Below, piece after piece: positions 1-64,000 of a stretch of 64,000 bases of DNA. The stretch lies in the NCBI GenBank assembly GCA_002709235.1, contig PAQI01000003.1, forward strand, positions 1-64,000, written 5' to 3'. A program made the translations under genes and the position numbers. Position 1 is the stretch's first letter. Each line of letters begins with the position of its first letter. The notes under the pieces were generated by a model. It made no database searches, was not told the origin of the DNA, and saw nothing but the letters and a program-made list of their open reading frames with translations. The stretch is from Hirschia sp. (GTDB taxonomy: Bacteria; Pseudomonadota; Alphaproteobacteria; Caulobacterales; Hyphomonadaceae).

Positions 1-780
1 CCTGATATCCATATGCCCATCCAGCTCCGAAGCATATCCGCGCAATCGAACATGATCTCCGGGTGCAAGCGGTATGCGGTCTGGTGCGCGGGCCAACCCA
101 TAACCAAGCCTCACCGCCAACCCGCCGCTCGCCGTACCTGCAACACGCGACTGGCCATCGGCAATCTCTGCAATCTCGTCTATGCGGCCTTCCACAATGC
201 AGAACCCTCGCCTCGTCTGCGACAGATCATCAGGTGTTCGCACGTTATATCCCTGATGCGTCCACAATCCCCTGTTCAGCTGCCTGGCTTCGCTTTCAAG
301 CGGATAGAGTGCACGCGCCCTGGCACAATTGTCCGAATAGCTGCGCACACGCGCGCCCCCCTGATGCACCATATAGCCATTGAGCCAGATGTCCTTTCCG
401 GTCTCATCCTCCACCAGGACATGCGCCAGCGCCCTGTCATATCGATCGCGAGACAATCCGCCATAATACAATCTGGCGACCCGACCCAGAGCGATATATT
501 CCAGCATCTCGAAGGACTGTTCGCCAAATGGGTCCTGCGGCCTATCATTCCAGGCCAGACGCGGAGCCTCTATTTCCGCCAGACGCACACTAAGGCCACT
601 ATCAAGCGTCAGAGCATCCCCATCCCGGATCTTGACCACGCGCCCGCTTTCACCCGCAACCAGCCCATCCGTCCGTTGAGACGAACCGCATCCCAACACC
701 ACCGCAAAACTGCTGAAAAGCACCGCTCGTCGACTGAACTTACTGCAATCGACCATGTGTAAGACTCGATTCACACCCAT
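1..780 (-). CDS. Thermonuclease-fold (SNase) lipoprotein, 3' end clipped
   Basis: Open from an ATG at 780 to the window edge (260 codons), so the C-terminus is missing. Residues 15-31 carry an SRRAVLF twin-arginine-like motif, a hydrophobic stretch and a VVLGC lipobox (Cys31), which suggests a Tat-exported lipoprotein. Residues 47-180 follow the SNase pattern: RVVKIRDGDAL, VRLAEIEAP, then DRYDRALAHV. The arginines matching Arg35 and Arg87 of staphylococcal nuclease are present (Arg66, Arg116), but the position of the catalytic Glu43 is Arg74 by my alignment, so activity is doubtful. An alternative ATG lies at 756; neither start has a clear ribosome binding site. Divergent from tamA. Confidence 0.75.
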   Translation of the reverse strand, partial: MGVNRVLHMVDCSKFSRRAVLFSSFAVVLGCGSSQRTDGLVAGESGRVVKIRDGDALTLDSGLSVRLAEIEAPRLAWNDRPQDPFGEQSFEMLEYIALGRVARLYYGGLSRDRYDRALAHVLVEDETGKDIWLNGYMVHQGGARVRSYSDNCARARALYPLESEARQLNRGLWTHQGYNVRTPDDLSQTRRGFCIVEGRIDEIAEIADGQSRVAGTASGGLAVRLGYGLARAPDRIPLAPGDHVRLRGYASELDGHMDIR

Positions 781-939
781 ATTAGACAGATGATGCAACA
801 AGACGGAACGACTCGCCATCACTCAGCAACATTCTGGCAATGCTGTTGCAGGACAATGGCAAATGGACATGCCCCGAACGCTTTGACAATGAAAAGACAC
901 GTTTAGAGTTTGACGCACGATTTATCCAAATCGATCAGC

Positions 940-2691
940 ATGCGCGCGACCTGGCTCGTTGCAGCAGCGCTGATATCACCCGCTGCATTGGCGCAGACAG
1001 TTTCTCTGGAAAACACCGGAGAACCACTGCCCGAAGCTGTGCGTGAACGTATCAATAGCCTGCTGGCTGAAGAAGATACTGCAGATACCCGCTTTGAAGC
1101 CAGGCGTCAGGCACGTCGTGCAGCAGACATCGTGCTCAAGGTTCTCAATTCGGAAGGATATTTCGACGCGGATGCCGAAATCTCTGTCGAGCTCGAGCCA
1201 AAGATTACACCAAAGGTGATCCTCAACGCTGGGGAGCTTTTTCGCTTTAGTGACGTCTCAGTGCTGCTGGAATCGAAAAACGGTACAATACGCGACGATG
1301 TGAATGTGGACCTCGTTCCCCGTATGGGCAAAGGCGACCCGGCACGCGCAGATCAGATCATCAGCGAAGAACGCCGCATGTTCAGCCAGTTGCGGGATGC
1401 AGGTTATCCTGAAGCTCGCATCCTTGATCGGGCCCTGATCGGTGACCGCGAGAACACCAGTATTGATCTGACCTATCGCTACCAGCCCGGAGCACTGGTC
1501 TGCATGGGTGATATCACCCTGAAGAACAAAGGCGTCACACGCCCAGTCATGATCAATCGACTGTCCGAAATCGAACCCGGCCAGGCCTATGATGCCGACA
1601 AGCTGGCGACACTGGAACGCAGGCTGGTTCAGACCCGCATGTTCGATCTGGCCAATGTCGAGCTGGCAACCAGCAGTGAGGACCGCGGTGAAAGTGGATG
1701 TCAGATCCGCGAGATCATCATCGATCTTGACGATGCACCGCGCCAATCGGTCGGGCTTGGTGCAAGTTATTCCACATCCGAAGGCATGGGTTTCCAGGGC
1801 GACTGGCAACGCCGCAACTTTACCGGACGTCTCGACACTCTGCGTACTTCGCTATTGGTCGCCGAACTCGAACGCGAATTCGAGCTGGCCTGGGAACAAC
1901 CGGTTTTTGGCGGATATGGCCGCACATTGACGTTCGCGCTCACCGCGACGGATGAGGAAACAGATGCCTATGACCGCAGCGCCCTCGGCATTTCTGCGGA
2001 TTATGATTATCGCTGGACAGATCGACTGACCCTCTCGACCGGCGCGAGCCTTGAACATTCCCGAGAGGATGACGGTGAGACCGAGCGCGATATCAATCTC
2101 ATCTCCGGTCTGCTCGGCGGGACATGGGACGGGACCGACTCGGCCCTGGATCCGACACAGGGGTTCCGGGTCTATCTGCAGGGCGAGCCATCCTATGCCA
2201 TTGGCGATACGGAAGGCGCATTCATCCGAACAACTTCCGAAGTGCGTGGATATACCGGCATCAATTCGGACCGCTTCGTGCTGGCAGGTCGTTTCAAGAT
2301 GGGTTCGGTCTATGGTGCAGAGCAGGCAGAGCTTCCCGTCGACAGGCGTTTCTTTGCGGGTGGCGGCGGCTCGGTACGCGGATATGGCTATCAGGCTTTG
2401 GGACCGGAAGATGATGAGGGCGACCCGATTGGCGGGCGCAGCCTGATCGAGACAAGCATTGAAGGCCGCTGGCGCATTCGCGACAAATATGGCGCTGTCC
2501 TGTTTGTTGATGCCGGTGAAGCAACCAAGCAAGAGTTACCCAGGTTTTCCGATCTGCGCGCAGGCGTAGGCGTGGGATTTCGATATTTCACCCAGTTCGG
2601 CCCCCTGCGCCTGGATATCGCAACCCCGCTGGACAAGCGTGAGGATGACGATCCTGTGCAGGTCTATATCTCTATCGGGCAGGCATTCTGA
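940..2691 (+). CDS. tamA: TamA, BamA/TamA-family outer membrane assembly factor
   Basis: A 583-residue Omp85-superfamily protein. A signal peptide (MRATWLVAAALISPAALAQ) is followed by POTRA-type repeats to about residue 265 and a C-terminal 16-strand-type barrel. The barrel carries the diagnostic loop motif GSVRGYGYQ near residue 480 and ends in an aromatic beta-signal (ISIGQAF). TamA acts with TamB in moving material to the outer membrane. I chose ATG 940 because the signal peptide begins there; an in-frame TTG at 910 would add ten residues. Its stop overlaps the tamB start by one base (TGATG), so the two are translationally coupled. Confidence 0.93.
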   Translation: MRATWLVAAALISPAALAQTVSLENTGEPLPEAVRERINSLLAEEDTADTRFEARRQARRAADIVLKVLNSEGYFDADAEISVELEPKITPKVILNAGELFRFSDVSVLLESKNGTIRDDVNVDLVPRMGKGDPARADQIISEERRMFSQLRDAGYPEARILDRALIGDRENTSIDLTYRYQPGALVCMGDITLKNKGVTRPVMINRLSEIEPGQAYDADKLATLERRLVQTRMFDLANVELATSSEDRGESGCQIREIIIDLDDAPRQSVGLGASYSTSEGMGFQGDWQRRNFTGRLDTLRTSLLVAELEREFELAWEQPVFGGYGRTLTFALTATDEETDAYDRSALGISADYDYRWTDRLTLSTGASLEHSREDDGETERDINLISGLLGGTWDGTDSALDPTQGFRVYLQGEPSYAIGDTEGAFIRTTSEVRGYTGINSDRFVLAGRFKMGSVYGAEQAELPVDRRFFAGGGGSVRGYGYQALGPEDDEGDPIGGRSLIETSIEGRWRIRDKYGAVLFVDAGEATKQELPRFSDLRAGVGVGFRYFTQFGPLRLDIATPLDKREDDDPVQVYISIGQAF

Positions 2692-5600
2692 TGAGCAATG
2701 CACCCGAAACTCCGCAGCAAATGAGACGAGGCCGCTTTGCCGTCAAATGGCCCAGAGGCTGGCTCCGTATCGGGCTGATCGTTATCGGTGTCCTGCTGGC
2801 ACTGATATTCATTGCACGTCTGCTGATCGGTGCAGCTCCCGGTCGGGCCATGCTTGAACGTATCGTTGAAGGTCAGTCCTTCAACGGCCAGTCAATCGCC
2901 ATGGAAAATCTCGAAGGCGACATTCTAGACGATGCACGCATTGGTGAAATTCGTATCTCTGATGCTGAAGGCGACTGGCTGATCATCGAGGATGCAAGGC
3001 TGGACTGGTCGTTCCTGTCACTATTGCGAAAACAGGTGATCATCACCGAACTCGCAGCATCGAAAATTCACATGCTGCGCGATCCACTGATTGAACCCTC
3101 CGAACCAAAACCAGACAAGAAAAGCAGTGGCGGCAGTTTCATCAAACACTTCGAACTGACGAAACTCTCTCTGCCTGACATACAGATCGACGAAACCGAG
3201 CAACGCCCATACATGGCTCTGCAACTTGCCGGAGCCGCTGAGGCAGGCAATGATGGTGGGCGGTTGGTGCTGGACCTCAACAGCAAGGATATGTCGGCCA
3301 GCGACAGCGCCGAAATTGATATCCGCTGGACCCAGGCTTTCATTCTCACCGGCCAGGCCGATGTGAATGCGCCACAGGGCGGGATCGTCCAGACGCTTTT
3401 GCCGATCAAGCCAGATGGCGACATCACCCTGCATTTTGAAGGCGAAGGTGATGCCGACAAGTGGACGGCTGCTGGCCAGCTCAGCGATGCCGGTCGCGAA
3501 GCCTTGCGCTTCTGGGGCGATGCCGCTTCCAATCAGATCGAAGCACATATCGAGATTGTTCCGGCAGCATCCTCCCTGCTGACAAACATCGGCGACAGGC
3601 TCGGCGAGATGGTGCGCGCCGATGTCACAATGAATATCGCACAGCTGGATCAGTCCGATGTGTCGCTTGACCTGCGATCAGACCATCTGAGCGCCCGCAT
3701 TTACGGGCCGGTGGATATTGAAGACAGAGCTTTGGCTGGCACTCTGGCGGTAATTGCACGCACGCGTGACCTTTCGACGCTTTCAGGCGTTCCGGACCTG
3801 ACTGCGCAGATGCTGTCTGTGAGCGGAGAACTGACACAGGACAAACAGGATTTTCGATTTGCAGGCGATGTATCGGCAGATAAGCTGGCTTATGGCGACA
3901 CGGTAACCTTTGGTGCATTGTTGAGCCGCGTCGATGCACGATATGGGGATAACAAGCTTGCCACTCTGATCGACCTTGATGCGTCATCTCCTACCTTTTC
4001 GACCCCCCAGCTGAATGCACTGGTTGGGGATCGCCTCACTCTATTGGGCGATTTCTCAATGGATGTCAGCGACCAGTCCATCAAGATCAGCCAGTTGGAT
4101 GCACGCGGACATACTGTACGCCTGACGGCTACCGGAGACCTGTCACCAGAAGAGCCGTTCAATCTGAAGGGGGATCTCGCACTAAAAGACCTCTCACGAG
4201 TAACAGATCAGGTTACGGGTAGCGCAACGCTGGATTGGCGCGTGCAAAGACGCAGTGCAGATGCTCCTATTGCCGCCAATGTCAAAGGCCGGACAAAAGC
4301 CCTCAAGGCTCTTGATCCCACACTCAGGGATTTGCTGGGTGAACGTCTTGATTTTGACGCCACGGCGAGCATCGCCCCCGATGGCAGCGCAAATTGGAAT
4401 ATGGCGGCATCGTCTGCCGGGATCTCGGTGAAAAGCGTTGGCGATTACAGCGACAAGGGCGTGGACGCAAATATCGATGCCAAACTGGACGCGATTTCAG
4501 TGTCAGGTGTGTCCGCAAGTTCTCTCGCCCTCCGTGCCTCCGCCAAGGGCCCCGTGGACGCTGTCAGGATCAATGCCAGATCCTCCCTGGAATCCGTTGA
4601 AACGGGCTCTGTGACGCTGAGTGATCTTGCTCTCGCCTTCGATGGCCGCCGCACCGATACAGGAATGGCCGGTGATCTGGCGCTGGATGGCGCAGCCAAT
4701 GGCGAACCGATCAGCCTGCGCTCATTGGTCGACACCTCAAACGGTGTGGGTCTTGAAACGATCACCGCCAGCTGGGCCGACCTCAAGCTGACCGGCGATG
4801 TCTCCAAGCCGCCGGGTGAGGACGTAACTGCCGAGTTCGCGCTGAGCGGTCCCATCCCGCTCGAAGACATGACCGGGGATCTGGATATCACCGGCACGCT
4901 TGTCGGTGAGCGCATTGATGTCGCTGGACGCATTGATGAGTTGTCAACCGATACCATCGCGCTGGATGACGCCCGGTTTACCATCGCCGGTGTTCCTGCC
5001 GACCTTAAAATCACGGCAAACGCAAAGGGCACGCAAGCCTCAGGACTACGCAGGGTTCCACTGGCGCTGGCGCTGAATGCAGATGTGAAACAGGAGGAAA
5101 CGGCACGCATCATCACGGCAAGCCTGGATGGTAGTTATGATCGCGAGCCTGTACGCACTCTCTCCCCTCTCACCTTGCAACTGACCGATACCGGGCTGGA
5201 AGCAGAAACCCGGCTGGATATTCTCAATGGTGAGATCGCCCTTACCGTGGAGCGTAACAGTGAAACCTCTGGCCTTACAGCCCAACTCCAGGCCACCGGC
5301 ATTGATATTCAGCGCGCTGCCGCATTGGCCGGGCGCAACGATGTAAAGGGAAATGCAGCCATCAATGCAGAATGGCGCGGACAGGCTGATCAGGGCGAAG
5401 GAACGGTCACGATCAAGCTGGATGGGTTGGAGCGCGTCACCGAAGGCTCGCCGGTCATGCAGATCGCCATCAATGCCGCTACGCGTGACAATCAATGGGC
5501 ACTCGACCTGAATCTTACCGGCGAGGATGATCTGTCGATCACCGGAAATGCCACCGTGCCGCTTCGAGTCGCCAATGGTCTTCCCCAGTTTGACGCCGAA

Positions 5601-6893
5601 CAGGATGCCATTGCCTATGCCATTGACGGCAAAGGGCATCTTGGACCGTTATGGACGCTGGTCGGTATTGAAACCGTGGAACTGGATGGCGATTTCGAAC
5701 TGGTCGCCCGCGATGATGCCATCATATCGGCCATGCGCCCCACAGGCCGATTGACCTTCGAGAATGGTGAATTCGAACATGCCGGCATAGGCGTAGGACT
5801 GCGCGACATCTCATTGGCAGCCGATTTCAACAGCCAGGCACTGACTCTGGATAGTGTAACCGCTCGCGGTGTCGATGGCGGTAGCATTTCCGGGCGTGGC
5901 TCCATGAATCTCGACCAGATCGGTGCATCATCCCTGTATCTCGATTTCAAGGATTTCGTGGCGATCAAGCGCAATGGCCAGGAATTGCAACTGGCTGGCC
6001 GGGCGAAGATGGAGAAAACGGAAAAAGGTGCAGCAATCACAGGTGAACTGACCGCTGAGCGTGCCCTGCTCGATATCACCACCCTGACTGCCGGCACCCA
6101 GATCCCGACCGTCAACGTGACCTTCCCGGACAAAGAAGAGAAACAGGCCACACCAGAAGAGGAAGCGCCGCCAGAACGCACCTTCCCCGTCACCATCGAC
6201 CTCAAGCTGAAAGCCCCCAACAAGGCCTATATCCAGGGCATGGGTCTGGATGTCGAAATGTCTGCGGATATCGCAGTGCGTGGCCGCATGTCGGATCTGG
6301 CACTGATCGGACAGGCCAATGTTGTACGTGGAGGCTTTGAACTGGCCGGACAGCGTTTCGACTTCGACAAGGGTTCAGTCAATTTCAAGGGAAAACCGAA
6401 AAACGCCTTGCTGGATTTTGAGGCCACGCGGTCTTCTGATGGGGTAACGTCATATCTGCGCATTGGCGGCACGGTCACCAACCCTGAACTGATCCTCAGC
6501 TCAAGCCCATCCCTGCCCGAAGATGAGATCCTGGCGCGTCTGTTGTTTGGACGTTCAGCTGCGGAACTGTCCGCACTGGAAGCAGCTCAATTGGCAGCTG
6601 CCCTCGCCACGATGACGGGCGGCGGTGGTGGCCTGAACCCCTTGGGTGAAATCCGCAATGCAGTCGGGCTGGACCGCTTGACTGTCTCATCCAATGCCGA
6701 GGGCAATGCCAGCGTCGGTGCCGGGCGCTATCTGGCTGATGATGTCTATCTGGAATTTCGCACCAGCCCCGGCAGTGTCGCAGATATCGCCGTGGAATGG
6801 ACCCCGCGTGACAATATCGAGATCGGCACTGAATTCCAGCAGGACGGCGACGCCCGCGTCACGGTGCAATGGAAGAAGGATTATGGGGAATAG
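2691..6893 (+). CDS. tamB: TamB, translocation and assembly module inner-membrane protein
   Basis: A 1400-residue protein with one N-terminal membrane anchor (about residues 24-46, IGLIVIGVLLALIFIARLL), a very long repetitive beta-rich region and the conserved C-terminal TamB (DUF490) domain over roughly the last 350 residues. This region includes GQANVVRGGFELAGQRFDFDKG and the closing ..VQWKKDYG. The family forms a periplasm-spanning beta-groove that carries lipids or folding proteins between the membranes and pairs with TamA. Its length is within the family range. A bidirectional terminator follows. Confidence 0.95.
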   Translation: MSNAPETPQQMRRGRFAVKWPRGWLRIGLIVIGVLLALIFIARLLIGAAPGRAMLERIVEGQSFNGQSIAMENLEGDILDDARIGEIRISDAEGDWLIIEDARLDWSFLSLLRKQVIITELAASKIHMLRDPLIEPSEPKPDKKSSGGSFIKHFELTKLSLPDIQIDETEQRPYMALQLAGAAEAGNDGGRLVLDLNSKDMSASDSAEIDIRWTQAFILTGQADVNAPQGGIVQTLLPIKPDGDITLHFEGEGDADKWTAAGQLSDAGREALRFWGDAASNQIEAHIEIVPAASSLLTNIGDRLGEMVRADVTMNIAQLDQSDVSLDLRSDHLSARIYGPVDIEDRALAGTLAVIARTRDLSTLSGVPDLTAQMLSVSGELTQDKQDFRFAGDVSADKLAYGDTVTFGALLSRVDARYGDNKLATLIDLDASSPTFSTPQLNALVGDRLTLLGDFSMDVSDQSIKISQLDARGHTVRLTATGDLSPEEPFNLKGDLALKDLSRVTDQVTGSATLDWRVQRRSADAPIAANVKGRTKALKALDPTLRDLLGERLDFDATASIAPDGSANWNMAASSAGISVKSVGDYSDKGVDANIDAKLDAISVSGVSASSLALRASAKGPVDAVRINARSSLESVETGSVTLSDLALAFDGRRTDTGMAGDLALDGAANGEPISLRSLVDTSNGVGLETITASWADLKLTGDVSKPPGEDVTAEFALSGPIPLEDMTGDLDITGTLVGERIDVAGRIDELSTDTIALDDARFTIAGVPADLKITANAKGTQASGLRRVPLALALNADVKQEETARIITASLDGSYDREPVRTLSPLTLQLTDTGLEAETRLDILNGEIALTVERNSETSGLTAQLQATGIDIQRAAALAGRNDVKGNAAINAEWRGQADQGEGTVTIKLDGLERVTEGSPVMQIAINAATRDNQWALDLNLTGEDDLSITGNATVPLRVANGLPQFDAEQDAIAYAIDGKGHLGPLWTLVGIETVELDGDFELVARDDAIISAMRPTGRLTFENGEFEHAGIGVGLRDISLAADFNSQALTLDSVTARGVDGGSISGRGSMNLDQIGASSLYLDFKDFVAIKRNGQELQLAGRAKMEKTEKGAAITGELTAERALLDITTLTAGTQIPTVNVTFPDKEEKQATPEEEAPPERTFPVTIDLKLKAPNKAYIQGMGLDVEMSADIAVRGRMSDLALIGQANVVRGGFELAGQRFDFDKGSVNFKGKPKNALLDFEATRSSDGVTSYLRIGGTVTNPELILSSSPSLPEDEILARLLFGRSAAELSALEAAQLAAALATMTGGGGGLNPLGEIRNAVGLDRLTVSSNAEGNASVGAGRYLADDVYLEFRTSPGSVADIAVEWTPRDNIEIGTEFQQDGDARVTVQWKKDYGE

Positions 6894-6928
6894 CGAGTAA
6901 GCATCCCTTCCCCGCACGACATTCCACA

Positions 6929-6971
6929 CAAAAAAGCGCGCTCTTCCTAAAATGCAAGAGCACGCTTTTTG
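6929..6971. terminator. Bidirectional terminator between tamB and dps
   Basis: Inverted repeat AAAAAGCG-C-GCTCTT / AAGAGC-A-CGCTTTTT with a 10-base loop and A/T runs on both sides. It can therefore end transcription of both convergent genes. Confidence 0.85.
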
Positions 6972-6987
6972 CGTTGTAACGGAAACC

Positions 6988-7446
6988 TTATTTCAAATGA
7001 GCGCGCATCATCCATGCGGATTTTTCGAGCACGGCAACGCGCTGTGTCATCAGATCGGCGGTGGCGTCATCGCCCTTGTCAGCGGCCAGTTGCAGCGCCT
7101 TGCGCGCAGTGCGGATAACGGTCTCGCTGTCAGACACCAGATTGGACATCATCTGAAGCGCTTCCGGGACGTCATTATCGGCCTTGATCGTTGCGCCACT
7201 ATAGATGGCCGCCCCCGATGGTGCGAAAAAGCCCAGTGAACGGATCCGCTCGGCAATCTCGTCAAGCGAGTTCCAGAGATCTGTATATTGCGTCATGAAA
7301 AGAGCGTGAAAGGTCGAAAATTGCGGGCCTTCTACATTCCAGTGATAACCGTGTGTCTTGATATAAAGCGCATAGGTCTCGGTGAGCACGTCCGAGAGTG
7401 CGTCTGCGATTTCCTTGCGGTCAGGTTCGGGAATTCCAATGTCCAT
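6988..7446 (-). CDS. dps: Dps-family ferritin-like DNA protection protein
   Basis: A 152-residue four-helix ferritin-like protein. The motif THGYHWNVEGPQFSTFHALF followed by DEIAERI is the Dps signature; His35, His47, Asp62 and Glu66 match the inter-subunit ferroxidase ligands, while the position of E. coli Asp67 is Met51. Such dodecamers oxidise and store iron and protect DNA in starvation or peroxide stress. The ribosome binding site AAGGAG lies 8 bases before the ATG. A perfect Irr-type palindrome lies just upstream (7462-7478), which points to iron control. Confidence 0.93.
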   Translation of the reverse strand: MDIGIPEPDRKEIADALSDVLTETYALYIKTHGYHWNVEGPQFSTFHALFMTQYTDLWNSLDEIAERIRSLGFFAPSGAAIYSGATIKADNDVPEALQMMSNLVSDSETVIRTARKALQLAADKGDDATADLMTQRVAVLEKSAWMMRAHLK

Positions 7447-7461
7447 GTTATATGCTCCTTG

Positions 7462-7478
7462 TTTAGAAGGTTTCTAAA
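7462..7478. promoter_or_regulatory. Irr-box (ICE)-like palindrome upstream of dps
   Basis: Perfect 7-bp arms TTTAGAA-N3-TTCTAAA, centred about 24 bases before the dps ATG. This matches the alphaproteobacterial iron-control element bound by the haem-responsive regulator Irr (from memory of the family consensus). It lies between a possible -35 and the ribosome binding site, so it probably overlaps the core promoter. Confidence 0.65.
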
Positions 7479-7581
7479 TTGGGTAATGAATGCCGGATTT
7501 CAATAGACTAGCACAAAATGTCGCGCCCGCCTCGAACAAACGAAGCGGGCGCATTGTGGTTCCAAGGACTGAAATCGTCGG

Positions 7582-9120
<1,539 letters not shown>

Positions 9121-9393
9121 ATGGCACAGACCATTCAGACCACACCGCGAGACCTGGCCGCCATGAAAGGCGACCAAATGCTCAAGCCGGTAGTCTTCAG
9201 GCCAAACGCAGAAGCGCCCATCGCGCATGCCCGGCCCTTCTCCCTATTTTCCAGTCACCCCAATTCAGGAATGCTCAGCTTTGCCGACCGGCTCGCTGGC
9301 TTCCTGAAGCGTCCCGCAGCCTTATTGACAGCCCCAAACCGGGTTGCGGGACGCACTGCTTCACAGGATCTCTCCCTTCCGGGTGAGAACTGA
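9121..9393 (+). CDS. Small hypothetical protein
   Basis: Ninety codons preceded by AAGGGG seven bases before the ATG. The product is basic and soluble, with an N-terminal segment (MAQTIQTTPRDLAAMKGDQM) and a proline/arginine-rich remainder. No signal peptide, membrane segment or known motif is visible. Overlapping antisense ORFs exist but have no ribosome binding site, so this strand is preferred. I do not recognise a family. Confidence 0.5.
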   Translation: MAQTIQTTPRDLAAMKGDQMLKPVVFRPNAEAPIAHARPFSLFSSHPNSGMLSFADRLAGFLKRPAALLTAPNRVAGRTASQDLSLPGEN

Positions 9394-9726
9394 TCGTCTG
9401 GTGTGACGAGCCGCGCGGAAGGCCCTCTCTCTTCATCTGCGCGGTCAACAGGCTGTTTTGTGTGTGTAAGCCTGATCGTCCCGGAAAGCGGCGTTCGCGG
9501 CGGGCCTGATCGAATGCGGCATGAGTGCGGATTGACGTGCTGTCGCATCCATCAGGAGCAACCGTCCGGGGACGGGACGCCGCAACTGCCTGCCTGTCAT
9601 CCGGAGGGGACGCCAGATGACAGGCAGGTTCCCCTTTGAAGTGCATCTGCTGGCCCAGTTCTCGCATTACACGAGTATGAGAGCTTGAGACGCGCCAGAT
9701 TGGTGCATCGAATGGAAAGGGCCGTC
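9394..9726. other. Structured intergenic region with 13-bp perfect hairpin
   Basis: A 333-base gap. At 9589-9628 a perfect inverted repeat (CCTGCCTGTCATC / GATGACAGGCAGG, 14-base loop containing GGAGGGG) can fold. Immediately before it, CCGTCC-GG-GGACGG (about 9562-9575) makes a second short stem. No T-run follows, so it is not a simple terminator. It may be a leader or small RNA, or a repeat element. Confidence 0.4.
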
Positions 9727-10005
9727 ATGACTGTTTACGAACAAGCCGTACACGATACACGGCATTACCTCATGGATCTGTTCGAACGCGTATCCGCACA
9801 GGTTTACGCACCATTCGCAGATTGGACAGACCTACAGAAACTCGTATTGATTCTAGGGCTTATTGTTTTTCTGGGGTATCTAGCAGCCCGCCCACCACGC
9901 ACCCGCCGCCGTTATGCCGCCGCGCAGACCAATCACGGTCTTGTCATGCTGTGCATGGTTGTCGTGGGAAGCTTTACGGCCGGTCTGGTGTTCATCACAC
10001 CATAG
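9727..10005 (+). CDS. Small membrane protein, function unknown
   Basis: Ninety-two residues from ATG 9727, chosen because GGAAAGGG lies five bases upstream; two in-frame upstream starts (9685, 9712) have no such site. Two hydrophobic segments (LVLILGLIVFLGYLAA, about 41-56, and LVMLCMVVVGSFTAGLVFI, about 72-90) flank a basic loop rich in Arg/Pro. The N-terminus is amphipathic. This predicts a two-pass inner-membrane protein. No family recognised. Confidence 0.6.
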   Translation: MTVYEQAVHDTRHYLMDLFERVSAQVYAPFADWTDLQKLVLILGLIVFLGYLAARPPRTRRRYAAAQTNHGLVMLCMVVVGSFTAGLVFITP

Positions 10006-10013
10006 TCAATCAG

Positions 10014-10520
10014 TCAGTCGATGAAGCAACCGGAATCCCGCACCTCACGGCGCTCATTATCCCCGAAATAGGGTGATTTGCGCCGACGACGATCTGGTCC
10101 GAAAAATTCACCACAACGCACGAAATTCCGGCGGTTGTTTACAACCGTGACGAGCTTGTCCCATGCCTGCTGGGACGATACCGGCTTGGCGAGGATCTCA
10201 TCGGCACCAGCATCGATCATCAGCCTGATCGTCACGCGGCGCGTATCCGCCGTGCAGGCAATGATCGGCACATGCGGTGCCGGGCTATCTGACCCTTTGC
10301 GCAGGACTTCCACGAATTCTGAACCCGTCATATCGCCCAGATGATGGTCGACAATGATCGCGTCCACATCGGTTTGCTGCAGCTGTTCCAGCGCATCTCT
10401 GGCACTGCCCGCCTCAATGACGTTTCGTATTCCAAACCCCAGCAACATGCCGCGCCACAACATCCGCATGTTGCGATGATCGTCCAGAACCATGATCCTG
10501 ACATTGCGAAGCCGCGACAC
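10014..10520 (-). CDS. Receiver-only response regulator (CheY-like) with GPDRR tail
   Basis: A 168-residue protein. Residues 5-128 form a receiver domain with acidic pocket Asp13/Asp14, phosphoacceptor Asp58 (AIIVDHHLG), ACTADT and Lys112 (ILAKPVS). There is no DNA-binding or enzymatic output domain; instead a basic tail of about 40 residues contains FGPDRRRRKSPYFG. The GTG start has GAGGG seven bases upstream. The next gene upstream is a clear paralogue, so the pair arose by duplication. The partner kinase is not in the window. Confidence 0.85.
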   Translation of the reverse strand: MSRLRNVRIMVLDDHRNMRMLWRGMLLGFGIRNVIEAGSARDALEQLQQTDVDAIIVDHHLGDMTGSEFVEVLRKGSDSPAPHVPIIACTADTRRVTIRLMIDAGADEILAKPVSSQQAWDKLVTVVNNRRNFVRCGEFFGPDRRRRKSPYFGDNERREVRDSGCFID

Positions 10521-10655
10521 TTGCTAACCCTCAAACATCCGGAAAACCGGCAAAGTGGTCATTTGCGAGACATTCCGATACTGACTGAATTAGACCATAA
10601 AGCGATTTCGATTGGATAAGCCGGTGCCCACAGATTTCACCACGCGCGTTAACCG

Positions 10656-11150
10656 CTAGTCTTGCTCGGTTTCAACCACGGCCTTGCGACGATCTGGTCC
10701 AGAGTAATGCTGGTCCTTGCGCCGACGGCATGGTCCCAGATAAAGCGGTGTGCTGACAAATTTACGGCGATTGTTCACGACTGCCGAGAGTTTCTTCCAG
10801 GCCTGCTCTGCAGATACCGGCTTTGCGAGCACCTCATCCACACCCGCATTCACCAGCTCCTTGAGCGTGCTGCGACGCGTGTCGGCCGTACAGGCAATGG
10901 CGGGGATCATATATGGCATATCATCGCTACGGCGGATCAAACGCATCAGTTCCGCACCGGAAAGCCCTTCCAGGTTGAAGTCCACGATCAGGACATCCAC
11001 CGTATCGTCACGCAGGATTTCAAAGGCGCTGGTTGCATCCGGTGCTTCCAGCACCTTGCGAATGCCGAATCCAAGCAGAATCGTCCGCCACAACACACGC
11101 ATATTCGCATGGTCTTCGACCAGAAGGACGGTCACATCTTTGAAACCCAT
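10656..11150 (-). CDS. Receiver-only response regulator, paralogue of the neighbour
   Basis: A 164-residue receiver domain (phosphoacceptor Asp57 in VLIVDFNLEG, Lys110 in VLAKPVS) with the same C-terminal layout as its neighbour: VVNNRRKFV, then a tail with LGPCRRRK and YSGPDRRK. Shared blocks (NMRxLWRxxLLGFGIRxV, PxIACTADTRR, KPVSxxQAW) show recent common descent. I chose ATG 11150 because AGAGGG lies six bases upstream; a TTG at 11192 would add 14 residues but its ribosome binding site is too close. Likely a phosphorelay or protein-binding switch. Confidence 0.85.
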   Translation of the reverse strand: MGFKDVTVLLVEDHANMRVLWRTILLGFGIRKVLEAPDATSAFEILRDDTVDVLIVDFNLEGLSGAELMRLIRRSDDMPYMIPAIACTADTRRSTLKELVNAGVDEVLAKPVSAEQAWKKLSAVVNNRRKFVSTPLYLGPCRRRKDQHYSGPDRRKAVVETEQD

Positions 11151-11313
11151 CTCTTGCCCTCTCCCACAATTCGCCTTCTTCGGACGAAACAACTTCCCCT
11201 CAATCTAAGACACGGTAACAAAGCTTCGTATAGGCAGCATTAAGCCAAGTGTAAAAAGAAGTGACCTGTTTGGTAAGGTTTGCCTAGCGCTTGCGAACCT
11301 ACATATTCATAAC

Positions 11314-13200
11314 ATGACTGATTCGAGCGCACCTTCTACCCCTGCCCCCCGTCTATCGGGCGTGGACATTATCAGGGACCAGCTTAAACGCCTGCCAAAC
11401 AAGCCAGGCGTCTACCGCATGTTTGGGGCGGATCAGGAGCTGCTCTATGTTGGCAAGGCGCGCAATCTGAAGAACCGCGTTGGCAGCTATGCCAAGCTGG
11501 GCGGCCATACACAGCGTATCGCACGCATGATCTCTTTGACCCGGGCCATGGAATTCGTGGTCACCGAAACCGAGACCGAAGCGCTATTGCTGGAAGCCAA
11601 CCTCATCAAGCGGCTCAAGCCTCGCTTCAACATATTGCTGCGCGACGACAAGAGCTTTCCCTATATCCTGATCCGCCGTGACCATGTCGCACCGATGATC
11701 ACCAAGCATCGCGGCTCCAAGAGCATAAAGGGCGATTATTTCGGCCCCTTTGCCTCTGTCGGTGCTGTCAACCAGACGCTGGACACGCTGCAAAAGGCTT
11801 TCCTGCTGCGCAATTGCACTGACAGCACCTATGAGGGCCGCTCTCGCCCCTGCATGCAGCACCAGATCAAACGCTGCGCCGCGCCCTGCACTGGCGAGAT
11901 CTCGATCTCCGACTACAGGGCGCTGACAGAACAGGCGGCAGACTTCCTGCGTGGCAAGGCGGATAATCTGCAAAAGCAACTCGTCGCCGACATGGAATCG
12001 GCCGCCGGGCAGATGGAATTTGAAACCGCCGCCCGCCTGCGAGACCGGATCAAGGCGCTGGCCGCCGTGCGGGCAAGCCAGGGCATCAACCCGGCCGGGA
12101 TTGATGAGGCTGATGTGTTCGCCATTGAAAGCCAGGCCGGTCAGACCTGCATTCAGGCCTTCTTCTTCCGGGCGGGCCAGAACTGGGGCGCAAATGCCTT
12201 CTATCCACGCCATGACAGCGACGATGCGCCCGAGGACGTGCTGGCCGCCTTTCTCGTGCAGTTTTACGACAACCGCCCGCCGCCAAAACTGGTGCTGACC
12301 TCCATCGAGCCAGGTCAGTCGGACCTGATCGCAGATGCGCTGGAACTGCGCGCCGATCACAAGGTCGAAATCCGTGCGCCCCAGCGCGGCGAAAAGCTGG
12401 ATCTGGTCAAACAGGCCGCCACCAATGCCCGCGAAGCGCTTGGCCGCAAGCTGGCCGAAACCCAGAGCCAGACGCGCATTCTCGCCGCCGTGCAGAAAAC
12501 CTTCGACCTGCCTGAGCCGCCACGCCGCATCGAGGTTTACGACAACTCTCACATACAGGGCACAAACATGGTCGGCGGCATGATCGTCGCCACGCCGGAT
12601 GGCTATGACAAATCCAGCTATCGCAAGTTCAACATCAGGGATGAAAGCATCGAGCCGGGCGATGATTATGGCATGATGCGCGAGGTGATGCGCCGCCGCT
12701 TTGGTCGCCTGAAAAAGGAAAATGAAGGCCGCGAGACCCGCCCGGGTACATGGCCAGATCTGGTCCTCATCGATGGCGGGCTGGGCCAGCTGGGCGCTGT
12801 GCTGGAAACCGTCCGCGAGCTGGGCTTCGAGGAGGGCGAACTGAACCTCGTCTCGATCGCCAAGGGACCGGACCGCAATGCCGGGCGCGAACAATTCTTC
12901 CGCCCCAACAAGGCCCCCTTCCAGCTACCGCCCAATGACCCGGCGCTCTATTATCTCCAGCGCCTGCGCGACGAAGCCCACCGCTGGGCCATCGGCGCCC
13001 ACCGCGCCAAACGCTCCGCCGACATCACCAAAAACCCCCTCGACGAAATCGAAGGCATCGGCCCCACCCGCAAAAAAGCCCTGCTCAACCGCTTTGGCTC
13101 AGCCAAGGGCGTGAGCAAGGCGAAAGTGTCGGACCTGATGGAGGTAGAGGGGGTGAATGAAGCGCTGGCGGTTAGGATTTTTGGGTGGTTTAGATCGTAG
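11314..13200 (+). CDS. uvrC: UvrC, excinuclease ABC subunit C
   Basis: A 628-residue nucleotide-excision-repair nuclease. In order: the GIY-YIG nuclease (KPGVYRMF...[14 protein letters not shown], about 28-55), a Cys-containing region ([13 protein letters not shown]), the UVR motif that binds UvrB (about 230-245), the RNase H-like second nuclease ([20 protein letters not shown] and DGGLGQLG), and the C-terminal helix-hairpin-helix pair. It makes the 3' and 5' incisions around a lesion marked by UvrB. The length is typical. Confidence 0.97.
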
Positions 13201-13236
13201 GGTGCACTGAGGCACGTAATGCTCCCTAAGCTCTAC

Positions 13237-13710
13237 TTATACGACGATCGTCTTGTAAGAGCTTGTGAGCGTGAAGGCCGTAGAATCCAATGTCAGCTCG
13301 TAATTCGGGATGTCATATACAACATGGCAAAGGCTCATGAAGTCCCGGCCGAGCAATGATGGATTGTCCTTGATAGCGTCGGTATAGGGCATCAGCACCA
13401 CCTCCATCACTACCCCAACCAACAATCCCTTGTCGTCGTCCTGAAACCAAAGCGTGACTGTCAGCTTTTTTGTGAGGCCGCTGAGCCCCGTCGCCCCCTG
13501 CACCGGGCCTTCATCTTCCAGTTTATTGAATTCTTCCTGCCTAAGAAGCCTTTTCCAATCCTTTGGCATCAGGATAGTGCGCCTTGCGCCCGTATCCAGG
13601 AGGAAGGAAAGTTGTATATGGCTGCTATTGGCCGGTGTTTTTGCGTCAAGACGAACTTCGCCCACGACTCGAGGCTCCAATTCCGGCGGCCTCACCCTGC
13701 CCCTGATCAT
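13237..13710 (-). CDS. Retropepsin-like aspartic protease domain protein
   Basis: A 157-residue single-domain protein. FLLDTGARRTILM (Asp39-Thr-Gly) is the clan AA aspartic protease active-site motif, and LLGRDFM near residue 120 matches the second conserved Leu-Gly-Arg-Asp block. Such proteins act as dimers. The ATG lies three bases after the stop of the upstream DUF5678-like gene, so the two form an operon; this pairing recurs in bacteria and archaea as I recall it. Substrate unknown. Confidence 0.75.
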   Translation of the reverse strand: MIRGRVRPPELEPRVVGEVRLDAKTPANSSHIQLSFLLDTGARRTILMPKDWKRLLRQEEFNKLEDEGPVQGATGLSGLTKKLTVTLWFQDDDKGLLVGVVMEVVLMPYTDAIKDNPSLLGRDFMSLCHVVYDIPNYELTLDSTAFTLTSSYKTIVV

Positions 13711-13713
13711 GTT

Positions 13714-14010
13714 TTAGAGGGCTTGCAGGGGCTTCTTTGCATCCAGGAAATGAATGCTCACAGCGTTGAGCGGCACATTCATTTCATCCAGGCGCACATA
13801 CAGCTCGTCCATGTCGTCGCCGACTACAACCTCTCCGCCTCCATATATTCCAATCCACTGGTCGGGATACTGGCGCAGATAGGTGCTCCGGCATTCGTGG
13901 AAAATGTCTTCGAGGGTATCGAAATCACCGATTCGCCGCGCTACGTCGGGAAGATCCGATGTCGCGATACCAATGATTCCTGCTTCTGTCTGTGTGTTTT
14001 GCTTAACCAT
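13714..14010 (-). CDS. DUF5678-like small protein, partner of the aspartic protease
   Basis: Ninety-eight residues from ATG 14010 (GGGGGT seven bases upstream); an ATG at 14037 would add nine residues. The C-terminal 60 residues (YLRQYPDQWIGIYGGGEVVV, then a DELYVRLDEMN helix and a beta strand) resemble the DUF5678 pattern of a short strand-turn-strand, a helix and a last strand. Function unknown. The downstream gene encodes a retropepsin-like protease, which may process it or be regulated by it. Confidence 0.6.
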   Translation of the reverse strand: MVKQNTQTEAGIIGIATSDLPDVARRIGDFDTLEDIFHECRSTYLRQYPDQWIGIYGGGEVVVGDDMDELYVRLDEMNVPLNAVSIHFLDAKKPLQAL

Positions 14011-14233
14011 GCTGTTTACCCCCAACCTAACGCCCATGCCAGCCGCTTGTTGGGACTCACCGGTACAACCTTCAACCCCAGGATGTCAATATAGTGACAC
14101 TTTTGAGACATCGTGGTGCCGACACTCATAATAAAGCATTAAATATCCTAGAAGTTGCATCAATATCCAGTGCTTTCCCCACTTAGACGAGTGCAACTCA
14201 TCCGATTAGAAGATTTCTATCACGCGACAGCCC

Positions 14234-14322
14234 GTAGGGCGGGTTGAACGAATGTGATACCCGCCATCTCGCTCCAACCACACCATCCGGCGGGTATCGG
14301 CTGTGCCTCAATCCGCCCTACC
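14234..14322. repeat. REP-like intergenic inverted repeat (GTAGGGCGGGTTGA type)
   Basis: The left end GTAGGGCGGGTTGAACGAA and right end TGCCTCAATCCGCCCTAC are imperfect inverted copies; inside them GATACCCGCC pairs with GGCGGGTATC. This long nested stem is a widespread type of bacterial intergenic palindrome. Confidence 0.75.
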
Positions 14323-14349
14323 GAAAACCAACGCCCCCTCCCGCATCTC

Positions 14350-14425
14350 CAGCGAAAGCTGGAGCCCAGCGCAACCAACACAGCCCGGCATCCCCGTCTG
14401 GATCCCAACTTTCGTTGGGAAGACG
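14350..14425. repeat. Paired hairpins with GAAAGCTGG / CTTTCGTTGGG cores
   Basis: CCAGCGAAAGCTGG (14350-14363) and TCCCAACTTTCGTTGGGA (about 14404-14421) are two short perfect hairpins whose sequences are related to common intergenic repeats. They lie directly beside the larger inverted repeat. Confidence 0.55.
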
Positions 14426-14573
14426 GCCCCCTCATGCGTCATCCTCGAGGGCGTAAGCCATCTGAGGATCCAGCCTGATGACTCGCATCCCGAACTCGCG
14501 TGGAAAAAATGCTGAATGCCCCCGACACACTGCGCGTCGAGGATAACAATTGCGCCCGGTCAATAAATACCGA

Positions 14574-14897
14574 TCAGATCGGCATGCGCAGGATTTCCTG
14601 ATAGGCCTTGATGACCTCATCGCGCACTGCGACGACGGTCTCCAGCGTGGCTTCGGCGGCAGCAACCGCCGTGACCACATCCACCAGATCGGCATTGCCC
14701 ATCGCCGCCGTCGAGATCGCGTTCTCTGCGGTCATGCCCGCCTGCCCCGCCTTGGAAACAGCCGAAGACAGCATGTCGGAAAAACCGCCAGCGCCTTCGA
14801 TCAACCCATCGTCATTGTCACCGATCGACAGGGATTTCTGGGCCGCCTGTGCAGCCTGTAGATAGGCGCGCGATGCATTCACTGACATATCGGACAT
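14574..14897 (-). CDS. fliE: FliE, flagellar hook-basal body junction protein
   Basis: A 107-residue small helical protein ending in the family signature VVTAVAAAEATLETVVAVRDEVIKAYQEILRMPI. FliE joins the MS ring to the proximal rod and is exported early by the flagellar type III apparatus. It is the last gene of flgB-flgC-fliE; the gap to flgC is 50 bases. Length is normal. Confidence 0.95.
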   Translation of the reverse strand: MSDMSVNASRAYLQAAQAAQKSLSIGDNDDGLIEGAGGFSDMLSSAVSKAGQAGMTAENAISTAAMGNADLVDVVTAVAAAEATLETVVAVRDEVIKAYQEILRMPI

Positions 14898-14947
14898 TTA
14901 AGTCATCCCCTCGGGATCAAGAAATTACAGGCCAGCGCAAAAGCCGC

Positions 14948-15364
14948 TTACGCCTTCAGCAGGTCAACAGCGGCCAACAACATGGCGCGGCTGGATTCAA
15001 CCACATTCAGATTGGCCTCATAGGCGCGCTGGGCTTCGCGCAGATCCGTCATTTCCGTCAGCGCCGAGACATTTGGCAGCTTCACCATGCCGTTTTCGTC
15101 CGCTGCGGGGTGCGATGGATCATATTTCATTGGAAAGGCGGCCGTATCCTGGCGCACGCCCGAAACCTTGACGCGCTCTGCGCCGGCATCGCGGTCCATA
15201 TAGGTCTTGAACACGGCTTCCTTGCGCCGATAGGGATCGGCACCTGCGGTCTCGCCGGTCGAATTGGCATTGGCGAGGTTCTCGGCTGACAGGCGGATAC
15301 GCACCGTCTGCGCACGCAGGCCCGAGGCAGCGCTGGACATGGCAGACATAAGGTCGTTGGACAT
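14948..15364 (-). CDS. flgC: FlgC, flagellar proximal rod protein
   Basis: A 138-residue protein with the rod-protein N-terminal signature (LMSAMSSAASGLRAQTVRIRLSAENLANANST) and the C-terminal heptad helix MTDLREAQRAYEANLNVVES. It assembles into the proximal rod with FlgB and FlgF. It lies 23 bases downstream of flgB, in one operon. Length is normal for FlgC. Confidence 0.96.
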   Translation of the reverse strand: MSNDLMSAMSSAASGLRAQTVRIRLSAENLANANSTGETAGADPYRRKEAVFKTYMDRDAGAERVKVSGVRQDTAAFPMKYDPSHPAADENGMVKLPNVSALTEMTDLREAQRAYEANLNVVESSRAMLLAAVDLLKA

Positions 15365-15387
15365 GGATCAGTCTCCTGTAGCTGAGC

Positions 15388-15822
15388 TTATCTCGTTGGC
15401 GATTTGGCGGCGAGGCGAACCAATGACAGGCCCTTGGAATAAAGCTGGACGGCGGTTTCAAATTCCATACGGGTTTCGGCCATTTTCATCATCTGCTCTT
15501 CAACCACCACGGAATTGCCATCCAGCGTGGTTTCCGAATCGGGTGATTTCTGAATCGACACCCCATTGGCCAGCGGGGCTCGTGTACCGGCGGCAATATG
15601 GCCAGGATTGGTGGTCATCATGCGCACGCCGCGACGGTTGGTCCCGCCGACTTCACCATTGGCAAGAGCCTTGTTGAACTTGTCGACATCCACATCATTG
15701 GCCGTGTAGCCGGGCGTGGACACATTGGCGACATTCTGCGCCAGCGTTTTCTGGCGCTCACCAAGCATTTCCATACGCGACTTCAGCATTGTGAAGACTG
15801 GCATGTTTAGCGGGCTCGACAT
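15388..15822 (-). CDS. flgB: FlgB, flagellar proximal rod protein
   Basis: A 144-residue rod subunit. The N-terminus includes LKSRMEMLGERQKTLAQNVANVSTPGY, the conserved rod/hook motif ANxxTPGY, and the C-terminus is the helix MKMAETRMEFETAVQLYSKG. I chose ATG 15822 (AAGGA nine bases upstream); an in-frame ATG at 15855 adds eleven poorly conserved residues. First gene of flgBC-fliE, divergent from fliOP. Confidence 0.94.
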   Translation of the reverse strand: MSSPLNMPVFTMLKSRMEMLGERQKTLAQNVANVSTPGYTANDVDVDKFNKALANGEVGGTNRRGVRMMTTNPGHIAAGTRAPLANGVSIQKSPDSETTLDGNSVVVEEQMMKMAETRMEFETAVQLYSKGLSLVRLAAKSPTR

Positions 15823-15923
15823 TCCAGAACGTCCTTGCATCAACAGACAGGGCACAATTTTCCCCTTACCCGGCAGAAAACACCATCTTGGTTAAGGCGA
15901 AGTGAAGGAGTTCAGCAGCAATC

Positions 15924-15938
15924 TTAACGCGTCGTTTA
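15924..15938. promoter_or_regulatory. CtrA-box-like site between flgB and fliO
   Basis: TTAA-CGCGTCG-TTTA matches the CtrA consensus TTAA-N7-TTAA in seven of eight fixed positions. It lies 101 bases before flgB and 84 before fliO in the 200-base divergent region, where control of both early flagellar blocks would be expected. Assignment rests on the consensus known from Caulobacter. Confidence 0.55.
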
Positions 15939-16022
15939 CCAACACGACCGAAACGTTAACGCGGAAATGCAGGCCGAACCCTGAAACACCGGCCGAAACG
16001 CAGAACGCGTGTGGAGCACCTT

Positions 16023-16325
16023 ATGGAAGACATGATCCGCGCCATTGCGGCCCTTCTCGTGGTCCTTGCTGCCATTTTGGGGCTGGGCTATGCGCTGCGC
16101 CGTTTTTCTGCCGGCCGCATCAATGCTGAAGGCCGGGCATCAGATCTTCGCGTATTGGAATGGCGCGGTCTGGATGCGCGCCGCAAGCTGGTTGTGGTGC
16201 GCTGGGATGACCGCGAACACCTTCTGTGCCTCAGCCCGGCAGGCGATTGCGTGGTTTCGTCTCGCAACGCGCCTGAATTCAAGATTGTGCCGGATCAGAC
16301 CGATGATGAAGGAGGCAGCCTGTGA
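16023..16325 (+). CDS. fliO: FliO, flagellar export apparatus assembly protein
   Basis: A 100-residue protein with one N-terminal membrane helix (IAALLVVLAAILGLGYALRRF) followed by the small cytoplasmic FliO domain (LEWRGLDARRKLVVVRWDDREHLLCLS). It helps assemble the FliP ring. ATG 16023 is preferred because GGAG lies six bases before it; GTG 16011 and ATG 16032 are alternatives. Its stop overlaps the fliP GTG start (GTGA). Sequence conservation in this family is low, so the assignment leans on position. Confidence 0.85.
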   Translation: MEDMIRAIAALLVVLAAILGLGYALRRFSAGRINAEGRASDLRVLEWRGLDARRKLVVVRWDDREHLLCLSPAGDCVVSSRNAPEFKIVPDQTDDEGGSL

Positions 16326-17071
16326 ACCATCTGTGGCGTCTTCTTGTCCTGATCGCACTGACGGCCTTCACGCCTCTGGCCGCACATGCACAGGAAATCA
16401 CCGTCGATCTGGGCACCGGACAGGGAATGACGCGCGGCATTGTGCAGATGCTGGCGCTGATCACCGTCCTGTCGCTGGCTCCTTCAATCCTTGTGATGAC
16501 GACAAGCTTCGTGCGGATCACCGTTGTCCTGTCACTGTTGCGAACCGCCATCGGTACAGGCCAGAGCCCGCCCAATGCGGTGATCGTCTCGCTCTCCTTG
16601 TTCCTGACCGCCTTCATCATGGCACCCACCTTTCAGGCAGCTTATGATAGCGGCATCGAACCCTTCATGGCCGAGGCCATCACGCTGGAGGAAGCCATTC
16701 CGCGCACCACGGCACCGCTGAAAGTGTTCATGGCCGAGCATGTGGGAGATGAGGACCTGGCGCTGTTTGCAGGCATGGCCAAGCTCGACACGCTGGAAAG
16801 CGCTGAAAGCGCACCATTTCACGTCCTGGCCCCGGCCTTCATGATCTCTGAGCTGAAGCGCGCCTTCGAGATCGGCTTCATGGTCTTCCTGCCCTTCCTG
16901 ATCATCGACCTGGTGGTCTCCTCCATCCTGATGAGCATGGGGATGATGATGCTGCCACCTGTGACGATCTCCCTGCCCTTCAAGCTGATCTTCTTCGTGC
17001 TGGTCGATGGTTGGCGGCTGATCTCGGGCTCACTGGTGGAAAGCTTCATCGCAGGCCCGCCAGGCGGGTAG
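16322..17071 (+). CDS. fliP: FliP, flagellar type III export gate protein
   Basis: A 249-residue membrane protein with a cleavable signal peptide (LLVLIALTAFTPLAAHAQ), the FliP signature VLSLAPSILVMTTSFVRI near residues 45-62, and C-terminal helices including FLIIDLVVSSILMSMGMMMLPP. It forms the core of the export gate. GTG start, coupled by a four-base overlap to fliO. fliQ and fliR are not in the window. Confidence 0.97.
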   Translation: MNHLWRLLVLIALTAFTPLAAHAQEITVDLGTGQGMTRGIVQMLALITVLSLAPSILVMTTSFVRITVVLSLLRTAIGTGQSPPNAVIVSLSLFLTAFIMAPTFQAAYDSGIEPFMAEAITLEEAIPRTTAPLKVFMAEHVGDEDLALFAGMAKLDTLESAESAPFHVLAPAFMISELKRAFEIGFMVFLPFLIIDLVVSSILMSMGMMMLPPVTISLPFKLIFFVLVDGWRLISGSLVESFIAGPPGG

Positions 17072-17088
17072 AAGGCTCCAACACAATT

Positions 17089-17125
17089 TTGACTTGACTA
17101 TAAGTGTATGTATATTAATTACACT
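17089..17125 (+). promoter_or_regulatory. Promoter and palindromic operator of the Rrf2 gene
   Basis: A TTGACT -35 (17089-17094), 16-base spacer and TATATT -10 (17111-17116) are overlaid by the perfect inverted repeat AGTGTA-N11-TACACT (17103-17125). A repressor bound here would block RNA polymerase. The TGTA-N11-TACA core recurs before the next gene. Confidence 0.65.
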
Positions 17126-17151
17126 CTTTCAAAATCACGGAAGGTCCACAC

Positions 17152-17598
17152 TTGCCTACAAGCACCCGCTTTGCTGTTTCTGTTCACATTCTGGCTGCAC
17201 TCGCCGTGAATGAAGGAACGCCTGTACGCTCTGAAGACCTTGCGCGTAGCGCCAGTACGAATTCTGCGGTTATCCGTTCAATCCTGTGCCGCCTGGCAAA
17301 GGCAAATCTCACCACATCTCAGCTGGGAGCAGGAGGCGGCGCTCTCCTGGCGCGTAATGCAGACAGCATAACGCTACTGGACGTCTATCGGATCGTTGAA
17401 GACGATGAGATCTTTGCCTTGCACAGATGCGCGCCCGATGAAAACTGCGTTGTCGGCAAGAACATTCAGGCAGCCATGTTACCTACACTGGATCGAGCCA
17501 GACAAGCATTGGAAGCGGAACTGAACGCAGTAACCATTGCGAATATCGCTGATACGATCGCCGAGAAGGGGCGTTTCACAATCCCGTGGGAAGGCTAA
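17152..17598 (+). CDS. Rrf2-family transcriptional regulator
   Basis: A 148-residue winged-helix regulator. Residues 4-60 match the Rrf2 N-terminus (TRFAVSVHILAALAVNEG, then SEDLARSASTNSAVIRSILCRLAKANL), followed by the wing with GAGGGALLA. Cysteines 46, 92 and 98 are present, but not in the spacing of the Fe-S cluster members, so it may be the cluster-free YwnA-like type. TTG start with GGAAGG seven bases upstream. It sits under its own palindrome and upstream of a flavodoxin gene carrying the same motif, which suggests it represses both. Confidence 0.88.
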   Translation: MPTSTRFAVSVHILAALAVNEGTPVRSEDLARSASTNSAVIRSILCRLAKANLTTSQLGAGGGALLARNADSITLLDVYRIVEDDEIFALHRCAPDENCVVGKNIQAAMLPTLDRARQALEAELNAVTIANIADTIAEKGRFTIPWEG

Positions 17599-17611
17599 TT
17601 TTAGCAATAAA

Positions 17612-17630
17612 TGTAATTATGCACGTTACA
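17612..17630. promoter_or_regulatory. Second Rrf2-type operator, before the flavodoxin gene
   Basis: TGTA-ATTATGCACGT-TACA has the same half-sites and the same 11-base spacer as the operator at 17105-17123. It lies 24 bases before the flavodoxin ATG. Confidence 0.6.
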
Positions 17631-17653
17631 CAACAACAATGGAGCCTATCACA

Positions 17654-18247
17654 ATGAACCCTATCAATATCGCGATTGTCTATCATAGCGGATATGGGCA
17701 CACAGCCAGGCAGGCTGAAGCCATCAGAGATGGAGTAGCACAAGTCGAGGGCGTGACTGCGCAGCTCATTTCAACGGAAGTCGTTCAACAACACTGGAAT
17801 GATCTGACAGCCGCTGAAGCCATCATATTCGGTGCGCCGACATATATGGGATCCGCGTCAGCTCAATTCAAAACCTTCATGGATGCTACATCTTCCGAGG
17901 TCTTTGCCCAGGGCAGCTTGTGGAAAGACAAGATAGCTGCCGGCTTTACCAACTCGGCATCCAGAAATGGCGACAAGGCGGAAACACTATCGCAATTGGC
18001 AATTTTTGCGGCCCAACATGGTATGCATTGGGTGAATCTCGGACTTCCCCCTGCCAATAATTCCAGCAAAGGGTCAGAAGAGGATCTCAACAGGCTGGGC
18101 TTTTTCCTGGGAGCCGCCGCGCAATCAAATGCTGACGAGAGCCCGGAAATCGCCCCGACTCGCGCAGACCTGAAAACCGCTGCACATCTTGGCAGACGCG
18201 TCGCCGAGACAACGCTTCAATTCGTTCGAGGCAGACTGAGACAATAA
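17654..18247 (+). CDS. Flavodoxin-fold NAD(P)H:quinone oxidoreductase-like protein
   Basis: A 197-residue FMN-binding flavodoxin-like protein. The phosphate loop is IAIVYHSGYGHTARQA (3-18), and FGAPTYMGSASAQFKTFMD (about 65-83) matches the WrbA/flavodoxin FMN isoalloxazine loop. Expected to reduce quinones or other electrophiles by two electrons. ATG 17654 has GGAG nine bases upstream; an ATG at 17639 is possible. The adjacent Rrf2 gene and shared operator suggest a redox or electrophile-inducible pair. A strong terminator follows. Confidence 0.87.
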   Translation: MNPINIAIVYHSGYGHTARQAEAIRDGVAQVEGVTAQLISTEVVQQHWNDLTAAEAIIFGAPTYMGSASAQFKTFMDATSSEVFAQGSLWKDKIAAGFTNSASRNGDKAETLSQLAIFAAQHGMHWVNLGLPPANNSSKGSEEDLNRLGFFLGAAAQSNADESPEIAPTRADLKTAAHLGRRVAETTLQFVRGRLRQ

Positions 18248-18266
18248 TACTAAACCAAACCGTTGA

Positions 18267-18309
18267 AAAAAAGCGCGGCAACCTCCTGTGAAGGTTGCCG
18301 CGCTTTTCA
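18267..18309. terminator. Strong bidirectional terminator
   Basis: AAAAGCGCGGCAACCT / AGGTTGCCGCGCTTTT forms a stem of about 16 bp with a short loop and A/T runs on both sides. It lies between convergent genes. Confidence 0.9.
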
Positions 18310-18389
18310 TGCACGCCCGATAGCTGGGTGGGGGGGACGCGTCGGGCGTGTTTACCGACCTTGCGGCCGATATCCTTGAACGACTTTGA

Positions 18390-18746
18390 TCAGTCGATAT
18401 CCCATTCAATGCGCAATGGCTTGAGGTCACTTTGACCTTCAACCATGCCAGTGTTCTTCACCAGACGGTCTGCTTCCTGACGGAAAGTGGCGTCGGAACA
18501 GGAACTGACGGCAACGCCACCAATGTTACCATTCGCATCCATCTGCACCAGCAGATCGCAATGTCCGTCACGGCTGCGAGTGGCAGCACGGGCTGGATAG
18601 GAAATATCATGCACCGCCGCAGGAACAGCTTCGCCCTGAATGCGGATCGCGTAGGCTTTGGAGTTGGCGTTCTCCGGAGTGTCGGCCAGGGCGGTCGGCA
18701 TCACGCTCGCCGCCAGCAGGCCTGCCAGAATTACGGTGTTTTTCAT
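18390..18746 (-). CDS. Secreted TonB-C-terminal-like protein
   Basis: A 118-residue protein with a clear signal peptide (MKNTVILAGLLAASVMPTALA). The mature part has the TonB C-terminal-like pattern: ISYPARAATRSRDGHCDLLVQMDANGNIGGVAVSSCSDATFRQEADRLV, with two cysteines (in GHCDL and VSSCS) that could form a disulfide. There is no TonB membrane anchor or proline region, so it is a free periplasmic domain. Divergent from ttcA across a region with two Pho-box-like sites, one directly abutting its start codon. Confidence 0.65.
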   Translation of the reverse strand: MKNTVILAGLLAASVMPTALADTPENANSKAYAIRIQGEAVPAAVHDISYPARAATRSRDGHCDLLVQMDANGNIGGVAVSSCSDATFRQEADRLVKNTGMVEGQSDLKPLRIEWDID

Positions 18747-18762
18747 GACACTAATGTGACAT
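18745..18762 (-). promoter_or_regulatory. Pho-box-like site abutting the TonB-C-like gene
   Basis: On the minus strand, ATGTCAC-ATTA-GTGTCAT resembles two 7-bp CTGTCAT direct repeats 4 bases apart (11 of 14 positions). It is the inverted copy of the site at 18873-18890: 14 of 15 bases agree between 18747-18761 and 18874-18888. Confidence 0.45.
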
Positions 18763-18872
18763 AGAACAGATTTAAGTCAATGCGATGTATATACGTTTTT
18801 GATATTATTTTATTACTCACTGATTTTGTTCATTATTTTTGTTATTGCGTTTGAATCGGACGCTCACCAGAA

Positions 18873-18890
18873 CTGTCATATTAGTGTCGC
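18873..18890 (+). promoter_or_regulatory. Pho-box-like site upstream of ttcA
   Basis: CTGTCAT-ATTA-GTGTCGC matches 11 of 14 fixed positions of the CTGTCAT-N4-CTGTCAT Pho box. The AT-rich stretch between this and its inverted partner (18762-18872) probably holds both divergent promoters. Confidence 0.45.
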
Positions 18891-18975
18891 ATAAGAGCTC
18901 CGCGCGAATCCCCTGTCACAGTCACATCCATACGGAGTCTGGACATTTCAAACCGGCTGTGGCTTCGCTCCGCCC

Positions 18976-19872
18976 ATGGATACAGAGCAAACATCCCCAC
19001 CCGCTTCAGAGGTCGCCTTTCAGCCCTATCATCCGATCTTTGCGCATGCGCCAAAGTCGGTTGGGTTCAAGAAGACGCGCAAGGCGCTTGTGCGTCAGGC
19101 CAAGGAAGTGATCGACCAGTTCCAGCTGATCCCCGCCGATGCCCGCAAGCGCGACACGCCTCCCAAATGGCTGGTCTGCCTGTCCGGCGGCAAGGACAGC
19201 TATACGCTGATGGCCGTGCTGCTCGATCTCAAATGGCAAGGCGCGCTTCCGGTCGATCTGTTGTTCTGCAATCTCGATCAGGGCCAGCCTGGCTTTCCCA
19301 AGCACATATTGCCGGACTATCTGGACGCGTTGGGTGTGGATTATCGGATCATCACCGAGGACACCTATTCCATCGTCACCGACAAGGTGCCGGAGGGCAA
19401 TACGTTCTGCGCCATGTGCTCACGCCTGCGCCGGGGCATTCTCTACCGTGTTGCGCGTGAGGAAGGTTGCGAGGCCATCGTGCTGGGCCACCATCGCGAT
19501 GATTCGCTGGAAACCTTCATGCTGAACCTGTTCCATGGTGGTCGCCTTGCGGCCATGCCGCCCACTCTCTTGAATGATGCAGGCGACGTGAAAGTCCACC
19601 GCCCGCTGATCTCATGCGCTGAAGCCGATATCGAACGCTTCGCCAAGGCGATGGAATTTCCGATCATCCCCTGCAATCTGTGTGGCTCACAGGACGGTTT
19701 GCAGCGCATGGCGATGAAACAGATGCTGAATGAATGGGAGCAGCGCGCGCCCGGTCGCCGCGCCAAGATGTTCCGCGCGCTGAGCCATGTCAGCCCCAGC
19801 CATCTGATCGACCCGAACCTGTTCGACTTCACGGATTTACAACCCACACCGCCCAGCGAGGACGGGGTTTAG
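18976..19872 (+). CDS. ttcA: TtcA, tRNA cytidine(32) 2-sulfurtransferase
   Basis: A 298-residue PP-loop ATPase. The pyrophosphate loop is LSGGKDSY (about 74-81); [10 protein letters not shown] gives the CxxC that with a later Cys (in CNLCGSQ) binds the Fe-S cluster; [16 protein letters not shown] is the second conserved block. It thiolates C32 of certain tRNAs. Length is typical. No good ribosome binding site precedes ATG 18976, but conservation begins soon after. Confidence 0.93.
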
Positions 19873-19933
19873 GCTTTCACCTCGTGCTGAGACGGGCGCA
19901 TCCCATCTCGCAGCATGACACAAAGAGCGCCTC

Positions 19934-21718
19934 CTAAAACCAGATCTCTGCGCGGTCTGTTGGCAGGTTCTTGTAGCGGCCTGCCAGTGAAATGATCCGA
20001 TAGCTATCAACCGCCCCCCACGCCGCAAAACCATTTTCATCGGCGAGGCCAGCGCAGATAGATGCCAGTTCGCGGGCCTGATCAGCTTGCGGGTCATAAA
20101 AATAGCGGATCGACCGGTTCTTGCCCTCAGCAGACTTTACAAGCTCGATCCCCAATACGCGATATTGCGGGTATGCCTGCTCCAGCCTGGCGGCAATTGT
20201 CTTCGCCTTGGCGCGATCATCCTCGCTTGCGATGTGAATGAACACTTCCTTGATCTGGAAGGCATTCTCCACCTGACGTTCCGTTGGCACCTTTTCCTTC
20301 ACAGCCGTCAGCGTGCGTTCGATCTCCTGCGGGCAGTCCGCCACACGGGCACATATCGCCTCACGCGCCTGCACGCACATAAACTCAGACCCTGCACGCG
20401 CACCAAGCTGGCTCCACGACATGAAACTATAGGCTGCATCCGGCAGCTTGTTGAACTCATCCGCGATCATGCCCCGCCGATCGGCCCGCCCCTCGCGTCC
20501 CTGATCAAGGCAGGAATAGACAGCTCGCGCCACGCCAGCTTCAGCCATGGCCTGCAGACGACCATTGCTGACGTCAGCCTGAACCGGGTCATCATCATCA
20601 GGCGATGCCCCTTCGAAGGAGAGCGGATTGGCAAAGATTGCGTCAATCGGATCAACCGCATTGCCCGCCCCGCTCAGATAGCGCGCTTCGCCAAGATCGC
20701 TGCGCACCGCATTCGTGATGAGATAGACGCCCTCGCCATCCATATCGGAAAGCTGCTGCATTTCGGCATAGGTCTGCTCAAGCCGCCCAACCGCTTCTGA
20801 CAATGGATCAACAGCGAAATCAGCCGCGTCAAACCCTGCCTGACGCACGATGGCGAGCGATGCGCTGGCTTCAGCCCAGCGCTGTGCCGTTGCTCCCAGA
20901 ATGCGGCTATCGGTTTGCGCCAGTTGCAGATTCTGCTCAGCTTCTTCCGCATTCAGCGCCGCCTTTTCGGCTTCCACCTTCTGGGCTTTGGCCGCCATCC
21001 ATGCCACCCCGGCAAAACCTGATGTCACCAGCGCCGCCACCGTCAATGTACCAATCAATGTGGATGTCAGCCGACGGCGTTTCTCGCGCCGTGTCTGCGC
21101 CTCACGACTGGCGTCGATATAGCGCGCAATGTCAGCCGGCACACCTTCAATGGCTTGCGATGCCCTTGCCCAGCTTTCCGCCTGTAATAACTGCTCATCA
21201 GACAGCAGATCATCCTCGCCCTTCGACCACCCTTCCGCGCGGTCATGATAACGCCGCAGAAGGCGCAGCCGCTCCAGATCATGCCGCAAGGCGCGCTTGA
21301 ATGTTTTTACGCCCTGATAGAACCCTGTGCCGTCACCTTCGCGCAGATTGAAGAAATAGATATAGTTCAGACGCGACAATTCTTCGGGCACATTCGCACT
21401 GGTGATGGGCTTGGGCACAACCGGAATCAGGCGCTTGTTGCGCGTGATCGCCTCATTGATCTCCCACCGGCAATTGTCCGAGGCGACATATTCATCCGTC
21501 AGGATGAAGACCACTGTGTCAGACGAAGAGATCAGTTCCTGAAGGCGTGACAGCCATTGCTCCGTGCCCTCGATATCGCTGCGGTCGATCTTTGGGTCAT
21601 AGCCCTCATCTTCCAGCAGGGTTTCGATCTGATGCACGAAGTCCAGATCATGGCGCGAATAGGAGATAAAGACGTTTCCGCCCGGTTCATGATGGGCAAG
21701 GCCTTCATTCTGGCTCAT
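19934..21718 (-). CDS. TIR-domain membrane protein with periplasmic C-terminal domain
   Basis: A 594-residue protein. Residues 14-150 are a TIR domain (NVFISYSRHDLDFVHQIETLL, then CRWEINEAITRNKRLIPVV); Glu86 sits where TIR NADases carry the catalytic glutamate. A linker (YHDRAEGWSKGEDDLLS...LLQAESWA) of the kind seen in other bacterial TIR effectors leads to one membrane helix (about 218-243), a charged coiled coil (245-275) and about 300 residues of unrecognised domain, whose end (VLGIELVKSAEGKNRSIRYFYDP) recalls LytR-C-like folds. It could be an NAD-consuming defence effector or a signalling receptor. An APC-fold permease gene lies 84 bases upstream in the same direction. Confidence 0.82.
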   Translation of the reverse strand: MSQNEGLAHHEPGGNVFISYSRHDLDFVHQIETLLEDEGYDPKIDRSDIEGTEQWLSRLQELISSSDTVVFILTDEYVASDNCRWEINEAITRNKRLIPVVPKPITSANVPEELSRLNYIYFFNLREGDGTGFYQGVKTFKRALRHDLERLRLLRRYHDRAEGWSKGEDDLLSDEQLLQAESWARASQAIEGVPADIARYIDASREAQTRREKRRRLTSTLIGTLTVAALVTSGFAGVAWMAAKAQKVEAEKAALNAEEAEQNLQLAQTDSRILGATAQRWAEASASLAIVRQAGFDAADFAVDPLSEAVGRLEQTYAEMQQLSDMDGEGVYLITNAVRSDLGEARYLSGAGNAVDPIDAIFANPLSFEGASPDDDDPVQADVSNGRLQAMAEAGVARAVYSCLDQGREGRADRRGMIADEFNKLPDAAYSFMSWSQLGARAGSEFMCVQAREAICARVADCPQEIERTLTAVKEKVPTERQVENAFQIKEVFIHIASEDDRAKAKTIAARLEQAYPQYRVLGIELVKSAEGKNRSIRYFYDPQADQARELASICAGLADENGFAAWGAVDSYRIISLAGRYKNLPTDRAEIWF

Positions 21719-21802
21719 ATATCACCCGATTGTCCCTCGCCTCCTGTTCTGGATGCGCAGATCGACGATAGATTGAACCAGCACCACGTCAAGCCGAAGC
21801 GC

Positions 21803-23002
21803 TTATCCCTCCACCGGCGTGCCGAAGACCGCGATCACCAGGCCCAGCACCACCAGCGCCGCATAGGCAACAGACCTTGGTCCCACGCCATTGGCGTTCC
21901 AGGCTGCCTTTGCCGCAACGGCTGACTGGAGCGCGTAATAAAGCGCGAAGGCACGCGAGGCGTAGGAGATGATCTCGAATACATCCGCCGCCCATGTCAG
22001 CGCCACGCCAGTGACAACCAGAAACAGATAGCCCATCCGGCTGGACACCTTGCCACCGGTTAGTTCCTCAAGCAGCCCCCCGGAACCATTCGTGTCCGCC
22101 ACCGCCGCAGACAATTGCGCGCTCAGCGCCGCCGCAACCAGCAATACTGGCAGGATCGGCGCAACAACGCCCATCATGTCGACAATCGCGGTCTCGGAAA
22201 ATTTCAGTTCCTCGCGCGAAAACACGAAGGTTACGAAACCGATATAGACCAGATAGATCAGCGTCGCGATCAGCTGCGCCAGCAGCATGGACCGCACGCG
22301 TATGGTCGGCGAATAGGTCTCGCCCAGATAACGCGAGGTCTCAAAACCCTGCACCGTCACGATCAGACCGAACACCAGTGTTGCAGCCTCCCAGCCGCCC
22401 ACAATGGACGGGTTAAGCTCCAGCGCGCCATGGCTTGCCTTGCCACCGAAATAGACGGCCAAACCAACCAGCAATCCGGCAATGATCGCCAGCTTGATGC
22501 CGACAGACACCTGCTCCAGCCGCTCCAGTGCAGAAAACCCGCGGGTCCAGCCAATCATCAGGATCAGGCCGAACACAGCCGTGGTGAGCAATCTGGCGCT
22601 GAACGCATCATCCGCTGTCGTCAGGCTGACCCCGAAAGCACCAAACAGGTTGAGGTAATAAGCGACCGAAATCACATAGGCGAAGGCCAGCACCCAGGAC
22701 GACGCCTGCTCGAAACGCTGCACGACAGGGCCGATCTCGCCGCCCTGATCATTGCGTGTATTGATGTTGTAGCGGATGGCTGACCCGAACGCCGCCGCCA
22801 TGGCGCACAAAACGCCCATCACCACGAGGCCATATTTTCCGAACTTGTCATCGAGTATCGGACCAAGCACCAGAAAACCGGACCCGATAATTGATGCCAG
22901 GGGTGTCAGCGTCGCAAGCCATAGCCTGTTATTCGCCAGGCGCGGCCAAGCCATCAGACCACCCACAAGGATCACGGCCAGAAGGATAAGGGCGTCGAGC
23001 AT
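21803..23002 (-). CDS. APC-superfamily (LeuT-fold) membrane transporter, substrate unknown
   Basis: A 399-residue integral membrane protein with about eleven hydrophobic helices. SIIGSGFLVLGP (about 37-48) matches the unwound first helix of APC amino-acid permeases (GxxIGSGxF-like), and VQGFETSRYLGET matches their sixth helix. It may import an amino acid or related small solute. It is shorter than typical 12-13-helix members. The downstream TIR gene starts 84 bases beyond its stop, so co-transcription is possible; the tight association is inference. Confidence 0.65.
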   Translation of the reverse strand: MLDALILLAVILVGGLMAWPRLANNRLWLATLTPLASIIGSGFLVLGPILDDKFGKYGLVVMGVLCAMAAAFGSAIRYNINTRNDQGGEIGPVVQRFEQASSWVLAFAYVISVAYYLNLFGAFGVSLTTADDAFSARLLTTAVFGLILMIGWTRGFSALERLEQVSVGIKLAIIAGLLVGLAVYFGGKASHGALELNPSIVGGWEAATLVFGLIVTVQGFETSRYLGETYSPTIRVRSMLLAQLIATLIYLVYIGFVTFVFSREELKFSETAIVDMMGVVAPILPVLLVAAALSAQLSAAVADTNGSGGLLEELTGGKVSSRMGYLFLVVTGVALTWAADVFEIISYASRAFALYYALQSAVAAKAAWNANGVGPRSVAYAALVVLGLVIAVFGTPVEG

Positions 23003-23108
23003 TCAGGTCATTCTGTCTACGACGAAGCAAATGGATATAATTTCAGGACTTAATACACCCGACCACCGGCGCAACCCCGTGCGCCAAATGGAACGTCTCC
23101 GGCCTTCC

Positions 23109-23318
23109 CTACTCGGCGACCTCGGCTTCATCCTCGAAGATCTCCTCGATAGAGCGTTCGAACAAGCGGGCGATACGAAAGGCCAGCGGTAGGGACGGAT
23201 CATATTTGCCCGTCTCGATCGCGTTGACCGACTGTCGCGAGACATCCAGCTGTTCAGCCAGAAAGGCCTGACTCCAGCCGCGTTCAGCGCGCAATTGTCG
23301 CAATGTGTTCTTCAACAC
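23109..23318 (-). CDS. XRE-family HTH regulator (small, Cro-like)
   Basis: A 69-residue single HTH domain: LRQLRAERGWSQAFLAEQLDVSRQSVNAIETGKYDPSL, the standard five-helix XRE fold, then IARLFERSIEEIFEDE. It overlaps the end of the upstream membrane-protein gene by seven bases and is the third gene of an operon. Small regulators of this type usually repress their own operon; a perfect CTTTACATGTAAAG palindrome sits at the operon promoter. Confidence 0.93.
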   Translation of the reverse strand: MLKNTLRQLRAERGWSQAFLAEQLDVSRQSVNAIETGKYDPSLPLAFRIARLFERSIEEIFEDEAEVAE

Positions 23319-23716
23319 GGGCCCCCATCACGATTGACCAGAGAGGCAATGCCCCAGCTGAAAAAATAGATTGGCGCGACGAGGAACGTCCACATATGCG
23401 GCACAAGTTCCACAAGCTCCAGAAACCCCCAAACCGTGCAGACCGAGACCGTGAAGGCTGCCCCAAACAACATGTTTCTGGCTTGCCGAAAGCGCGTATA
23501 TTCATCTGTTTCCGATAGTAATCGCAATTTGAGGAACAACACTGCCACCACGGGTGCCGCCATGGTCAGTGCGACGATGGCGCTGAGCCAGTCTGGCGGT
23601 GTCTCATACTGCGCTCTGAGATAAGAGCCTCCAAAACAGGCCACCACATAGAACACCATCACGGGAATGAAGGCCCTCTTATAGCGCTTTTGCGCCTGGC
23701 TGAATGATCCCGCCAT
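23312..23716 (-). CDS. Four-helix membrane protein in XRE operon
   Basis: A 134-residue protein with four predicted membrane helices (AFIPVMVFYVVACFGGSYL, AIVALTMAAPVVAVLFLKL, LFGAAFTVSVCTVWGFLELV, WTFLVAPIYFFSWGIASLV). The segment LRLLSETDEYTRFRQARNM between helices two and three is typical of small membrane proteins encoded beside YozG-like XRE regulators. The ATG overlaps the upstream stop (TAATG), showing coupling. Function unknown. Confidence 0.75.
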   Translation of the reverse strand: MAGSFSQAQKRYKRAFIPVMVFYVVACFGGSYLRAQYETPPDWLSAIVALTMAAPVVAVLFLKLRLLSETDEYTRFRQARNMLFGAAFTVSVCTVWGFLELVELVPHMWTFLVAPIYFFSWGIASLVNRDGGPC

Positions 23717-23931
23717 TATACGTCCTCTCCATGCTGGTGGTTGTTGCGCCTGCGCCAGACATCTTGCGCGGCAAAGCCCGCAGCCAGGAAGATGATCATC
23801 ATCCCGGCTGTCTGCAGGCCTTCCGAACGGCCAGACACGCACAAGGCTGTGATGATCGCTGTCAGGGCCGCAAACATGGGCACCGGGCGGGTGTAGCAGG
23901 CCATCTGAAAACAGGACTGGAAAAGTGTCAT
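23716..23931 (-). CDS. Small two-helix membrane protein, first gene of XRE operon
   Basis: Seventy-one residues from ATG 23931, which has an excellent AAGGAGG five bases upstream. Two hydrophobic stretches (PVPMFAALTAIITALCVSG and TAGMMIIFLAAGFAAQDVW) predict a two-pass membrane protein. No family recognised. It directly follows a promoter overlaid by a perfect palindrome. Confidence 0.7.
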   Translation of the reverse strand: MTLFQSCFQMACYTRPVPMFAALTAIITALCVSGRSEGLQTAGMMIIFLAAGFAAQDVWRRRNNHQHGEDV

Positions 23932-23943
23932 GGCAACCTCCTT

Positions 23944-23987
23944 GTAAAGCACACTTTACATGTAAAGAACGCATGACATTGTGTCAA
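23944..23987 (-). promoter_or_regulatory. Promoter with XRE-type palindromic operator
   Basis: On the minus strand TTGACA (about 23979-23984) and a weak -10 (TTACAT) are spaced about 16 bases. The -10 is embedded in the perfect 14-bp palindrome CTTTACATGTAAAG (23954-23967). A third TGTAAAG half-site (23944-23950) lies next to it. This looks like autorepression by the operon's XRE protein. Confidence 0.6.
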
Positions 23988-24105
23988 GCACACCATACAT
24001 TTTTGGTCACTTGTTCCTGACTTTGTGCGAATTCACCTCCCCAAAGATCGGCATGCCGGAACCCGCTTCCTGTCATTGCGTTAATCGAGATCAAGGGAGC
24101 TGAAA

Positions 24106-24324
24106 ATGACGCACTACCAGAAAGACCAGGCTGTCAGGTGGAAATGGGGAGACAACAGAGCAGTTGGAAAGGTTCGGGAAAAATTCACCGAGCATGTGAC
24201 CATGACAATCAAGGGTACAGATGTATCTCGCAACGCCACAGATAAGGAACCCGCCTATCTCATCGAACAGGATGATGGCGACAGGGTCCTGAAGAGCCAT
24301 TCTGAAATTCAGAAAATGAGCTAG
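24106..24324 (+). CDS. DUF2945 (HVA1/Tudor-like) protein
   Basis: A 72-residue protein matching the DUF2945 pattern: an initial KDQAVRWKWGDNRAVGKVREKFTE segment, then an ATDKEPAYLIEQDDGDRVLKSHSEI strand pair. These small beta-barrel proteins have a Tudor-like fold and are of unknown function in bacteria. The upstream AAGGGAGCTGAAA provides a ribosome binding site. Convergent with the patatin gene. Confidence 0.8.
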   Translation: MTHYQKDQAVRWKWGDNRAVGKVREKFTEHVTMTIKGTDVSRNATDKEPAYLIEQDDGDRVLKSHSEIQKMS

Positions 24325-24439
24325 CCCCTCCCAGCACCTCACAGGATGACAAACTATCAGAAGAGCTGCGGCGTACTCGAATTTATCCCAGCCCTCATAC
24401 CCCCTGCCAGGTCTTGTAATCCGCGCCGTCCAATCGATT

Positions 24440-25342
24440 TCAGAGATATGACAGGAGGTAGTCCATATTTTCTTCCATTGCTCTGCGTCCGTCTGCAATC
24501 GCTTCACCGGCGCGATGAAGATCAAGGGCGGTCAGATGGGTCAGATCAGCGTTGACGAGAATATGCGGGGGATCACCGACCATTCGGCTGCGGCGGATCT
24601 GATCGGTCATGAGATCAGTGGCTGCAGAAAGTACGGTAAAGTAGCCAGGCGGCTTGACCTCCGGTTTCACCTCAGATGCCAGCAGAGACTGCATATAGGG
24701 CCACAATGCGTGTGGAGTTGCTTTCAGCAATCCATTCATATCCATCTTTTTTGGTTTGTGTGCCCCTTTCGACTTGCAGTTCACACCTGCAAATTGTTTG
24801 GAGTTGGGATCTACAGCAATCACGATATCCGCCCCCAACGCCCTGCAGGCTGAAACCGGCACCGGATTGGTCATGCCTCCATCCATAAGCCACCGTTCAT
24901 TGAGATATGTCGGTGCCAATATGCCCGGCACAGCGATGGAAGCGCGCACACACTCCACCACATCCCCGTCACGCAACCAGATCTCCCGAGCATTGAAAAT
25001 ATCGCTGGCGACAACAAGAAAGGGCCGGTCAAGTTCGTCGAAATCCGCCTTATACCCCAGCTCGCGCAACTGCCTGTCGACCAGCTTGCCTCCGATCAAG
25101 CCACCTGTGGACATATTGAAGTCGACAAGACGGGTGACCGACACCTGGGTCAGGGAGCGCGCATAGGCCTCCAGCTCAGGCAACACACCGGAAACATAGG
25201 CAGCTCCTACCAATGCACCCATGGAAGCGCCGCAAACAATGTCAGGTTCGATGCCAGCTTCGTTCAGCACCTGAATGGCACCGATATGACACCAACCCCG
25301 CGCGCCACCGCTGCCCAGCGCCAGACCAATTTTCTGTTTCAT
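24440..25342 (-). CDS. Patatin-like phospholipase, RssA type
   Basis: A 300-residue bacterial patatin. The oxyanion loop GSGGARG (10-16), the nucleophile Ser40 in GASMG and the catalytic aspartate in MDGGMTNP are all present. Expected to hydrolyse acyl esters of phospholipids in the cytoplasm or at the inner membrane. No secretion signal. Length and order match RssA/YchK. It lies alone between the DUF2945 gene and the aromatic amino-acid operon. Confidence 0.9.
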   Translation of the reverse strand: MKQKIGLALGSGGARGWCHIGAIQVLNEAGIEPDIVCGASMGALVGAAYVSGVLPELEAYARSLTQVSVTRLVDFNMSTGGLIGGKLVDRQLRELGYKADFDELDRPFLVVASDIFNAREIWLRDGDVVECVRASIAVPGILAPTYLNERWLMDGGMTNPVPVSACRALGADIVIAVDPNSKQFAGVNCKSKGAHKPKKMDMNGLLKATPHALWPYMQSLLASEVKPEVKPPGYFTVLSAATDLMTDQIRRSRMVGDPPHILVNADLTHLTALDLHRAGEAIADGRRAMEENMDYLLSYL

Positions 25343-25497
25343 CTGCGATGCTCCGTCTCGTGGGCCTGCCAGTTCGGAATTTATTCACCACGAATAATGC
25401 TGCATCAACTCACGCCAAGAGCCATGCACAACTCACAGGCCCAGGCCAAGCACTCACCTCGCGTCGCGCGCTGCGCGGTACGCCCGCCTGAGTGTGA

Positions 25498-26454
25498 TCA
25501 GTCCTGATCATCCCCGGGCTTGGTCACCCGGCCAAAGTCCGGCACGTCGACATCCTGCCCCGCCTCGATGACCGAGCGACGAATGCTGCGTGCGCGGGTA
25601 AACAGATCATGCAACGCATCACCATCCGACCAGCGGATCGCGCGTTGCAGGACGGCCAGGTCCTCGGAAAACCGTCCCAGCGTTTCCAGCACGGCTTCCT
25701 TGTTGTGCATGAAGATGTCGCGCCACATGGTCGGATCAGACGCCGCGATACGGGTGAAATCCCGAAACCCCCCAGCCGAAAACTTCACCACTTCGCCCTG
25801 CGTCACCTGCTCCATGTCTTCGGCAGTTGCAACGATATTGTAAGCGATCAGATGCGGCAGATGCGAGGTGATAGACAACACCAGGTCATGGCGCTTGGTA
25901 TCCATCAGTTCCACGGTTGAACCCAGGCGCTCCCAGAAGGATTTGAGACGCGCAACTTCTGCGTCATAGCCCTCGCCCTGTTCTTCCAGAGGCGTCAGGA
26001 TACACCAGCGCCCCTTGAACAGGGTGGCAAAACCAGCAGCAGGACCGGATTTTTCCGTTCCCGCAATCGGATGGCCCGGAATGACGTGGATGCGTGTATC
26101 TGCTGCCTGCATCATCTCCTGAGCCATCTCGCCCTTGACCGATCCGACATCCGACAACACCGCACCGGATTTCATCACAGGCGCACAGGCACGCGCCGCC
26201 GCCCCGATTGCACCCACAGGCACAGCCAGAACGACCAGATCCGCATCCCGGCAAGCTGCCTCGACGGTCTCTCGCACATCTCCCAGATCCAGACGCGCGG
26301 CCTCCGCCCTCACATCCGGATCAAGGTCGCAGATCGACACGTAGGAAACCGCACCAGTCTCACGCGCAGCCCGCGCCAGTGAGGAACCGATCAGGCCGGC
26401 ACCAATCACTGCCAGCCGGGAATAGATGGGTTGATTTTCTTTGTTTTCAGTCAC
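25498..26454 (-). CDS. tyrA: Prephenate/arogenate (cyclohexadienyl) dehydrogenase
   Basis: A 318-residue NAD(P)-dependent dehydrogenase. The Rossmann motif is VIGAGLIGSSLARAA (about 12-26); VGSVKGEM and IPGHPIAGTEKSGP are the conserved active-site blocks with the catalytic histidine. It oxidatively decarboxylates prephenate or arogenate in tyrosine synthesis. There is no fused chorismate mutase; a separate chorismate mutase is encoded two genes upstream. The ATG overlaps the hisC stop by four bases. Confidence 0.92.
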   Translation of the reverse strand: MTENKENQPIYSRLAVIGAGLIGSSLARAARETGAVSYVSICDLDPDVRAEAARLDLGDVRETVEAACRDADLVVLAVPVGAIGAAARACAPVMKSGAVLSDVGSVKGEMAQEMMQAADTRIHVIPGHPIAGTEKSGPAAGFATLFKGRWCILTPLEEQGEGYDAEVARLKSFWERLGSTVELMDTKRHDLVLSITSHLPHLIAYNIVATAEDMEQVTQGEVVKFSAGGFRDFTRIAASDPTMWRDIFMHNKEAVLETLGRFSEDLAVLQRAIRWSDGDALHDLFTRARSIRRSVIEAGQDVDVPDFGRVTKPGDDQD

Positions 26455-27545
26455 TTGGAGCAGAACGCCTTCAATCCGGTCAACACGGCATCAACGCCTT
26501 CTTCATCGCCCACAGTGATCCGCAGATATTCCGGAAGGCCATAGCCCGCAACAAGCCGCACGGAAACGCCATGATCGGTTTCCAGATAGCTGGCTGCCGC
26601 CTTGGCTTCTTCAGCTGAACCAAACCTTGCGAGAAGGAAATTCGCAACACTCTCGACCACTTCAAGGCCCAGGGCGCGAATACCGTCTGTCAGCTTCTCC
26701 AGCCCCTCAGCGTTCACCCGCAGGGATTTTTCAACGAAATCGGTATCAGCCAGCGCTGCAATACCTGCCACTTGCGCAACAGCGGACACATTGAAGGGCC
26801 CGCGCACACGATTGATGGCGTCGATTACATGCTCAGGCCCATAGCCCCAGCCCAGTCGCAATGCTGCCAGCCCGTGGATCTTGGAGAATGTCCGCGTCAT
26901 CAGCACATTGTCGAACTCGGACGCCAGCTCGATACCAGCAGCATAATCATTGCGGCTCACATATTCCGCATAGGCCGCATCGAGCACCAGAAGCACTGAT
27001 TTGGGCAGACCGGCATGCAGGCGGCGCACCTCTTCTACCGACAGATATGTGCCAGTCGGATTGTTCGGATTGGCCAGAAAGACGATCTTCGTACGCTCAT
27101 CGACCAGCGCCAGCATGGCATCGACATCGGCTTTCAGCTCTGGCGTATCTGCGGCAAACCGCGTTTGCGCACCCGATTGCTGCGCCACCAGCTGATAGAC
27201 GAGAAACCCATATGCTGATTGCACGATATTGTCGCCGGCGGTCAGGAAAGCCCTCGCCAGCAGCTGGAATATCTCATCGGAACCGGCCCCACATACAAGC
27301 CGGGCCTTGTCCAGACCATAGCGCCTGGAAATGGCAGCTTTCAGCTGGGCACAATTACCATCGGGATAAATCTCCATATGCGCCGTCGCGGCCTGCACGG
27401 CATCCCTTGCAGCCTGCGAACATCCCAACGGATTTTCATTGGAGGCAAGCTTGTAGACCTTGCCCTCGCGCGCAGGAGGCGCGTGGCCGGGAACGTAAGG
27501 CGAGATTTCCAAAACCTGCGGCAGGGGTTCAGGACGAACGGTCAT
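26451..27545 (-). CDS. hisC: Histidinol-phosphate / aromatic aminotransferase
   Basis: A 364-residue PLP fold-type I aminotransferase with the HisC pattern: LASNENPLGCS, NPNNPTGTYLS, and the PLP lysine in TFSKIHGLAALRLGWG. Its place between chorismate mutase and prephenate dehydrogenase suggests it transaminates aromatic keto acids or prephenate as well as, or instead of, imidazole-acetol phosphate. No other histidine genes are in the window. It lies 48 bases after the chorismate mutase gene. Confidence 0.92.
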   Translation of the reverse strand: MTVRPEPLPQVLEISPYVPGHAPPAREGKVYKLASNENPLGCSQAARDAVQAATAHMEIYPDGNCAQLKAAISRRYGLDKARLVCGAGSDEIFQLLARAFLTAGDNIVQSAYGFLVYQLVAQQSGAQTRFAADTPELKADVDAMLALVDERTKIVFLANPNNPTGTYLSVEEVRRLHAGLPKSVLLVLDAAYAEYVSRNDYAAGIELASEFDNVLMTRTFSKIHGLAALRLGWGYGPEHVIDAINRVRGPFNVSAVAQVAGIAALADTDFVEKSLRVNAEGLEKLTDGIRALGLEVVESVANFLLARFGSAEEAKAAASYLETDHGVSVRLVAGYGLPEYLRITVGDEEGVDAVLTGLKAFCSK

Positions 27546-27593
27546 GGCGAAGTTTTCCTTGTCTTCACAACGCCGGACAGTCCCGACGCGGCG

Positions 27594-28388
27594 TTACGTC
27601 CCTGACGTCGCATGCGACAGGATTCCGATAACGCGTAATCCGTCTAGCCCGTTGGTACGCAGCTCCGCAAGTCGTGGATCGTTCTCTTCGACGAATCCCG
27701 AGATGCGGATCAATGCCAGGGACCGCACACGCGCCGTCACGCTGCCGGTAAATTCCATGTTGCGCATCAGGCGTTCGGCATCATGCATGTCATCATGACA
27801 GATCAGGATTGTGTCATCAGCGCCCGATGGTTCCAGCTTGCGTCGCGCCACTAGTGCCGCCTCCAGCTCGACATCGTCACCAGGAAGATTCGGCCAGCCC
27901 GCCAATATGCGCAGGTCGCTGAACCTGTCCTCGATCAAGGCAGGCCACCACTGACCCGCACCCGGCGTTTCCGGCCATGGCAGGCAAGCCACCAGCCCAT
28001 CTCTCTCAATCACCATCTCCAGCGCCGTTCGCCAATCCACTGCATGTTCCAGCGTGACGCCATAGCCAAAATAACCGCGCGCCGCATTGACCATGCGCTG
28101 CTCATCGCCCTGCGCAAAAGTTACGGTCCGCACGCCCTGATAGGTCACACATTCGCCTATGAAGGCCCGGCAGAAACGGGCGATCGCATCGGGTGGGATA
28201 TCGTCAGGCGAAGCATCAATGAAACGCCGGATATTCGCAGCATCGCCCGCAAGATTGGCCGTGATCTCGTTATCGCTGGCACCGCGCGCTTCCTGAAGTG
28301 CCCGGATCGCACGCAGACGACGCATGAACGCATCCACCAATTGCCGGTCGGCGGCAGTAATTTCTGCTCTGATATATTCGTCTGACAT
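27594..28388 (-). CDS. AroQ-type chorismate mutase domain protein
   Basis: A 264-residue protein whose first 95 residues match the AroQ helical fold (AADRQLVDAFMRRLRAIRALQEARG, then a long helix ending in IARFCRAFIGECV). The C-terminal half is not a prephenate dehydratase or ACT domain that I recognise; it looks like a ligand-binding regulatory domain. First gene of the chorismate mutase-hisC-tyrA operon. ATG 28388 is preferred over GTG 28403. Divergent from metX. Confidence 0.75.
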   Translation of the reverse strand: MSDEYIRAEITAADRQLVDAFMRRLRAIRALQEARGASDNEITANLAGDAANIRRFIDASPDDIPPDAIARFCRAFIGECVTYQGVRTVTFAQGDEQRMVNAARGYFGYGVTLEHAVDWRTALEMVIERDGLVACLPWPETPGAGQWWPALIEDRFSDLRILAGWPNLPGDDVELEAALVARRKLEPSGADDTILICHDDMHDAERLMRNMEFTGSVTARVRSLALIRISGFVEENDPRLAELRTNGLDGLRVIGILSHATSGT

Positions 28389-28533
28389 GGTTCTCGCCCC
28401 CACTCTACACTACACAAAAACGACGCGAACTGAGTGATGTCCTGTCTGTCCATCCAAGCGCAACATTACAATGAGATCAAATTTCTCGTACACATAGCTT
28501 CTTTCCTTGCACCGATAGCGCTACTTACCCCGC

Positions 28534-29712
28534 ATGAGTTCTGTCAAAACACCTCAAAACGCCGAACAGCTGCGCATTGCCCGGATCACGGATTCGGGTG
28601 GACCGCTGCTGCTGGCCTGTGGCCAATCACTTGATGTGGTCGATATTGCCTATGAAACATGGGGCAAATTATCACCGAACAAGGACAATGTCGTGATTGT
28701 CTGCCATGCGCTGACAGGCGACCAGTATGCCGGCGGCGTCAACCCCATCACGGATCGCCCGGCCTGGTGGCCCCGCATGATCGGCCCTGGACTGCCGATC
28801 GATACCAATCGCTTTTTCGTGATCGCCACCAATGTCCTGGGTGGATGCATGGGCTCGACCGGCCCTGCCTCCATCGGACCGGATGGCAAGGCATGGGGCG
28901 TGCGCTTTCCCACGCTGACCATTGCCGACATGGTGCGCGCGCAGATCAGACTGGTCGAAAGCCTGGGAATCGACCGCATCTTTGCAGCAATCGGCGGATC
29001 GATGGGCGGCATGCAGGTGCTGGAATGGGCGCGACAGTGGAAAGGCCGCGTAGCCGCCGCCATTCCCATCGCCTCGGCAGCGCGTCAATCTGCCCAGAAT
29101 ATCGGCTTCTATGAAGTCGGCCGTCAGGCCATCATGGCTGACCCTGACTGGTGTGAAGGTGCCTATCTGGAAGCGGGCAAACGACCTGATCGCGGGCTCG
29201 CCGTCGCACGCATGGCAGCTCACATCACCTATGTTTCCGAAGAAGCGCTGAAGCAGAAATTCGACCGACGCCTGCAGGACCGTCAGGACTTCACCTTTGG
29301 CTTCGATGCCGATTTCCAGATCGAGAGCTATCTTCGTTATCAAGGTGCCAGCTTTGTCGACCGGTTCGACGCAAACTCATATCTCTATATCACCCGCGCG
29401 ATGGATTATTTTGACCTGTCGACCGAACATGAAGGCCAACTCACACTGGCCTTTGACGGTGTTGATGCGCGGTTCTGCGTCTTTTCCTTTTCATCTGACT
29501 GGCACTATACGCCTGAAGAATCCAAGGCCATTGTGCGCGCCCTGAATGCGGCAAATGTCGAAGTCAGCTACGTAACCATCGAGACCAGCAAAGGGCATGA
29601 TGCCTTCTTGCTGGACGAGCCGGAATTCGAGGCCGCCATGACAGGCTTTATAAACGCGACAGCCGACGCATGCGGACTTGCGGCCGGACTTGTGGACGAA
29701 CACGCAGGCTGA
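28534..29712 (+). CDS. metX: MetX, homoserine O-acetyltransferase (or O-succinyltransferase)
   Basis: A 392-residue alpha/beta-hydrolase. [17 protein letters not shown] starts the fold, the nucleophile is in [15 protein letters not shown], and the catalytic Asp and His are in FSSDWHYTP and [11 protein letters not shown]. It activates homoserine for methionine synthesis; MetX enzymes can use acetyl- or succinyl-CoA and sequence alone does not settle which. metW follows after ten bases, a common proteobacterial arrangement. I looked for but did not see a SAM-II riboswitch upstream. Confidence 0.95.
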
Positions 29713-29722
29713 GGGTGCACCG

Positions 29723-30355
29723 ATGAGCAATTCTGCGGGCGCGCCCCGTTTTCGTCGCGCCGACCATACGGCAATTGCAAAATATCTGCAGGAGGGCGAT
29801 CGCGTCCTGGATGTTGGCTGCGGTGACGGCCAGTTGATGGAATTGCTGAAATCGGAACGACGCGCCCGATGTCAGGGGCTGGAAATTTCCCAGCGCGGCG
29901 TCAACCGATGCGTCGCGAAAGGATTGTCGGTTGTTCAGGGCGACGCGGATATCGACCTGCCCGTCTATCCTGACAATGCCTTTGACTGCGCGATCCTGTC
30001 CAAGACCATCCAGGAAATGGGCCGACCCGCTTTCGTCCTGGGTGAACTGTCACGCATTGCCCATCGCCTGATCATCACATTCAGGAATTACGGCCATTGG
30101 CGCGCGCGCTGGTCACTGTTGACGACAGGGCGCACCCCTGTCCTGGGCGGGCGAACAAGCTGGTATGCAGAAGGCCCACAACGCCAGTGCACGGTCAGCG
30201 ACATGGCAGATCTGGCAGACGAACTTGGTCTCAAACTGGTCGACTGCCAATCGGTATCAGACCCGGACAAAGCCAATAGCAGCCTGTTCTGGATCAATCT
30301 GTTGAGCGAGGATGTGGTGATGGTCCTGGAAAAATCGTCAGACAGCAGCTCTTGA
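29723..30355 (+). CDS. metW: MetW, methionine biosynthesis protein
   Basis: A 210-residue SAM-methyltransferase-fold protein with DRVLDVGCGDGQLMELL (about 24-40) and the MetW-specific LSKTIQEMGRPAFVLGEL and TFRNYGHWRARW blocks. MetW is needed with MetX for homoserine acylation. ATG 29723 has GAGGGTG upstream; the longer frame to 29678 would overlap metX. Confidence 0.93.
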   Translation: MSNSAGAPRFRRADHTAIAKYLQEGDRVLDVGCGDGQLMELLKSERRARCQGLEISQRGVNRCVAKGLSVVQGDADIDLPVYPDNAFDCAILSKTIQEMGRPAFVLGELSRIAHRLIITFRNYGHWRARWSLLTTGRTPVLGGRTSWYAEGPQRQCTVSDMADLADELGLKLVDCQSVSDPDKANSSLFWINLLSEDVVMVLEKSSDSSS

Positions 30356-30407
30356 AGCCCACAGGTCCCAAGCCAAGCGCCACAAATTTTCAAACGGACA
30401 GCACGGA

Positions 30408-30435
30408 TGCCGGACCAGATAAATCTGGCCCGGCA
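30408..30435. terminator. Hairpin between convergent metW and glnB
   Basis: TGCCGG-A-CCAGAT-AA-ATCTGG-C-CCGGCA is a near-perfect stem with a tiny loop. It has no clear T-run, so termination is a guess from position. Confidence 0.5.
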
Positions 30436-30480
30436 ATCATGTCATAGGGTGGTCATTCAGACCTGATCGTCAGTAGTCGA

Positions 30481-30825
30481 TCAGGAACCGATTGCCGCTG
30501 CGTCTCGCTCTCCGGTACGGATGCGAACTGCGGTTTCAAGGTCAACCACGAAGATCTTGCCATCACCGATCTTGTTGGTGTTGGCAGCAGCGGAGACAGA
30601 ATCGATCACTTTTTCGACCATGTCGGTCGCTACAGCGATCTCGATCTTCACCTTTGGAAGCAGGCGGACTTCATATTCCGCACCGCGATAGACTTCAGTC
30701 TTGCCGTGCTGACGGCCATAACCGCGCACTTCAGAGACTGTGATGCCCGATACGCCGATTTCGGATACCGAATCCAGCACCGCGTCGAGGCGGCTCGGCT
30801 TGAACACTGCCGTTACTAATTTCAT
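30481..30825 (-). CDS. glnB: PII nitrogen regulatory protein
   Basis: A 114-residue PII protein. The T-loop (YGRQHGKTEVYRGAEYEV) contains Tyr51, the uridylylation site, and the C-terminal signature GDGKIFVVDLETAVRIRTGERD is intact. It senses 2-oxoglutarate, ATP/ADP and glutamine state. It is not followed by amtB or glnA as often seen, so GlnB versus GlnK cannot be settled. A good GGAGAGAGGG-type site precedes the ATG. Confidence 0.93.
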   Translation of the reverse strand: MKLVTAVFKPSRLDAVLDSVSEIGVSGITVSEVRGYGRQHGKTEVYRGAEYEVRLLPKVKIEIAVATDMVEKVIDSVSAAANTNKIGDGKIFVVDLETAVRIRTGERDAAAIGS

Positions 30826-30896
30826 TTCCCTCTCTCCTGTTTCCTTTTGGAGTTATTCATTAATCTACATGAGAAGCCTACCGACCAGAAGTGTTG

Positions 30897-31700
30897 TCAG
30901 TCAGAAGGCTCCAATTCTCGTTCTCGCGCTTTTTCGAGGCGATTGGCCGTTCGTTGCGACCGCGATTGAGGCGCCGCAGCCCCCTGAGTCGCCATTACGG
31001 ACTTGGCGCGCGCCGGATCAACGCGCTTGGCTTCAGCCTTCGGATCAATATACAGCCGCTTGACGGCCTCAACCATCATCACACCGCCAAAGCCGGGCCA
31101 GCCTTTCTCGCCGGTACGTTCCCAGGTTTCCGCTGCCTTGGTGATAAAGGCCAGATTGGCAGGTGGCGCATATAGCGCACGTGCCCATGCCGTTGGCTGA
31201 AACATGGCGTCACGCAGCAGCGAAGACAATTGCGCACGCGAATAAGGTCGCCCATGCCCAAATGGTGTAGACTCCGCACGGGCCCATAATCCCGACCGAT
31301 TGGCCACAACCACCAGAATCCGCCCCTCCGGAGCCGTTACCCGCCAGAGTTCACGCAACATTCGTGTCGGGCTGTCAGCTTCTTCAAGTGCATGCACAAT
31401 CAGCGTGCGATCAAACATTGCATCCGGAAATGGCAGACGCTCTTCATCCACCAGCACAGTCGCATTGGCACCTTCAGAAGGCCAAGGGGCCACGCCCTGC
31501 GCTGCGGGTGCTGCGCTTACGACGCGGCGGGCATGAGGTGTCAGACGTTGCAGATAAATCTCGGACTGACCAAGCCCCAGCACATCCATATCATCGGCGT
31601 GAGGCCAGACCGCGCTGATGCGCCTGTCAATCATGCGAGCCGCCGCCTCACCCAGAGGCGACCTGTAAAATCGCTGCAAAGTTTCTATATCAACTCTCAA
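30897..31700 (-). CDS. SAM-dependent methyltransferase-like protein
   Basis: A 267-residue class I methyltransferase-like protein. LPFPDAMFDRTLIVHALEEADSPTRMLRELWRVTAPEGRILVVVANR covers motifs II-III of the fold, but the glycine-rich SAM loop is degenerate (DDMDVLGLGQSEIYL). It conforms to a conserved alphaproteobacterial family found beside gloB. The C-terminal 40 residues are Lys/Arg/Ala-rich. The gene is divergent from gloB. Substrate unknown. Confidence 0.78.
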   Translation of the reverse strand: MRVDIETLQRFYRSPLGEAAARMIDRRISAVWPHADDMDVLGLGQSEIYLQRLTPHARRVVSAAPAAQGVAPWPSEGANATVLVDEERLPFPDAMFDRTLIVHALEEADSPTRMLRELWRVTAPEGRILVVVANRSGLWARAESTPFGHGRPYSRAQLSSLLRDAMFQPTAWARALYAPPANLAFITKAAETWERTGEKGWPGFGGVMMVEAVKRLYIDPKAEAKRVDPARAKSVMATQGAAAPQSRSQRTANRLEKARERELEPSD

Positions 31701-31780
31701 GCGAGACTCGCCTCTCCATACAAATCGAACTTATGCTTAGACAAACTTTTCCGTCAAAACCGCAAGCTGGATCACGAACT

Positions 31781-32566
31781 ATGCCCAACCCCTCCCAAAA
31801 CGCCCTTGAATTGAGCATGTTTTCCTGCCTAAGCGACAATTATGGTTACTTAATCCACGATCCGGTCAGTGGCGAAACAGTCGCCATCGATACCCCGGAT
31901 GCGAACACTATACTCAAGGAAGCCGAGAAACGCGACTGGCGTCTCACCCAGATCTGGAACACGCACTGGCACCCTGACCATGCAGGCGGCAATGAAGCGA
32001 TCAAGACCGCAACCGGCTGTCACATCAGCGGCCCCCAGGAAGTTGCATCCAAACTAGAGGCTCCTGTGGATAATGTGCTGTCGGGCGGCGAGGTTTTCAA
32101 GCTGGGCAGCCATGATGTCCACGTCCTGGCAACACCGGGTCATACGCTGGGCCATATCGTCTATCACATCCCGGATCAGAACATTGCCTTTGTCGGGGAT
32201 ACATTGTTCGCTTTGGGGTGTGGTCGGATGTTCGAAGGCCAGCCGGACATCTTCTGGAAAAGCCTGCAGAAGCTCAGGGACATGCCGGATGATACGAAGA
32301 TCTATTGCGCCCATGAATATACACAAGCCAACCTGGCCTTTGCGCTGAGCGTCGACCCGGACAATCCCGATCTTCAGGCCTATGGCGAAACCATCAATGA
32401 CAAGCGCGGCAGAGGTGAGCCAACCATACCCGCCACTCTGGGCACGGAAAAACGCGCCAACCCTTTCCTGCGGGCCGACATCACGGACATGCAATCACGC
32501 ATGACAGGGGGCATGGACGCCGTTGCGACATTTGCCGAACTGCGCAAGCGCAAGGACAATTTCTAG
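31781..32566 (+). CDS. gloB: GloB, hydroxyacylglutathione hydrolase (glyoxalase II)
   Basis: A 261-residue metallo-beta-lactamase-fold enzyme. The dinuclear metal motif THWHPDH, the downstream GHTLGHI histidine, GDTLFALGCGR and CAHEYTQANLAFA are all typical of glyoxalase II, and the C-terminal glutathione-binding part (ANPFLRAD) is complete. It hydrolyses S-lactoylglutathione in methylglyoxal detoxification. I chose ATG 31781; an in-frame start at 31733 would add 16 residues. Confidence 0.95.
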   Translation: MPNPSQNALELSMFSCLSDNYGYLIHDPVSGETVAIDTPDANTILKEAEKRDWRLTQIWNTHWHPDHAGGNEAIKTATGCHISGPQEVASKLEAPVDNVLSGGEVFKLGSHDVHVLATPGHTLGHIVYHIPDQNIAFVGDTLFALGCGRMFEGQPDIFWKSLQKLRDMPDDTKIYCAHEYTQANLAFALSVDPDNPDLQAYGETINDKRGRGEPTIPATLGTEKRANPFLRADITDMQSRMTGGMDAVATFAELRKRKDNF

Positions 32567-32580
32567 AACGCATTCGCCTT

Positions 32581-33360
32581 TCAGGAACGGTGCCCGTTCA
32601 GACTGATCGCAAGGGCGATGGCTTCAGAAGAAGGGCGTCCAGCAAAGCCTTCATGCGGGGCGACGCCAATCGACAAGACACCTTCTTCGCAATAGACGAA
32701 TGCGCCTTTGGAAAACACGATCCTGACACCTGTCAGCTCTGAGGCAAATTTCGAATTGGCCCGGCGAAAGCCGCGCTCTGCATTGGATAGCGCATCTTCA
32801 GCCCAATTTGCATATTGCCTCAGCTCCGGCTCGATGGAGATGGCGATATCATGGCCGATCTTCTGGGCCAGCATTTCGGCAGATCCGGCAATACGCTCAT
32901 CCAGATCGCCTGAATATTCCGGCAGGCCGAGCGGATCACTGCGTTCATCCAGTCCCGCGGGGCTGCCATGTGCATCTCCCGGTGTGAACAATATGACATT
33001 GCCCAGCTCGGTTACTTTCATCACATTGCGACCGACATCATTCTTGAGGAATTCATCGCCGCGCTGCGCATTCGAGGCCGACAGAACGATGACTTCGCTG
33101 ACATCTTCATATTTCAACAGGGGATATGGCCCGGTCCGATCAAGCGTGAAACTTCGTCCGCTCGCAGCATCCGTATAGCGCGCACTGGGATGGCGTGGGG
33201 CAACCTGCGCATTCAGCAGGGATACGAGATCTGCGTTGGCGCGTTCCGATTGAGGATCTTCAGCAAGCGCTGGTGCAGCAACACTACCCACAGCAAACGC
33301 AGCGATTCCTGCAGAGAACACGATCGGTGAGGAAGATGACAAGTTTTTCATGACGCCCAT
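32581..33360 (-). CDS. Secreted hypothetical protein (possibly DUF4908)
   Basis: A 259-residue protein with an N-terminal signal peptide (MKNLSSSSPIVFSAGIAAFAVGSVAAPALA) beginning at the first or second Met (33360 or 33351). The mature part is rich in charged residues and carries no enzyme motif I recognise. It resembles the Caulobacterales-type DUF4908 family in length and in closing region (GAFVYCEEGVLSIGV), but I cannot verify this. It lies between gloB and phaB. Confidence 0.6.
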   Translation of the reverse strand: MGVMKNLSSSSPIVFSAGIAAFAVGSVAAPALAEDPQSERANADLVSLLNAQVAPRHPSARYTDAASGRSFTLDRTGPYPLLKYEDVSEVIVLSASNAQRGDEFLKNDVGRNVMKVTELGNVILFTPGDAHGSPAGLDERSDPLGLPEYSGDLDERIAGSAEMLAQKIGHDIAISIEPELRQYANWAEDALSNAERGFRRANSKFASELTGVRIVFSKGAFVYCEEGVLSIGVAPHEGFAGRPSSEAIALAISLNGHRS

Positions 33361-33410
33361 ATAGCACTTCGACTAGGGCGAATCTTGGGCGGAAATTCTG
33401 TTATCCGGTA

Positions 33411-33440
33411 AACAAACAGCGCCTGAATGTGGCGCTGCTC
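33411..33440 (-). terminator. Terminator after phaB
   Basis: On the minus strand CAGCGCC-ACATTCA-GGCGCTG is followed by TTTGTTT. The stem is seven perfect base pairs, just downstream of the phaB stop. Confidence 0.7.
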
Positions 33441-33474
33441 GTCATCCTGCATTCCTGTTGCAAAAACATCACTA

Positions 33475-34197
33475 TCAGGTGATGTATTGTGCCCCATTTG
33501 CGGTGAGCGTTGAACCGGTCATGAAAGCGGCGTCATCGGACGCGAGAAACGCCACGCAACCGGCGATTTCCTCGGCCTTTCCCAGTCGGCCCATCGGAAT
33601 GCCCGCAATGATACCATTCAGCACTTTTTCCGGCACGGCGGCGACCATGTCTGTATCCACATATCCGGGGCAGACCGTGTTGACAGTAATACCCTTGCGC
33701 GCGGTTTCCTGGGCCAGCGCCTTGGTGAAGCCGATGAGACCCGCCTTTGCGGCTGAGTAATTGACCTGCCCCATCTGACCCTTCTGACCGTTGATGGACG
33801 AGATGTTGATGATACGTCCGAAATTGCGCTCACGCATGGACTCAATAACGGCATGGCAGAGGTTGAACGCAGATGTGAGGTCCACGCGGATCACGTCATC
33901 CCACATTTCACGGGTCATCTTGTGCAGCATGGCGTCGCGCGTGATGCCGGCATTGTTCACCAAGACATCGACCGGGCCGAGCTTCTCGGTAATTGCCGCA
34001 ATGCCTTCAGCGCAGGCATCATAGTCACCCACATCGAACTTGAAGACATCCACACCGATTTCCGCCGCACATTTCTGGGCAGCGTCATCATTGCCGGCAT
34101 AATTGGCAGCGACCTTGTACCCATCCCTGGACAGACGCTCCGAAATTGCCCGGCCGATTCCGCGGGTTCCGCCTGTAACCAGTGCTACCTTGCTCAT
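33475..34197 (-). CDS. phaB: PhaB, acetoacetyl-CoA reductase
   Basis: A 240-residue short-chain dehydrogenase. The NADP(H) loop is TGGTRGIG (8-15), NNAG is present, and the catalytic Ser and YSAAKAG (Tyr-x-x-x-Lys) follow SSINGQKGQMGQ, a phrase characteristic of PhaB rather than FabG. It makes (R)-3-hydroxybutyryl-CoA for polyhydroxybutyrate. GGGGAG lies five bases before the ATG. Divergent from phaR, whose predicted boxes lie between them. phaA and phaC are not in the window. Confidence 0.93.
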   Translation of the reverse strand: MSKVALVTGGTRGIGRAISERLSRDGYKVAANYAGNDDAAQKCAAEIGVDVFKFDVGDYDACAEGIAAITEKLGPVDVLVNNAGITRDAMLHKMTREMWDDVIRVDLTSAFNLCHAVIESMRERNFGRIINISSINGQKGQMGQVNYSAAKAGLIGFTKALAQETARKGITVNTVCPGYVDTDMVAAVPEKVLNGIIAGIPMGRLGKAEEIAGCVAFLASDDAAFMTGSTLTANGAQYIT

Positions 34198-34251
34198 TTT
34201 TACTCCCCTTTGTGCCCTTCGGCCTCACATTTCACGCGCTTCTGATCCATT

Positions 34252-34371
34252 TTGTTGCAATGCAGCAAATTTGGGGCCCGCATGTCCTTATGCTACAGAA
34301 AATACGCTGCAATGCAACATTTCAAACATCTTCAGGACTGATTTCGCAGATCCATGTTGCATTGCGGCATG
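34252..34371. promoter_or_regulatory. Three PhaR-box-like repeats between phaB and phaR
   Basis: Three related TGCAATGCA elements: TTGTTGCAATGCAGCAAAT (34252-34270), GCTGCAATGCAACATT (34306-34321) and GTTGCATTGCGGCATG (34356-34371), spaced about 50 bases centre to centre. They match the TGC/GCA-rich sites bound by PhaR repressors in other alphaproteobacteria, and they cover both divergent promoters. Confidence 0.65.
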
Positions 34372-34484
34372 TGAGCACTATTCACTATGGTATTGCGAGG
34401 ATGAGGCATATCGACCTAATCTTCTGAACCAGCGTCATTTCGGGATGATCCCGACTGTACGCATAAAACGAAGAGCGGGTCTGT

Positions 34485-35162
34485 ATGGCTGATACTGGCG
34501 CAACAGATGTGATTATCATCAAGAAATACGCCAACCGCCGTCTCTATGACACGTCGGCCAGCTCCTATGTCACACTCGAGCACCTGTCCCGCCTGGTCCG
34601 CGAAGAGCGTGACTTTGTCGTGCATGATGCCAAGACCGGCGAGGATATCACCCGCTCGGTATTGGCCCAGATCATTTTCGAGCAGGAAAACCGCAATGAC
34701 GGTGTGCTGCCGATCTCGTTCCTGCGACAGATCATCCAGTTTTACGGAGAGAGCGTGCAGTCCGTGCTGCCCTCCTATCTGGAAATGTCGATGAATGCTT
34801 TCGTCAAGCAGCACGAGAAATGGCTGGAATATGTCAAGAAGACCCGCGAACAGGGACATCAGGAAACCCCGTTCGAAGCCCAGATCAGACTGAACATGGA
34901 GATGTTTGACGATGCGATGCGCATGTTTGCGCCCAATGCATCCCAACCTCCGCCACCAAGGCATCCACCGGCTGCGGAACCGGAACCAGAACCTCAAACT
35001 CAACCGCCCCGCACGAAGGCGGCCGCACCCAAAGGCGAAAAGCCTGCTGCATCCACGGATCAATCTGCCGAAGAAAATCCATCCGAAGAACCGCTCATCG
35101 CCCTCCAGCGACAAATGGCCGAGATGCAACAACAGATCGAGCGCCTGGCAAACAAGAAATAG
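34485..35162 (+). CDS. phaR: PhaR, polyhydroxyalkanoate synthesis repressor
   Basis: A 225-residue protein. Residues 11-70 are the PhaR DNA-binding/PHB-accumulation N-domain (IIIKKYANRRLYDTSASSYVTLEHLSRLVREERDFVVHDAKTGEDITRSVL), followed by the PHB-binding region and a Pro/Glu-rich linker ending in a coiled coil (LQRQMAEMQQQIERLANKK). It represses phasin and PHB genes until granules titrate it. The three boxes upstream suggest autoregulation together with phaB. Confidence 0.94.
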   Translation: MADTGATDVIIIKKYANRRLYDTSASSYVTLEHLSRLVREERDFVVHDAKTGEDITRSVLAQIIFEQENRNDGVLPISFLRQIIQFYGESVQSVLPSYLEMSMNAFVKQHEKWLEYVKKTREQGHQETPFEAQIRLNMEMFDDAMRMFAPNASQPPPPRHPPAAEPEPEPQTQPPRTKAAAPKGEKPAASTDQSAEENPSEEPLIALQRQMAEMQQQIERLANKK

Positions 35163-35263
35163 TCTGATCGCGATCGCAGATCCGATGCGCCCGGACGCCC
35201 CTATTCAACTATCATTCAATGTCATTTGGTCAGGCATGGTCCGCAAATTGCTATGATCAGTCC

Positions 35264-35506
35264 ATGCGTATCGAACCGACATCATCCCTTTCCGTTGCCT
35301 ATGACCGCCGTAACCGCGGCCATGAAAGACGGCGTGCGGATGACCGCCGGGAACAGAGCAGAGATCGTCGCCGCGCGCGCCACAGTGCAACACCTTGGTT
35401 GAACGCACCATTCGCGACCCAGCTGATCGGCCAATGCCTGTTTGATGACGCAATCCTGCCAGCAGATGTGCACAAGGCCTATACTGCCGCGGCGTCCGCT
35501 CGCTAG
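35264..35506 (+). CDS. Small Arg-rich hypothetical protein
   Basis: Eighty residues: a very basic N-terminal half (YDRRNRGHERRRADDRREQ followed by SRDRRRARH) and a C-terminal helix-prone segment TPWLNAPFATQLIGQCLF. The arrangement resembles small conserved alphaproteobacterial proteins with a DRR-rich region and APFATQLIGQ-like motif. No clear ribosome binding site; a start at 35219 is possible. Function unknown. Confidence 0.5.
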   Translation: MRIEPTSSLSVAYDRRNRGHERRRADDRREQSRDRRRARHSATPWLNAPFATQLIGQCLFDDAILPADVHKAYTAAASAR

Positions 35507-35509
35507 TCG

Positions 35510-35884
35510 CTAGCGCCTGACTTCCAGACCGGTCAGCACCATTTCCAGCAGACGTTCCAGCCTGTCGATACGCTCATGCAGTCCTGCCAGCGCTTCACGG
35601 CTCAACATCACATCTCCCGTTGATGCGCCCTGTCCTGCATTCTGTTCACGCGCGACCTCAAGTTCCAGATCGCCGACGCCACAGTAGAATGCGATAGTGT
35701 CCGGCTCGACATTGAAGAATTTCGCAAAATCATGAATTTCGGAAACCGATACCTGGCGACGGTCATCGAACACCATGTCGATTTCGTCCGCTGTCATGCC
35801 CGCTGACATGGCAAGCGAATCGCGCGTCTTGCCGATCGAGGTCAAGCGACCGTCAAACCATTCCTGATCAAAGAAAAGCGCCAT
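35510..35884 (-). CDS. HTH-like domain hypothetical protein
   Basis: A 124-residue protein. The first 70 residues (MALFFDQEWFDGRLTSIGKTRDSLAMSAGMTADEIDMVFDDRRQVSVSEIHDFAKFF) look like an XRE-type helix-turn-helix with a shortened recognition loop; the C-terminus is a coiled coil (LHERIDRLERLLEMVLTGLEV). It may be a small oligomeric regulator. It converges tail to tail with the Arg-rich gene. Confidence 0.6.
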   Translation of the reverse strand: MALFFDQEWFDGRLTSIGKTRDSLAMSAGMTADEIDMVFDDRRQVSVSEIHDFAKFFNVEPDTIAFYCGVGDLELEVAREQNAGQGASTGDVMLSREALAGLHERIDRLERLLEMVLTGLEVRR

Positions 35885-36006
35885 GCGTCAAAGCTACTCC
35901 CTTGGATGGCCATTCTGGCCGATCCACGTTTTTCGCCCCCGCTTGCCAGACACACCATAATTGCGAACCGGCAAGTATCGTCAAGCCAAAGCCTGCCCCC
36001 TGGCTG

Positions 36007-36582
36007 TTATTTGCCAAAGCCTTCACCGACTGCAAAGTCTCGCCTTGCGGATACAATCGTGACCACGACCCCCGCAAGAACATCCAGCAGGCACATGATG
36101 CACAGGATGAAGAAGATCGATGTCGCGAAATTCGTGAACAACAGGAACTCCACCAGCGCACCGATGAACAGGATCATGGAAATGGCGTGGTTGAAAATCG
36201 TGGCCGCGCCTGTCGAGGTCGATTTCAGGATCTCGGCAAACAGCAGAACCAGCGCAAGCAGGATCAGGATATCCCCGACCGTGATCAGCCAGACGGCTCC
36301 GTCAGCCACCATTGGCACATGCGCCATCGGCTTTGCCAGCAGTTCAAGCATATGCTTGGAGGCTTCCAGATCCACGGCAACGCCGTTCTCAACGATCACA
36401 TTCGAATCGCCGCGTCCCCGAGAGAAGGCGAGGATATTGTAGATGATGATCGGCACGGATAGCAGCGGAAAAATTCCGAATAACACGCGCATGCCAGGTC
36501 CCCTGTCAGTTTTCTTGCGTCGCCGGGATTTGCCCCCGTCATCCAGACGGCCTGCAGCACCCGTAACCAATAATTCGAACAT
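36007..36582 (-). CDS. Multipass membrane protein, function unknown
   Basis: A 191-residue protein with four predicted helices (LFGIFPLLSVPIIIYNILAF, VWLITVGDILILLALVLLFAEIL, ISMILFIGALVEFLLFTNF, IFFILCIMCLLDVLAGVVVTIV) after a basic N-terminus. Both ATG 36582 and ATG 36492 have suitable ribosome binding sites (AGGGG and GGGGA). No family recognised. Its start lies 57 bases past the end of the glycosyltransferase gene, same direction. Confidence 0.65.
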   Translation of the reverse strand: MFELLVTGAAGRLDDGGKSRRRKKTDRGPGMRVLFGIFPLLSVPIIIYNILAFSRGRGDSNVIVENGVAVDLEASKHMLELLAKPMAHVPMVADGAVWLITVGDILILLALVLLFAEILKSTSTGAATIFNHAISMILFIGALVEFLLFTNFATSIFFILCIMCLLDVLAGVVVTIVSARRDFAVGEGFGK

Positions 36583-36639
36583 TTGAAAGCCCCTACCCGT
36601 CTCAGGCGACTGGCCGTCAGCAGGTTAGTGCCAAATTCA

Positions 36640-37443
36640 TCACATCTCGTCTGCGCCACCTGGCTGCCGTCTGCGTTTGCGTAACCACAACACACCGCGA
36701 AGATCCGACCATGCTGCCACAAGGCGTCCAAAATTGGTATATTTGGACACACCATGCATGCGGCCACGATGATTGACCGGAGCCGCTTCAATCACAAACC
36801 CCTCAGCCCGCATCAACGCAGGCATGTAGCGGTGCATGTGGTCAAAATAGGGTAGCTGCAGGAAAGCCTCGCGAAAATAGGCCTTTGCACCACATCCGGA
36901 ATCATTATGTCCGTCATCAAGCAGTTTCTGACGAACACTATTGGCTAGGCGCGAGCCGAATTTCTTCCAGGCAGAGTCCTGCCGTTTCTGGCGTTCACCC
37001 TGGACCAGTCCCAGTTTTGCCGGTGCATCTGCACGCGTCAACAGCGAGACCAGGCTGGGAAGATCCGCAGGATCATTCTGGCCGTCACCATCAATCGTCG
37101 CAATAACCGCACCTCTGGCCGCCATCACACCCGATCTGATAGCCCGGCTCTGTCCCGCATTCTGGCGGTGTCCAAGAACACGCAGGGTCGGAAACTCAGC
37201 CTTCAGCGCCGTCAGCGCTGCACGCGTGTCATCGGTCGATGCATCGTCGACAAATATCATCTCGTAAGCGCGCCCCTCCATTGCCACTGCAATTTCGGCG
37301 ACGAGCGTCCCCACATTACCAGTCTCATTATGGACTGGCACGACGATGGAGATTTCAGGGCGATTGGGAACTGTAATTTGTGTCACGATCTGCGATTGGC
37401 TAGTGTTCTGTTCGGGGCCGGGCTCTCTTACTCCGATAAACAT
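36640..37443 (-). CDS. GT2 glycosyltransferase, dolichol-phosphate-mannose-synthase-like
   Basis: A 267-residue GT-A-fold transferase: ISIVVPVHNETGNVGTLV, FVDDASTDDT, the metal motif IDGDGQNDP, and KRQDSAWKKFGSRLAN before a conserved SGCGAKAYFREAF. It lacks C-terminal membrane helices. Such enzymes charge polyprenyl phosphate with a sugar. The divergently encoded ArnT-like transferase (37600) uses that kind of donor, so the two likely act in one surface-glycan modification. Confidence 0.88.
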   Translation of the reverse strand: MFIGVREPGPEQNTSQSQIVTQITVPNRPEISIVVPVHNETGNVGTLVAEIAVAMEGRAYEMIFVDDASTDDTRAALTALKAEFPTLRVLGHRQNAGQSRAIRSGVMAARGAVIATIDGDGQNDPADLPSLVSLLTRADAPAKLGLVQGERQKRQDSAWKKFGSRLANSVRQKLLDDGHNDSGCGAKAYFREAFLQLPYFDHMHRYMPALMRAEGFVIEAAPVNHRGRMHGVSKYTNFGRLVAAWSDLRGVLWLRKRRRQPGGADEM

Positions 37444-37599
37444 GACGAGATAAGGGCCAATCTGTCTTTTTCAGCATAACCGTGTCATTGCGGGGCTAGG
37501 CTGACCGCCTGCAAGCGGTTATCCAGTCAGCTGAATTAGAATTCAAGTAAGGGGTTCCGCAATGCGCCGAACCGCTGTGATCGCAAAGGGTCGCGGGTG

Positions 37600-39543
37600 A
37601 TGAAAGACCTGAATGTCCTCACAAAGGGACCACGCGCCTACGCCATCCTGATCGCCATGATTGCCTGCCTGTCCTTGCCCGGTGTGTTCAACATGCCCGT
37701 GCTCGACCGTGATGAAGCCCGCTTCACCCAGGCAACCGCCCAGATGCTTGAAACGGGCGATTATGTGGTGATCCGCTATCACAACGAATTGAGAAACAAG
37801 AAGCCCGTCGGCATTCACTGGCTGCAGGCGGCCGCCGTTGCGGGATTGTCCGATGTCAGCGACCGACAGATCTGGGCCTGGCGCATTCCGTCCCTGCTGG
37901 GAGCCATGCTCACGGTCTGTGCGCTGTTCTGGGGTGGGTGTGCCCTGTTCAATCGCAATGCCGCCTTTGCCGCCGCCACGCTCGCTGGTACGACATTACT
38001 GATTTCATCTGAAGCGCATATCGCCAAGACCGATTCGGCACTGGTCGGCTTCGTCACCCTTGCTATGGCGGCACTCGCGCATCTGCGAAAATCCGATGCC
38101 GACAAGCGCGGACTGCTCCCCAAACAGGCCGACGCCACGGAATCCGCCGAAAAAGCGAGACTGATGCGCGTCACGTCCGGAGAAAAGGCGCTCAGCGTGC
38201 TGTTCTGGTTCGCCATCGGTCTGGGTACGCTGATCAAGGGACCCATCGCTCCGATGATCGCAGGGCTGTGCATCGCGATGCTGGTGGCGTGGGAACGCCG
38301 CACCAGCTGGCTGAGGCCATTGCTGTTCTGGCCCGGCCCCTTGCTGATGACGGTGATCGTCCTACCCTGGTTCCTTGCATCCCATATCGCGACTGAAGGC
38401 GCTTTTCTGCGCGAATCCGTTGGTGTTGATCTTGGCCCGAAAATGGTCTCTGGCGCAGAAGGACATTCGGCACCGCCCGGCACGCACCTGTCCTTGCTGC
38501 CGCTCCTGTTCTGGCCGTCCACACTCTTCCTGATCCCCGGATTGGCCGTTGCGGGTTCGCGCCTGTTTCGTCGCAAGGTCGGCGATCCTCCTACGGACAT
38601 GGCAAGCTGGCGCTTCGTCATTGCCTGGGCCCTGCCGGCCTGGCTCGTCTTTGAAGCGGCCCCCACCAAGCTCGCCCATTACACCATGCCCGCTTATCCT
38701 GCTCTCGCTCTCATGGCCGGAATGGCGCTGGACCAATTGATGGATTACAAGCGCGAAAAGCGCCTTCCGCACTGGCCGCGCTGGGTGTCTTTCCTTCTGT
38801 TTGTCATTTCAAGCCTCGCCTTCCTGGTGATCTTGTCACCCTGGGGTCTGAGTGCGTTGCGCGCGGAGGGAGCCGGTGATTTCGGCATGAATGCCACACG
38901 TGCGCTGAGCCAATGGAACACCGCCTGGCAGGCGGACGGTTCACCCATCTGGCCGTTCATCCTGTCTGTGCTGGCGGTGGGGGCGCTTGGCTGGTGCTTC
39001 ATCACACGCCGTTACAAATGGACACTGGGCGCGCTCGTCCTGTCATCCATGATCGTGGGCGGCACATTGCGCGGCGTTATCCTGCCCAATCAGGATTGGA
39101 CGCTTGCGACCAACACCGCCATCGAGCTGCTGGATGAGGTCTGCGGCGCGCCTGAGGGCCCACAAAGAGATCCCGCCTGCGGAGGTGATGCGCCACGGCT
39201 GGTGCGCGCGATTGCCTATGCGGAGCCCAGCCTGGTGTTTCTGCTGTCCGACAAGATCATCCTGCCTCCCGACAGCACCGCCACTTTGCCGCCACGCTCA
39301 CAGGAACCGCGCCCCGTCTGGTTGATCGATCTGGCAACCGATGAAGGCCGCAAGGCCCTCAGCTCGATTGCTCAACAGGCTACCGACAATGCACGCTGCG
39401 TGCGGATCGCGCGTCGCCTTGTTCGAAATTATTCCAATGGTGATGCCTCGGAACTGGCAGCTGTGGCAGTAGAGCCCGACCTTTGCAGCCCACCGGCCCC
39501 TGCGATTGAAATTCCGGAAGAGCCAGAAGACCTGCTGGAATAG
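37600..39543 (+). CDS. ArnT-like GT-C glycosyltransferase (GT83/GT39 family)
   Basis: A 647-residue inner-membrane transferase. The N-terminal periplasmic loop begins MPVLDRDEARFTQATAQMLETGDYVV with the conserved acidic DRDE, followed by about eleven helices and a C-terminal periplasmic region. It moves a sugar from a polyprenyl-phosphate carrier onto lipid A or another surface acceptor. ATG 37600 is used; GTG 37597 is directly before it. Paired with the GT2 gene opposite. Confidence 0.9.
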   Translation: MKDLNVLTKGPRAYAILIAMIACLSLPGVFNMPVLDRDEARFTQATAQMLETGDYVVIRYHNELRNKKPVGIHWLQAAAVAGLSDVSDRQIWAWRIPSLLGAMLTVCALFWGGCALFNRNAAFAAATLAGTTLLISSEAHIAKTDSALVGFVTLAMAALAHLRKSDADKRGLLPKQADATESAEKARLMRVTSGEKALSVLFWFAIGLGTLIKGPIAPMIAGLCIAMLVAWERRTSWLRPLLFWPGPLLMTVIVLPWFLASHIATEGAFLRESVGVDLGPKMVSGAEGHSAPPGTHLSLLPLLFWPSTLFLIPGLAVAGSRLFRRKVGDPPTDMASWRFVIAWALPAWLVFEAAPTKLAHYTMPAYPALALMAGMALDQLMDYKREKRLPHWPRWVSFLLFVISSLAFLVILSPWGLSALRAEGAGDFGMNATRALSQWNTAWQADGSPIWPFILSVLAVGALGWCFITRRYKWTLGALVLSSMIVGGTLRGVILPNQDWTLATNTAIELLDEVCGAPEGPQRDPACGGDAPRLVRAIAYAEPSLVFLLSDKIILPPDSTATLPPRSQEPRPVWLIDLATDEGRKALSSIAQQATDNARCVRIARRLVRNYSNGDASELAAVAVEPDLCSPPAPAIEIPEEPEDLLE

Positions 39544-39605
39544 ATCACGATGAACAGATAAAGTCGGCCGAAGATTTCCTTCTGATTGACCGGGCGGGTG
39601 ATGCG

Positions 39606-40553
39606 TCAGGCGTGACCCGCGCCGGTATGGTTGCTACCCGTCAAAGCGCGAAATGCAATGCGTGCGAACAACAGCCCCGCAATGATCGGCACAGACAATG
39701 TCGCCAATGACCGGGTCACTGGAGAAGCCGAGAACTTGCGGAAATAGATGCCAAAGCCCTTGGCCTTTTCCCACTCCACCTTGAATTTCGAACTTTTCGA
39801 CGTGCCGCTATAGTGCATGGCACCGGCTAGCGGTGTGAACACCACCTCGCCTCCTTCATGCTCCTTGGCCCGGCGGCAGATATCAATATCCTCGACATGC
39901 AGGAAATATTGCCCGTCAAATCCACCCAGTTTTTCAAACCCGGTACGCGACATATACATCATCGCACCCGAGACAACCGGCGTCGGCACAGGGCCTGATG
40001 GCACCGGGCGGCGGTGATGATTCACGCCCTCGACAAATCTGTGAACTGCGCTGAGATTCATGAATGTCGCCAGCGAGCTGACCGGACCTGGCAAGCGCCG
40101 CCGCGCACCGCGCTGCTCACTGCCATCGGAATTGAAGACTCGACCGCCCACGATCCAGGGCTCACTCAGGTTTTCAGCGGCCATTTCAAGAGCCGCAATC
40201 GACCCACGTCTCAGGATTGCATCCGGATTGAGGAACAGGAAACGATCACCCGTCGCAAAGCGTGCGCCCAGATTGGCACCTTGCGCAAAGCCGACATTAC
40301 CCTGCCCTTCCACGAGACGGAATTTCTTGTGCTCGTTGCAATAGTCTCTGAGCAGATCGACGGAAAAGGCCCGGTCGCCATTGCAAACGACGATGACTTC
40401 ATTGACCTGATCATCAAGCTCCAGCGTTGTCAGACAGGTCTTGAGGCTGGGACCGGCGTAATAGCACACGACAATCACGGATACCGATGCATCATTGGGC
40501 ATGGTCATTTCCACGCGATCCCAGATGCTCGATTCAGCGAGCTGAATACTCAT
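39606..40553 (-). CDS. GT2 glycosyltransferase (rhamnosyltransferase-like)
   Basis: A 315-residue GT-A enzyme: VSVIVVCYYAGPSLKTCL, LNPDAILRRGSI, the metal DxD-like region, and FDGQYFLHVEDIDICRRAKEHEGG, the WbbL-like pattern of rhamnosyltransferases. The C-terminal SLATLSVPIIAGLLFARIAF may be a membrane-associated helix. The ATG overlaps the stop of the O-antigen-ligase-like gene (TGATG), so the two are translationally coupled; both point to O-antigen or capsule synthesis. Confidence 0.88.
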   Translation of the reverse strand: MSIQLAESSIWDRVEMTMPNDASVSVIVVCYYAGPSLKTCLTTLELDDQVNEVIVVCNGDRAFSVDLLRDYCNEHKKFRLVEGQGNVGFAQGANLGARFATGDRFLFLNPDAILRRGSIAALEMAAENLSEPWIVGGRVFNSDGSEQRGARRRLPGPVSSLATFMNLSAVHRFVEGVNHHRRPVPSGPVPTPVVSGAMMYMSRTGFEKLGGFDGQYFLHVEDIDICRRAKEHEGGEVVFTPLAGAMHYSGTSKSSKFKVEWEKAKGFGIYFRKFSASPVTRSLATLSVPIIAGLLFARIAFRALTGSNHTGAGHA

Positions 40554-41803
40554 CAGCGCCTCTCCTCACTTGGTACTAACTCCTGCGACCCACGATTCAG
40601 AAGAACCGCGATCGCAGCACAAAATCCCACCAATGCCCACCACCACTCATTCCAAAGACTGAATGAGAACGAGCAGACCACCAGCGCTGCGCCCCATAAT
40701 GCCGCCGCCGCACTGGCACCTATTGGGGTCATTTGATGCGCATTCGCAAGACGAAAGGCCAGCAATAAACAGATCGCTGCAGCCAGAAGTGCACCGACAA
40801 GGCCGGTCTCTGCCCAGATATGCAGCAGCATGTTGTGCGGATGATTCGGCATCATCATCTGACCTTCCCACCGGCCTTCGGCAAATCTGTCAGTGAAACT
40901 GCGCAAGCCATCCAGGCCCCATCCCAGGACAGGCTTGACCGCGATTATCTGGTCAATGGCATAGGTCCAGCTTTCAATTCGCCACCATGCCGAGGCGGGC
41001 AATTGTGATTTTTCGTCACCGATCAATGCAATCAGAAGCGCGAAGAGAAATGGCGTTGCCAGAATGTAGATCGCAGTCAGACCACCCAGGACATACCAGC
41101 CCACAGACCCAAGCGCTGGCACGATGTAGATCAACGCAACGGCCACCACCACCGCCATGGCCCCGGCTACGCTGTCGACCATCAACAGATGATAGGCCAT
41201 GAACACCGCAGCAATCAGCACCGCCACATGCTTGCCGATCCCGAGCAGCCCAGGAACACCGCTTTTCAGCACGGCCAGCAGTAACACGCCTGAAAAGCCA
41301 AAAATGGCTGCCGTTCGCCCGATATTCTGAACACCTTCACCGCGGTCATCCATCATCGGCGCGAACAGATCGAGTATCTGATCGGTAAAATGGCCTTCGA
41401 TCAGCACCAGAATTCCGACCAGCAGGATCGCGATCAGCATCATCAGGCTCGCCATACGTGCTTCTCGCGGCGAAGAACGCAGCGCCGCCCCGATTGCCAG
41501 CATGCACAGCACCGCCACAAGACCGATTCGCAAGGAGGTGGCCTTGATCGCGAACTTGCCGCCCTCAAGATCGAATTCGATGAATCTGGCCTCCATTGGA
41601 GACCACAGGCTGGAGAGTGTCGCAAATGCCAACGCCGCACATATCGCGACCATATAGGGCCGGATATTGTTTTCGCGGGACTGGAACACAAAGAAGAGTG
41701 CTGTGATCAGCGTCAATGGTGCAAAGCCAAGCCCCCCCGCAAAGGAAACGGGAAGCCAGAGCAGAGCCATCAATCCCCAAGGGGCGAGCCTGAGCGGCTG
41801 CAT
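40553..41803 (-). CDS. O-antigen ligase / polymerase family membrane protein
   Basis: A 416-residue polytopic protein with about ten to twelve helices and a large periplasmic loop. The Wzy_C/WaaL-type motif GWGLDGLRSFTDRF ... PNHPHNMLLHIWAETGLVGALL is clear, with the conserved HNxxLxxxxExG pattern. ATG 41803 has GGGGAGGA nine bases upstream. It transfers or polymerises surface polysaccharide; ligase versus polymerase cannot be told apart here. Confidence 0.88.
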   Translation of the reverse strand: MQPLRLAPWGLMALLWLPVSFAGGLGFAPLTLITALFFVFQSRENNIRPYMVAICAALAFATLSSLWSPMEARFIEFDLEGGKFAIKATSLRIGLVAVLCMLAIGAALRSSPREARMASLMMLIAILLVGILVLIEGHFTDQILDLFAPMMDDRGEGVQNIGRTAAIFGFSGVLLLAVLKSGVPGLLGIGKHVAVLIAAVFMAYHLLMVDSVAGAMAVVVAVALIYIVPALGSVGWYVLGGLTAIYILATPFLFALLIALIGDEKSQLPASAWWRIESWTYAIDQIIAVKPVLGWGLDGLRSFTDRFAEGRWEGQMMMPNHPHNMLLHIWAETGLVGALLAAAICLLLAFRLANAHQMTPIGASAAAALWGAALVVCSFSFSLWNEWWWALVGFCAAIAVLLNRGSQELVPSEERR

Positions 41804-41840
41804 CAAACTGTGTCCTCCCCAGGGTTCGTCAACGCTACAC

Positions 41841-41880
41841 AAAAAACGGGGGCTGGCATGCTATGGATCCCAGCCCCCTC
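41841..41880 (-). terminator. thrS terminator
   Basis: On the minus strand GGGGGCTGGG and CCAGCCCCCG form a 9-bp GC stem followed by TTTTTTG. It lies directly after the thrS stop codon. Confidence 0.85.
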
Positions 41881-41908
41881 AGACTGTCGTTGGAAACAAA
41901 ACTCCTAT

Positions 41909-43849
41909 TTACGTCTCGCGTAAATCCGGCGGCGCAGCTTCTGCCCTTAATTTTTCGCAACATGCTGCAAGCTCAACCACTTCCGGGCGACCTTTGGCAT
42001 CCCCAAAGCGGCGAAGCGCCAGCGTGCGGTCATCCATTTCCTGACGCCCGACCACAGCAATGATCGGTACCTTCTGATGAGAGTGCTCACGGACCTTGTA
42101 ATTGATCTTCTCATTGCGAAGATCGACCTCTACACGCAACCCCGCCTTGCGCAGCTCTGCGGCTGCTTCAAGAGCATAGTCGTCGGCATCCTGCATGATC
42201 GTGGCGATCACCACCTGAACCGGCGCAAGCCACATCGGGAAGGCTCCCGCCACATTCTCGATCAATATGCCCAGGAAGCGCTCGAACGAGCCGAAGATCG
42301 CCCTATGCAACATGGCCGGGCGGTGCTTGGCACCATCCTCTCCCACATATTCAGCATCCAGCCGCTCTGGCAGGTTGAAATCCGCCTGTATCGTACCCGT
42401 CTGCCATTCACGGCCAATCGCATCCTTGACCACAAAGTCCAGCTTGGGGCCATAAAACGCGCCATCGCCGGGATTGTAGACAACCTCCAGCCCAGACGCC
42501 TCGGCCGCCACGCGCAGTGAGTTTTCCGCCTTGTCCCAGACCTCATCAGATCCTACGCGCGTTTCGGGTCGGTCGGAAAACTTCACCGTCACATCGTCAA
42601 ATCCAAGGGCGGCATAAACCTCACGCAGCATGTCACAGAAGCGTTTCACCTCATCCGTGATCTGATCTTCCGTACAGAAGATATGTGCATCATCCTGGGT
42701 GAAGGCGCGTACACGCATCAGGCCATGCAAGGCACCCGATGGTTCATACCGGTGACAGGATCCGAACTCCGCCAGACGCAGTGGCAGGTCGCGATAGCTC
42801 TTCTGGCCGTGATTGAACACCTGCACGTGACACGGGCAGTTCATCGGCTTGACCGCGAGCACCTTGTCCTCCTGATCGATGGAGGAGATGAACATGTTCT
42901 CGCGATATTTGCCCCAATGGCCGGATTTTTCCCAGAAGGAGCGATCCATCAACTGCGGCGTCTTGATTTCCCTGTAGCCATAGCGGTCCTGCACCCGGCG
43001 CATATAATCCATCAGCACGCGATAGAGCGTCCAGCCCTTGGGGTGCCAGAATACCTGGCCCTGCGCAGCGTCCTGAAGGTGGAACAGGTCCAGCGCATTG
43101 CCCAGCTTGCGGTGGTCACGCTTTTCCGCCTCCTCCAGACGCATCAGATGCGCCTTGAGGTCCTTTTCATTTGCCCAGGCCGTGCCGTAAATGCGTTGCA
43201 GCATCTCATTATTGCTGTCACCGCGCCAATAGGCACCCGCCAGCTTCATCAGCTTGAATGCCTTGGGCAGCTTGCCCGTGGATGGCAGGTGCGGCCCGCG
43301 ACACAGATCAGACCATTGATCAGCATGTGAATAAAGCGTGATGTCCTCTCCCGGCGGGATGATGTCATCAATGATCTGCGCCTTGTACTTCTCGCCGATC
43401 TTCTTGAAATGGGCGATAGCATCATCCTTGGCCCAGACCTCGCGATTGATCGGAAGGTCGGCGTCGATGATCTCGTTCATCTTCTTTTCGATGGCCGCAA
43501 AATCATCCGTGGAGAACCCCTCCTTGCGGGCGAAGTCATAGAAGAAGCCGTCATCGATCACCGGACCGATCGTGACCTGCGTATCGGGAAACAGCTCCTG
43601 TACCGCCTGCGCCAGCACATGGGCGGCGTCATGGCGCACAAGGTCGAGCGCTTCGGGGCTCTTGATGTCCAGCAGCTCCAGCGTGCTGTCGCCTTCAAAG
43701 GGGCGCTTCACATCCCACAACTCACCATTCACACGGGCGAGAATGGAGCGCTTGGCGAGGGATTTGGAAATGCTCTCGGCGACATCGAACGGGCTGGTGC
43801 CCTGTTCAACTTCGCGTTTGGAGCCGTCTGGCAGTGTAATGTCTAACAT
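41909..43849 (-). CDS. thrS: Threonyl-tRNA synthetase
   Basis: A 646-residue class II synthetase: TGS domain ([27 protein letters not shown]), editing domain with [16 protein letters not shown], catalytic core with motifs including [49 protein letters not shown], and the C-terminal anticodon domain ([10 protein letters not shown]). ATG 43849 gives the family length; the longer frame adds an unconserved 49 residues. A 564-base gene-free stretch precedes it, including a short threonine-containing ORF. Confidence 0.97.
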
Positions 43850-44413
43850 GATGTCTTCGTTTCTTCCGGGCGGCCGCATGTCGTCAGGCTGTGCCTGTTC
43901 GTTCAGGGCAGAATATCGAGGGATGCTTAACGCGAACTGACCTGAAAACCCAATGCTTAATTCGCCAAAACCGGCCGCAATGTTCACAAGCCGCAAATGA
44001 AGCGGCGATGGATTGTCATATGAATTTGATGGGCGCGATGCGGTTCGCTCCAGGCCAACAGGCCGAGCAGGGGCATTACGCGCCCCGGAAAGTTCGGGTC
44101 GTGAAGAGACGTGCTGAGATGTAGATCATCTGGCGCATGGGGTTACTCTTGGGTTTGATGGGGAGGATATAACGCACGGCCAGCCGTCATGCAACTGCGC
44201 CCCTCCCTCCTCACCATGGACCAGCTTTTCAGATCTGCAAGAGCGACTGCGACTGCAGAGAATGGGGTCGCCTCCGTCTTACAACTGTCACTTTCAAAAT
44301 TCTGAAAATCAATTTAGCATTTTGTTCGAGCGCATTTTTCGTCGCGCTCGGCTGGAATGATCGTGCTTGGCTGTACTTGAGCTATGCGCGATCATTGCGT
44401 TGAGGGGAAATCA
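43850..44413. other. Long leader region upstream of thrS
   Basis: A 564-base intergenic stretch between divergent thrS and a lipoprotein gene. On the minus strand it contains the 20-codon ORF at 44076-44138 and short stems (GGGGC/GCCCC around its stop; CGCCGC/GCGGC at about 43995-44015). The lipoprotein promoter is in the AT-rich part near 44290-44340. No tRNA or T-box is seen. Confidence 0.5.
44076..44138 (-). CDS. Possible leader peptide upstream of thrS
   Basis: ATG-initiated 20-codon ORF encoding [20 protein letters not shown], with a TTRT cluster (ACG ACC CGA ACT) and AAGAG seven bases before the ATG. A GGGGC/GCCCC stem overlaps its stop. It could be a threonine-sensing attenuator peptide for thrS, but no terminator with a T-run is obvious between it and thrS, and it is about 230 bases away. 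Confidence 0.3.
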
Positions 44414-44851
44414 ATGAAAATCAAAACCATGGCCGGAATCTGTCTAGCAGCAACCGCTGCGGCCTGTTCCATCAAACAGAATGTGCAACCGGTGAGCCTG
44501 CTCGCACAGCAGGAAATCTGCGTCATCCAGAACGATGCTGTCAGAGCGGAATTCCTGACAGCTATCAACCGAAGCCTCAGCAGTTGGAGCTATCAGGTCA
44601 CCTTGCTCGATCAAGGTAGTCCAGTGACGTCCTGCCCTGTCACAATGGCCTATGTAGCCAATTGGAGCTGGGATGTTGCCGTATACATGACCTACGCACA
44701 ACTGGACGTCTATCAGGACGGTGCGATCAGCGGATCTGCTGTCTATGACGCTCGATCTGGCGGCGCGAACATGGGCAAGTTCATCAATGCAGAGGCTAAG
44801 GTCGACGAACTCATCGGACAGCTCTTCCAGAAAAACGGGGCCGGAAATTGA
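44414..44851 (+). CDS. Lipoprotein, Sbal_3080-like
   Basis: A 145-residue lipoprotein with lipobox TAAAC after MKIKTMAGICLA. The mature part begins SIKQNVQPV and contains EICVIQNDAVRAEFLTAI and a Trp/Tyr-rich middle (YVANWSWDVAVYMTYAQLDVY), a pattern I associate with the Sbal_3080 lipoprotein family. GAGGGG precedes the ATG. Its stop overlaps the TTG start of a second lipoprotein gene, so the two work together; function unknown. Confidence 0.72.
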   Translation: MKIKTMAGICLAATAAACSIKQNVQPVSLLAQQEICVIQNDAVRAEFLTAINRSLSSWSYQVTLLDQGSPVTSCPVTMAYVANWSWDVAVYMTYAQLDVYQDGAISGSAVYDARSGGANMGKFINAEAKVDELIGQLFQKNGAGN

Positions 44852-45459
44852 AACACGTCATCACGGCAGCAATGGCTGCCATCGGTCTGGTCGCTTGCAC
44901 AAGTATTCCGCCGGCCGAACCCTATTTTGCGTCGGTTGAGACAACCCAGACACTTCAATCAACGCTACCTGCTGATACACGGATTGCAATCGGCACCTTC
45001 ACCGCGAGTGAAAGTGTGGAAAACACACCAAAATGCCGCCTTGCGGGGCGTATAAATCCTGCCGGTACGCAAACCATTCCAGACTATATCCGTTCGGCAT
45101 TTGTGACGGAGCTCAAAGCAGCAGACCTTTATGATGCTGAAGCCCCAATTGTTCTTTCCGGTCAGGTACTTCAATCGGATCTGGTATCAACCGGGACAGC
45201 ATCCTGGACAATCAACCTGACGCTTTCCAATGGCGATGACAGTTTCGACACCATGAAAGTCAGCGAATTCCAGTCACGGTTCGAAGCTGGTGCTGCGTGT
45301 GCAGCTTCAGAGGCAGCCTACCGCAATGCCGTCTCGGAACTGGTCAAGACCATTATTGCAAAACCGGAGTTTGCAGCACTGGTATCTGATGCCGGAGCAG
45401 AAGCCGCACCAGAGGCTCCACTGGCCACCGAAACACCTTCAGAGACACCTGAGTCCTGA
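44848..45459 (+). CDS. Lipoprotein, partner of the preceding lipoprotein
   Basis: A 203-residue protein with signal peptide and lipobox LVAC (Cys17). It begins at TTG 44848, overlapping the upstream stop (TTGA). The mature region is beta-rich (TRIAIGTFTASESVENTPKC; APIVLSGQVLQSDLVS) and resembles the lipoprotein partners of outer-membrane assembly or trafficking systems only vaguely. It ends in a Glu/Pro/Ala-rich tail. No family recognised with confidence. Confidence 0.68.
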   Translation: MKHVITAAMAAIGLVACTSIPPAEPYFASVETTQTLQSTLPADTRIAIGTFTASESVENTPKCRLAGRINPAGTQTIPDYIRSAFVTELKAADLYDAEAPIVLSGQVLQSDLVSTGTASWTINLTLSNGDDSFDTMKVSEFQSRFEAGAACAASEAAYRNAVSELVKTIIAKPEFAALVSDAGAEAAPEAPLATETPSETPES

Positions 45460-45475
45460 GGCTCCTAAGGCTGTT

Positions 45476-45811
45476 TCATTGATCGGATCCGGGATCCTCC
45501 CGATCTGATGTGACCAATTGCTGCTTCGACCACAAACCATAACGCCACGGTGTAAAAATCGTGGCGTTTGCGTTTGGAAACTCCGGCACCTCGTCCACGC
45601 CGCAGGTTCCGCCCGGACGGCATCTGGTGAACCTTGCCAGGCCCATCCATCCGCCGGCCCAGAACCCGTGACGTGTGACAGCTTCGGCCATGTATTCCGA
45701 GCAGGTCGGCGCGTGGCGACACTGCACGCCGAACAGCGCAAAGGCTGGCGACAGTGTCAGCTTGTAGAGACGCAGGGCTGCGCCTGCCATGGAAGAATAG
45801 CGTTGCTTCAT
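45476..45811 (-). CDS. yidD: YidD, membrane protein insertion efficiency factor
   Basis: A 111-residue member of the YidD family: LRLYKLTLSPAFALFGVQCRHAPTCSEYMAEAVTRHGFWAGGWMGLARFTRCRPGG carries the conserved Cys pair and PTCSxY motif. It has a C-terminal extension of about 35 residues beyond the usual 70-85. YidD aids insertion of inner-membrane proteins with YidC. ATG 45811 is preferred; 45832 and 45850 are possible. It is not next to yidC/rnpA here. Confidence 0.92.
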   Translation of the reverse strand: MKQRYSSMAGAALRLYKLTLSPAFALFGVQCRHAPTCSEYMAEAVTRHGFWAGGWMGLARFTRCRPGGTCGVDEVPEFPNANATIFTPWRYGLWSKQQLVTSDREDPGSDQ

Positions 45812-45994
45812 AGCGGTTTCATGCACCTGCATCCCGCCCCATAAAAGCATGACGCAAAATTATGAAATTGCGGCACAAACAAGAAGAAATTGCCGCAGAA
45901 TTGTTTTTCGAGAATGTATTCACAAACCACTTATCAATGCCATTGGTCCACACCACTTTACGTCTCCTGTCGATAATAGAGGAGGACAGTGAAT

Positions 45995-46351
45995 ATGAAG
46001 ACCATACTGATTTCTGCGCTCGCCGCCATGACCCTTGGTGCATGTGCCAGCCAAACAGGGCTCGGCAATACCGTGTCTGGCGGAGCCTATGGTGAACTGT
46101 CGCCAGACTGGGAAAAGGCCTCAAAAGCTGAAGCCAAGGCCCAGAACCTGATCGACAAGGGTGAAGCCCGTATCGAGAAGGGCGAGAAGAAGATCAAGGA
46201 TGCCCGCAAGATGACCCGCGACGGTGAAGACCTCGTCGACAAGGGACAGGCGGACATCAAGAAAGGCGAGAAGGACCTCGCCGACGCCAAGGCCAAACGC
46301 GAGGCCGTTGAAGCAGACTACAAATCGCGTACAGACGCCATTGATGGCTAA
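45995..46351 (+). CDS. Coiled-coil lipoprotein with KGE repeats
   Basis: A 118-residue lipoprotein with LGAC lipobox. The mature part is an Ala/Lys/Glu-rich helix with repeats of the form DKGEARIEKGEKKIKDA and DKGQADIKKGEKDLADA, about 25 residues apart, so a coiled coil or helical hairpin that could span the periplasm or bind peptidoglycan is likely. GAGGAGG lies nine bases upstream of ATG 45995. A strong terminator follows at 46355. Monocistronic; function unknown. Confidence 0.75.
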   Translation: MKTILISALAAMTLGACASQTGLGNTVSGGAYGELSPDWEKASKAEAKAQNLIDKGEARIEKGEKKIKDARKMTRDGEDLVDKGQADIKKGEKDLADAKAKREAVEADYKSRTDAIDG

Positions 46352-46354
46352 TGC

Positions 46355-46388
46355 GAAAAGCGCCTCCGTCCATACGAGGCGCTTTTTT
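46355..46388 (+). terminator. Terminator after the KGE-repeat lipoprotein
   Basis: AAAAGCGCCTC / GAGGCGCTTTTTT forms an 11-bp stem with a nine-base loop and a T-run. Confidence 0.9.
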
Positions 46389-46447
46389 GTTGAGAGGGCC
46401 TCAAGGGAACCTCCCCCGTCTGATGGGCGTTGACACTCCAACACCCC

Positions 46448-47170
46448 ATGACTGATCACACATCTCCTCAAAATGTCGTCACAGGCGTTTTTCGCGCAAT
46501 TGCCGGAAAACTGTCTGGAGAAATGCAATGGCTCGCCGGGTTCGGCCTGCTGGTCCTTGGCCTGTTCGGCTTTGCCTCGATCGCAGACGAGGTGATGGAG
46601 GGCGAAACCCATGCGCTGGATCTTCAGATCCTCAAAGCCTTGCGCACCCCCAATGATCTGTCAGACCCTATCGGACCACCCTGGCTGGAAGCATCCGTCT
46701 CGGACATCACTGCGCTGGGCGGCTACACGCTGCTGACCCTGTTCCTGCTGGGTGTGACGCTTTATCTGCTGGCAACGAAACGGTCTCGCCATGCCCTGAT
46801 CATATTGGGAGCCGTGATCAGCGGTGCAGCACTGTCAGCCCTGTTGAAACTGGGCTTTGACCGGCCGCGCCCCGATCTGGTCGAACATCTGACCTACGCC
46901 ACCAGTTCCAGTTTTCCATCCGGCCATGCCACATTGTCAGCCATTGCCTATCTGACCATGGGCATGCTGCTGGCCCATGCCCACAAGCGCAGGCGGATCA
47001 AGGTCCTGTCAATTGCCGGGGCCTGCCTGATCACCATGCTGGTTGGCCTCAGCCGGATCTATCTGGGTGTGCACTGGCCGACCGATGTGCTCGCAGGCTG
47101 GTGCGTCGGGGCCGCATGGGCCGCGCTCTGGTGGCTGCTCGCCATGCGATATCTTGAAAGTGACGACTGA
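46448..47170 (+). CDS. PAP2-family phosphatase
   Basis: A 240-residue six-helix membrane phosphatase with all three signature motifs: KLGFDRPRP, SSSFPSGHATLS and SRIYLGVHWPTDVLAGW. The conserved Arg, His and Asp residues are intact. It probably acts on undecaprenyl pyrophosphate or phosphatidate in the periplasmic leaflet. It is a lone gene, 41 bases before the RluA-family gene in the same direction; ATG 46448 or 46430. Confidence 0.92.
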   Translation: MTDHTSPQNVVTGVFRAIAGKLSGEMQWLAGFGLLVLGLFGFASIADEVMEGETHALDLQILKALRTPNDLSDPIGPPWLEASVSDITALGGYTLLTLFLLGVTLYLLATKRSRHALIILGAVISGAALSALLKLGFDRPRPDLVEHLTYATSSSFPSGHATLSAIAYLTMGMLLAHAHKRRRIKVLSIAGACLITMLVGLSRIYLGVHWPTDVLAGWCVGAAWAALWWLLAMRYLESDD

Positions 47171-47211
47171 CGATTGCACCCGCGCAATGAATGTGCGAGC
47201 GCAGGTCCATC

Positions 47212-47892
47212 ATGAGGAACGCCCCGCCCTATCATCCGCCGCAGGATCCGCTGAACATCATTCATTGTGATGCGCATCTGCTGGTCCTCGACAAGCCTTC
47301 CGGCCTGCTATCCGTACCCGGTCGCCAGCTGCAACATGCCGACAGCCTGGCGTCACGAGCGATGGCGGAATATCCAGATGCGCGCATCGCTCACAGGCTG
47401 GACATGGCGACTTCAGGCGTGATGGTCATGCCACGAACCGCCTCAGCCCTGCGCAATTTGTCGGCCCAGTTTGCAAAGCGGATCCCGCAAAAGACCTATC
47501 TGGCCATTGTCGCCGGATGCCCCGCGGATGAGGAAGGCATTGTGGACGTTCCCCTGATCCTCGACTGGCCCAATCGCCCATTGCAGAAGATCGACCACGA
47601 GACCGGCAAGCCCGCCCTCACCCGCTGGCGTACCCTCAAGCCAGGTCCGGCGAGCCTGCTGGAACTGACGCCTGAGACGGGGCGCACCCATCAGCTGCGC
47701 GTTCACATGGCGCATATCGGCCATCCGATTCTGGGTGATGATTTCTACGCGCCTGACCCGCAAAGGCTGGCCACGCCGCGCCTGATGCTGCATGCGGCGC
47801 AGCTGACGATCAATCACCCGCACACCGGCGAGCCGGTCACATTCATTGCGCAAACCCCGGATCTATTTGCCGTGGATCATCATCCCGGCTAG
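47212..47892 (+). CDS. rluA: RluA-family RNA pseudouridine synthase
   Basis: A 226-residue synthase without an S4 domain. The catalytic HRLDMATSGVMVM (Asp) and LETSP-like TPETGRTHQLRVHMAHIGHPILGDDFYA blocks are intact. RluA modifies 23S rRNA U746 and some tRNAs at U32. Length matches RluA rather than RluC/D, though specificity is inferred. Its stop codon overlaps that of the convergent IscU-like gene (CTAG). Confidence 0.9.
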   Translation: MRNAPPYHPPQDPLNIIHCDAHLLVLDKPSGLLSVPGRQLQHADSLASRAMAEYPDARIAHRLDMATSGVMVMPRTASALRNLSAQFAKRIPQKTYLAIVAGCPADEEGIVDVPLILDWPNRPLQKIDHETGKPALTRWRTLKPGPASLLELTPETGRTHQLRVHMAHIGHPILGDDFYAPDPQRLATPRLMLHAAQLTINHPHTGEPVTFIAQTPDLFAVDHHPG

Positions 47893-48347
47893 CCCACGCA
47901 ACCGGCTGCCTGATTGCGCTTTTCCAGCGCATCTTCAATGGCGGCAATGATGGCGTCAAAGCCGAGCAGCACCGATGTATGTCGCTGGGCATAATCGCGC
48001 ACACCTTCCAGATGGCGCAGCTCCCAGAAATCACCACGCGGCGGGTACGCCCCCTCCTTGAGCATGGCACGCATGGCGTCACGCGCCTGGATGAAATCCT
48101 GCAATGTCTTGCCGATTGCATTGCGCGCCAGCACCGAGACCGATGCCTGCCCCAGCACACAGGCGCGCGGGTCCAGGCCAAGATCAGTCACCCGGCCTTC
48201 TGCATCCAGCATCACATCCGCGGTGATCACCGATCCGCAGATCCGCGACACTTTCTGCGCCGACCCATCAGGATCAGGCAAGCGCTCGGCATGGGGAATA
48301 TCCGCCGCCAGTTCCAAAACGCGATTGTGATAAATTTCACTGAACAT
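47889..48347 (-). CDS. IscU/NifU-like iron-sulfur scaffold protein
   Basis: A 152-residue scaffold of the IscU/SufU fold: SRICGSVITADVMLD (first Cys), DPRACVLGQASVSVLARN (second Cys), and a C-terminal helical part, but I see no third Cys in the usual place. The protein is the alphaproteobacterial NifU-like type that is often near yidD and thrS. It is not in an isc/suf operon. Function in Fe-S assembly is probable, not certain. ATG 48347. Confidence 0.85.
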   Translation of the reverse strand: MFSEIYHNRVLELAADIPHAERLPDPDGSAQKVSRICGSVITADVMLDAEGRVTDLGLDPRACVLGQASVSVLARNAIGKTLQDFIQARDAMRAMLKEGAYPPRGDFWELRHLEGVRDYAQRHTSVLLGFDAIIAAIEDALEKRNQAAGCVG

Positions 48348-48405
48348 TACAGTCAAATCGGCTGATGTTTGGCTTTCGTCAAGTCAATGTCGCCCGATGC
48401 AGGAT

Positions 48406-49341
48406 TCAGGGCCCAGATGAAATGCCTGCAAAAAACGGCGCCATCACATCGTCGAACTCTTCAGAATCCGGCACATTGGAATGATTGGCTGCAAACACAT
48501 GATATGCGGCATCCAGCCCCGCTTCATGCAGGTCACCGAACAATGAATTGGACAGCTTGACCGGCAATGTCCGGTCATCCGTTGCGCCCAGCACCAATAC
48601 CTTGCCCGAAAAACCGGCCAGCGCATCGACATTGTCAAACCGCCCCAGCCCGTCATTCACTGCTGGCTGGACAAAGGGCAGATACCAGGGCTTCCAGGCC
48701 TGCGCGACCTCATAGGCATTGCGCGCGCTCGTCTCATAGATCATCGCATCGACCTGGGGCGACATCGCGACGATCTGGCTGCACACAAAGCCGCCGAGTG
48801 AATGCCCCCATAGCACAAGCGGTCTGTCATCGCCTGCCAGTCCGCTGGACAGATCCGAGATCAACGCGGCTGCATCATGGAGCGATTGTCCCGTCGCCTC
48901 GCCATCACTGTCGCCATAACCGGGATAATCAAACAAAAGCACATCGCCATATGGCAGGGCCTTGGCTGCATAATATTCGCCATCGCGGTAACGGTCTGAT
49001 GCATTGCCGCCGCAATGGACGATCAGCGGGCGGCTTTCCTGTGCATCCTCATGTTCGACCAGTGTCACCGCGACACGGCCTATGCCTTCCAGCGGGATAA
49101 ACTGGTGGGATATTTCAACACCCTTCAATCGCTCTTCATGGTTGAGCTTCAGGTCAGCAGCCGTGGCGGCGCTGATCGCAGGCGGCTTGGGACGAAAGGC
49201 CGAGCTTTCATCGACTTCAACCTTGATACAGCCTGCAAGCCCGAGCGCGGACAGGCAGACAAGACCAACGCAAACAAATGCTCTCACGGCGCTGGCCTTC
49301 CTTGCGCTAACCTTGCCAGAATTGGCATCAGAAAAATCCAT
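48406..49341 (-). CDS. Alpha/beta hydrolase lipoprotein (paralogue A)
   Basis: A 311-residue hydrolase. LSALGLAGC is a lipobox; the fold begins PLIVHCGGNASDRYRDG, with nucleophile Ser in LWGHSLGG, Asp in LGATDDRTL and His in ANHSNVPDSEEF. It is anchored to the outer or inner membrane. It is about half identical in motif layout to the product of 50090-51010 (FDYPGYGD, GHSLGGxVC, YETSAxN), with an ExoD-family gene between. Substrate unknown. Confidence 0.82.
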   Translation of the reverse strand: MDFSDANSGKVSARKASAVRAFVCVGLVCLSALGLAGCIKVEVDESSAFRPKPPAISAATAADLKLNHEERLKGVEISHQFIPLEGIGRVAVTLVEHEDAQESRPLIVHCGGNASDRYRDGEYYAAKALPYGDVLLFDYPGYGDSDGEATGQSLHDAAALISDLSSGLAGDDRPLVLWGHSLGGFVCSQIVAMSPQVDAMIYETSARNAYEVAQAWKPWYLPFVQPAVNDGLGRFDNVDALAGFSGKVLVLGATDDRTLPVKLSNSLFGDLHEAGLDAAYHVFAANHSNVPDSEEFDDVMAPFFAGISSGP

Positions 49342-50014
49342 GCACCATTGTCGCCAACCGGCCACCGACCCGCCACAACAAGATAGCGGACCCAACTAGT
49401 GCGCCCCCGGACAATATAAGGAACAGTCCGTCTCGCGCAGCCAGTCCCACACCCAGTAGAAGGATCGCCAGGCTGGGCAGCACCGGCCCCAATGGTATCA
49501 GGCCCAATGGAAATGTGATCAATGCAGCTCCTACACATACCAGGCCGATCATCTGGACGAAGGGCGATTCTGTGAGGAATGAAAATCTTGGCCGGGTGAA
49601 CCTGTCGACCCGCCGTGCCCAGGGCTTTCCCGCCGTGACCGCCTGATGCAGGTAACGCCGTGGAAATGATGCCTTGAGCGCGCGCTGTGGCACCCAGGGA
49701 ATGCGCCGTCCAAACACGATCTGCACGGCAATCACCAAGGTGATCAGCGCCACCAACCAGTTCGCGCCCGGTACGAGCGTGAGCGGTGAGATCGCCACAA
49801 ACCCCAAAAGCAATATGATCGGACCATAGGCGCGACGCCCGATCGCATCCAGCAGATCGGCAACCGTCACATTATCTGCCTCTCCCGCAGAGTTTTCGAT
49901 CTTGTCGAGCAATTGCTCGAATGTCAGCGCCGTGGAAGCCATAGCATCATCCCTGCCCGCCACTTCCTGGTCAGGCCTGACGTTGAAATTGGCCTGCGTC
50001 GGCAGGTTTGTCAT
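49328..50014 (-). CDS. exoD: ExoD-family membrane protein
   Basis: A 228-residue protein matching ExoD: an N-terminal helical part (ALTFEQLLDKIENS...LLDAIGRRAYGPIILLLGF), then helices LTLVPGANWLVALITLVIAVQIVFGRR and two near the C-terminus. ExoD is linked to exopolysaccharide and alkaline tolerance in rhizobia. Its stop overlaps the start of hydrolase A by 14 bases. Starts at 50047 or 49942 are also possible. Confidence 0.85.
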   Translation of the reverse strand: MTNLPTQANFNVRPDQEVAGRDDAMASTALTFEQLLDKIENSAGEADNVTVADLLDAIGRRAYGPIILLLGFVAISPLTLVPGANWLVALITLVIAVQIVFGRRIPWVPQRALKASFPRRYLHQAVTAGKPWARRVDRFTRPRFSFLTESPFVQMIGLVCVGAALITFPLGLIPLGPVLPSLAILLLGVGLAARDGLFLILSGGALVGSAILLWRVGGRLATMVHGFF

Positions 50015-50089
50015 GTCCAATGATGGTTCGGGGGTCAGTTTGTGCATGTGGCGACAACGCATGAGCACGCCACAGGATGCATTGATGTC

Positions 50090-51010
50090 TCAATCGCCAT
50101 CGCGGACGCGAGCGAAAAATCCCGCAGCGTCCTGCTTGAACTGGGGTTGTAGCGGCGCATTGATATGGGTGCCGTCTTCAACCTCGATATAGGTCACATC
50201 ATTGCCCTGTGCCTTGAGCGCTTCATAGAGCGATTTCGACAGCCATGCAGGCAGGATCTTGTCCTTGCCACCGCTGACTACCAGAACCGGCCCGTCAAAA
50301 TCCTTGAGCGGGGCTGCATTATTGTCGCCTTCAAGAGATTTTTCTGGCTCCATACGGATGGGCAGCATGCGCATATACCAGGGCTTCCAGACCACGGATG
50401 CCTCCTTGGAATTAAGCGCGGAGGTTTCATAGACCATGGCATCGGCCTTCGCAGAACTGGCCGCAAAATGCGGACACACCCAGCCGCCCAGCGAATGCCC
50501 CCAATAGATCAAAGGCCTGTCACCTGCGATGGCTTCCGCCTTCTCGATCACAAAGGGGCGCTGGCTTTCTATGCCTGCAATGCTTGGTGTACCGGTTGTG
50601 TCGCCATAGCCGGGATAGTCAAATTCCAGCACATCCCCCCATGGCAGCAGTTTTTCAGCATAATAGACACCATGATGGGGCCGGTCTCCGCCCGAGCCAT
50701 AGCACGACACGATCAATGGTCGATCATCGCCCGCTTCACCTGCAGCCTCGATCAGCGTGTAGGCTGTCGGCTGGTCTGGTGTTTCAAGATAGCCATGCGT
50801 GACCTTGGCGGGCAGCAGGCCTGCCAGGCTGTCGGAAAGATCGCTTTCGGCGTCGAGCAGCTTGCCTTCATCTTCCAGCGCCATTGTCGCCACATCAGCC
50901 GCAGCATTGTGGGATGGCGGGTTGAAGATCATGTCTTCCTTCATGGTGATCGTGCAGGCCGACATCGCCATGCACACAAATCCCACCGCAATGATACGAA
51001 AAAAATCCAT
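50090..51010 (-). CDS. Alpha/beta hydrolase lipoprotein (paralogue B)
   Basis: A 306-residue hydrolase with lipobox MSAC (Cys19). The oxyanion region PLIVSCYGSGGDRPHHG, nucleophile in YWGHSLGGWVC, Asp in VSGGKDKIL and His in DGTHINAP are intact. GGAGG six bases before ATG 51010 fixes the start. It is a clear paralogue of hydrolase A, which lies beyond exoD; all three genes run in the same direction, so hydrolase B may be the first gene of a three-gene unit. Confidence 0.85.
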   Translation of the reverse strand: MDFFRIIAVGFVCMAMSACTITMKEDMIFNPPSHNAAADVATMALEDEGKLLDAESDLSDSLAGLLPAKVTHGYLETPDQPTAYTLIEAAGEAGDDRPLIVSCYGSGGDRPHHGVYYAEKLLPWGDVLEFDYPGYGDTTGTPSIAGIESQRPFVIEKAEAIAGDRPLIYWGHSLGGWVCPHFAASSAKADAMVYETSALNSKEASVVWKPWYMRMLPIRMEPEKSLEGDNNAAPLKDFDGPVLVVSGGKDKILPAWLSKSLYEALKAQGNDVTYIEVEDGTHINAPLQPQFKQDAAGFFARVRDGD

Positions 51011-51083
51011 CCCCAACCTCCAATCTGTGCCCGGCTCAGTCTACACATCAGATTACGCATTTTGCCAGAGACTGGATCAGACC

Positions 51084-51395
51084 GTGACCGATTTGCCCGA
51101 CAATCCCACCCCGCCCGACAGATCTGCTGCGAAAGCCGAAGAGGTCAGCGACGCCAAAAATCCTGTGCGCGCCGCCATCATGATGCTGGTCCGCGAGGCG
51201 GGCCCGGACACCACCATAGATCCCTGCGATGCCGCCCGCGCCGTGTCACCGCAACACTGGAACAAGCTGCTCAAGGATATCCGCGCCGAAGCCGTCCGGC
51301 TGGCCCAATCGGGCGAGATCACCATCTACCGCAAGGGAAAACCGGTCGACCCGAATGATTTCAAGGGGGTTTATCGGTTGGGATTGTCGAGATGA
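51084..51395 (+). CDS. DUF3253 protein
   Basis: A 103-residue protein from GTG 51084. After an acidic proline-rich N-terminus it has the DUF3253 pattern: VRAAIMMLVREAGPDTTIDPCDAARAVSPQHWNKLLKDIRAEAVRLAQSGEITIYRKGKPVDPNDFKGVYRLGL. A winged-helix-like fold is likely. Its stop (TGA) directly abuts that of the convergent toxin gene. No ribosome binding site is obvious. Function unknown. Confidence 0.82.
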   Translation: MTDLPDNPTPPDRSAAKAEEVSDAKNPVRAAIMMLVREAGPDTTIDPCDAARAVSPQHWNKLLKDIRAEAVRLAQSGEITIYRKGKPVDPNDFKGVYRLGLSR

Positions 51396-51725
51396 TCAGT
51401 CCAGGACCAGCAATTGGCCAGATGGTGACTGCAGAAAATCCCTGATGTCATTGGCGCGGCTCAGCATGACTTGTGCAATCTGCGATGTTGAAACATTCCC
51501 CAGTTTCAGCCAGACCAGCTTTGGGGGAGCTCCATGACGCTCGACCAGTTCCTGCATGTCATCATCCTTTGACAATAGAACAAATCCATTCGCCTTGGCA
51601 TAGGCCCAAACGTCTTCGTCACGTGCTGTCATGAGTCCGCATGAAGATAGGTGCCTGCAATCGGGAAATTCCTGCTCGATCAACCGAACCAGTCTCCATG
51701 ACAGGTTCTCGTCGATGAGAAACAT
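51396..51725 (-). CDS. DUF5615 PIN-like toxin candidate
   Basis: A 109-residue PIN-like domain. The acidic residues expected for a PIN/Mut7-C nuclease are present (FLIDENLSWRLV at the start, ARDEDVWAYAKANGFVLLSKDDDM in the middle). Start overlaps the stop of the DUF433 gene (TGATG). The VapC45-like arrangement makes it the probable RNase toxin of a toxin-antitoxin pair, with its antitoxin directly upstream. Confidence 0.83.
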   Translation of the reverse strand: MFLIDENLSWRLVRLIEQEFPDCRHLSSCGLMTARDEDVWAYAKANGFVLLSKDDDMQELVERHGAPPKLVWLKLGNVSTSQIAQVMLSRANDIRDFLQSPSGQLLVLD

Positions 51726-51949
51726 CAGGCCGCATCACCCGCAATGCGTCGCTCACGGTCCGCAGCAAATGCCAGAGCGGCACGAATGTCTTCCGTGGTC
51801 AGTTCAGGAAAGTCAGCCACAATCTCATCTGGCGTCATACCGGACGCAAGATATTCCAGAATATCATACACGGTAATGCGCAGGCCACGGATGCAGGGCT
51901 TTCCCGACCGCTTCCCGGATTCGAAGGTGATGATGTTCTGCCAGCTCAT
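51725..51949 (-). CDS. DUF433 antitoxin candidate
   Basis: A 74-residue winged HTH DUF433 protein: ITFESGKRSGKPCIRGLRITVYDILEYLASGMTPDEIVADFPELTTEDIRAALAFAADRERR is the full conserved pattern. It binds DNA and neutralises the neighbouring PIN-like protein. ATG 51949 is chosen over the upstream extension, with AAGGA ten bases before it. First gene of the pair. Confidence 0.88.
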   Translation of the reverse strand: MSWQNIITFESGKRSGKPCIRGLRITVYDILEYLASGMTPDEIVADFPELTTEDIRAALAFAADRERRIAGDAA

Positions 51950-52026
51950 GGGAGCACTATCCTTGAGTGATGTCAGCGCGTCAATGTCGACCGCTCCTCC
52001 TCGGCATGAGGATGAGCGCCCCCTTA

Positions 52027-52144
52027 CGTCATTCCCGCCAAGCGTTGAAAACGCGCAGAGGCGGGAACCCACTTTTCAGGGTTTTCAACTGTTGAAACGT
52101 GGGTCCCGGCATCAGCGACGCTGCGCGTCCTGGCCGGGATGACG
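52027..52144. repeat. CGTCATTCCCGCC inverted repeat element
   Basis: The ends CGTCATTCCCGCC and GGCCGGGATGACG are inverted copies; inner arms (AGGCGGGAACCCAC and GTGGGTCCCGGC) also pair. A widespread intergenic palindrome type. An element with the same GTCATcCCGG end motif occurs at 62745-62842. Confidence 0.75.
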
Positions 52145-52170
52145 GGTCGGGAAGGATATACCCCAATGTC

Positions 52171-52267
52171 CTCATCCTGAGGAACGGCGATAGCCGTGTC
52201 TCGAAGGATGGATGCGCGCGCCCTGCTTCGAGACGGGCGCAAGCGCCCTCCTCAGCATGAGGATGAG
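52171..52267. repeat. CTCATCCTGAGGA / TCCTCAGCATGAGGATGAG repeat element
   Basis: CTCATCCTGAGGA and TCCTCAGCATGAGGATGAG form inverted ends, with an inner GTCTCGAAGGATG and CTTCGAGACGGGCGC pair. A 31-base direct copy of its right end lies at 51995-52025 (about 28 of 31 bases agree). Confidence 0.75.
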
Positions 52268-52274
52268 CGTCCCC

Positions 52275-53660
52275 CTAAACCTTGCGCCAGCTGCTGCCGC
52301 CGGAGCCATCCATGATTTCCACGCCTTCGGCGGCGAGTTCATCGCGGATTTCATCGGCGCGGGCCCAGTTCTTTGCGGCGCGTGCATCCAGACGTTCCTG
52401 CACCAGGGCGTCGATGCGAGCGGTGTCATCCGATGCGCCGCCCTTTTCCCACTCATCCGGGGTGGATTGCAGCAGTCCCAGAAGGTCTCCGGCCTCGATC
52501 AGGTTTGCGCGGGCAACCGCCATGGCCTCCTTGTCATTGTGATCGGCGGCAATATTGGCTTCCGAGATCAGGCGCGAGAACTCAGCCAAAGCCTGCGGCG
52601 TATTGAGATCATCACAGAGCGCCTCGAACACGGCCTTGTCATTCCAGCGCGCACTGCCCGATTTCCACACCCGGCGCAGTGCCCCATAGGCGCGATCCAG
52701 CGTGGTCTTGACCGCATCCAGCAACTCTTCTGTCCAGTCCAGCGGCTGGCGGTACTGACCCGCCATCAGGGCCATGCGCAATACTTCGCCCTTTGTGGAT
52801 TTCAGCATTTCATGCGGGATCTTCACATTGCCTATGCTCTTGGACATTTTCTCCGATTCAATGTCGAGAAAGCCATTATGCAGCCAGAACCGCGCGAGCG
52901 GTTCGCCATGGGCACATTCCGACTGGGCGATCTCATTTTCATGATGCGGAAACTGAAGATCCTGGCCGCCAGCATGGATATCGATCGTCTTACCCAGCGT
53001 GGCGGCGATCATGGCCGAACATTCAATGTGCCAGCCGGGACGCCCCTTGCCCCAGGGACTGTCAAACTGGGCGTCCTCCGGCTCATCCGGCTTGGCTTTC
53101 TTCCACAATGAAAAGTCCGCCGGGTCACGTTTTCCAGCGGCCACATCCACGCGCGCGCCTGCGATCATGTCATCGCGATTACGTCGGGATAACTTGCCGT
53201 AATCCTCCATCTGCTGGACGGAAAACAAGAGGCTGTCTGCCGTTTCATAGGCATAGCCCTTGCGCTGCAATTTCTCCATCATGGCAATCATCTCAGGGAT
53301 GTGCGCAATGGCAGTGGGGCGATGGTTGGGCTTGAGCGCATTGAGGGCTGCGGAATCCTCTTCATAGGCCTTTGCATATTTCTGCGTGATCTTCGCCATG
53401 GGCTCGCCGGTTTCATTGGCGGCTGCGATGATCTTGTCATCCACATCGGTGAAATTGGTCGCGTAGACGACATTGCCCTCGCCATAGATGCGGCGCAGCA
53501 GGCGATAGAGCACATCAAAGGCAACCACCGGGCGGAAATTGCCGATATGTGCATAGGAATAGACGGTCGGCCCACACAGATACATCGTCACGCGCTGGGG
53601 GTCTTGCGGCTTGAAAACCTCCTTCTTCCGGGTGAGCGTATTTGTGAGTCTGAGGGCCAT
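52275..53660 (-). CDS. cysS: Cysteinyl-tRNA synthetase
   Basis: A 461-residue class I synthetase: YLCGPTVYSYAHIGNFRPVVAFD (zinc Cys and HIGN-type motif), GRPGWHIECSAM, the histidine zinc site FPHHENEIAQSE and the KMSKSIGN loop. The C-terminal helical domain ends in SSWRKV. Length is normal. Its stop codon lies at the edge of a repeat element, and its promoter faces that of folE. Confidence 0.97.
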   Translation of the reverse strand: MALRLTNTLTRKKEVFKPQDPQRVTMYLCGPTVYSYAHIGNFRPVVAFDVLYRLLRRIYGEGNVVYATNFTDVDDKIIAAANETGEPMAKITQKYAKAYEEDSAALNALKPNHRPTAIAHIPEMIAMMEKLQRKGYAYETADSLLFSVQQMEDYGKLSRRNRDDMIAGARVDVAAGKRDPADFSLWKKAKPDEPEDAQFDSPWGKGRPGWHIECSAMIAATLGKTIDIHAGGQDLQFPHHENEIAQSECAHGEPLARFWLHNGFLDIESEKMSKSIGNVKIPHEMLKSTKGEVLRMALMAGQYRQPLDWTEELLDAVKTTLDRAYGALRRVWKSGSARWNDKAVFEALCDDLNTPQALAEFSRLISEANIAADHNDKEAMAVARANLIEAGDLLGLLQSTPDEWEKGGASDDTARIDALVQERLDARAAKNWARADEIRDELAAEGVEIMDGSGGSSWRKV

Positions 53661-53722
53661 GATGTTCCGTCCGCGATGCGAGAGTCCTGGAAAGTCGTGT
53701 TATATGCGCGCATGATCGTGCT

Positions 53723-53750
53723 TTGACAATTCGGGACAGCGCCTTATCTA
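53723..53750 (+). promoter_or_regulatory. Predicted promoter of folE
   Basis: TTGACA (53723-53728), 16-base spacer, TATCTA (53745-53750). Well placed in the 219-base divergent region between cysS and folE. Confidence 0.5.
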
Positions 53751-53879
53751 GTATCCCAGTGCCCTGAGGGGATAAATTCGGGCGGGCGTTAAGTCCGGGC
53801 TTGGTCAAGGGACATCTGGTCCTGCCATTAAGCCCCGGCTCGACCCTCGCCCCTCAGAAGAGGAAAGGTCCAGCTGACA

Positions 53880-54491
53880 ATGGACGCTATAGTCAAGGGC
53901 GGCGCGGCCGTTCCGGAGGAATCGTTGAAACCATCGCGTGAAGAGGCTGAGGCCGCTGTTCGTACATTGCTGGCCTGGGCGGGGGATGATCCCAAGCGTG
54001 AAGGTTTGATCGACACGCCAAAGCGGGTCGTGAATGCCTATCAGGAATGGTTTTCCGGATATCGCGAAGACCCTATCACCTATTTGTCCAGGACATTTGA
54101 AGACGTGCAAGGATATGACGACATCGTCATGCTCCGCGACATTGATGTCGAGAGCCACTGCGAACACCACATGGCCCCCTTCATGGGCAAGGCCTATGTA
54201 GCTTATATGCCAACCAATGCAGTTGTTGGCATTTCCAAGCTGGCCCGTGTTGTGGAAATCTACGCCAAGCGCCTGCAGACACAGGAGACCATGACCGCGC
54301 AGATCTGTGACGCCATCACCGAAAGCCTCAAGCCTGCCGGTGCAGCGATCATGATCGACGCGGTTCACCAGTGCATGACCACGCGCGGCGTGCACCACCC
54401 GAATGTGTCGACCATCACCACCCAGTTCACCGGCGTTTTCAAGACCGACAAGGAATTGCGCGAGCGCTTCCTTCGCCTCTGCGAACGCTGA
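53880..54491 (+). CDS. folE: GTP cyclohydrolase I
   Basis: A 203-residue enzyme: REGLIDTPKRVVNAYQEWFSGY, zinc-binding ESHCEHHMAPF (Cys and His), and GVHHPNVSTITTQFTGVF are all conserved. It converts GTP to dihydroneopterin triphosphate, the first step toward folate (and tetrahydrobiopterin). Ribosome binding site AGAGGAAAGG. A terminator follows. Confidence 0.96.
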   Translation: MDAIVKGGAAVPEESLKPSREEAEAAVRTLLAWAGDDPKREGLIDTPKRVVNAYQEWFSGYREDPITYLSRTFEDVQGYDDIVMLRDIDVESHCEHHMAPFMGKAYVAYMPTNAVVGISKLARVVEIYAKRLQTQETMTAQICDAITESLKPAGAAIMIDAVHQCMTTRGVHHPNVSTITTQFTGVFKTDKELRERFLRLCER

Positions 54492-54533
54492 ACAACGCCT
54501 TTACGGCAAACCTGCCTGCCTGTTTCTGATCAG

Positions 54534-54565
54534 GCCCGTTCGACATTTGTCGGACGGGCTTTTTC
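54534..54565 (+). terminator. folE terminator
   Basis: GCCCGTTCGACA / GTCGGACGGGC stem with a short loop and TTTTTC. Confidence 0.85.
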
Positions 54566-54630
54566 ATGCGCCAGCGACAAACCTTTCATGGTGCGATCTT
54601 TTCTCGCTTAACCGGGTAAATCGCCCAAAC

Positions 54631-54718
54631 CTATGCAATAATGCATATATGCATTGATGTTTTATGGGATTTTGCATAGCCAAATTCATTGCTATCTACG
54701 CTGCATAGCAGGCCATCA
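54631..54718. promoter_or_regulatory. Nested TATGCA palindromes
   Basis: CTATGCAA (54631-54638) inverts with TTGCATAG (54672-54679); between them is the perfect 16-bp palindrome AATGCATATATGCATT (54640-54655). A further TGCATAG lies at 54712. The cluster is 94 bases before the small basic gene and looks like an operator array. Confidence 0.45.
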
Positions 54719-54811
54719 AGGCCAATTCAAACGGCTGTGTTCAGTCTCGACCAAACAGAGACCCTGAACACAATAGTCGCGAACAAATGTAGATTTACAA
54801 GGGACACCATC

Positions 54812-54988
54812 ATGGCACCGACAATCTTCCTGGACCGTAACGCTCAGTCCAACTCCAGCACAAACACCAAGACAGACACACGCGCCAACCGGCAGCAAAT
54901 GGTTGCAAATGTGGACTTCACACGCGCAACCCGCCCTCACATCCTGTCTCGCCGTCACGAACGCGCCGCACGCCGCGACGCGCACTAA
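54812..54988 (+). CDS. Small basic hypothetical protein (58 aa)
   Basis: Fifty-eight residues, Arg/His/Thr/Asn-rich (MAPTIFLDRNAQSNSSTNTK ... RRHERAARRDAH). AAGGGA lies seven bases before the ATG and a strong terminator follows at 55048, so it is a well-bounded monocistronic unit. Its promoter region carries the TATGCA palindromes. No family recognised; a nucleic-acid-binding role is only a guess from charge. Confidence 0.6.
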   Translation: MAPTIFLDRNAQSNSSTNTKTDTRANRQQMVANVDFTRATRPHILSRRHERAARRDAH

Positions 54989-55047
54989 AGGCTCACAGGT
55001 CGGCCGATAGTCCCTTTGAGGCCGGTCCGCATGAGGTCATCAAGACA

Positions 55048-55079
55048 CAAAAACCCGCATCATCCGATGCGGGTTTTTT
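55048..55079. terminator. Terminator after the 58-aa gene
   Basis: AAAAACCCGCAT / ATGCGGGTTTTTT stem with a six-base loop; A and T runs on both sides make it bidirectional, serving the convergent flavin reductase gene too. Confidence 0.88.
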
Positions 55080-55113
55080 AGTGTCCAATCGTTCAGTGTG
55101 CCCAAACGCGAGC

Positions 55114-55638
55114 TCAGCCTCGGCGTGGAATATCCGCACTCGTATCGGCAGGTTCGCAGGTCAGGTGGTGAAAGCATCTGTCGAAATAGATCAGTGATTC
55201 AGGCTCACTGGCCAGTTTCACCGCATCAATCTCACAATACAGCACGCTGTGGCTGCCGACTTCCGCGACATCCACGATCCGACAATCAAGCGCCACGGCT
55301 GCATCCTTGAGGACCGGAGACCCAGTGACAAGCGTGGTCCATTCCTCGCCAGTCCCGAATCGTTCATCAGATGACTTGCTGGTGCTGGCAAATTCCATCG
55401 CATGGCGCTCATGACGCCCCGCCAGAATATTGACGCACAGCACCTTGTTGCCGGCGAAGATCGGGTGGGAATTTGCATTCTTGTTGATGCACACAATCAC
55501 CGTAGGCGGCGTGTCAGTCACCGAGCACATGGCAGACACTGTCAGTCCACAGCGACCCGCTTCGCCATCACTGGTGATGATGTTTACAGCCGCACCGAGG
55601 CGAGCCATTGCGTTCCTGAATTCCTCTTGCGTGATCAT
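55114..55638 (-). CDS. Flavin reductase-like protein, HpaC type
   Basis: A 174-residue flavin reductase-like split-barrel protein: FRNAMARLGAAVNIITSDGEAGRCGLTVSAMCSVTDTPPTVIVCINKNANSHPIF is the conserved FMN-binding region, and LDCRIVDVAEVGSHSVLYCEIDAV the second half. It reduces FMN/FAD with NAD(P)H. It is the last gene of the moa operon; a link between reduced flavin and molybdenum-cofactor enzymes is inference. It follows moaD by 48 bases. Confidence 0.85.
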   Translation of the reverse strand: MITQEEFRNAMARLGAAVNIITSDGEAGRCGLTVSAMCSVTDTPPTVIVCINKNANSHPIFAGNKVLCVNILAGRHERHAMEFASTSKSSDERFGTGEEWTTLVTGSPVLKDAAVALDCRIVDVAEVGSHSVLYCEIDAVKLASEPESLIYFDRCFHHLTCEPADTSADIPRRG

Positions 55639-55686
55639 TGCGGTTTTCCTTTCACTCGCACCGGCCCATTCACTCCGGCTTCATCC

Positions 55687-55938
55687 TCAACCACCGCTTA
55701 GCGGCGGCAGAAATGCGATTTCATCTTCAGCTTTCAATATGAGGGCTTCCGTCTTGTCCACAAATGCCTGATTGACGGCCAGCTTCACGCCCGGCTCACA
55801 AATGGCCTCAACCAGAACAGGGCTGACAGCCTCCAGCACGTCGACCAGCTGGGCATAGGTAAAGCTCTGCGGCAGCGCCAGACCCTCCAGCGCCCCTTCC
55901 GGCACGAGGTCTCGCAAACGCCCGAACAACAGGATCAT
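55687..55938 (-). CDS. moaD: MoaD, molybdopterin synthase small subunit
   Basis: An 83-residue ubiquitin-like protein ending in the required Gly-Gly (LPPLSGG), where the thiocarboxylate forms. It donates sulfur to molybdopterin with MoaE as partner. It directly follows moaA (three bases apart). Confidence 0.92.
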   Translation of the reverse strand: MILLFGRLRDLVPEGALEGLALPQSFTYAQLVDVLEAVSPVLVEAICEPGVKLAVNQAFVDKTEALILKAEDEIAFLPPLSGG

Positions 55939-55941
55939 GCT

Positions 55942-57000
55942 CTAGCCCCCGGTTGTCGACATTGTGCGCGGACTGGCCGGATCAGCGAGCGTCCGAACAT
56001 CAAAATCATGACGCTCGGGCTTGAAGCGCACAGCCGTCTCTACCGCGCGATGCAGCTTTTCCAGCGTCGGATCATCGCGCAGGGCCTGGCGCAGATCCGC
56101 GCCATCCTCATGCCCAAGACAGGTGTAAAGCCGCCCCGTGCAGGTCATCCGCACGCGATTGCAATCACTACAGAAATTATGGGAGAGCGGCGAAATGAAG
56201 CCCAGCCGACCGCTGGTTTCACCCACGCGCACATAGCGCGATGGTCCACCTGACGAATAGGCATCATCGGTCAGTGTCCAGGATTTTTCCAGATCCGCTC
56301 GCACATCCTGAAGCGACAGATATGAGGCAGGCCGGCCCGCCACGCCCTCACCCATGGGCATGACCTCGATCAGGCTGATATCGAAAGCCTGTTTATGCGC
56401 CCATTCGATGATCTGGGGGATCTCATCACGATTGGCATCGGCCAGTGCCACCGTATTGATCTTGACCTTCAGCCCCGCCTCCCGTGCGGCATCCAGCCCC
56501 CGCAGGACATCGGCCAGCACGTCGCGGCGGGTCAGCCGGAAGAAGGTCTGCCGGTCCAGCGTATCCAGCGAAACATTCACCCGACGCACACCAAAGCGGG
56601 CCAGATCAGCGGCATGCTTGGCCAGCTGCGTGCCATTGGTCGTCAGGCAGAGTTCCTTCAGCCCACCATCATCGAGCCGTCTGGACAGACGCTCCATGAG
56701 ACTGAGCATGTCCCGGCGCAGCAGGGGCTCACCGCCTGTAATCCTCAGCTTGGTAATGCCGCGGGATATGAACGCATCGGTGATCTGCACCAGCTCCTCA
56801 AAGGAGAGCACATCCTTTTTCGGCAGGAAATTCATGCGCTCGGGCATGCAATAGGTGCAACGCAGATCACAGCGATCCGTGACCGACAGCCGCAGATAGC
56901 TGATCGACCTTGAAAACGAATCGACCAGCCCCGATGCGTCATCACTCACCGCGATGCGCGTCTTTTCAGGTCCAAGAGTGTCGATCAGCGAATGGGTCAT
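55942..57000 (-). CDS. moaA: MoaA, GTP 3',8-cyclase
   Basis: A 352-residue radical-SAM enzyme. The N-terminal cluster motif is CDLRCTYC and the C-terminal cluster region is HNFCSDCNRVRMTCTGRLYTCLGHE; TGGEPLLRRD is the glycine-rich SAM site. It starts molybdopterin synthesis from GTP. ATG 57000 is chosen over TTG 57021. The product lacks only the usual terminal double Gly, which here reads STTGG, so the GG is present. Confidence 0.95.
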   Translation of the reverse strand: MTHSLIDTLGPEKTRIAVSDDASGLVDSFSRSISYLRLSVTDRCDLRCTYCMPERMNFLPKKDVLSFEELVQITDAFISRGITKLRITGGEPLLRRDMLSLMERLSRRLDDGGLKELCLTTNGTQLAKHAADLARFGVRRVNVSLDTLDRQTFFRLTRRDVLADVLRGLDAAREAGLKVKINTVALADANRDEIPQIIEWAHKQAFDISLIEVMPMGEGVAGRPASYLSLQDVRADLEKSWTLTDDAYSSGGPSRYVRVGETSGRLGFISPLSHNFCSDCNRVRMTCTGRLYTCLGHEDGADLRQALRDDPTLEKLHRAVETAVRFKPERHDFDVRTLADPASPRTMSTTGG

Positions 57001-57029
57001 GATTGACGGTTTCCGGGGCAAGCTGGAGA

Positions 57030-57650
57030 TCAGTGTCCGGCCTCATGAATCGTCCGTGCACGATTCAGGTCTTCAGCCGTATTGATATTCACAAAGGCCT
57101 CGTCGCCCAGATCAAGGTCCAGTGTGCGCATGGACAGCGCCTTCGTCAAACCATGAAGTGAATGTTGGCCCTGCCCGAACACGATTTGTCTCGCTTTACC
57201 CGCAACCCGGGCACGCCAGATACCAAATACAGGCTGCAATCTGTCCTGATGGCGCGCCAGGATCACATCCGCATCCCCCATGGCCTCAAGCAGGCGGGCA
57301 AACAGGTCTACCGGCACAAAGGGGGCATCCAGTGGCATGGTTCCCATCAGCCCCCCCTCCCCATAACCCGATTGTGTCGCTTCAAGCGCCGCAATGATCC
57401 CGCCTGCCGGACCGACCGATGCACCCTCGCTGTCCAGCCGGTCTTCGATCAGCTGCGCATATTCTGGCATCCAGTCAGGTGCAGCATTGGCCGATACCGC
57501 CAATTGCCGCGAAAGAGGTCTCAGCTTGTTGATCGCGATATCCGCCAGCCTTTGGTCGCCCAGCATGAGCGCACCCTTGTCGACCCCGCCCATGCGGCGT
57601 CCCTTGCCGCCTGCCAGCAAGACACCCAGATCCAGCAGCGGCTCAGCCAC
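57030..57650 (-). CDS. mobA: MobA, molybdenum cofactor guanylyltransferase
   Basis: A 206-residue nucleotidyltransferase with the GTP-binding signature [19 protein letters not shown] and [31 protein letters not shown]. It makes the MGD form of the cofactor used by DMSO-reductase-type enzymes. GTG 57650 gives the normal start close to the LLAGG motif; a GTG at 57707 would overlap moaC by 65 bases. Confidence 0.9.
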
Positions 57651-58146
57651 GTTCAGCAGCCCGGTAATCGCCAGACACGCCGCCGGTCTTTTCCAGCACT
57701 CTGACACCGTCGATGATCATGGTGCGGTCAGCTGCCTTCAGCATGTCATAGAGTGTCAGGCAGGCCACGCTCACAGCGGTCAGCGCCTCCATTTCCACGC
57801 CGGTTCGCCCTTCCACCTTCACGCGCGCGGTGACCTTCATGGCGCTCGCGGCTTCATCGGCCTCAACGCTCACCTTCACGCTGGACAGGGCCAATGCGTG
57901 ACACATGGGAATGAGGTCATAAGTGCGCTTGGCCGCCATCACGCCCGCAATTTCCGCCGCTGCACGCACATCGCCTTTTTTGCCATCGCCGCTGATCGCA
58001 AGTTGCAGGGTCTGCGGTGTCATCCGCACAAATCCCTCGGCAAGTGCAATCCGCACCGTGATGTCCTTGTCGCCGACATCCACCATGCGGGCACGGCCAT
58101 CCTTGTCGATATGGGTGAGACCAGACTTTCCAGCTGTGTCGGTCAT
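57643..58146 (-). CDS. moaC: MoaC, cyclic pyranopterin monophosphate synthase
   Basis: A 167-residue enzyme: [43 protein letters not shown] and [46 protein letters not shown] carry the conserved active-site residues. It acts after MoaA to close the pyranopterin ring. Its stop overlaps the mobA start by eight bases. Confidence 0.96.
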
Positions 58147-58150
58147 AGCC

Positions 58151-58714
58151 TCACACTTCCTTCAGGCGCGGCATCAGCTCGACCATGTTGCAGGGTGCAT
58201 GACGGCTATCAAGCTGCCAGCGGATCACCTTGTCCCAGCCATCCTTGCAGGCCCCGTTCGAGCCCGGCAGGCAGAACACGAATGTGCCATCGACAACACC
58301 CGCACAGGCGCGCGATTGCAGTGTGGACAGGCCGACGCTCTGATAGCTCACCATATGCCAGACCACGGCGAAGCCTTCGATATGCTTGTCAAAGATCGGC
58401 ATCACCGCTTCGGGCGTCACATCGCGCCCGGTCAGACCGGTTCCGCCCGTGGAGATGACGGCATCCACCTCAGGGTCTGCTGCCCAGTCGAGCACCTGCT
58501 TGCGGATGGCCGAGGCGTCATCACGCAACAAGACGCGATCCGCGAGGACATGACCATCGCGCGCCACGCGTTCCGCCAGAATATCCCCGGATGTGTCATT
58601 TTCCAGCGTACGGGTGTCAGACACCGTCAGCACCGCAATCCTGACAGGCTTGAACGCCCGCTCGGGAACAATCTTGCCGCCAGGGGCCGGAGGCTGTTCG
58701 ATAATGTCTGTCAT
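58151..58714 (-). CDS. moaB: MoaB, molybdopterin adenylyltransferase-family protein
   Basis: A 187-residue MogA/MoaB-fold protein: [48 protein letters not shown] and [18 protein letters not shown]. The MoaB-type version replaces MogA in many bacteria. moeA, which inserts molybdate, is not in the window. The ATG overlaps the moaE stop by four bases. Confidence 0.93.
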
Positions 58715-59208
58715 GGCTTGTCTTCCCAGCTTGCACGCGCCTTCACATCCGTCATGCGCGGTTCGATCCAGCGTTCGCCTGCTGCACCGATTTCCTTTTT
58801 CCAGAATGGCGCGTCGGTCTTGAGATAGTCCATCAGGAAATCCACCGCGCCAATCGCATCCTTTCTATGTGCACTGGCAGCAGCGACAAGCACAATCGGC
58901 TCACCCGGCACCAGCGCCCCATGGCGATGAATGATCAACACGTCCTGCACGTCGAAGCGTTCGCGCGCGTGTGTTTCCATGTCGCCGATTCTGGCCTCGG
59001 TGAAGGCCGGATAATGTTCCAGGAACAGCGTGTCGACTCTGCCGTCTTCTGCGCGCACATATCCGGTAAAGCTGGCCAGGGCACCGATATCGCCCGCCTG
59101 TCGCCTGAAACGCTCGGTTTCATCGGCCGGGTTGAAAACGGACTGCTGAATTCGAACCAATTCTTCCACCCTTCCGCCCAGGAGCTGGTCTGCGCGCATA
59201 GATCGCAT
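58711..59208 (-). CDS. moaE: MoaE, molybdopterin synthase large subunit
   Basis: A 165-residue enzyme: ALASFTGYVRAEDGRVDTLFLEHYP, VLIIHRHGALVPGEPIVLVAAASAHRKDA and the C-terminal APFWKKEI lysine motif. It takes sulfur from MoaD. ATG 59208 is chosen (AGGTGA seven bases upstream), not the longer frame to 59379. First gene of the operon, divergent from the ferredoxin-reductase-type gene. Confidence 0.95.
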   Translation of the reverse strand: MRSMRADQLLGGRVEELVRIQQSVFNPADETERFRRQAGDIGALASFTGYVRAEDGRVDTLFLEHYPAFTEARIGDMETHARERFDVQDVLIIHRHGALVPGEPIVLVAAASAHRKDAIGAVDFLMDYLKTDAPFWKKEIGAAGERWIEPRMTDVKARASWEDKP

Positions 59209-59383
59209 TTGTAATTCACCTGCGCGGCTTGCATAATAACGGCTGATGACCGAATGAACACGGGCATATAAAAAATCAACACGATTGCAGTTTGCGCAGC
59301 AACCTTGAACGGGCCTGATCCAAAGCCCCAAATGGAAGCAGCACAATGGCAAGAGACGACTTTCAGGGACTGAGTTCAAGAAG

Positions 59384-60628
59384 ATGGCAGAAACAAACAG
59401 GATCGTTGTGATTGGCGCAGGTCAGGCAGGTGGGTCTGCCTGTGTGGCGCTACGTCAGTTCGGCTATGAAGGCGACATCACCCTTGTAGGTGATGAAGCA
59501 GCACCGCCCTATCAGCGTCCTCCGCTGTCAAAAGCCTATTTCAAGGGCGAGATGACCGAAGACCGGCTCTATGTGAAGCCGCTGGCCTGGTATGAAGAAA
59601 AATCCGTCACCCTCAAACTCGGCGAGAGTGTCAGCGCAATCGACCGGACGGCAAAACAGGTCACGCTGTCTTCGGGTGAAACCCTGCCCTATGACAAGAT
59701 CATCATCGCGACCGGATCACGCCCGCGCCTGCTGCCAGTCGAAGGATCAGACCTGGACGGCGTTCTGACGCTGCGCACGCTGGCCTGTGTGCAGGACCTT
59801 CAGCCACGCTCGGGCAAGGGCAAGCGCATGGTGGTCATTGGCGCTGGCTATATCGGCCTGGAAGCGGCCGCCGTTGCACGTCATCTGGGTCTGGAAGTCA
59901 CGGTTCTGGAAGCGATGGAACGCGTGCTTGGCCGCGTGACCAGCCCGATCATCTCCGAATTCTACCAGAAGGAGCATCGCGCGCAGGGCGTGGATGTGCG
60001 CCTTGAAGCACGCATGGACAAGTTTGTCGGCGAGAACGGCAAGCTCACCGGCGTGGCGCTGGCAGATGGCGAGATCATCCCGGCAGATATCGCGCTTGTG
60101 GGTATTGGTATCCTGCCGAACCAGGAAATCGCATCCGAAGCGGGCATTGAATGCGGCAATGGTATCCTGACCGATGCCGACGCACGCACCTCTGACCCTG
60201 ACATATACGCCATTGGTGACTGTGCCGGACGTCCGCTGATCCATTATGGCCGTGATGGCCGTCTTGAAAGCGTCCACAACGCGCTGGAGCAGGCCAGGCT
60301 TGCCGCCGCATCCATCTGTGGCAAACCCCGCCCCAAGGAAGACGCCCCATGGTTCTGGTCTGACCAGTATGATCTGAAACTGCAAACCGCAGGCCTGCTG
60401 ACAGATTATGACCAATGCGTCGTCAGGGGTGACCCGGATGCCCGCAAATTTGCGGTCTATTATCTGAAAGACGGTGTGTTCCTGGCGGTGGATGCCGTCA
60501 ATTCCGCACCTGAATTCCTGACCGGCAAGAAGATGGTCGGAACGGGCGCAAAACCGGACCCGGTAAAGCTCGCCGACCCCTCGATCAGCATCAAGGACAT
60601 TGTCGCCGAAGCGCTGGCCAACGTCTGA
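59384..60628 (+). CDS. NAD(FAD)-dependent ferredoxin-reductase-type oxidoreductase
   Basis: A 414-residue flavoprotein of the rhodocoxin/putidaredoxin reductase type. FAD site IVVIGAGQAGGSACVAL (7-23), ATGSRPRLLPVEG, the second NAD site MVVIGAGYIGLEAAAVARHLGLEVTVLE, and the FAD-closing YAIGDCAGRP are all intact, followed by the reductase C-domain. It feeds electrons to a ferredoxin, usually for a P450 or dioxygenase, none of which is in this window. Divergent from the moa operon. Confidence 0.9.
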   Translation: MAETNRIVVIGAGQAGGSACVALRQFGYEGDITLVGDEAAPPYQRPPLSKAYFKGEMTEDRLYVKPLAWYEEKSVTLKLGESVSAIDRTAKQVTLSSGETLPYDKIIIATGSRPRLLPVEGSDLDGVLTLRTLACVQDLQPRSGKGKRMVVIGAGYIGLEAAAVARHLGLEVTVLEAMERVLGRVTSPIISEFYQKEHRAQGVDVRLEARMDKFVGENGKLTGVALADGEIIPADIALVGIGILPNQEIASEAGIECGNGILTDADARTSDPDIYAIGDCAGRPLIHYGRDGRLESVHNALEQARLAAASICGKPRPKEDAPWFWSDQYDLKLQTAGLLTDYDQCVVRGDPDARKFAVYYLKDGVFLAVDAVNSAPEFLTGKKMVGTGAKPDPVKLADPSISIKDIVAEALANV

Positions 60629-60640
60629 CGTCAGGCTGCC

Positions 60641-61063
60641 TCAACTGCGCCGACGCATCAGGCCCGTAGCTGCCAGCCAGCCGCCGACCTGATAGATCAC
60701 CGCGCCCAGCAACAGCATGTGCAGCAATATGCGCAAGGCATTATAGGGCGTCCAGATCAGCGCAATCACGCCGATCACTATGCAGGCCATGTCCAGCTTG
60801 AGATCGCCCATCAGCCAGCCCGTCCAGCGACGGGCTGCGAGGATCTGCGCGCGTTCGACCTTGTAGATCCCCCCTTCCATCGTAGGAGGCCCGAACACAT
60901 CCTGAAGCGCGCGCGGCTCGAAGATCCCTGTCAAGTCGCGCACATGATCGACCCCGGCATAGCCTTCATCCACCGCTTTCCAGGCCGCATCCGTGCGGAT
61001 AAGCCGGACAATCGCAGACAGGATGACGGTTATCGCCCCAGCCGCTATCGCAAAACCATCCAT
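60641..61063 (-). CDS. Small membrane protein, function unknown
   Basis: A 140-residue protein with an N-terminal helix (FAIAAGAITVILSAIVRLI), a soluble part (ALQDVFGPPTMEGGIYKVERAQILAARRW) and two C-terminal helices (LDMACIVIGVIALIW, ILLHMLLLGAVIYQVGGWL). It converges with the ferredoxin-reductase-type gene. No family recognised. Confidence 0.65.
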   Translation of the reverse strand: MDGFAIAAGAITVILSAIVRLIRTDAAWKAVDEGYAGVDHVRDLTGIFEPRALQDVFGPPTMEGGIYKVERAQILAARRWTGWLMGDLKLDMACIVIGVIALIWTPYNALRILLHMLLLGAVIYQVGGWLAATGLMRRRS

Positions 61064-61146
61064 ATTGCTGACCTTTCCGGCCCTGATGAATTCAAATCGC
61101 CTGCCGGAACTGGCCAGCCCCGGTCTTATCAGTAACAGCCCTCATA

Positions 61147-61533
61147 TCATCTGTTATTGAAACATCGCTTTATTTCGCCGCCTGCATTCTCGGCCATTTG
61201 CAGCGGCGTGTTGCCAAATTCAGATCGGGCCGTCAGACGTGCACCACGCTTGAGCAATGCTTCAATGACCTCGATATTTGCCTTTCTGACCGCGACATGA
61301 AGAGGCGTTTCGGACATATCCCCGACAGCATTGACATCGGCCCCCGCTTCGATCAGCGACAAGGCCCCGTAAGTATTGTTTCGCCAGAGCATCACATGCA
61401 GTGGCGTATCCCCATCCACGTCACAGCTATCAATGTTCACAGCGGCTTGTCCCATCTGCTCGGGGAACAGCGTGTCAGAGCATGACGCCAGAATCTCTTC
61501 CAGCGTCTCTCTCGTCTTTGGCTTCTTGCTCAC
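61147..61533 (-). CDS. Ankyrin-repeat protein
   Basis: A 128-residue protein with about three ankyrin repeats: DGDTPLHVMLWRNNTYGALSLIEAGADVN, SETPLHVAVRKANIEVIEALLKRGARL and FGNTPLQMAENAGGEIKRCF. The TPLH and LLxxGA signatures are clear. A short helical N-terminus precedes them. A protein-binding role is likely, partner unknown. It is a small cytoplasmic protein with no signal peptide. Confidence 0.85.
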   Translation of the reverse strand: MSKKPKTRETLEEILASCSDTLFPEQMGQAAVNIDSCDVDGDTPLHVMLWRNNTYGALSLIEAGADVNAVGDMSETPLHVAVRKANIEVIEALLKRGARLTARSEFGNTPLQMAENAGGEIKRCFNNR

Positions 61534-61580
61534 AGTATTCCCCCAATATGCATTTTTAGCACACCAGCGATATTATGCGC

Positions 61581-62690
61581 CTAGCCCTTCATCGGGATGG
61601 CCGCCCAATAGTCGAAATCCAGAATGACATTTGGCAGATATTTGCCATCTTCGCCCTTATAGGGGAAATCGGCACAGGGCAGATCCTTCGTCGCCACGAT
61701 CCGCAGGCGCAAAGCCCCCAGTCCATCGCCCAGATCCGCCTTGTCCAGCACTTCAGACCACGCATAGACCGTGTCGCCGGAAAACATCGGATTGCAATGC
61801 GTGCCCGCATTGATGGCGATGATCTCCGCCGCATTGGCCAGGCCGTTAAAGGCAATGGACCGGGCCAGCGATATCGCCACACCGCCATAGATCAACCGCT
61901 TGCCAAACCGCCCCTGCGACTGAGCATGCTGGTTGAAATGGACTTTCGCCGTGTTCTGATAAAGCCGCGTGGCGATCTGGTGCTCGGCCTCCTCGACCGT
62001 GAAGGCATCGACATGGTCGATCTTCTCGCCGATCTCATAGTCTTCATAAAAATGCGGGCTGCCGGCGAGGACGGGATTATAACCCTCAACCTGCATGATC
62101 GGCCGCACAAGATCCTCCGCCGCCACCGCATCCGGCAGATCCGGCAAGACGGCCTCGGGCGCAGGGCTGGCCACATCGCGCTTGTTGACCATCACCCAGC
62201 GCACATAAGAGAGCACCGGCTCATCATTCTGATTGATCCCCGTAGTGCGCACATAGACCACACCTGTCTTGCCATTGGAGTTTTCCTTCACCCCGATGAC
62301 TTCAGATACCGAATTCAGCGTATCGCCGGGAAAGACCGGGCCCAGAAACTTGCCATCGCCATAGCCAAGATTGGCCACCGCATTCAGCGAGATATCAGGC
62401 ACCGTCTTGCCGAAGATCACATGGAAGGCCAGCAGCGGATCGACCGGCGCGCCTTCCAGTCCGCAATCTTGCGCGAAACGGTCGGCGGAAAACAGCGCAT
62501 AGCGACTACCGGTCAGCCCGGTATAGAGCGCGACATCGCCTTCGGTCACGGTCTTTGGAGTGGCGTGCACCATTTCCATGCCGACATGAAAATCCTCGAA
62601 GAAATTGCCCGGATTCGCTTTCATGTTCGCCTTCTTTGCCACGTCATCACCAAATGCGCCGGTCAGCGCGTCCTTCAGGGACTGGTTCAT
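61581..62690 (-). CDS. mch: Mesaconyl-CoA hydratase (MaoC double hot-dog), ethylmalonyl-CoA pathway
   Basis: A 369-residue double hot-dog protein. It follows the mesaconyl-CoA hydratase layout: NPGNFFEDFHVGMEMVHATP, TEGDVALYTGLTGSRYALFS, FHVIFGKTVPDISLNAVANLGYGDGKF, then a second domain with YEIGEKIDHVDAFTVEEAEHQIATRLYQNTAKVHFN and YGGVAISLARSIAFNGLANA. It hydrates mesaconyl-CoA to beta-methylmalyl-CoA. The CoA-ester lyase fragment at the window edge is in the same direction about 1.2 kb upstream, which fits a mcl-mch set. Confidence 0.85.
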   Translation of the reverse strand: MNQSLKDALTGAFGDDVAKKANMKANPGNFFEDFHVGMEMVHATPKTVTEGDVALYTGLTGSRYALFSADRFAQDCGLEGAPVDPLLAFHVIFGKTVPDISLNAVANLGYGDGKFLGPVFPGDTLNSVSEVIGVKENSNGKTGVVYVRTTGINQNDEPVLSYVRWVMVNKRDVASPAPEAVLPDLPDAVAAEDLVRPIMQVEGYNPVLAGSPHFYEDYEIGEKIDHVDAFTVEEAEHQIATRLYQNTAKVHFNQHAQSQGRFGKRLIYGGVAISLARSIAFNGLANAAEIIAINAGTHCNPMFSGDTVYAWSEVLDKADLGDGLGALRLRIVATKDLPCADFPYKGEDGKYLPNVILDFDYWAAIPMKG

Positions 62691-62744
62691 GTTGTTCTCT
62701 TGCCTTTTTGCCTCACCTGACAGGTGACGCTACTTCATTTGATT

Positions 62745-62842
62745 GTCATCCCGGAAGCGGCAACGCCGTTATCCGGGAACCACCTCCCAGCCCGCATACC
62801 CCTGTAGGTCCCGGATCTGCGTTACGCTTCGTCCGGGATGAC
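62745..62842. repeat. GTCATCCCGGA inverted repeat element
   Basis: GTCATCCCGGA (62745) and TCCGGGATGAC (ending 62842) are perfect inverted ends around ATCCGGGAACCA and GGTCCCGGATC. It shares end motifs with the element at 52027. It lies in the gap between mch and the ArsC-like gene. Confidence 0.78.
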
Positions 62843-62850
62843 AAGGGTTG

Positions 62851-63198
62851 TCAAACAATATCCAGCAGCTTTTCATTCGGGCGGCCAAGCACGGCCTTGT
62901 CGCCATTGATACCGATCGGGCGCTGGATGATCTTGGGATTGGCCGCCATCGCCGCGAACAGCTCGTCATCCGTCATGTCTTCCTTGAGACCTTCGGACTT
63001 GATGTTCTTGGGGCGGGAAAATTCATGCGGAGACACGCCGCCCATCTTGGCGGCAATATCTCTGAGCTCATCCTCGGAGAGCTGTTCGGACGCATTCATG
63101 TATTTGCGGATCTCGACCTTCACACCCTTGTCTTCCAACAGGGAAAGGCCGTTTCGAGAATTCGAACAGCCAGGATTATGAAGTAGAATGTAGGTCAT
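62851..63198 (-). CDS. ArsC-family arsenate reductase-like protein
   Basis: A 116-residue thioredoxin-fold protein of the ArsC/Spx superfamily: LLHNPGCSNSRNGLSLLEDKGV with the reactive Cys11 (CxxSR pattern), and PKIIQRPIGINGDKAVLGRPNEKLLDIV matching the arsenate-binding/product region. AGGAT lies seven bases before ATG 63198. It may reduce arsenate with glutaredoxin, or be a YfgD-like homologue of unknown activity. No ars operon is present. Confidence 0.87.
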   Translation of the reverse strand: MTYILLHNPGCSNSRNGLSLLEDKGVKVEIRKYMNASEQLSEDELRDIAAKMGGVSPHEFSRPKNIKSEGLKEDMTDDELFAAMAANPKIIQRPIGINGDKAVLGRPNEKLLDIV

Positions 63199-63263
63199 GG
63201 GCGAAATCCTATACCGCACTGCAACAAAAATCTGCCGTGCCGGGATATCGTTTTTCGCCGATG

Positions 63264-63290
63264 GTGTCGAGGCCATGCAGGCCTCGACAC
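63264..63290 (-). terminator. Hairpin after the 47-aa gene
   Basis: GTGTCGAGGCC / GGCCTCGACAC is a perfect 11-bp stem with a five-base loop (ATGCA), just after the stop of the small gene. There is no T-run, so terminator function is inferred. Confidence 0.55.
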
Positions 63291-63300
63291 ATCAGTTCGA

Positions 63301-63444
63301 TCAGATCATGAAGAAGACGAAATAGCCGATTGCAGCAACAGCCGTGATAGCAGCAATCGTGCTGATTGTTTCCATGAAGGTCGCTTCTTCGGATGCGTGT
63401 GACTCGCGCATTGAATGGTGGCGAGAAATGATTCGTTGGGTCAT
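63301..63444 (-). CDS. Tiny membrane protein (47 aa)
   Basis: Forty-seven residues from ATG 63444, which has a near-ideal GGAGGAAACG directly before it. After a hydrophilic N-terminus (MTQRIISRHHSMRESHASEE) comes one helix (TISTIAAITAVAAIGYFVFFM) at the C-terminus, a tail-anchored layout. Later in-frame starts would only trim the head. No known family. Confidence 0.6.
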   Translation of the reverse strand: MTQRIISRHHSMRESHASEEATFMETISTIAAITAVAAIGYFVFFMI

Positions 63445-63542
63445 CGTTTCCTCCGGGTATTTTATTTTATGCTTCATCTTAACGCATGTTACAGCAGATA
63501 TGCAACAGCGCATATGAGCCATGCACGCTTGTCGCGAATGCA

Positions 63543-63577
63543 AAAACGCAGCGACATTTGCGGTGTCGCTGCGTTTT
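63543..63577. terminator. Bidirectional-type terminator after the 50-aa gene
   Basis: AAAACGCAGCGACA and TGTCGCTGCGTTTT form a perfect 14-bp stem with a seven-base loop and A/T ends. It ends transcription of the small gene read on the minus strand. Confidence 0.85.
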
Positions 63578-63611
63578 GAAGATTGCGCATGTTCCCAGAG
63601 AGGCCGAAGGA

Positions 63612-63764
63612 TCAGGTAACGACTGACCAGATCACAAAGAAAGCGATCAAGGCGACCCCGGCGAGAATCGTGGACGATATCAGCACGCTTGGCATGCCTT
63701 TCTTCGTTTCTCCCTGACGGGCATTTTCAGTGGTCTCGATTACAGGTTGTTCAAACTTGGTCAT
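63612..63764 (-). CDS. Tiny membrane protein (50 aa)
   Basis: Fifty residues: MTKFEQPVIETTENARQGET, then KKGMPSVLISSTILAGVALIAFFVIWSVVT with one C-terminal helix. AGGAGG six bases before the ATG is excellent. It resembles the 47-aa gene downstream in layout (hydrophilic head, one C-terminal helix) and has its own terminator. Function unknown. Confidence 0.7.
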   Translation of the reverse strand: MTKFEQPVIETTENARQGETKKGMPSVLISSTILAGVALIAFFVIWSVVT

Positions 63765-63846
63765 GATGATCCTCCTGCATAATCAATGACCCGCCCGGAC
63801 TTTCGTTCCATGGCGGGCCTGAAAAGCGTGAAGGATCAGGGGCGGA

Positions 63847-64000
63847 TCAGCCCTCCATGGCCTTGATGGCCGCGTCCATTTCCACCAGACGGCGCGCTTC
63901 GGCCAGATGCAGCAATTCGGTCATCTTGCCATTGACCTTGAGCACCCCCTTGCCCCTGTTGTCCGGGTCAGCGAAGGCCGCGATCACATCATTGGAATGG
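63847..64000 (-). CDS. CoA-ester lyase (HpcH/HpaI-citE type), 3' end only
   Basis: The last 50 codons before TGA (63847-63849): HSNDVIAAFADPDNRGKGVL, KVNGKMTELLHLAEARRLVE, MDAAIKAMEG. The pattern FADPxNxGKGVxKVxGKMxELLHLxxARR is the C-terminal signature of CoA-ester lyases such as L-malyl-CoA/beta-methylmalyl-CoA lyase. The 5' part is beyond the edge. With mch in the same orientation it probably encodes Mcl1-like enzyme of the ethylmalonyl-CoA pathway. Confidence 0.7.
   Translation of the reverse strand, partial: HSNDVIAAFADPDNRGKGVLKVNGKMTELLHLAEARRLVEMDAAIKAMEG

Follow-up and report, generated by a model that had tools for sequence, protein, structure and literature searches.

What does a basic C-terminal tail do in a response regulator that has no output domain? 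This question is raised by two adjacent genes in the window (the whole stretch of 64,000 nucleotides of Hirschia sp. DNA that was analysed), each of which encodes a receiver domain with a short, arginine-rich C-terminal extension. Both genes lie on the reverse strand. The proximal gene, RRb (10656..11150, −), encodes a protein of 164 aa from an ATG start and precedes in transcription order the distal gene, RRa (10014..10520, −), which encodes 168 aa from a GTG start; the intergenic gap is 135 bases. A Shine-Dalgarno-like GAGGG is found upstream of RRa. For RRb, the ATG is favoured over the mechanically assigned TTG start at 11192 because it is preceded by GGGAGAGGG. A scan for promoters and terminators at the pair gave no signal exceeding that of shuffled sequences.

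RRa and RRb share 48% identity across 160 residues. The sole Pfam family above cut-off in both proteins was Response_reg (E 4.8e-20 for RRa and 1.6e-20 for RRb), and RRa has an extra match to cREC_REC below the Pfam cut-off. The phosphorylation residues are intact in RRa (D13, D14, D58, T90, and K112) as well as in RRb (E12, D13, D57, T88, and K110). An AlphaFold2 model of a pair protein showed a receiver fold and a short hairpin (strands 133–136 and 139–142) with low confidence beyond the hairpin (block means of 71, 53, and 65 from residue 141) and no folded output domain. An earlier note on this DNA had described adjacent receiver-only paralogues that lack an output domain and keep all phosphorylation residues, and the open reading frames, the Pfam matches and the residue check bear this out.

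The tails comprise residues 130–168 of RRa (10017..10133, −), with the sequence RRNFVRCGEFFGPDRRRRKSPYFGDNERREVRDSGCFID, and residues 128–164 of RRb (10659..10769, −), with the sequence RRKFVSTPLYLGPCRRRKDQHYSGPDRRKAVVETEQD. The basic tails with GPDRR motifs noted earlier (about 40 residues) are thus real, and can be refined to ∼38 residues with two GP-x-RR-type motif copies per tail, one of which is imperfect. In RRa the first copy is FFGPDRR and the second a degenerate FGDNERR without Gly and Pro, as also found in the two closest relatives of this tail. In RRb the first copy, YLGPCRR, is the imperfect one and the second is YSGPDRR; the motif arginines are 12 residues apart vs. the usual 13. 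The Cys that replaces Asp/Glu in the first copy of RRb is likewise seen in 12/120 distinct tail-bearing proteins, a set of close relatives and Caulobacter examples that were all selected for the first motif copy and many of which are closely related. Among the 527 open frames of ≥60 codons in the window, only RRa and RRb match the pattern [YF].GP.[RK]R.{10,13}RR, and when the residues of each tail were shuffled 200,000 times, the same pattern arose 39 times for RRa and 5 times for RRb. The tail pattern is not a product of chance or composition.

The Cle proteins of Caulobacter are described as CheY-like c-di-GMP effectors (PMC5677366). They have a C-terminal arginine-rich region (ARR) with a tandem [YF]xGP[DE][RK]R motif, through which each protein binds two molecules of c-di-GMP. 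When a profile of 16 tails, two of them from RRa and RRb, was searched against all PDB chains, the single match at E ≤ 1 was 6SFT (E 3.7e-10, 33 residues aligned), a CleD ARR peptide named by its depositors “Two-component receiver protein CleD”. We take this entry to be a complex with c-di-GMP. Searched alone, the RRa tail gave a non-significant E of 0.28 to 6SFT, and the single tail of another relative gave 3.1e-07. A second profile, built without RRa and RRb from ten tails from outside the genus, scored 42.1 bits for RRa, 44.9 bits for RRb and 45.7 bits for a CleD orthologue, with 11.5 (RRa) and 11.7 bits (RRb) as the best of 2000 shuffles per tail. By homology, both tails are therefore putative c-di-GMP-binding modules of the ARR type. 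The 6SFT match and the profile scores led us to reject the idea that the tail is an output domain of a new type. A literature search for GPDRR returned only unrelated papers.

The residues E70, R113, R142, R156, and R169 of CleD could be placed consistently by residue counting on the CleD orthologue of a Caulobacter sp. (L168). The equivalents of R142, R156, and R169 are R131, R145, and R158 in RRa and R129, R143, and R155 in RRb. The positions of R131 and R158 in RRa are occupied by Arg in 120/120 tail-bearing proteins, while the R145 position is fixed by the pattern with which the 120 proteins were selected.

A further residue of CleD, R113 in helix α4, is an Arg common to all Cle orthologues according to Nesper et al. 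(2017; PMC5677366). It was strictly required for the localisation of CleA and CleD, and contributed partially to CleA function and approximately threefold to CleD affinity (PMC5677366). The corresponding residues are I102 in RRa and V100 in RRb. The α4 Arg is absent in 28/120 tail-bearing proteins (RRa, RRb, and 26 others, one of them from Caulobacter sp.), and from these sequences it looks frequent, not universal, in such proteins. As 27 of the 28 Arg-less proteins fall in one clade of 31, where the other four members keep the Arg, its loss is a property of a branch and not of the pair; the clade has moderate support (0.844) in a midpoint-rooted FastTree phylogeny. No mention of such a branch was found in the parts of PMC5677366 consulted. 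RRa and RRb are most likely new members of the known Cle family, belonging to this α4-Arg-less branch. In its proteins, binding may be weaker, a different contact may be used or phosphorylation may be required. With a supposedly general residue missing from 28/120 proteins, the roles of the α4 contact and of phosphorylation become testable by comparison.

When named genomes were scanned with a pattern from the N-terminus of the receiver, at least 427 relatives were confirmed, and the best 80 loci were kept, several of them from one genome. These are presumably from alphaproteobacterial groups, except for one labelled Proteobacteria only. The tail is carried by 80/80 of these loci (the best 80 of at least 427 relatives), which were ranked by whole protein, so that the tail helped in their selection. 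Similar tails in other alphaproteobacteria, for which the earlier note had proposed to look, are accordingly present. In 3/3 genomes of the genus that were examined, the pair adjoins a divergent uvrC (11314..13200, + in the window; Pfam UvrC domains). An aminotransferase gene lies past the other end of the pair in all three, with a gene encoding a di-haem cytochrome c peroxidase domain in between in H. maritima. As a linked unit far outside the genus, the pair was not found among the best 80 of at least 427 loci, for which flanks of up to 6 kb were covered, some ending at contig ends. Within this set a second family gene occurs only in L078, which is the Hirschia maritima pair itself, and in L135, where the two genes are ∼4.4 kb apart. 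Conservation of the tail and linkage of the pair, on both of which the earlier proposal leaned, thus hold for homologues and within the genus, respectively; linkage outside the genus did not hold among these 80 loci. Clustering of ARR genes as such is not a speciality of the genus, as neighbouring matches were found in G189, G246, G261, and G098, and long pairs in the family.

In an AU test on the three genus genomes, orthology by position was rejected for the tail tree (p 0.009), which favoured a grouping of the RRa tail with the proximal genes. The receiver tree did not decide between orthology by position (p 0.785) and the swapped arrangement (p 0.262), and excluded that the window pair group together (p 0.034). 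The tail and receiver histories of the window pair relative to L038 and L039 may disagree, and both tail exchange and a gene-order swap are possible.

Co-occurrence of the ARR with the flagellar protein FliM was investigated in two draws of genomes. In the family draw (105 genomes) FliM was found in 25 and ARR matches in 27, and all 25 FliM genomes have ARR. ARR was thereby present in 2/80 family genomes without FliM, one 78% complete (G361) and one in 540 contigs (G363). Five genera have both and five have neither, so few independent events lie behind this match. In the class draw (241 genomes) ARR was found in 88, and FliM in 78/88 with ARR vs. 63/153 without (Fisher p 7e-14), all these counts being uncorrected for relatedness. 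The ten class-draw genomes with ARR and no FliM match are G082, G086, G098, G117, G167, G198, G238, G245, G249, and G262, and G098 has nine ARR matches. These genomes are perhaps incomplete, or ARR proteins may have non-flagellar targets. That ARR and FliM coincide in the family draw speaks for a role at the motor in bacteria other than Caulobacter, too. Together, these comparisons show a conserved tail of the ARR family that occurs along with the flagellum.

The Hirschia genome itself has a single FliM match, whose N-terminus, SERILNQDEIDSLLGF, holds the docking motif NQDEIDSLL. It also has ten matches to the c-di-GMP synthesis domain GGDEF in nine frames and three matches to the CheA dimerisation domain, two of which have equal scores and frame lengths. 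The nine ARR matches stand for seven distinct proteins, since a stretch of at least 12,570 bases from the start of contig C3 is present a second time, in identical form, in contig C16. The duplicated stretch covers positions 191–12760 of the window (12,570 bases) and lies in the end part of C16, probably as a result of assembly redundancy. A second tandem ARR pair is located on another contig (L006, G000:C29, 2531–3526 and 3480–4409, −) with frames of 332 and 310 codons, in which the receiver and the ARR are followed by ∼136 and ∼127 further residues without a significant Pfam family. Adjacent long ARR frames recur in the family (e.g., G001, G002, G004, G019, and G024) and are kept more widely than the window pair. 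In another ARR protein (L005, G000:C5, 3307–3867), the phosphorylation positions of the receiver read G, N, N, T, and L, so that most of these residues are lost, and the E to Response_reg is 0.054, below cut-off. The protein keeps YFGPDRRR and is a possible phosphate-independent member.

The window also contains flagellar basal-body genes (14574..17071, mixed strands), namely fliE (−), two rod genes (−), and fliP (+), identified by the Pfam families FliE, Flg_bbr_C, Flg_bb_rod, and FliP. The closest of these starts ∼3.4 kb from the pair, and no flagellar gene was found among ten ORFs scanned in 17-kb stretches of two relatives. Between uvrC and the flagellar genes lies a gene (13237–13710, −) whose 157-aa product matches the retroviral-type aspartyl protease family (RVP, E 4.3e-06).

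RRa and RRb are very probably regulators of the Cle type, with tails that bind c-di-GMP and receivers that adjust the flagellar motor. By analogy with CleD, the basic tail would bind c-di-GMP, with the conserved arginines probably holding a dimer of it, and the switch face of the receiver would dock on FliM and alter the motor. RRa and RRb probably have different affinities or act on the motor in different ways. For RRa and RRb themselves we infer c-di-GMP binding, motor docking, the physiological role and any link to surface contact. The Cle-type reading has some points against it, namely the absent α4 Arg, the imperfect motif copies, the E of 0.28 for the RRa tail and the ten class-draw genomes with ARR and no FliM match, and also the intact phosphorylation residues, which would be needless in a purely c-di-GMP-driven protein. 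As the α4 Arg is absent and the phosphorylation residues are intact, a role for phosphorylation is possible in RRa and RRb.

The earlier note had gone further and proposed a phosphate-dependent switch with the tail as output. In such a switch, phosphorylation of the receiver by a kinase would release the basic tail, which could then attach to a protein, a membrane or nucleic acid. Complete phosphorylation residues in both proteins and the three CheA-type matches in the genome, which answer part of the note's call for partner kinases, are in line with this; no kinase domain was found among the six window neighbours scanned. The tail, however, matches a known ligand-binding peptide, and in the homologous Caulobacter proteins it is the tail that forms the ligand-binding input and FliM docking that forms the output, with the phosphoryl acceptor of CleA and CleD dispensable (PMC5677366). 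The proposed wiring is therefore probably inverted, and we consider a phosphorylation-driven switch very unlikely. Nor do the phosphorylation residues mark out the pair, as they are complete in 110/120 tail-bearing proteins. A variant compatible with the Cle-type explanation gives phosphorylation a smaller part: in the α4-Arg-less branch it would offset the missing α4 contact, so that phosphate and c-di-GMP are both needed for FliM docking. The phosphorylation residues are complete in 27/28 proteins without the α4 Arg, and 27/28 such proteins belong to the one clade; yet 83/92 proteins with the Arg keep these residues too, a difference that is not significant (Fisher p 0.45), and the clade support is moderate. 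We regard this variant as somewhat unlikely.

One or both proteins could instead be decayed sensors that no longer bind the ligand and now simply compete with CheY or act as a phosphate sink. Such decay would fit the absent α4 Arg and the second motif copy, which is degenerate in RRa as well as in the two relatives closest to it by tail, but the arginines important in CleD are kept in both proteins and the pair keeps both tails in 3/3 genus genomes, which makes decay improbable. A more far-reaching idea, and a rather doubtful one, is that c-di-GMP and phosphorylation act jointly throughout the large α4-Arg-less branch, and that paralogues with complementary imperfect copies divide the work, by different affinities or by sharing one c-di-GMP dimer, to give a graded or logical motor response. 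With the Cle-type explanation, a previously unexplained tail is placed in a known c-di-GMP-to-flagellum pathway, to which a tandem Cle pair from Hirschia is added.

Like canonical CheY, RRa and RRb have a receiver domain with phosphorylation residues. Canonical CheY has, to our knowledge, no ARR tail, and the CheY matches of the pair in the PDB stop short of it. The phosphorylation residues of the pair are complete, unlike those of the CleD orthologue, which has Pro and Glu at two acidic positions. With CleA–CleE of Caulobacter crescentus (PMC5677366), the pair shares the layout of a receiver and, C-terminal to it, a short arginine-rich tail that carries a tandem motif. The arginines tested in CleD are also kept in RRa and RRb, as is the CheY-docking motif in the FliM of the same genome. 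The pair differs from these proteins in having Ile or Val in place of the α4 Arg, in the degenerate second motif copy of RRa, and in the arrangement of its genes as a tandem pair adjoining uvrC. CleD has been observed to act at the C ring of Caulobacter and to alter the motor (PMC7534056), and RRa and RRb might act on the Hirschia motor in a similar way.
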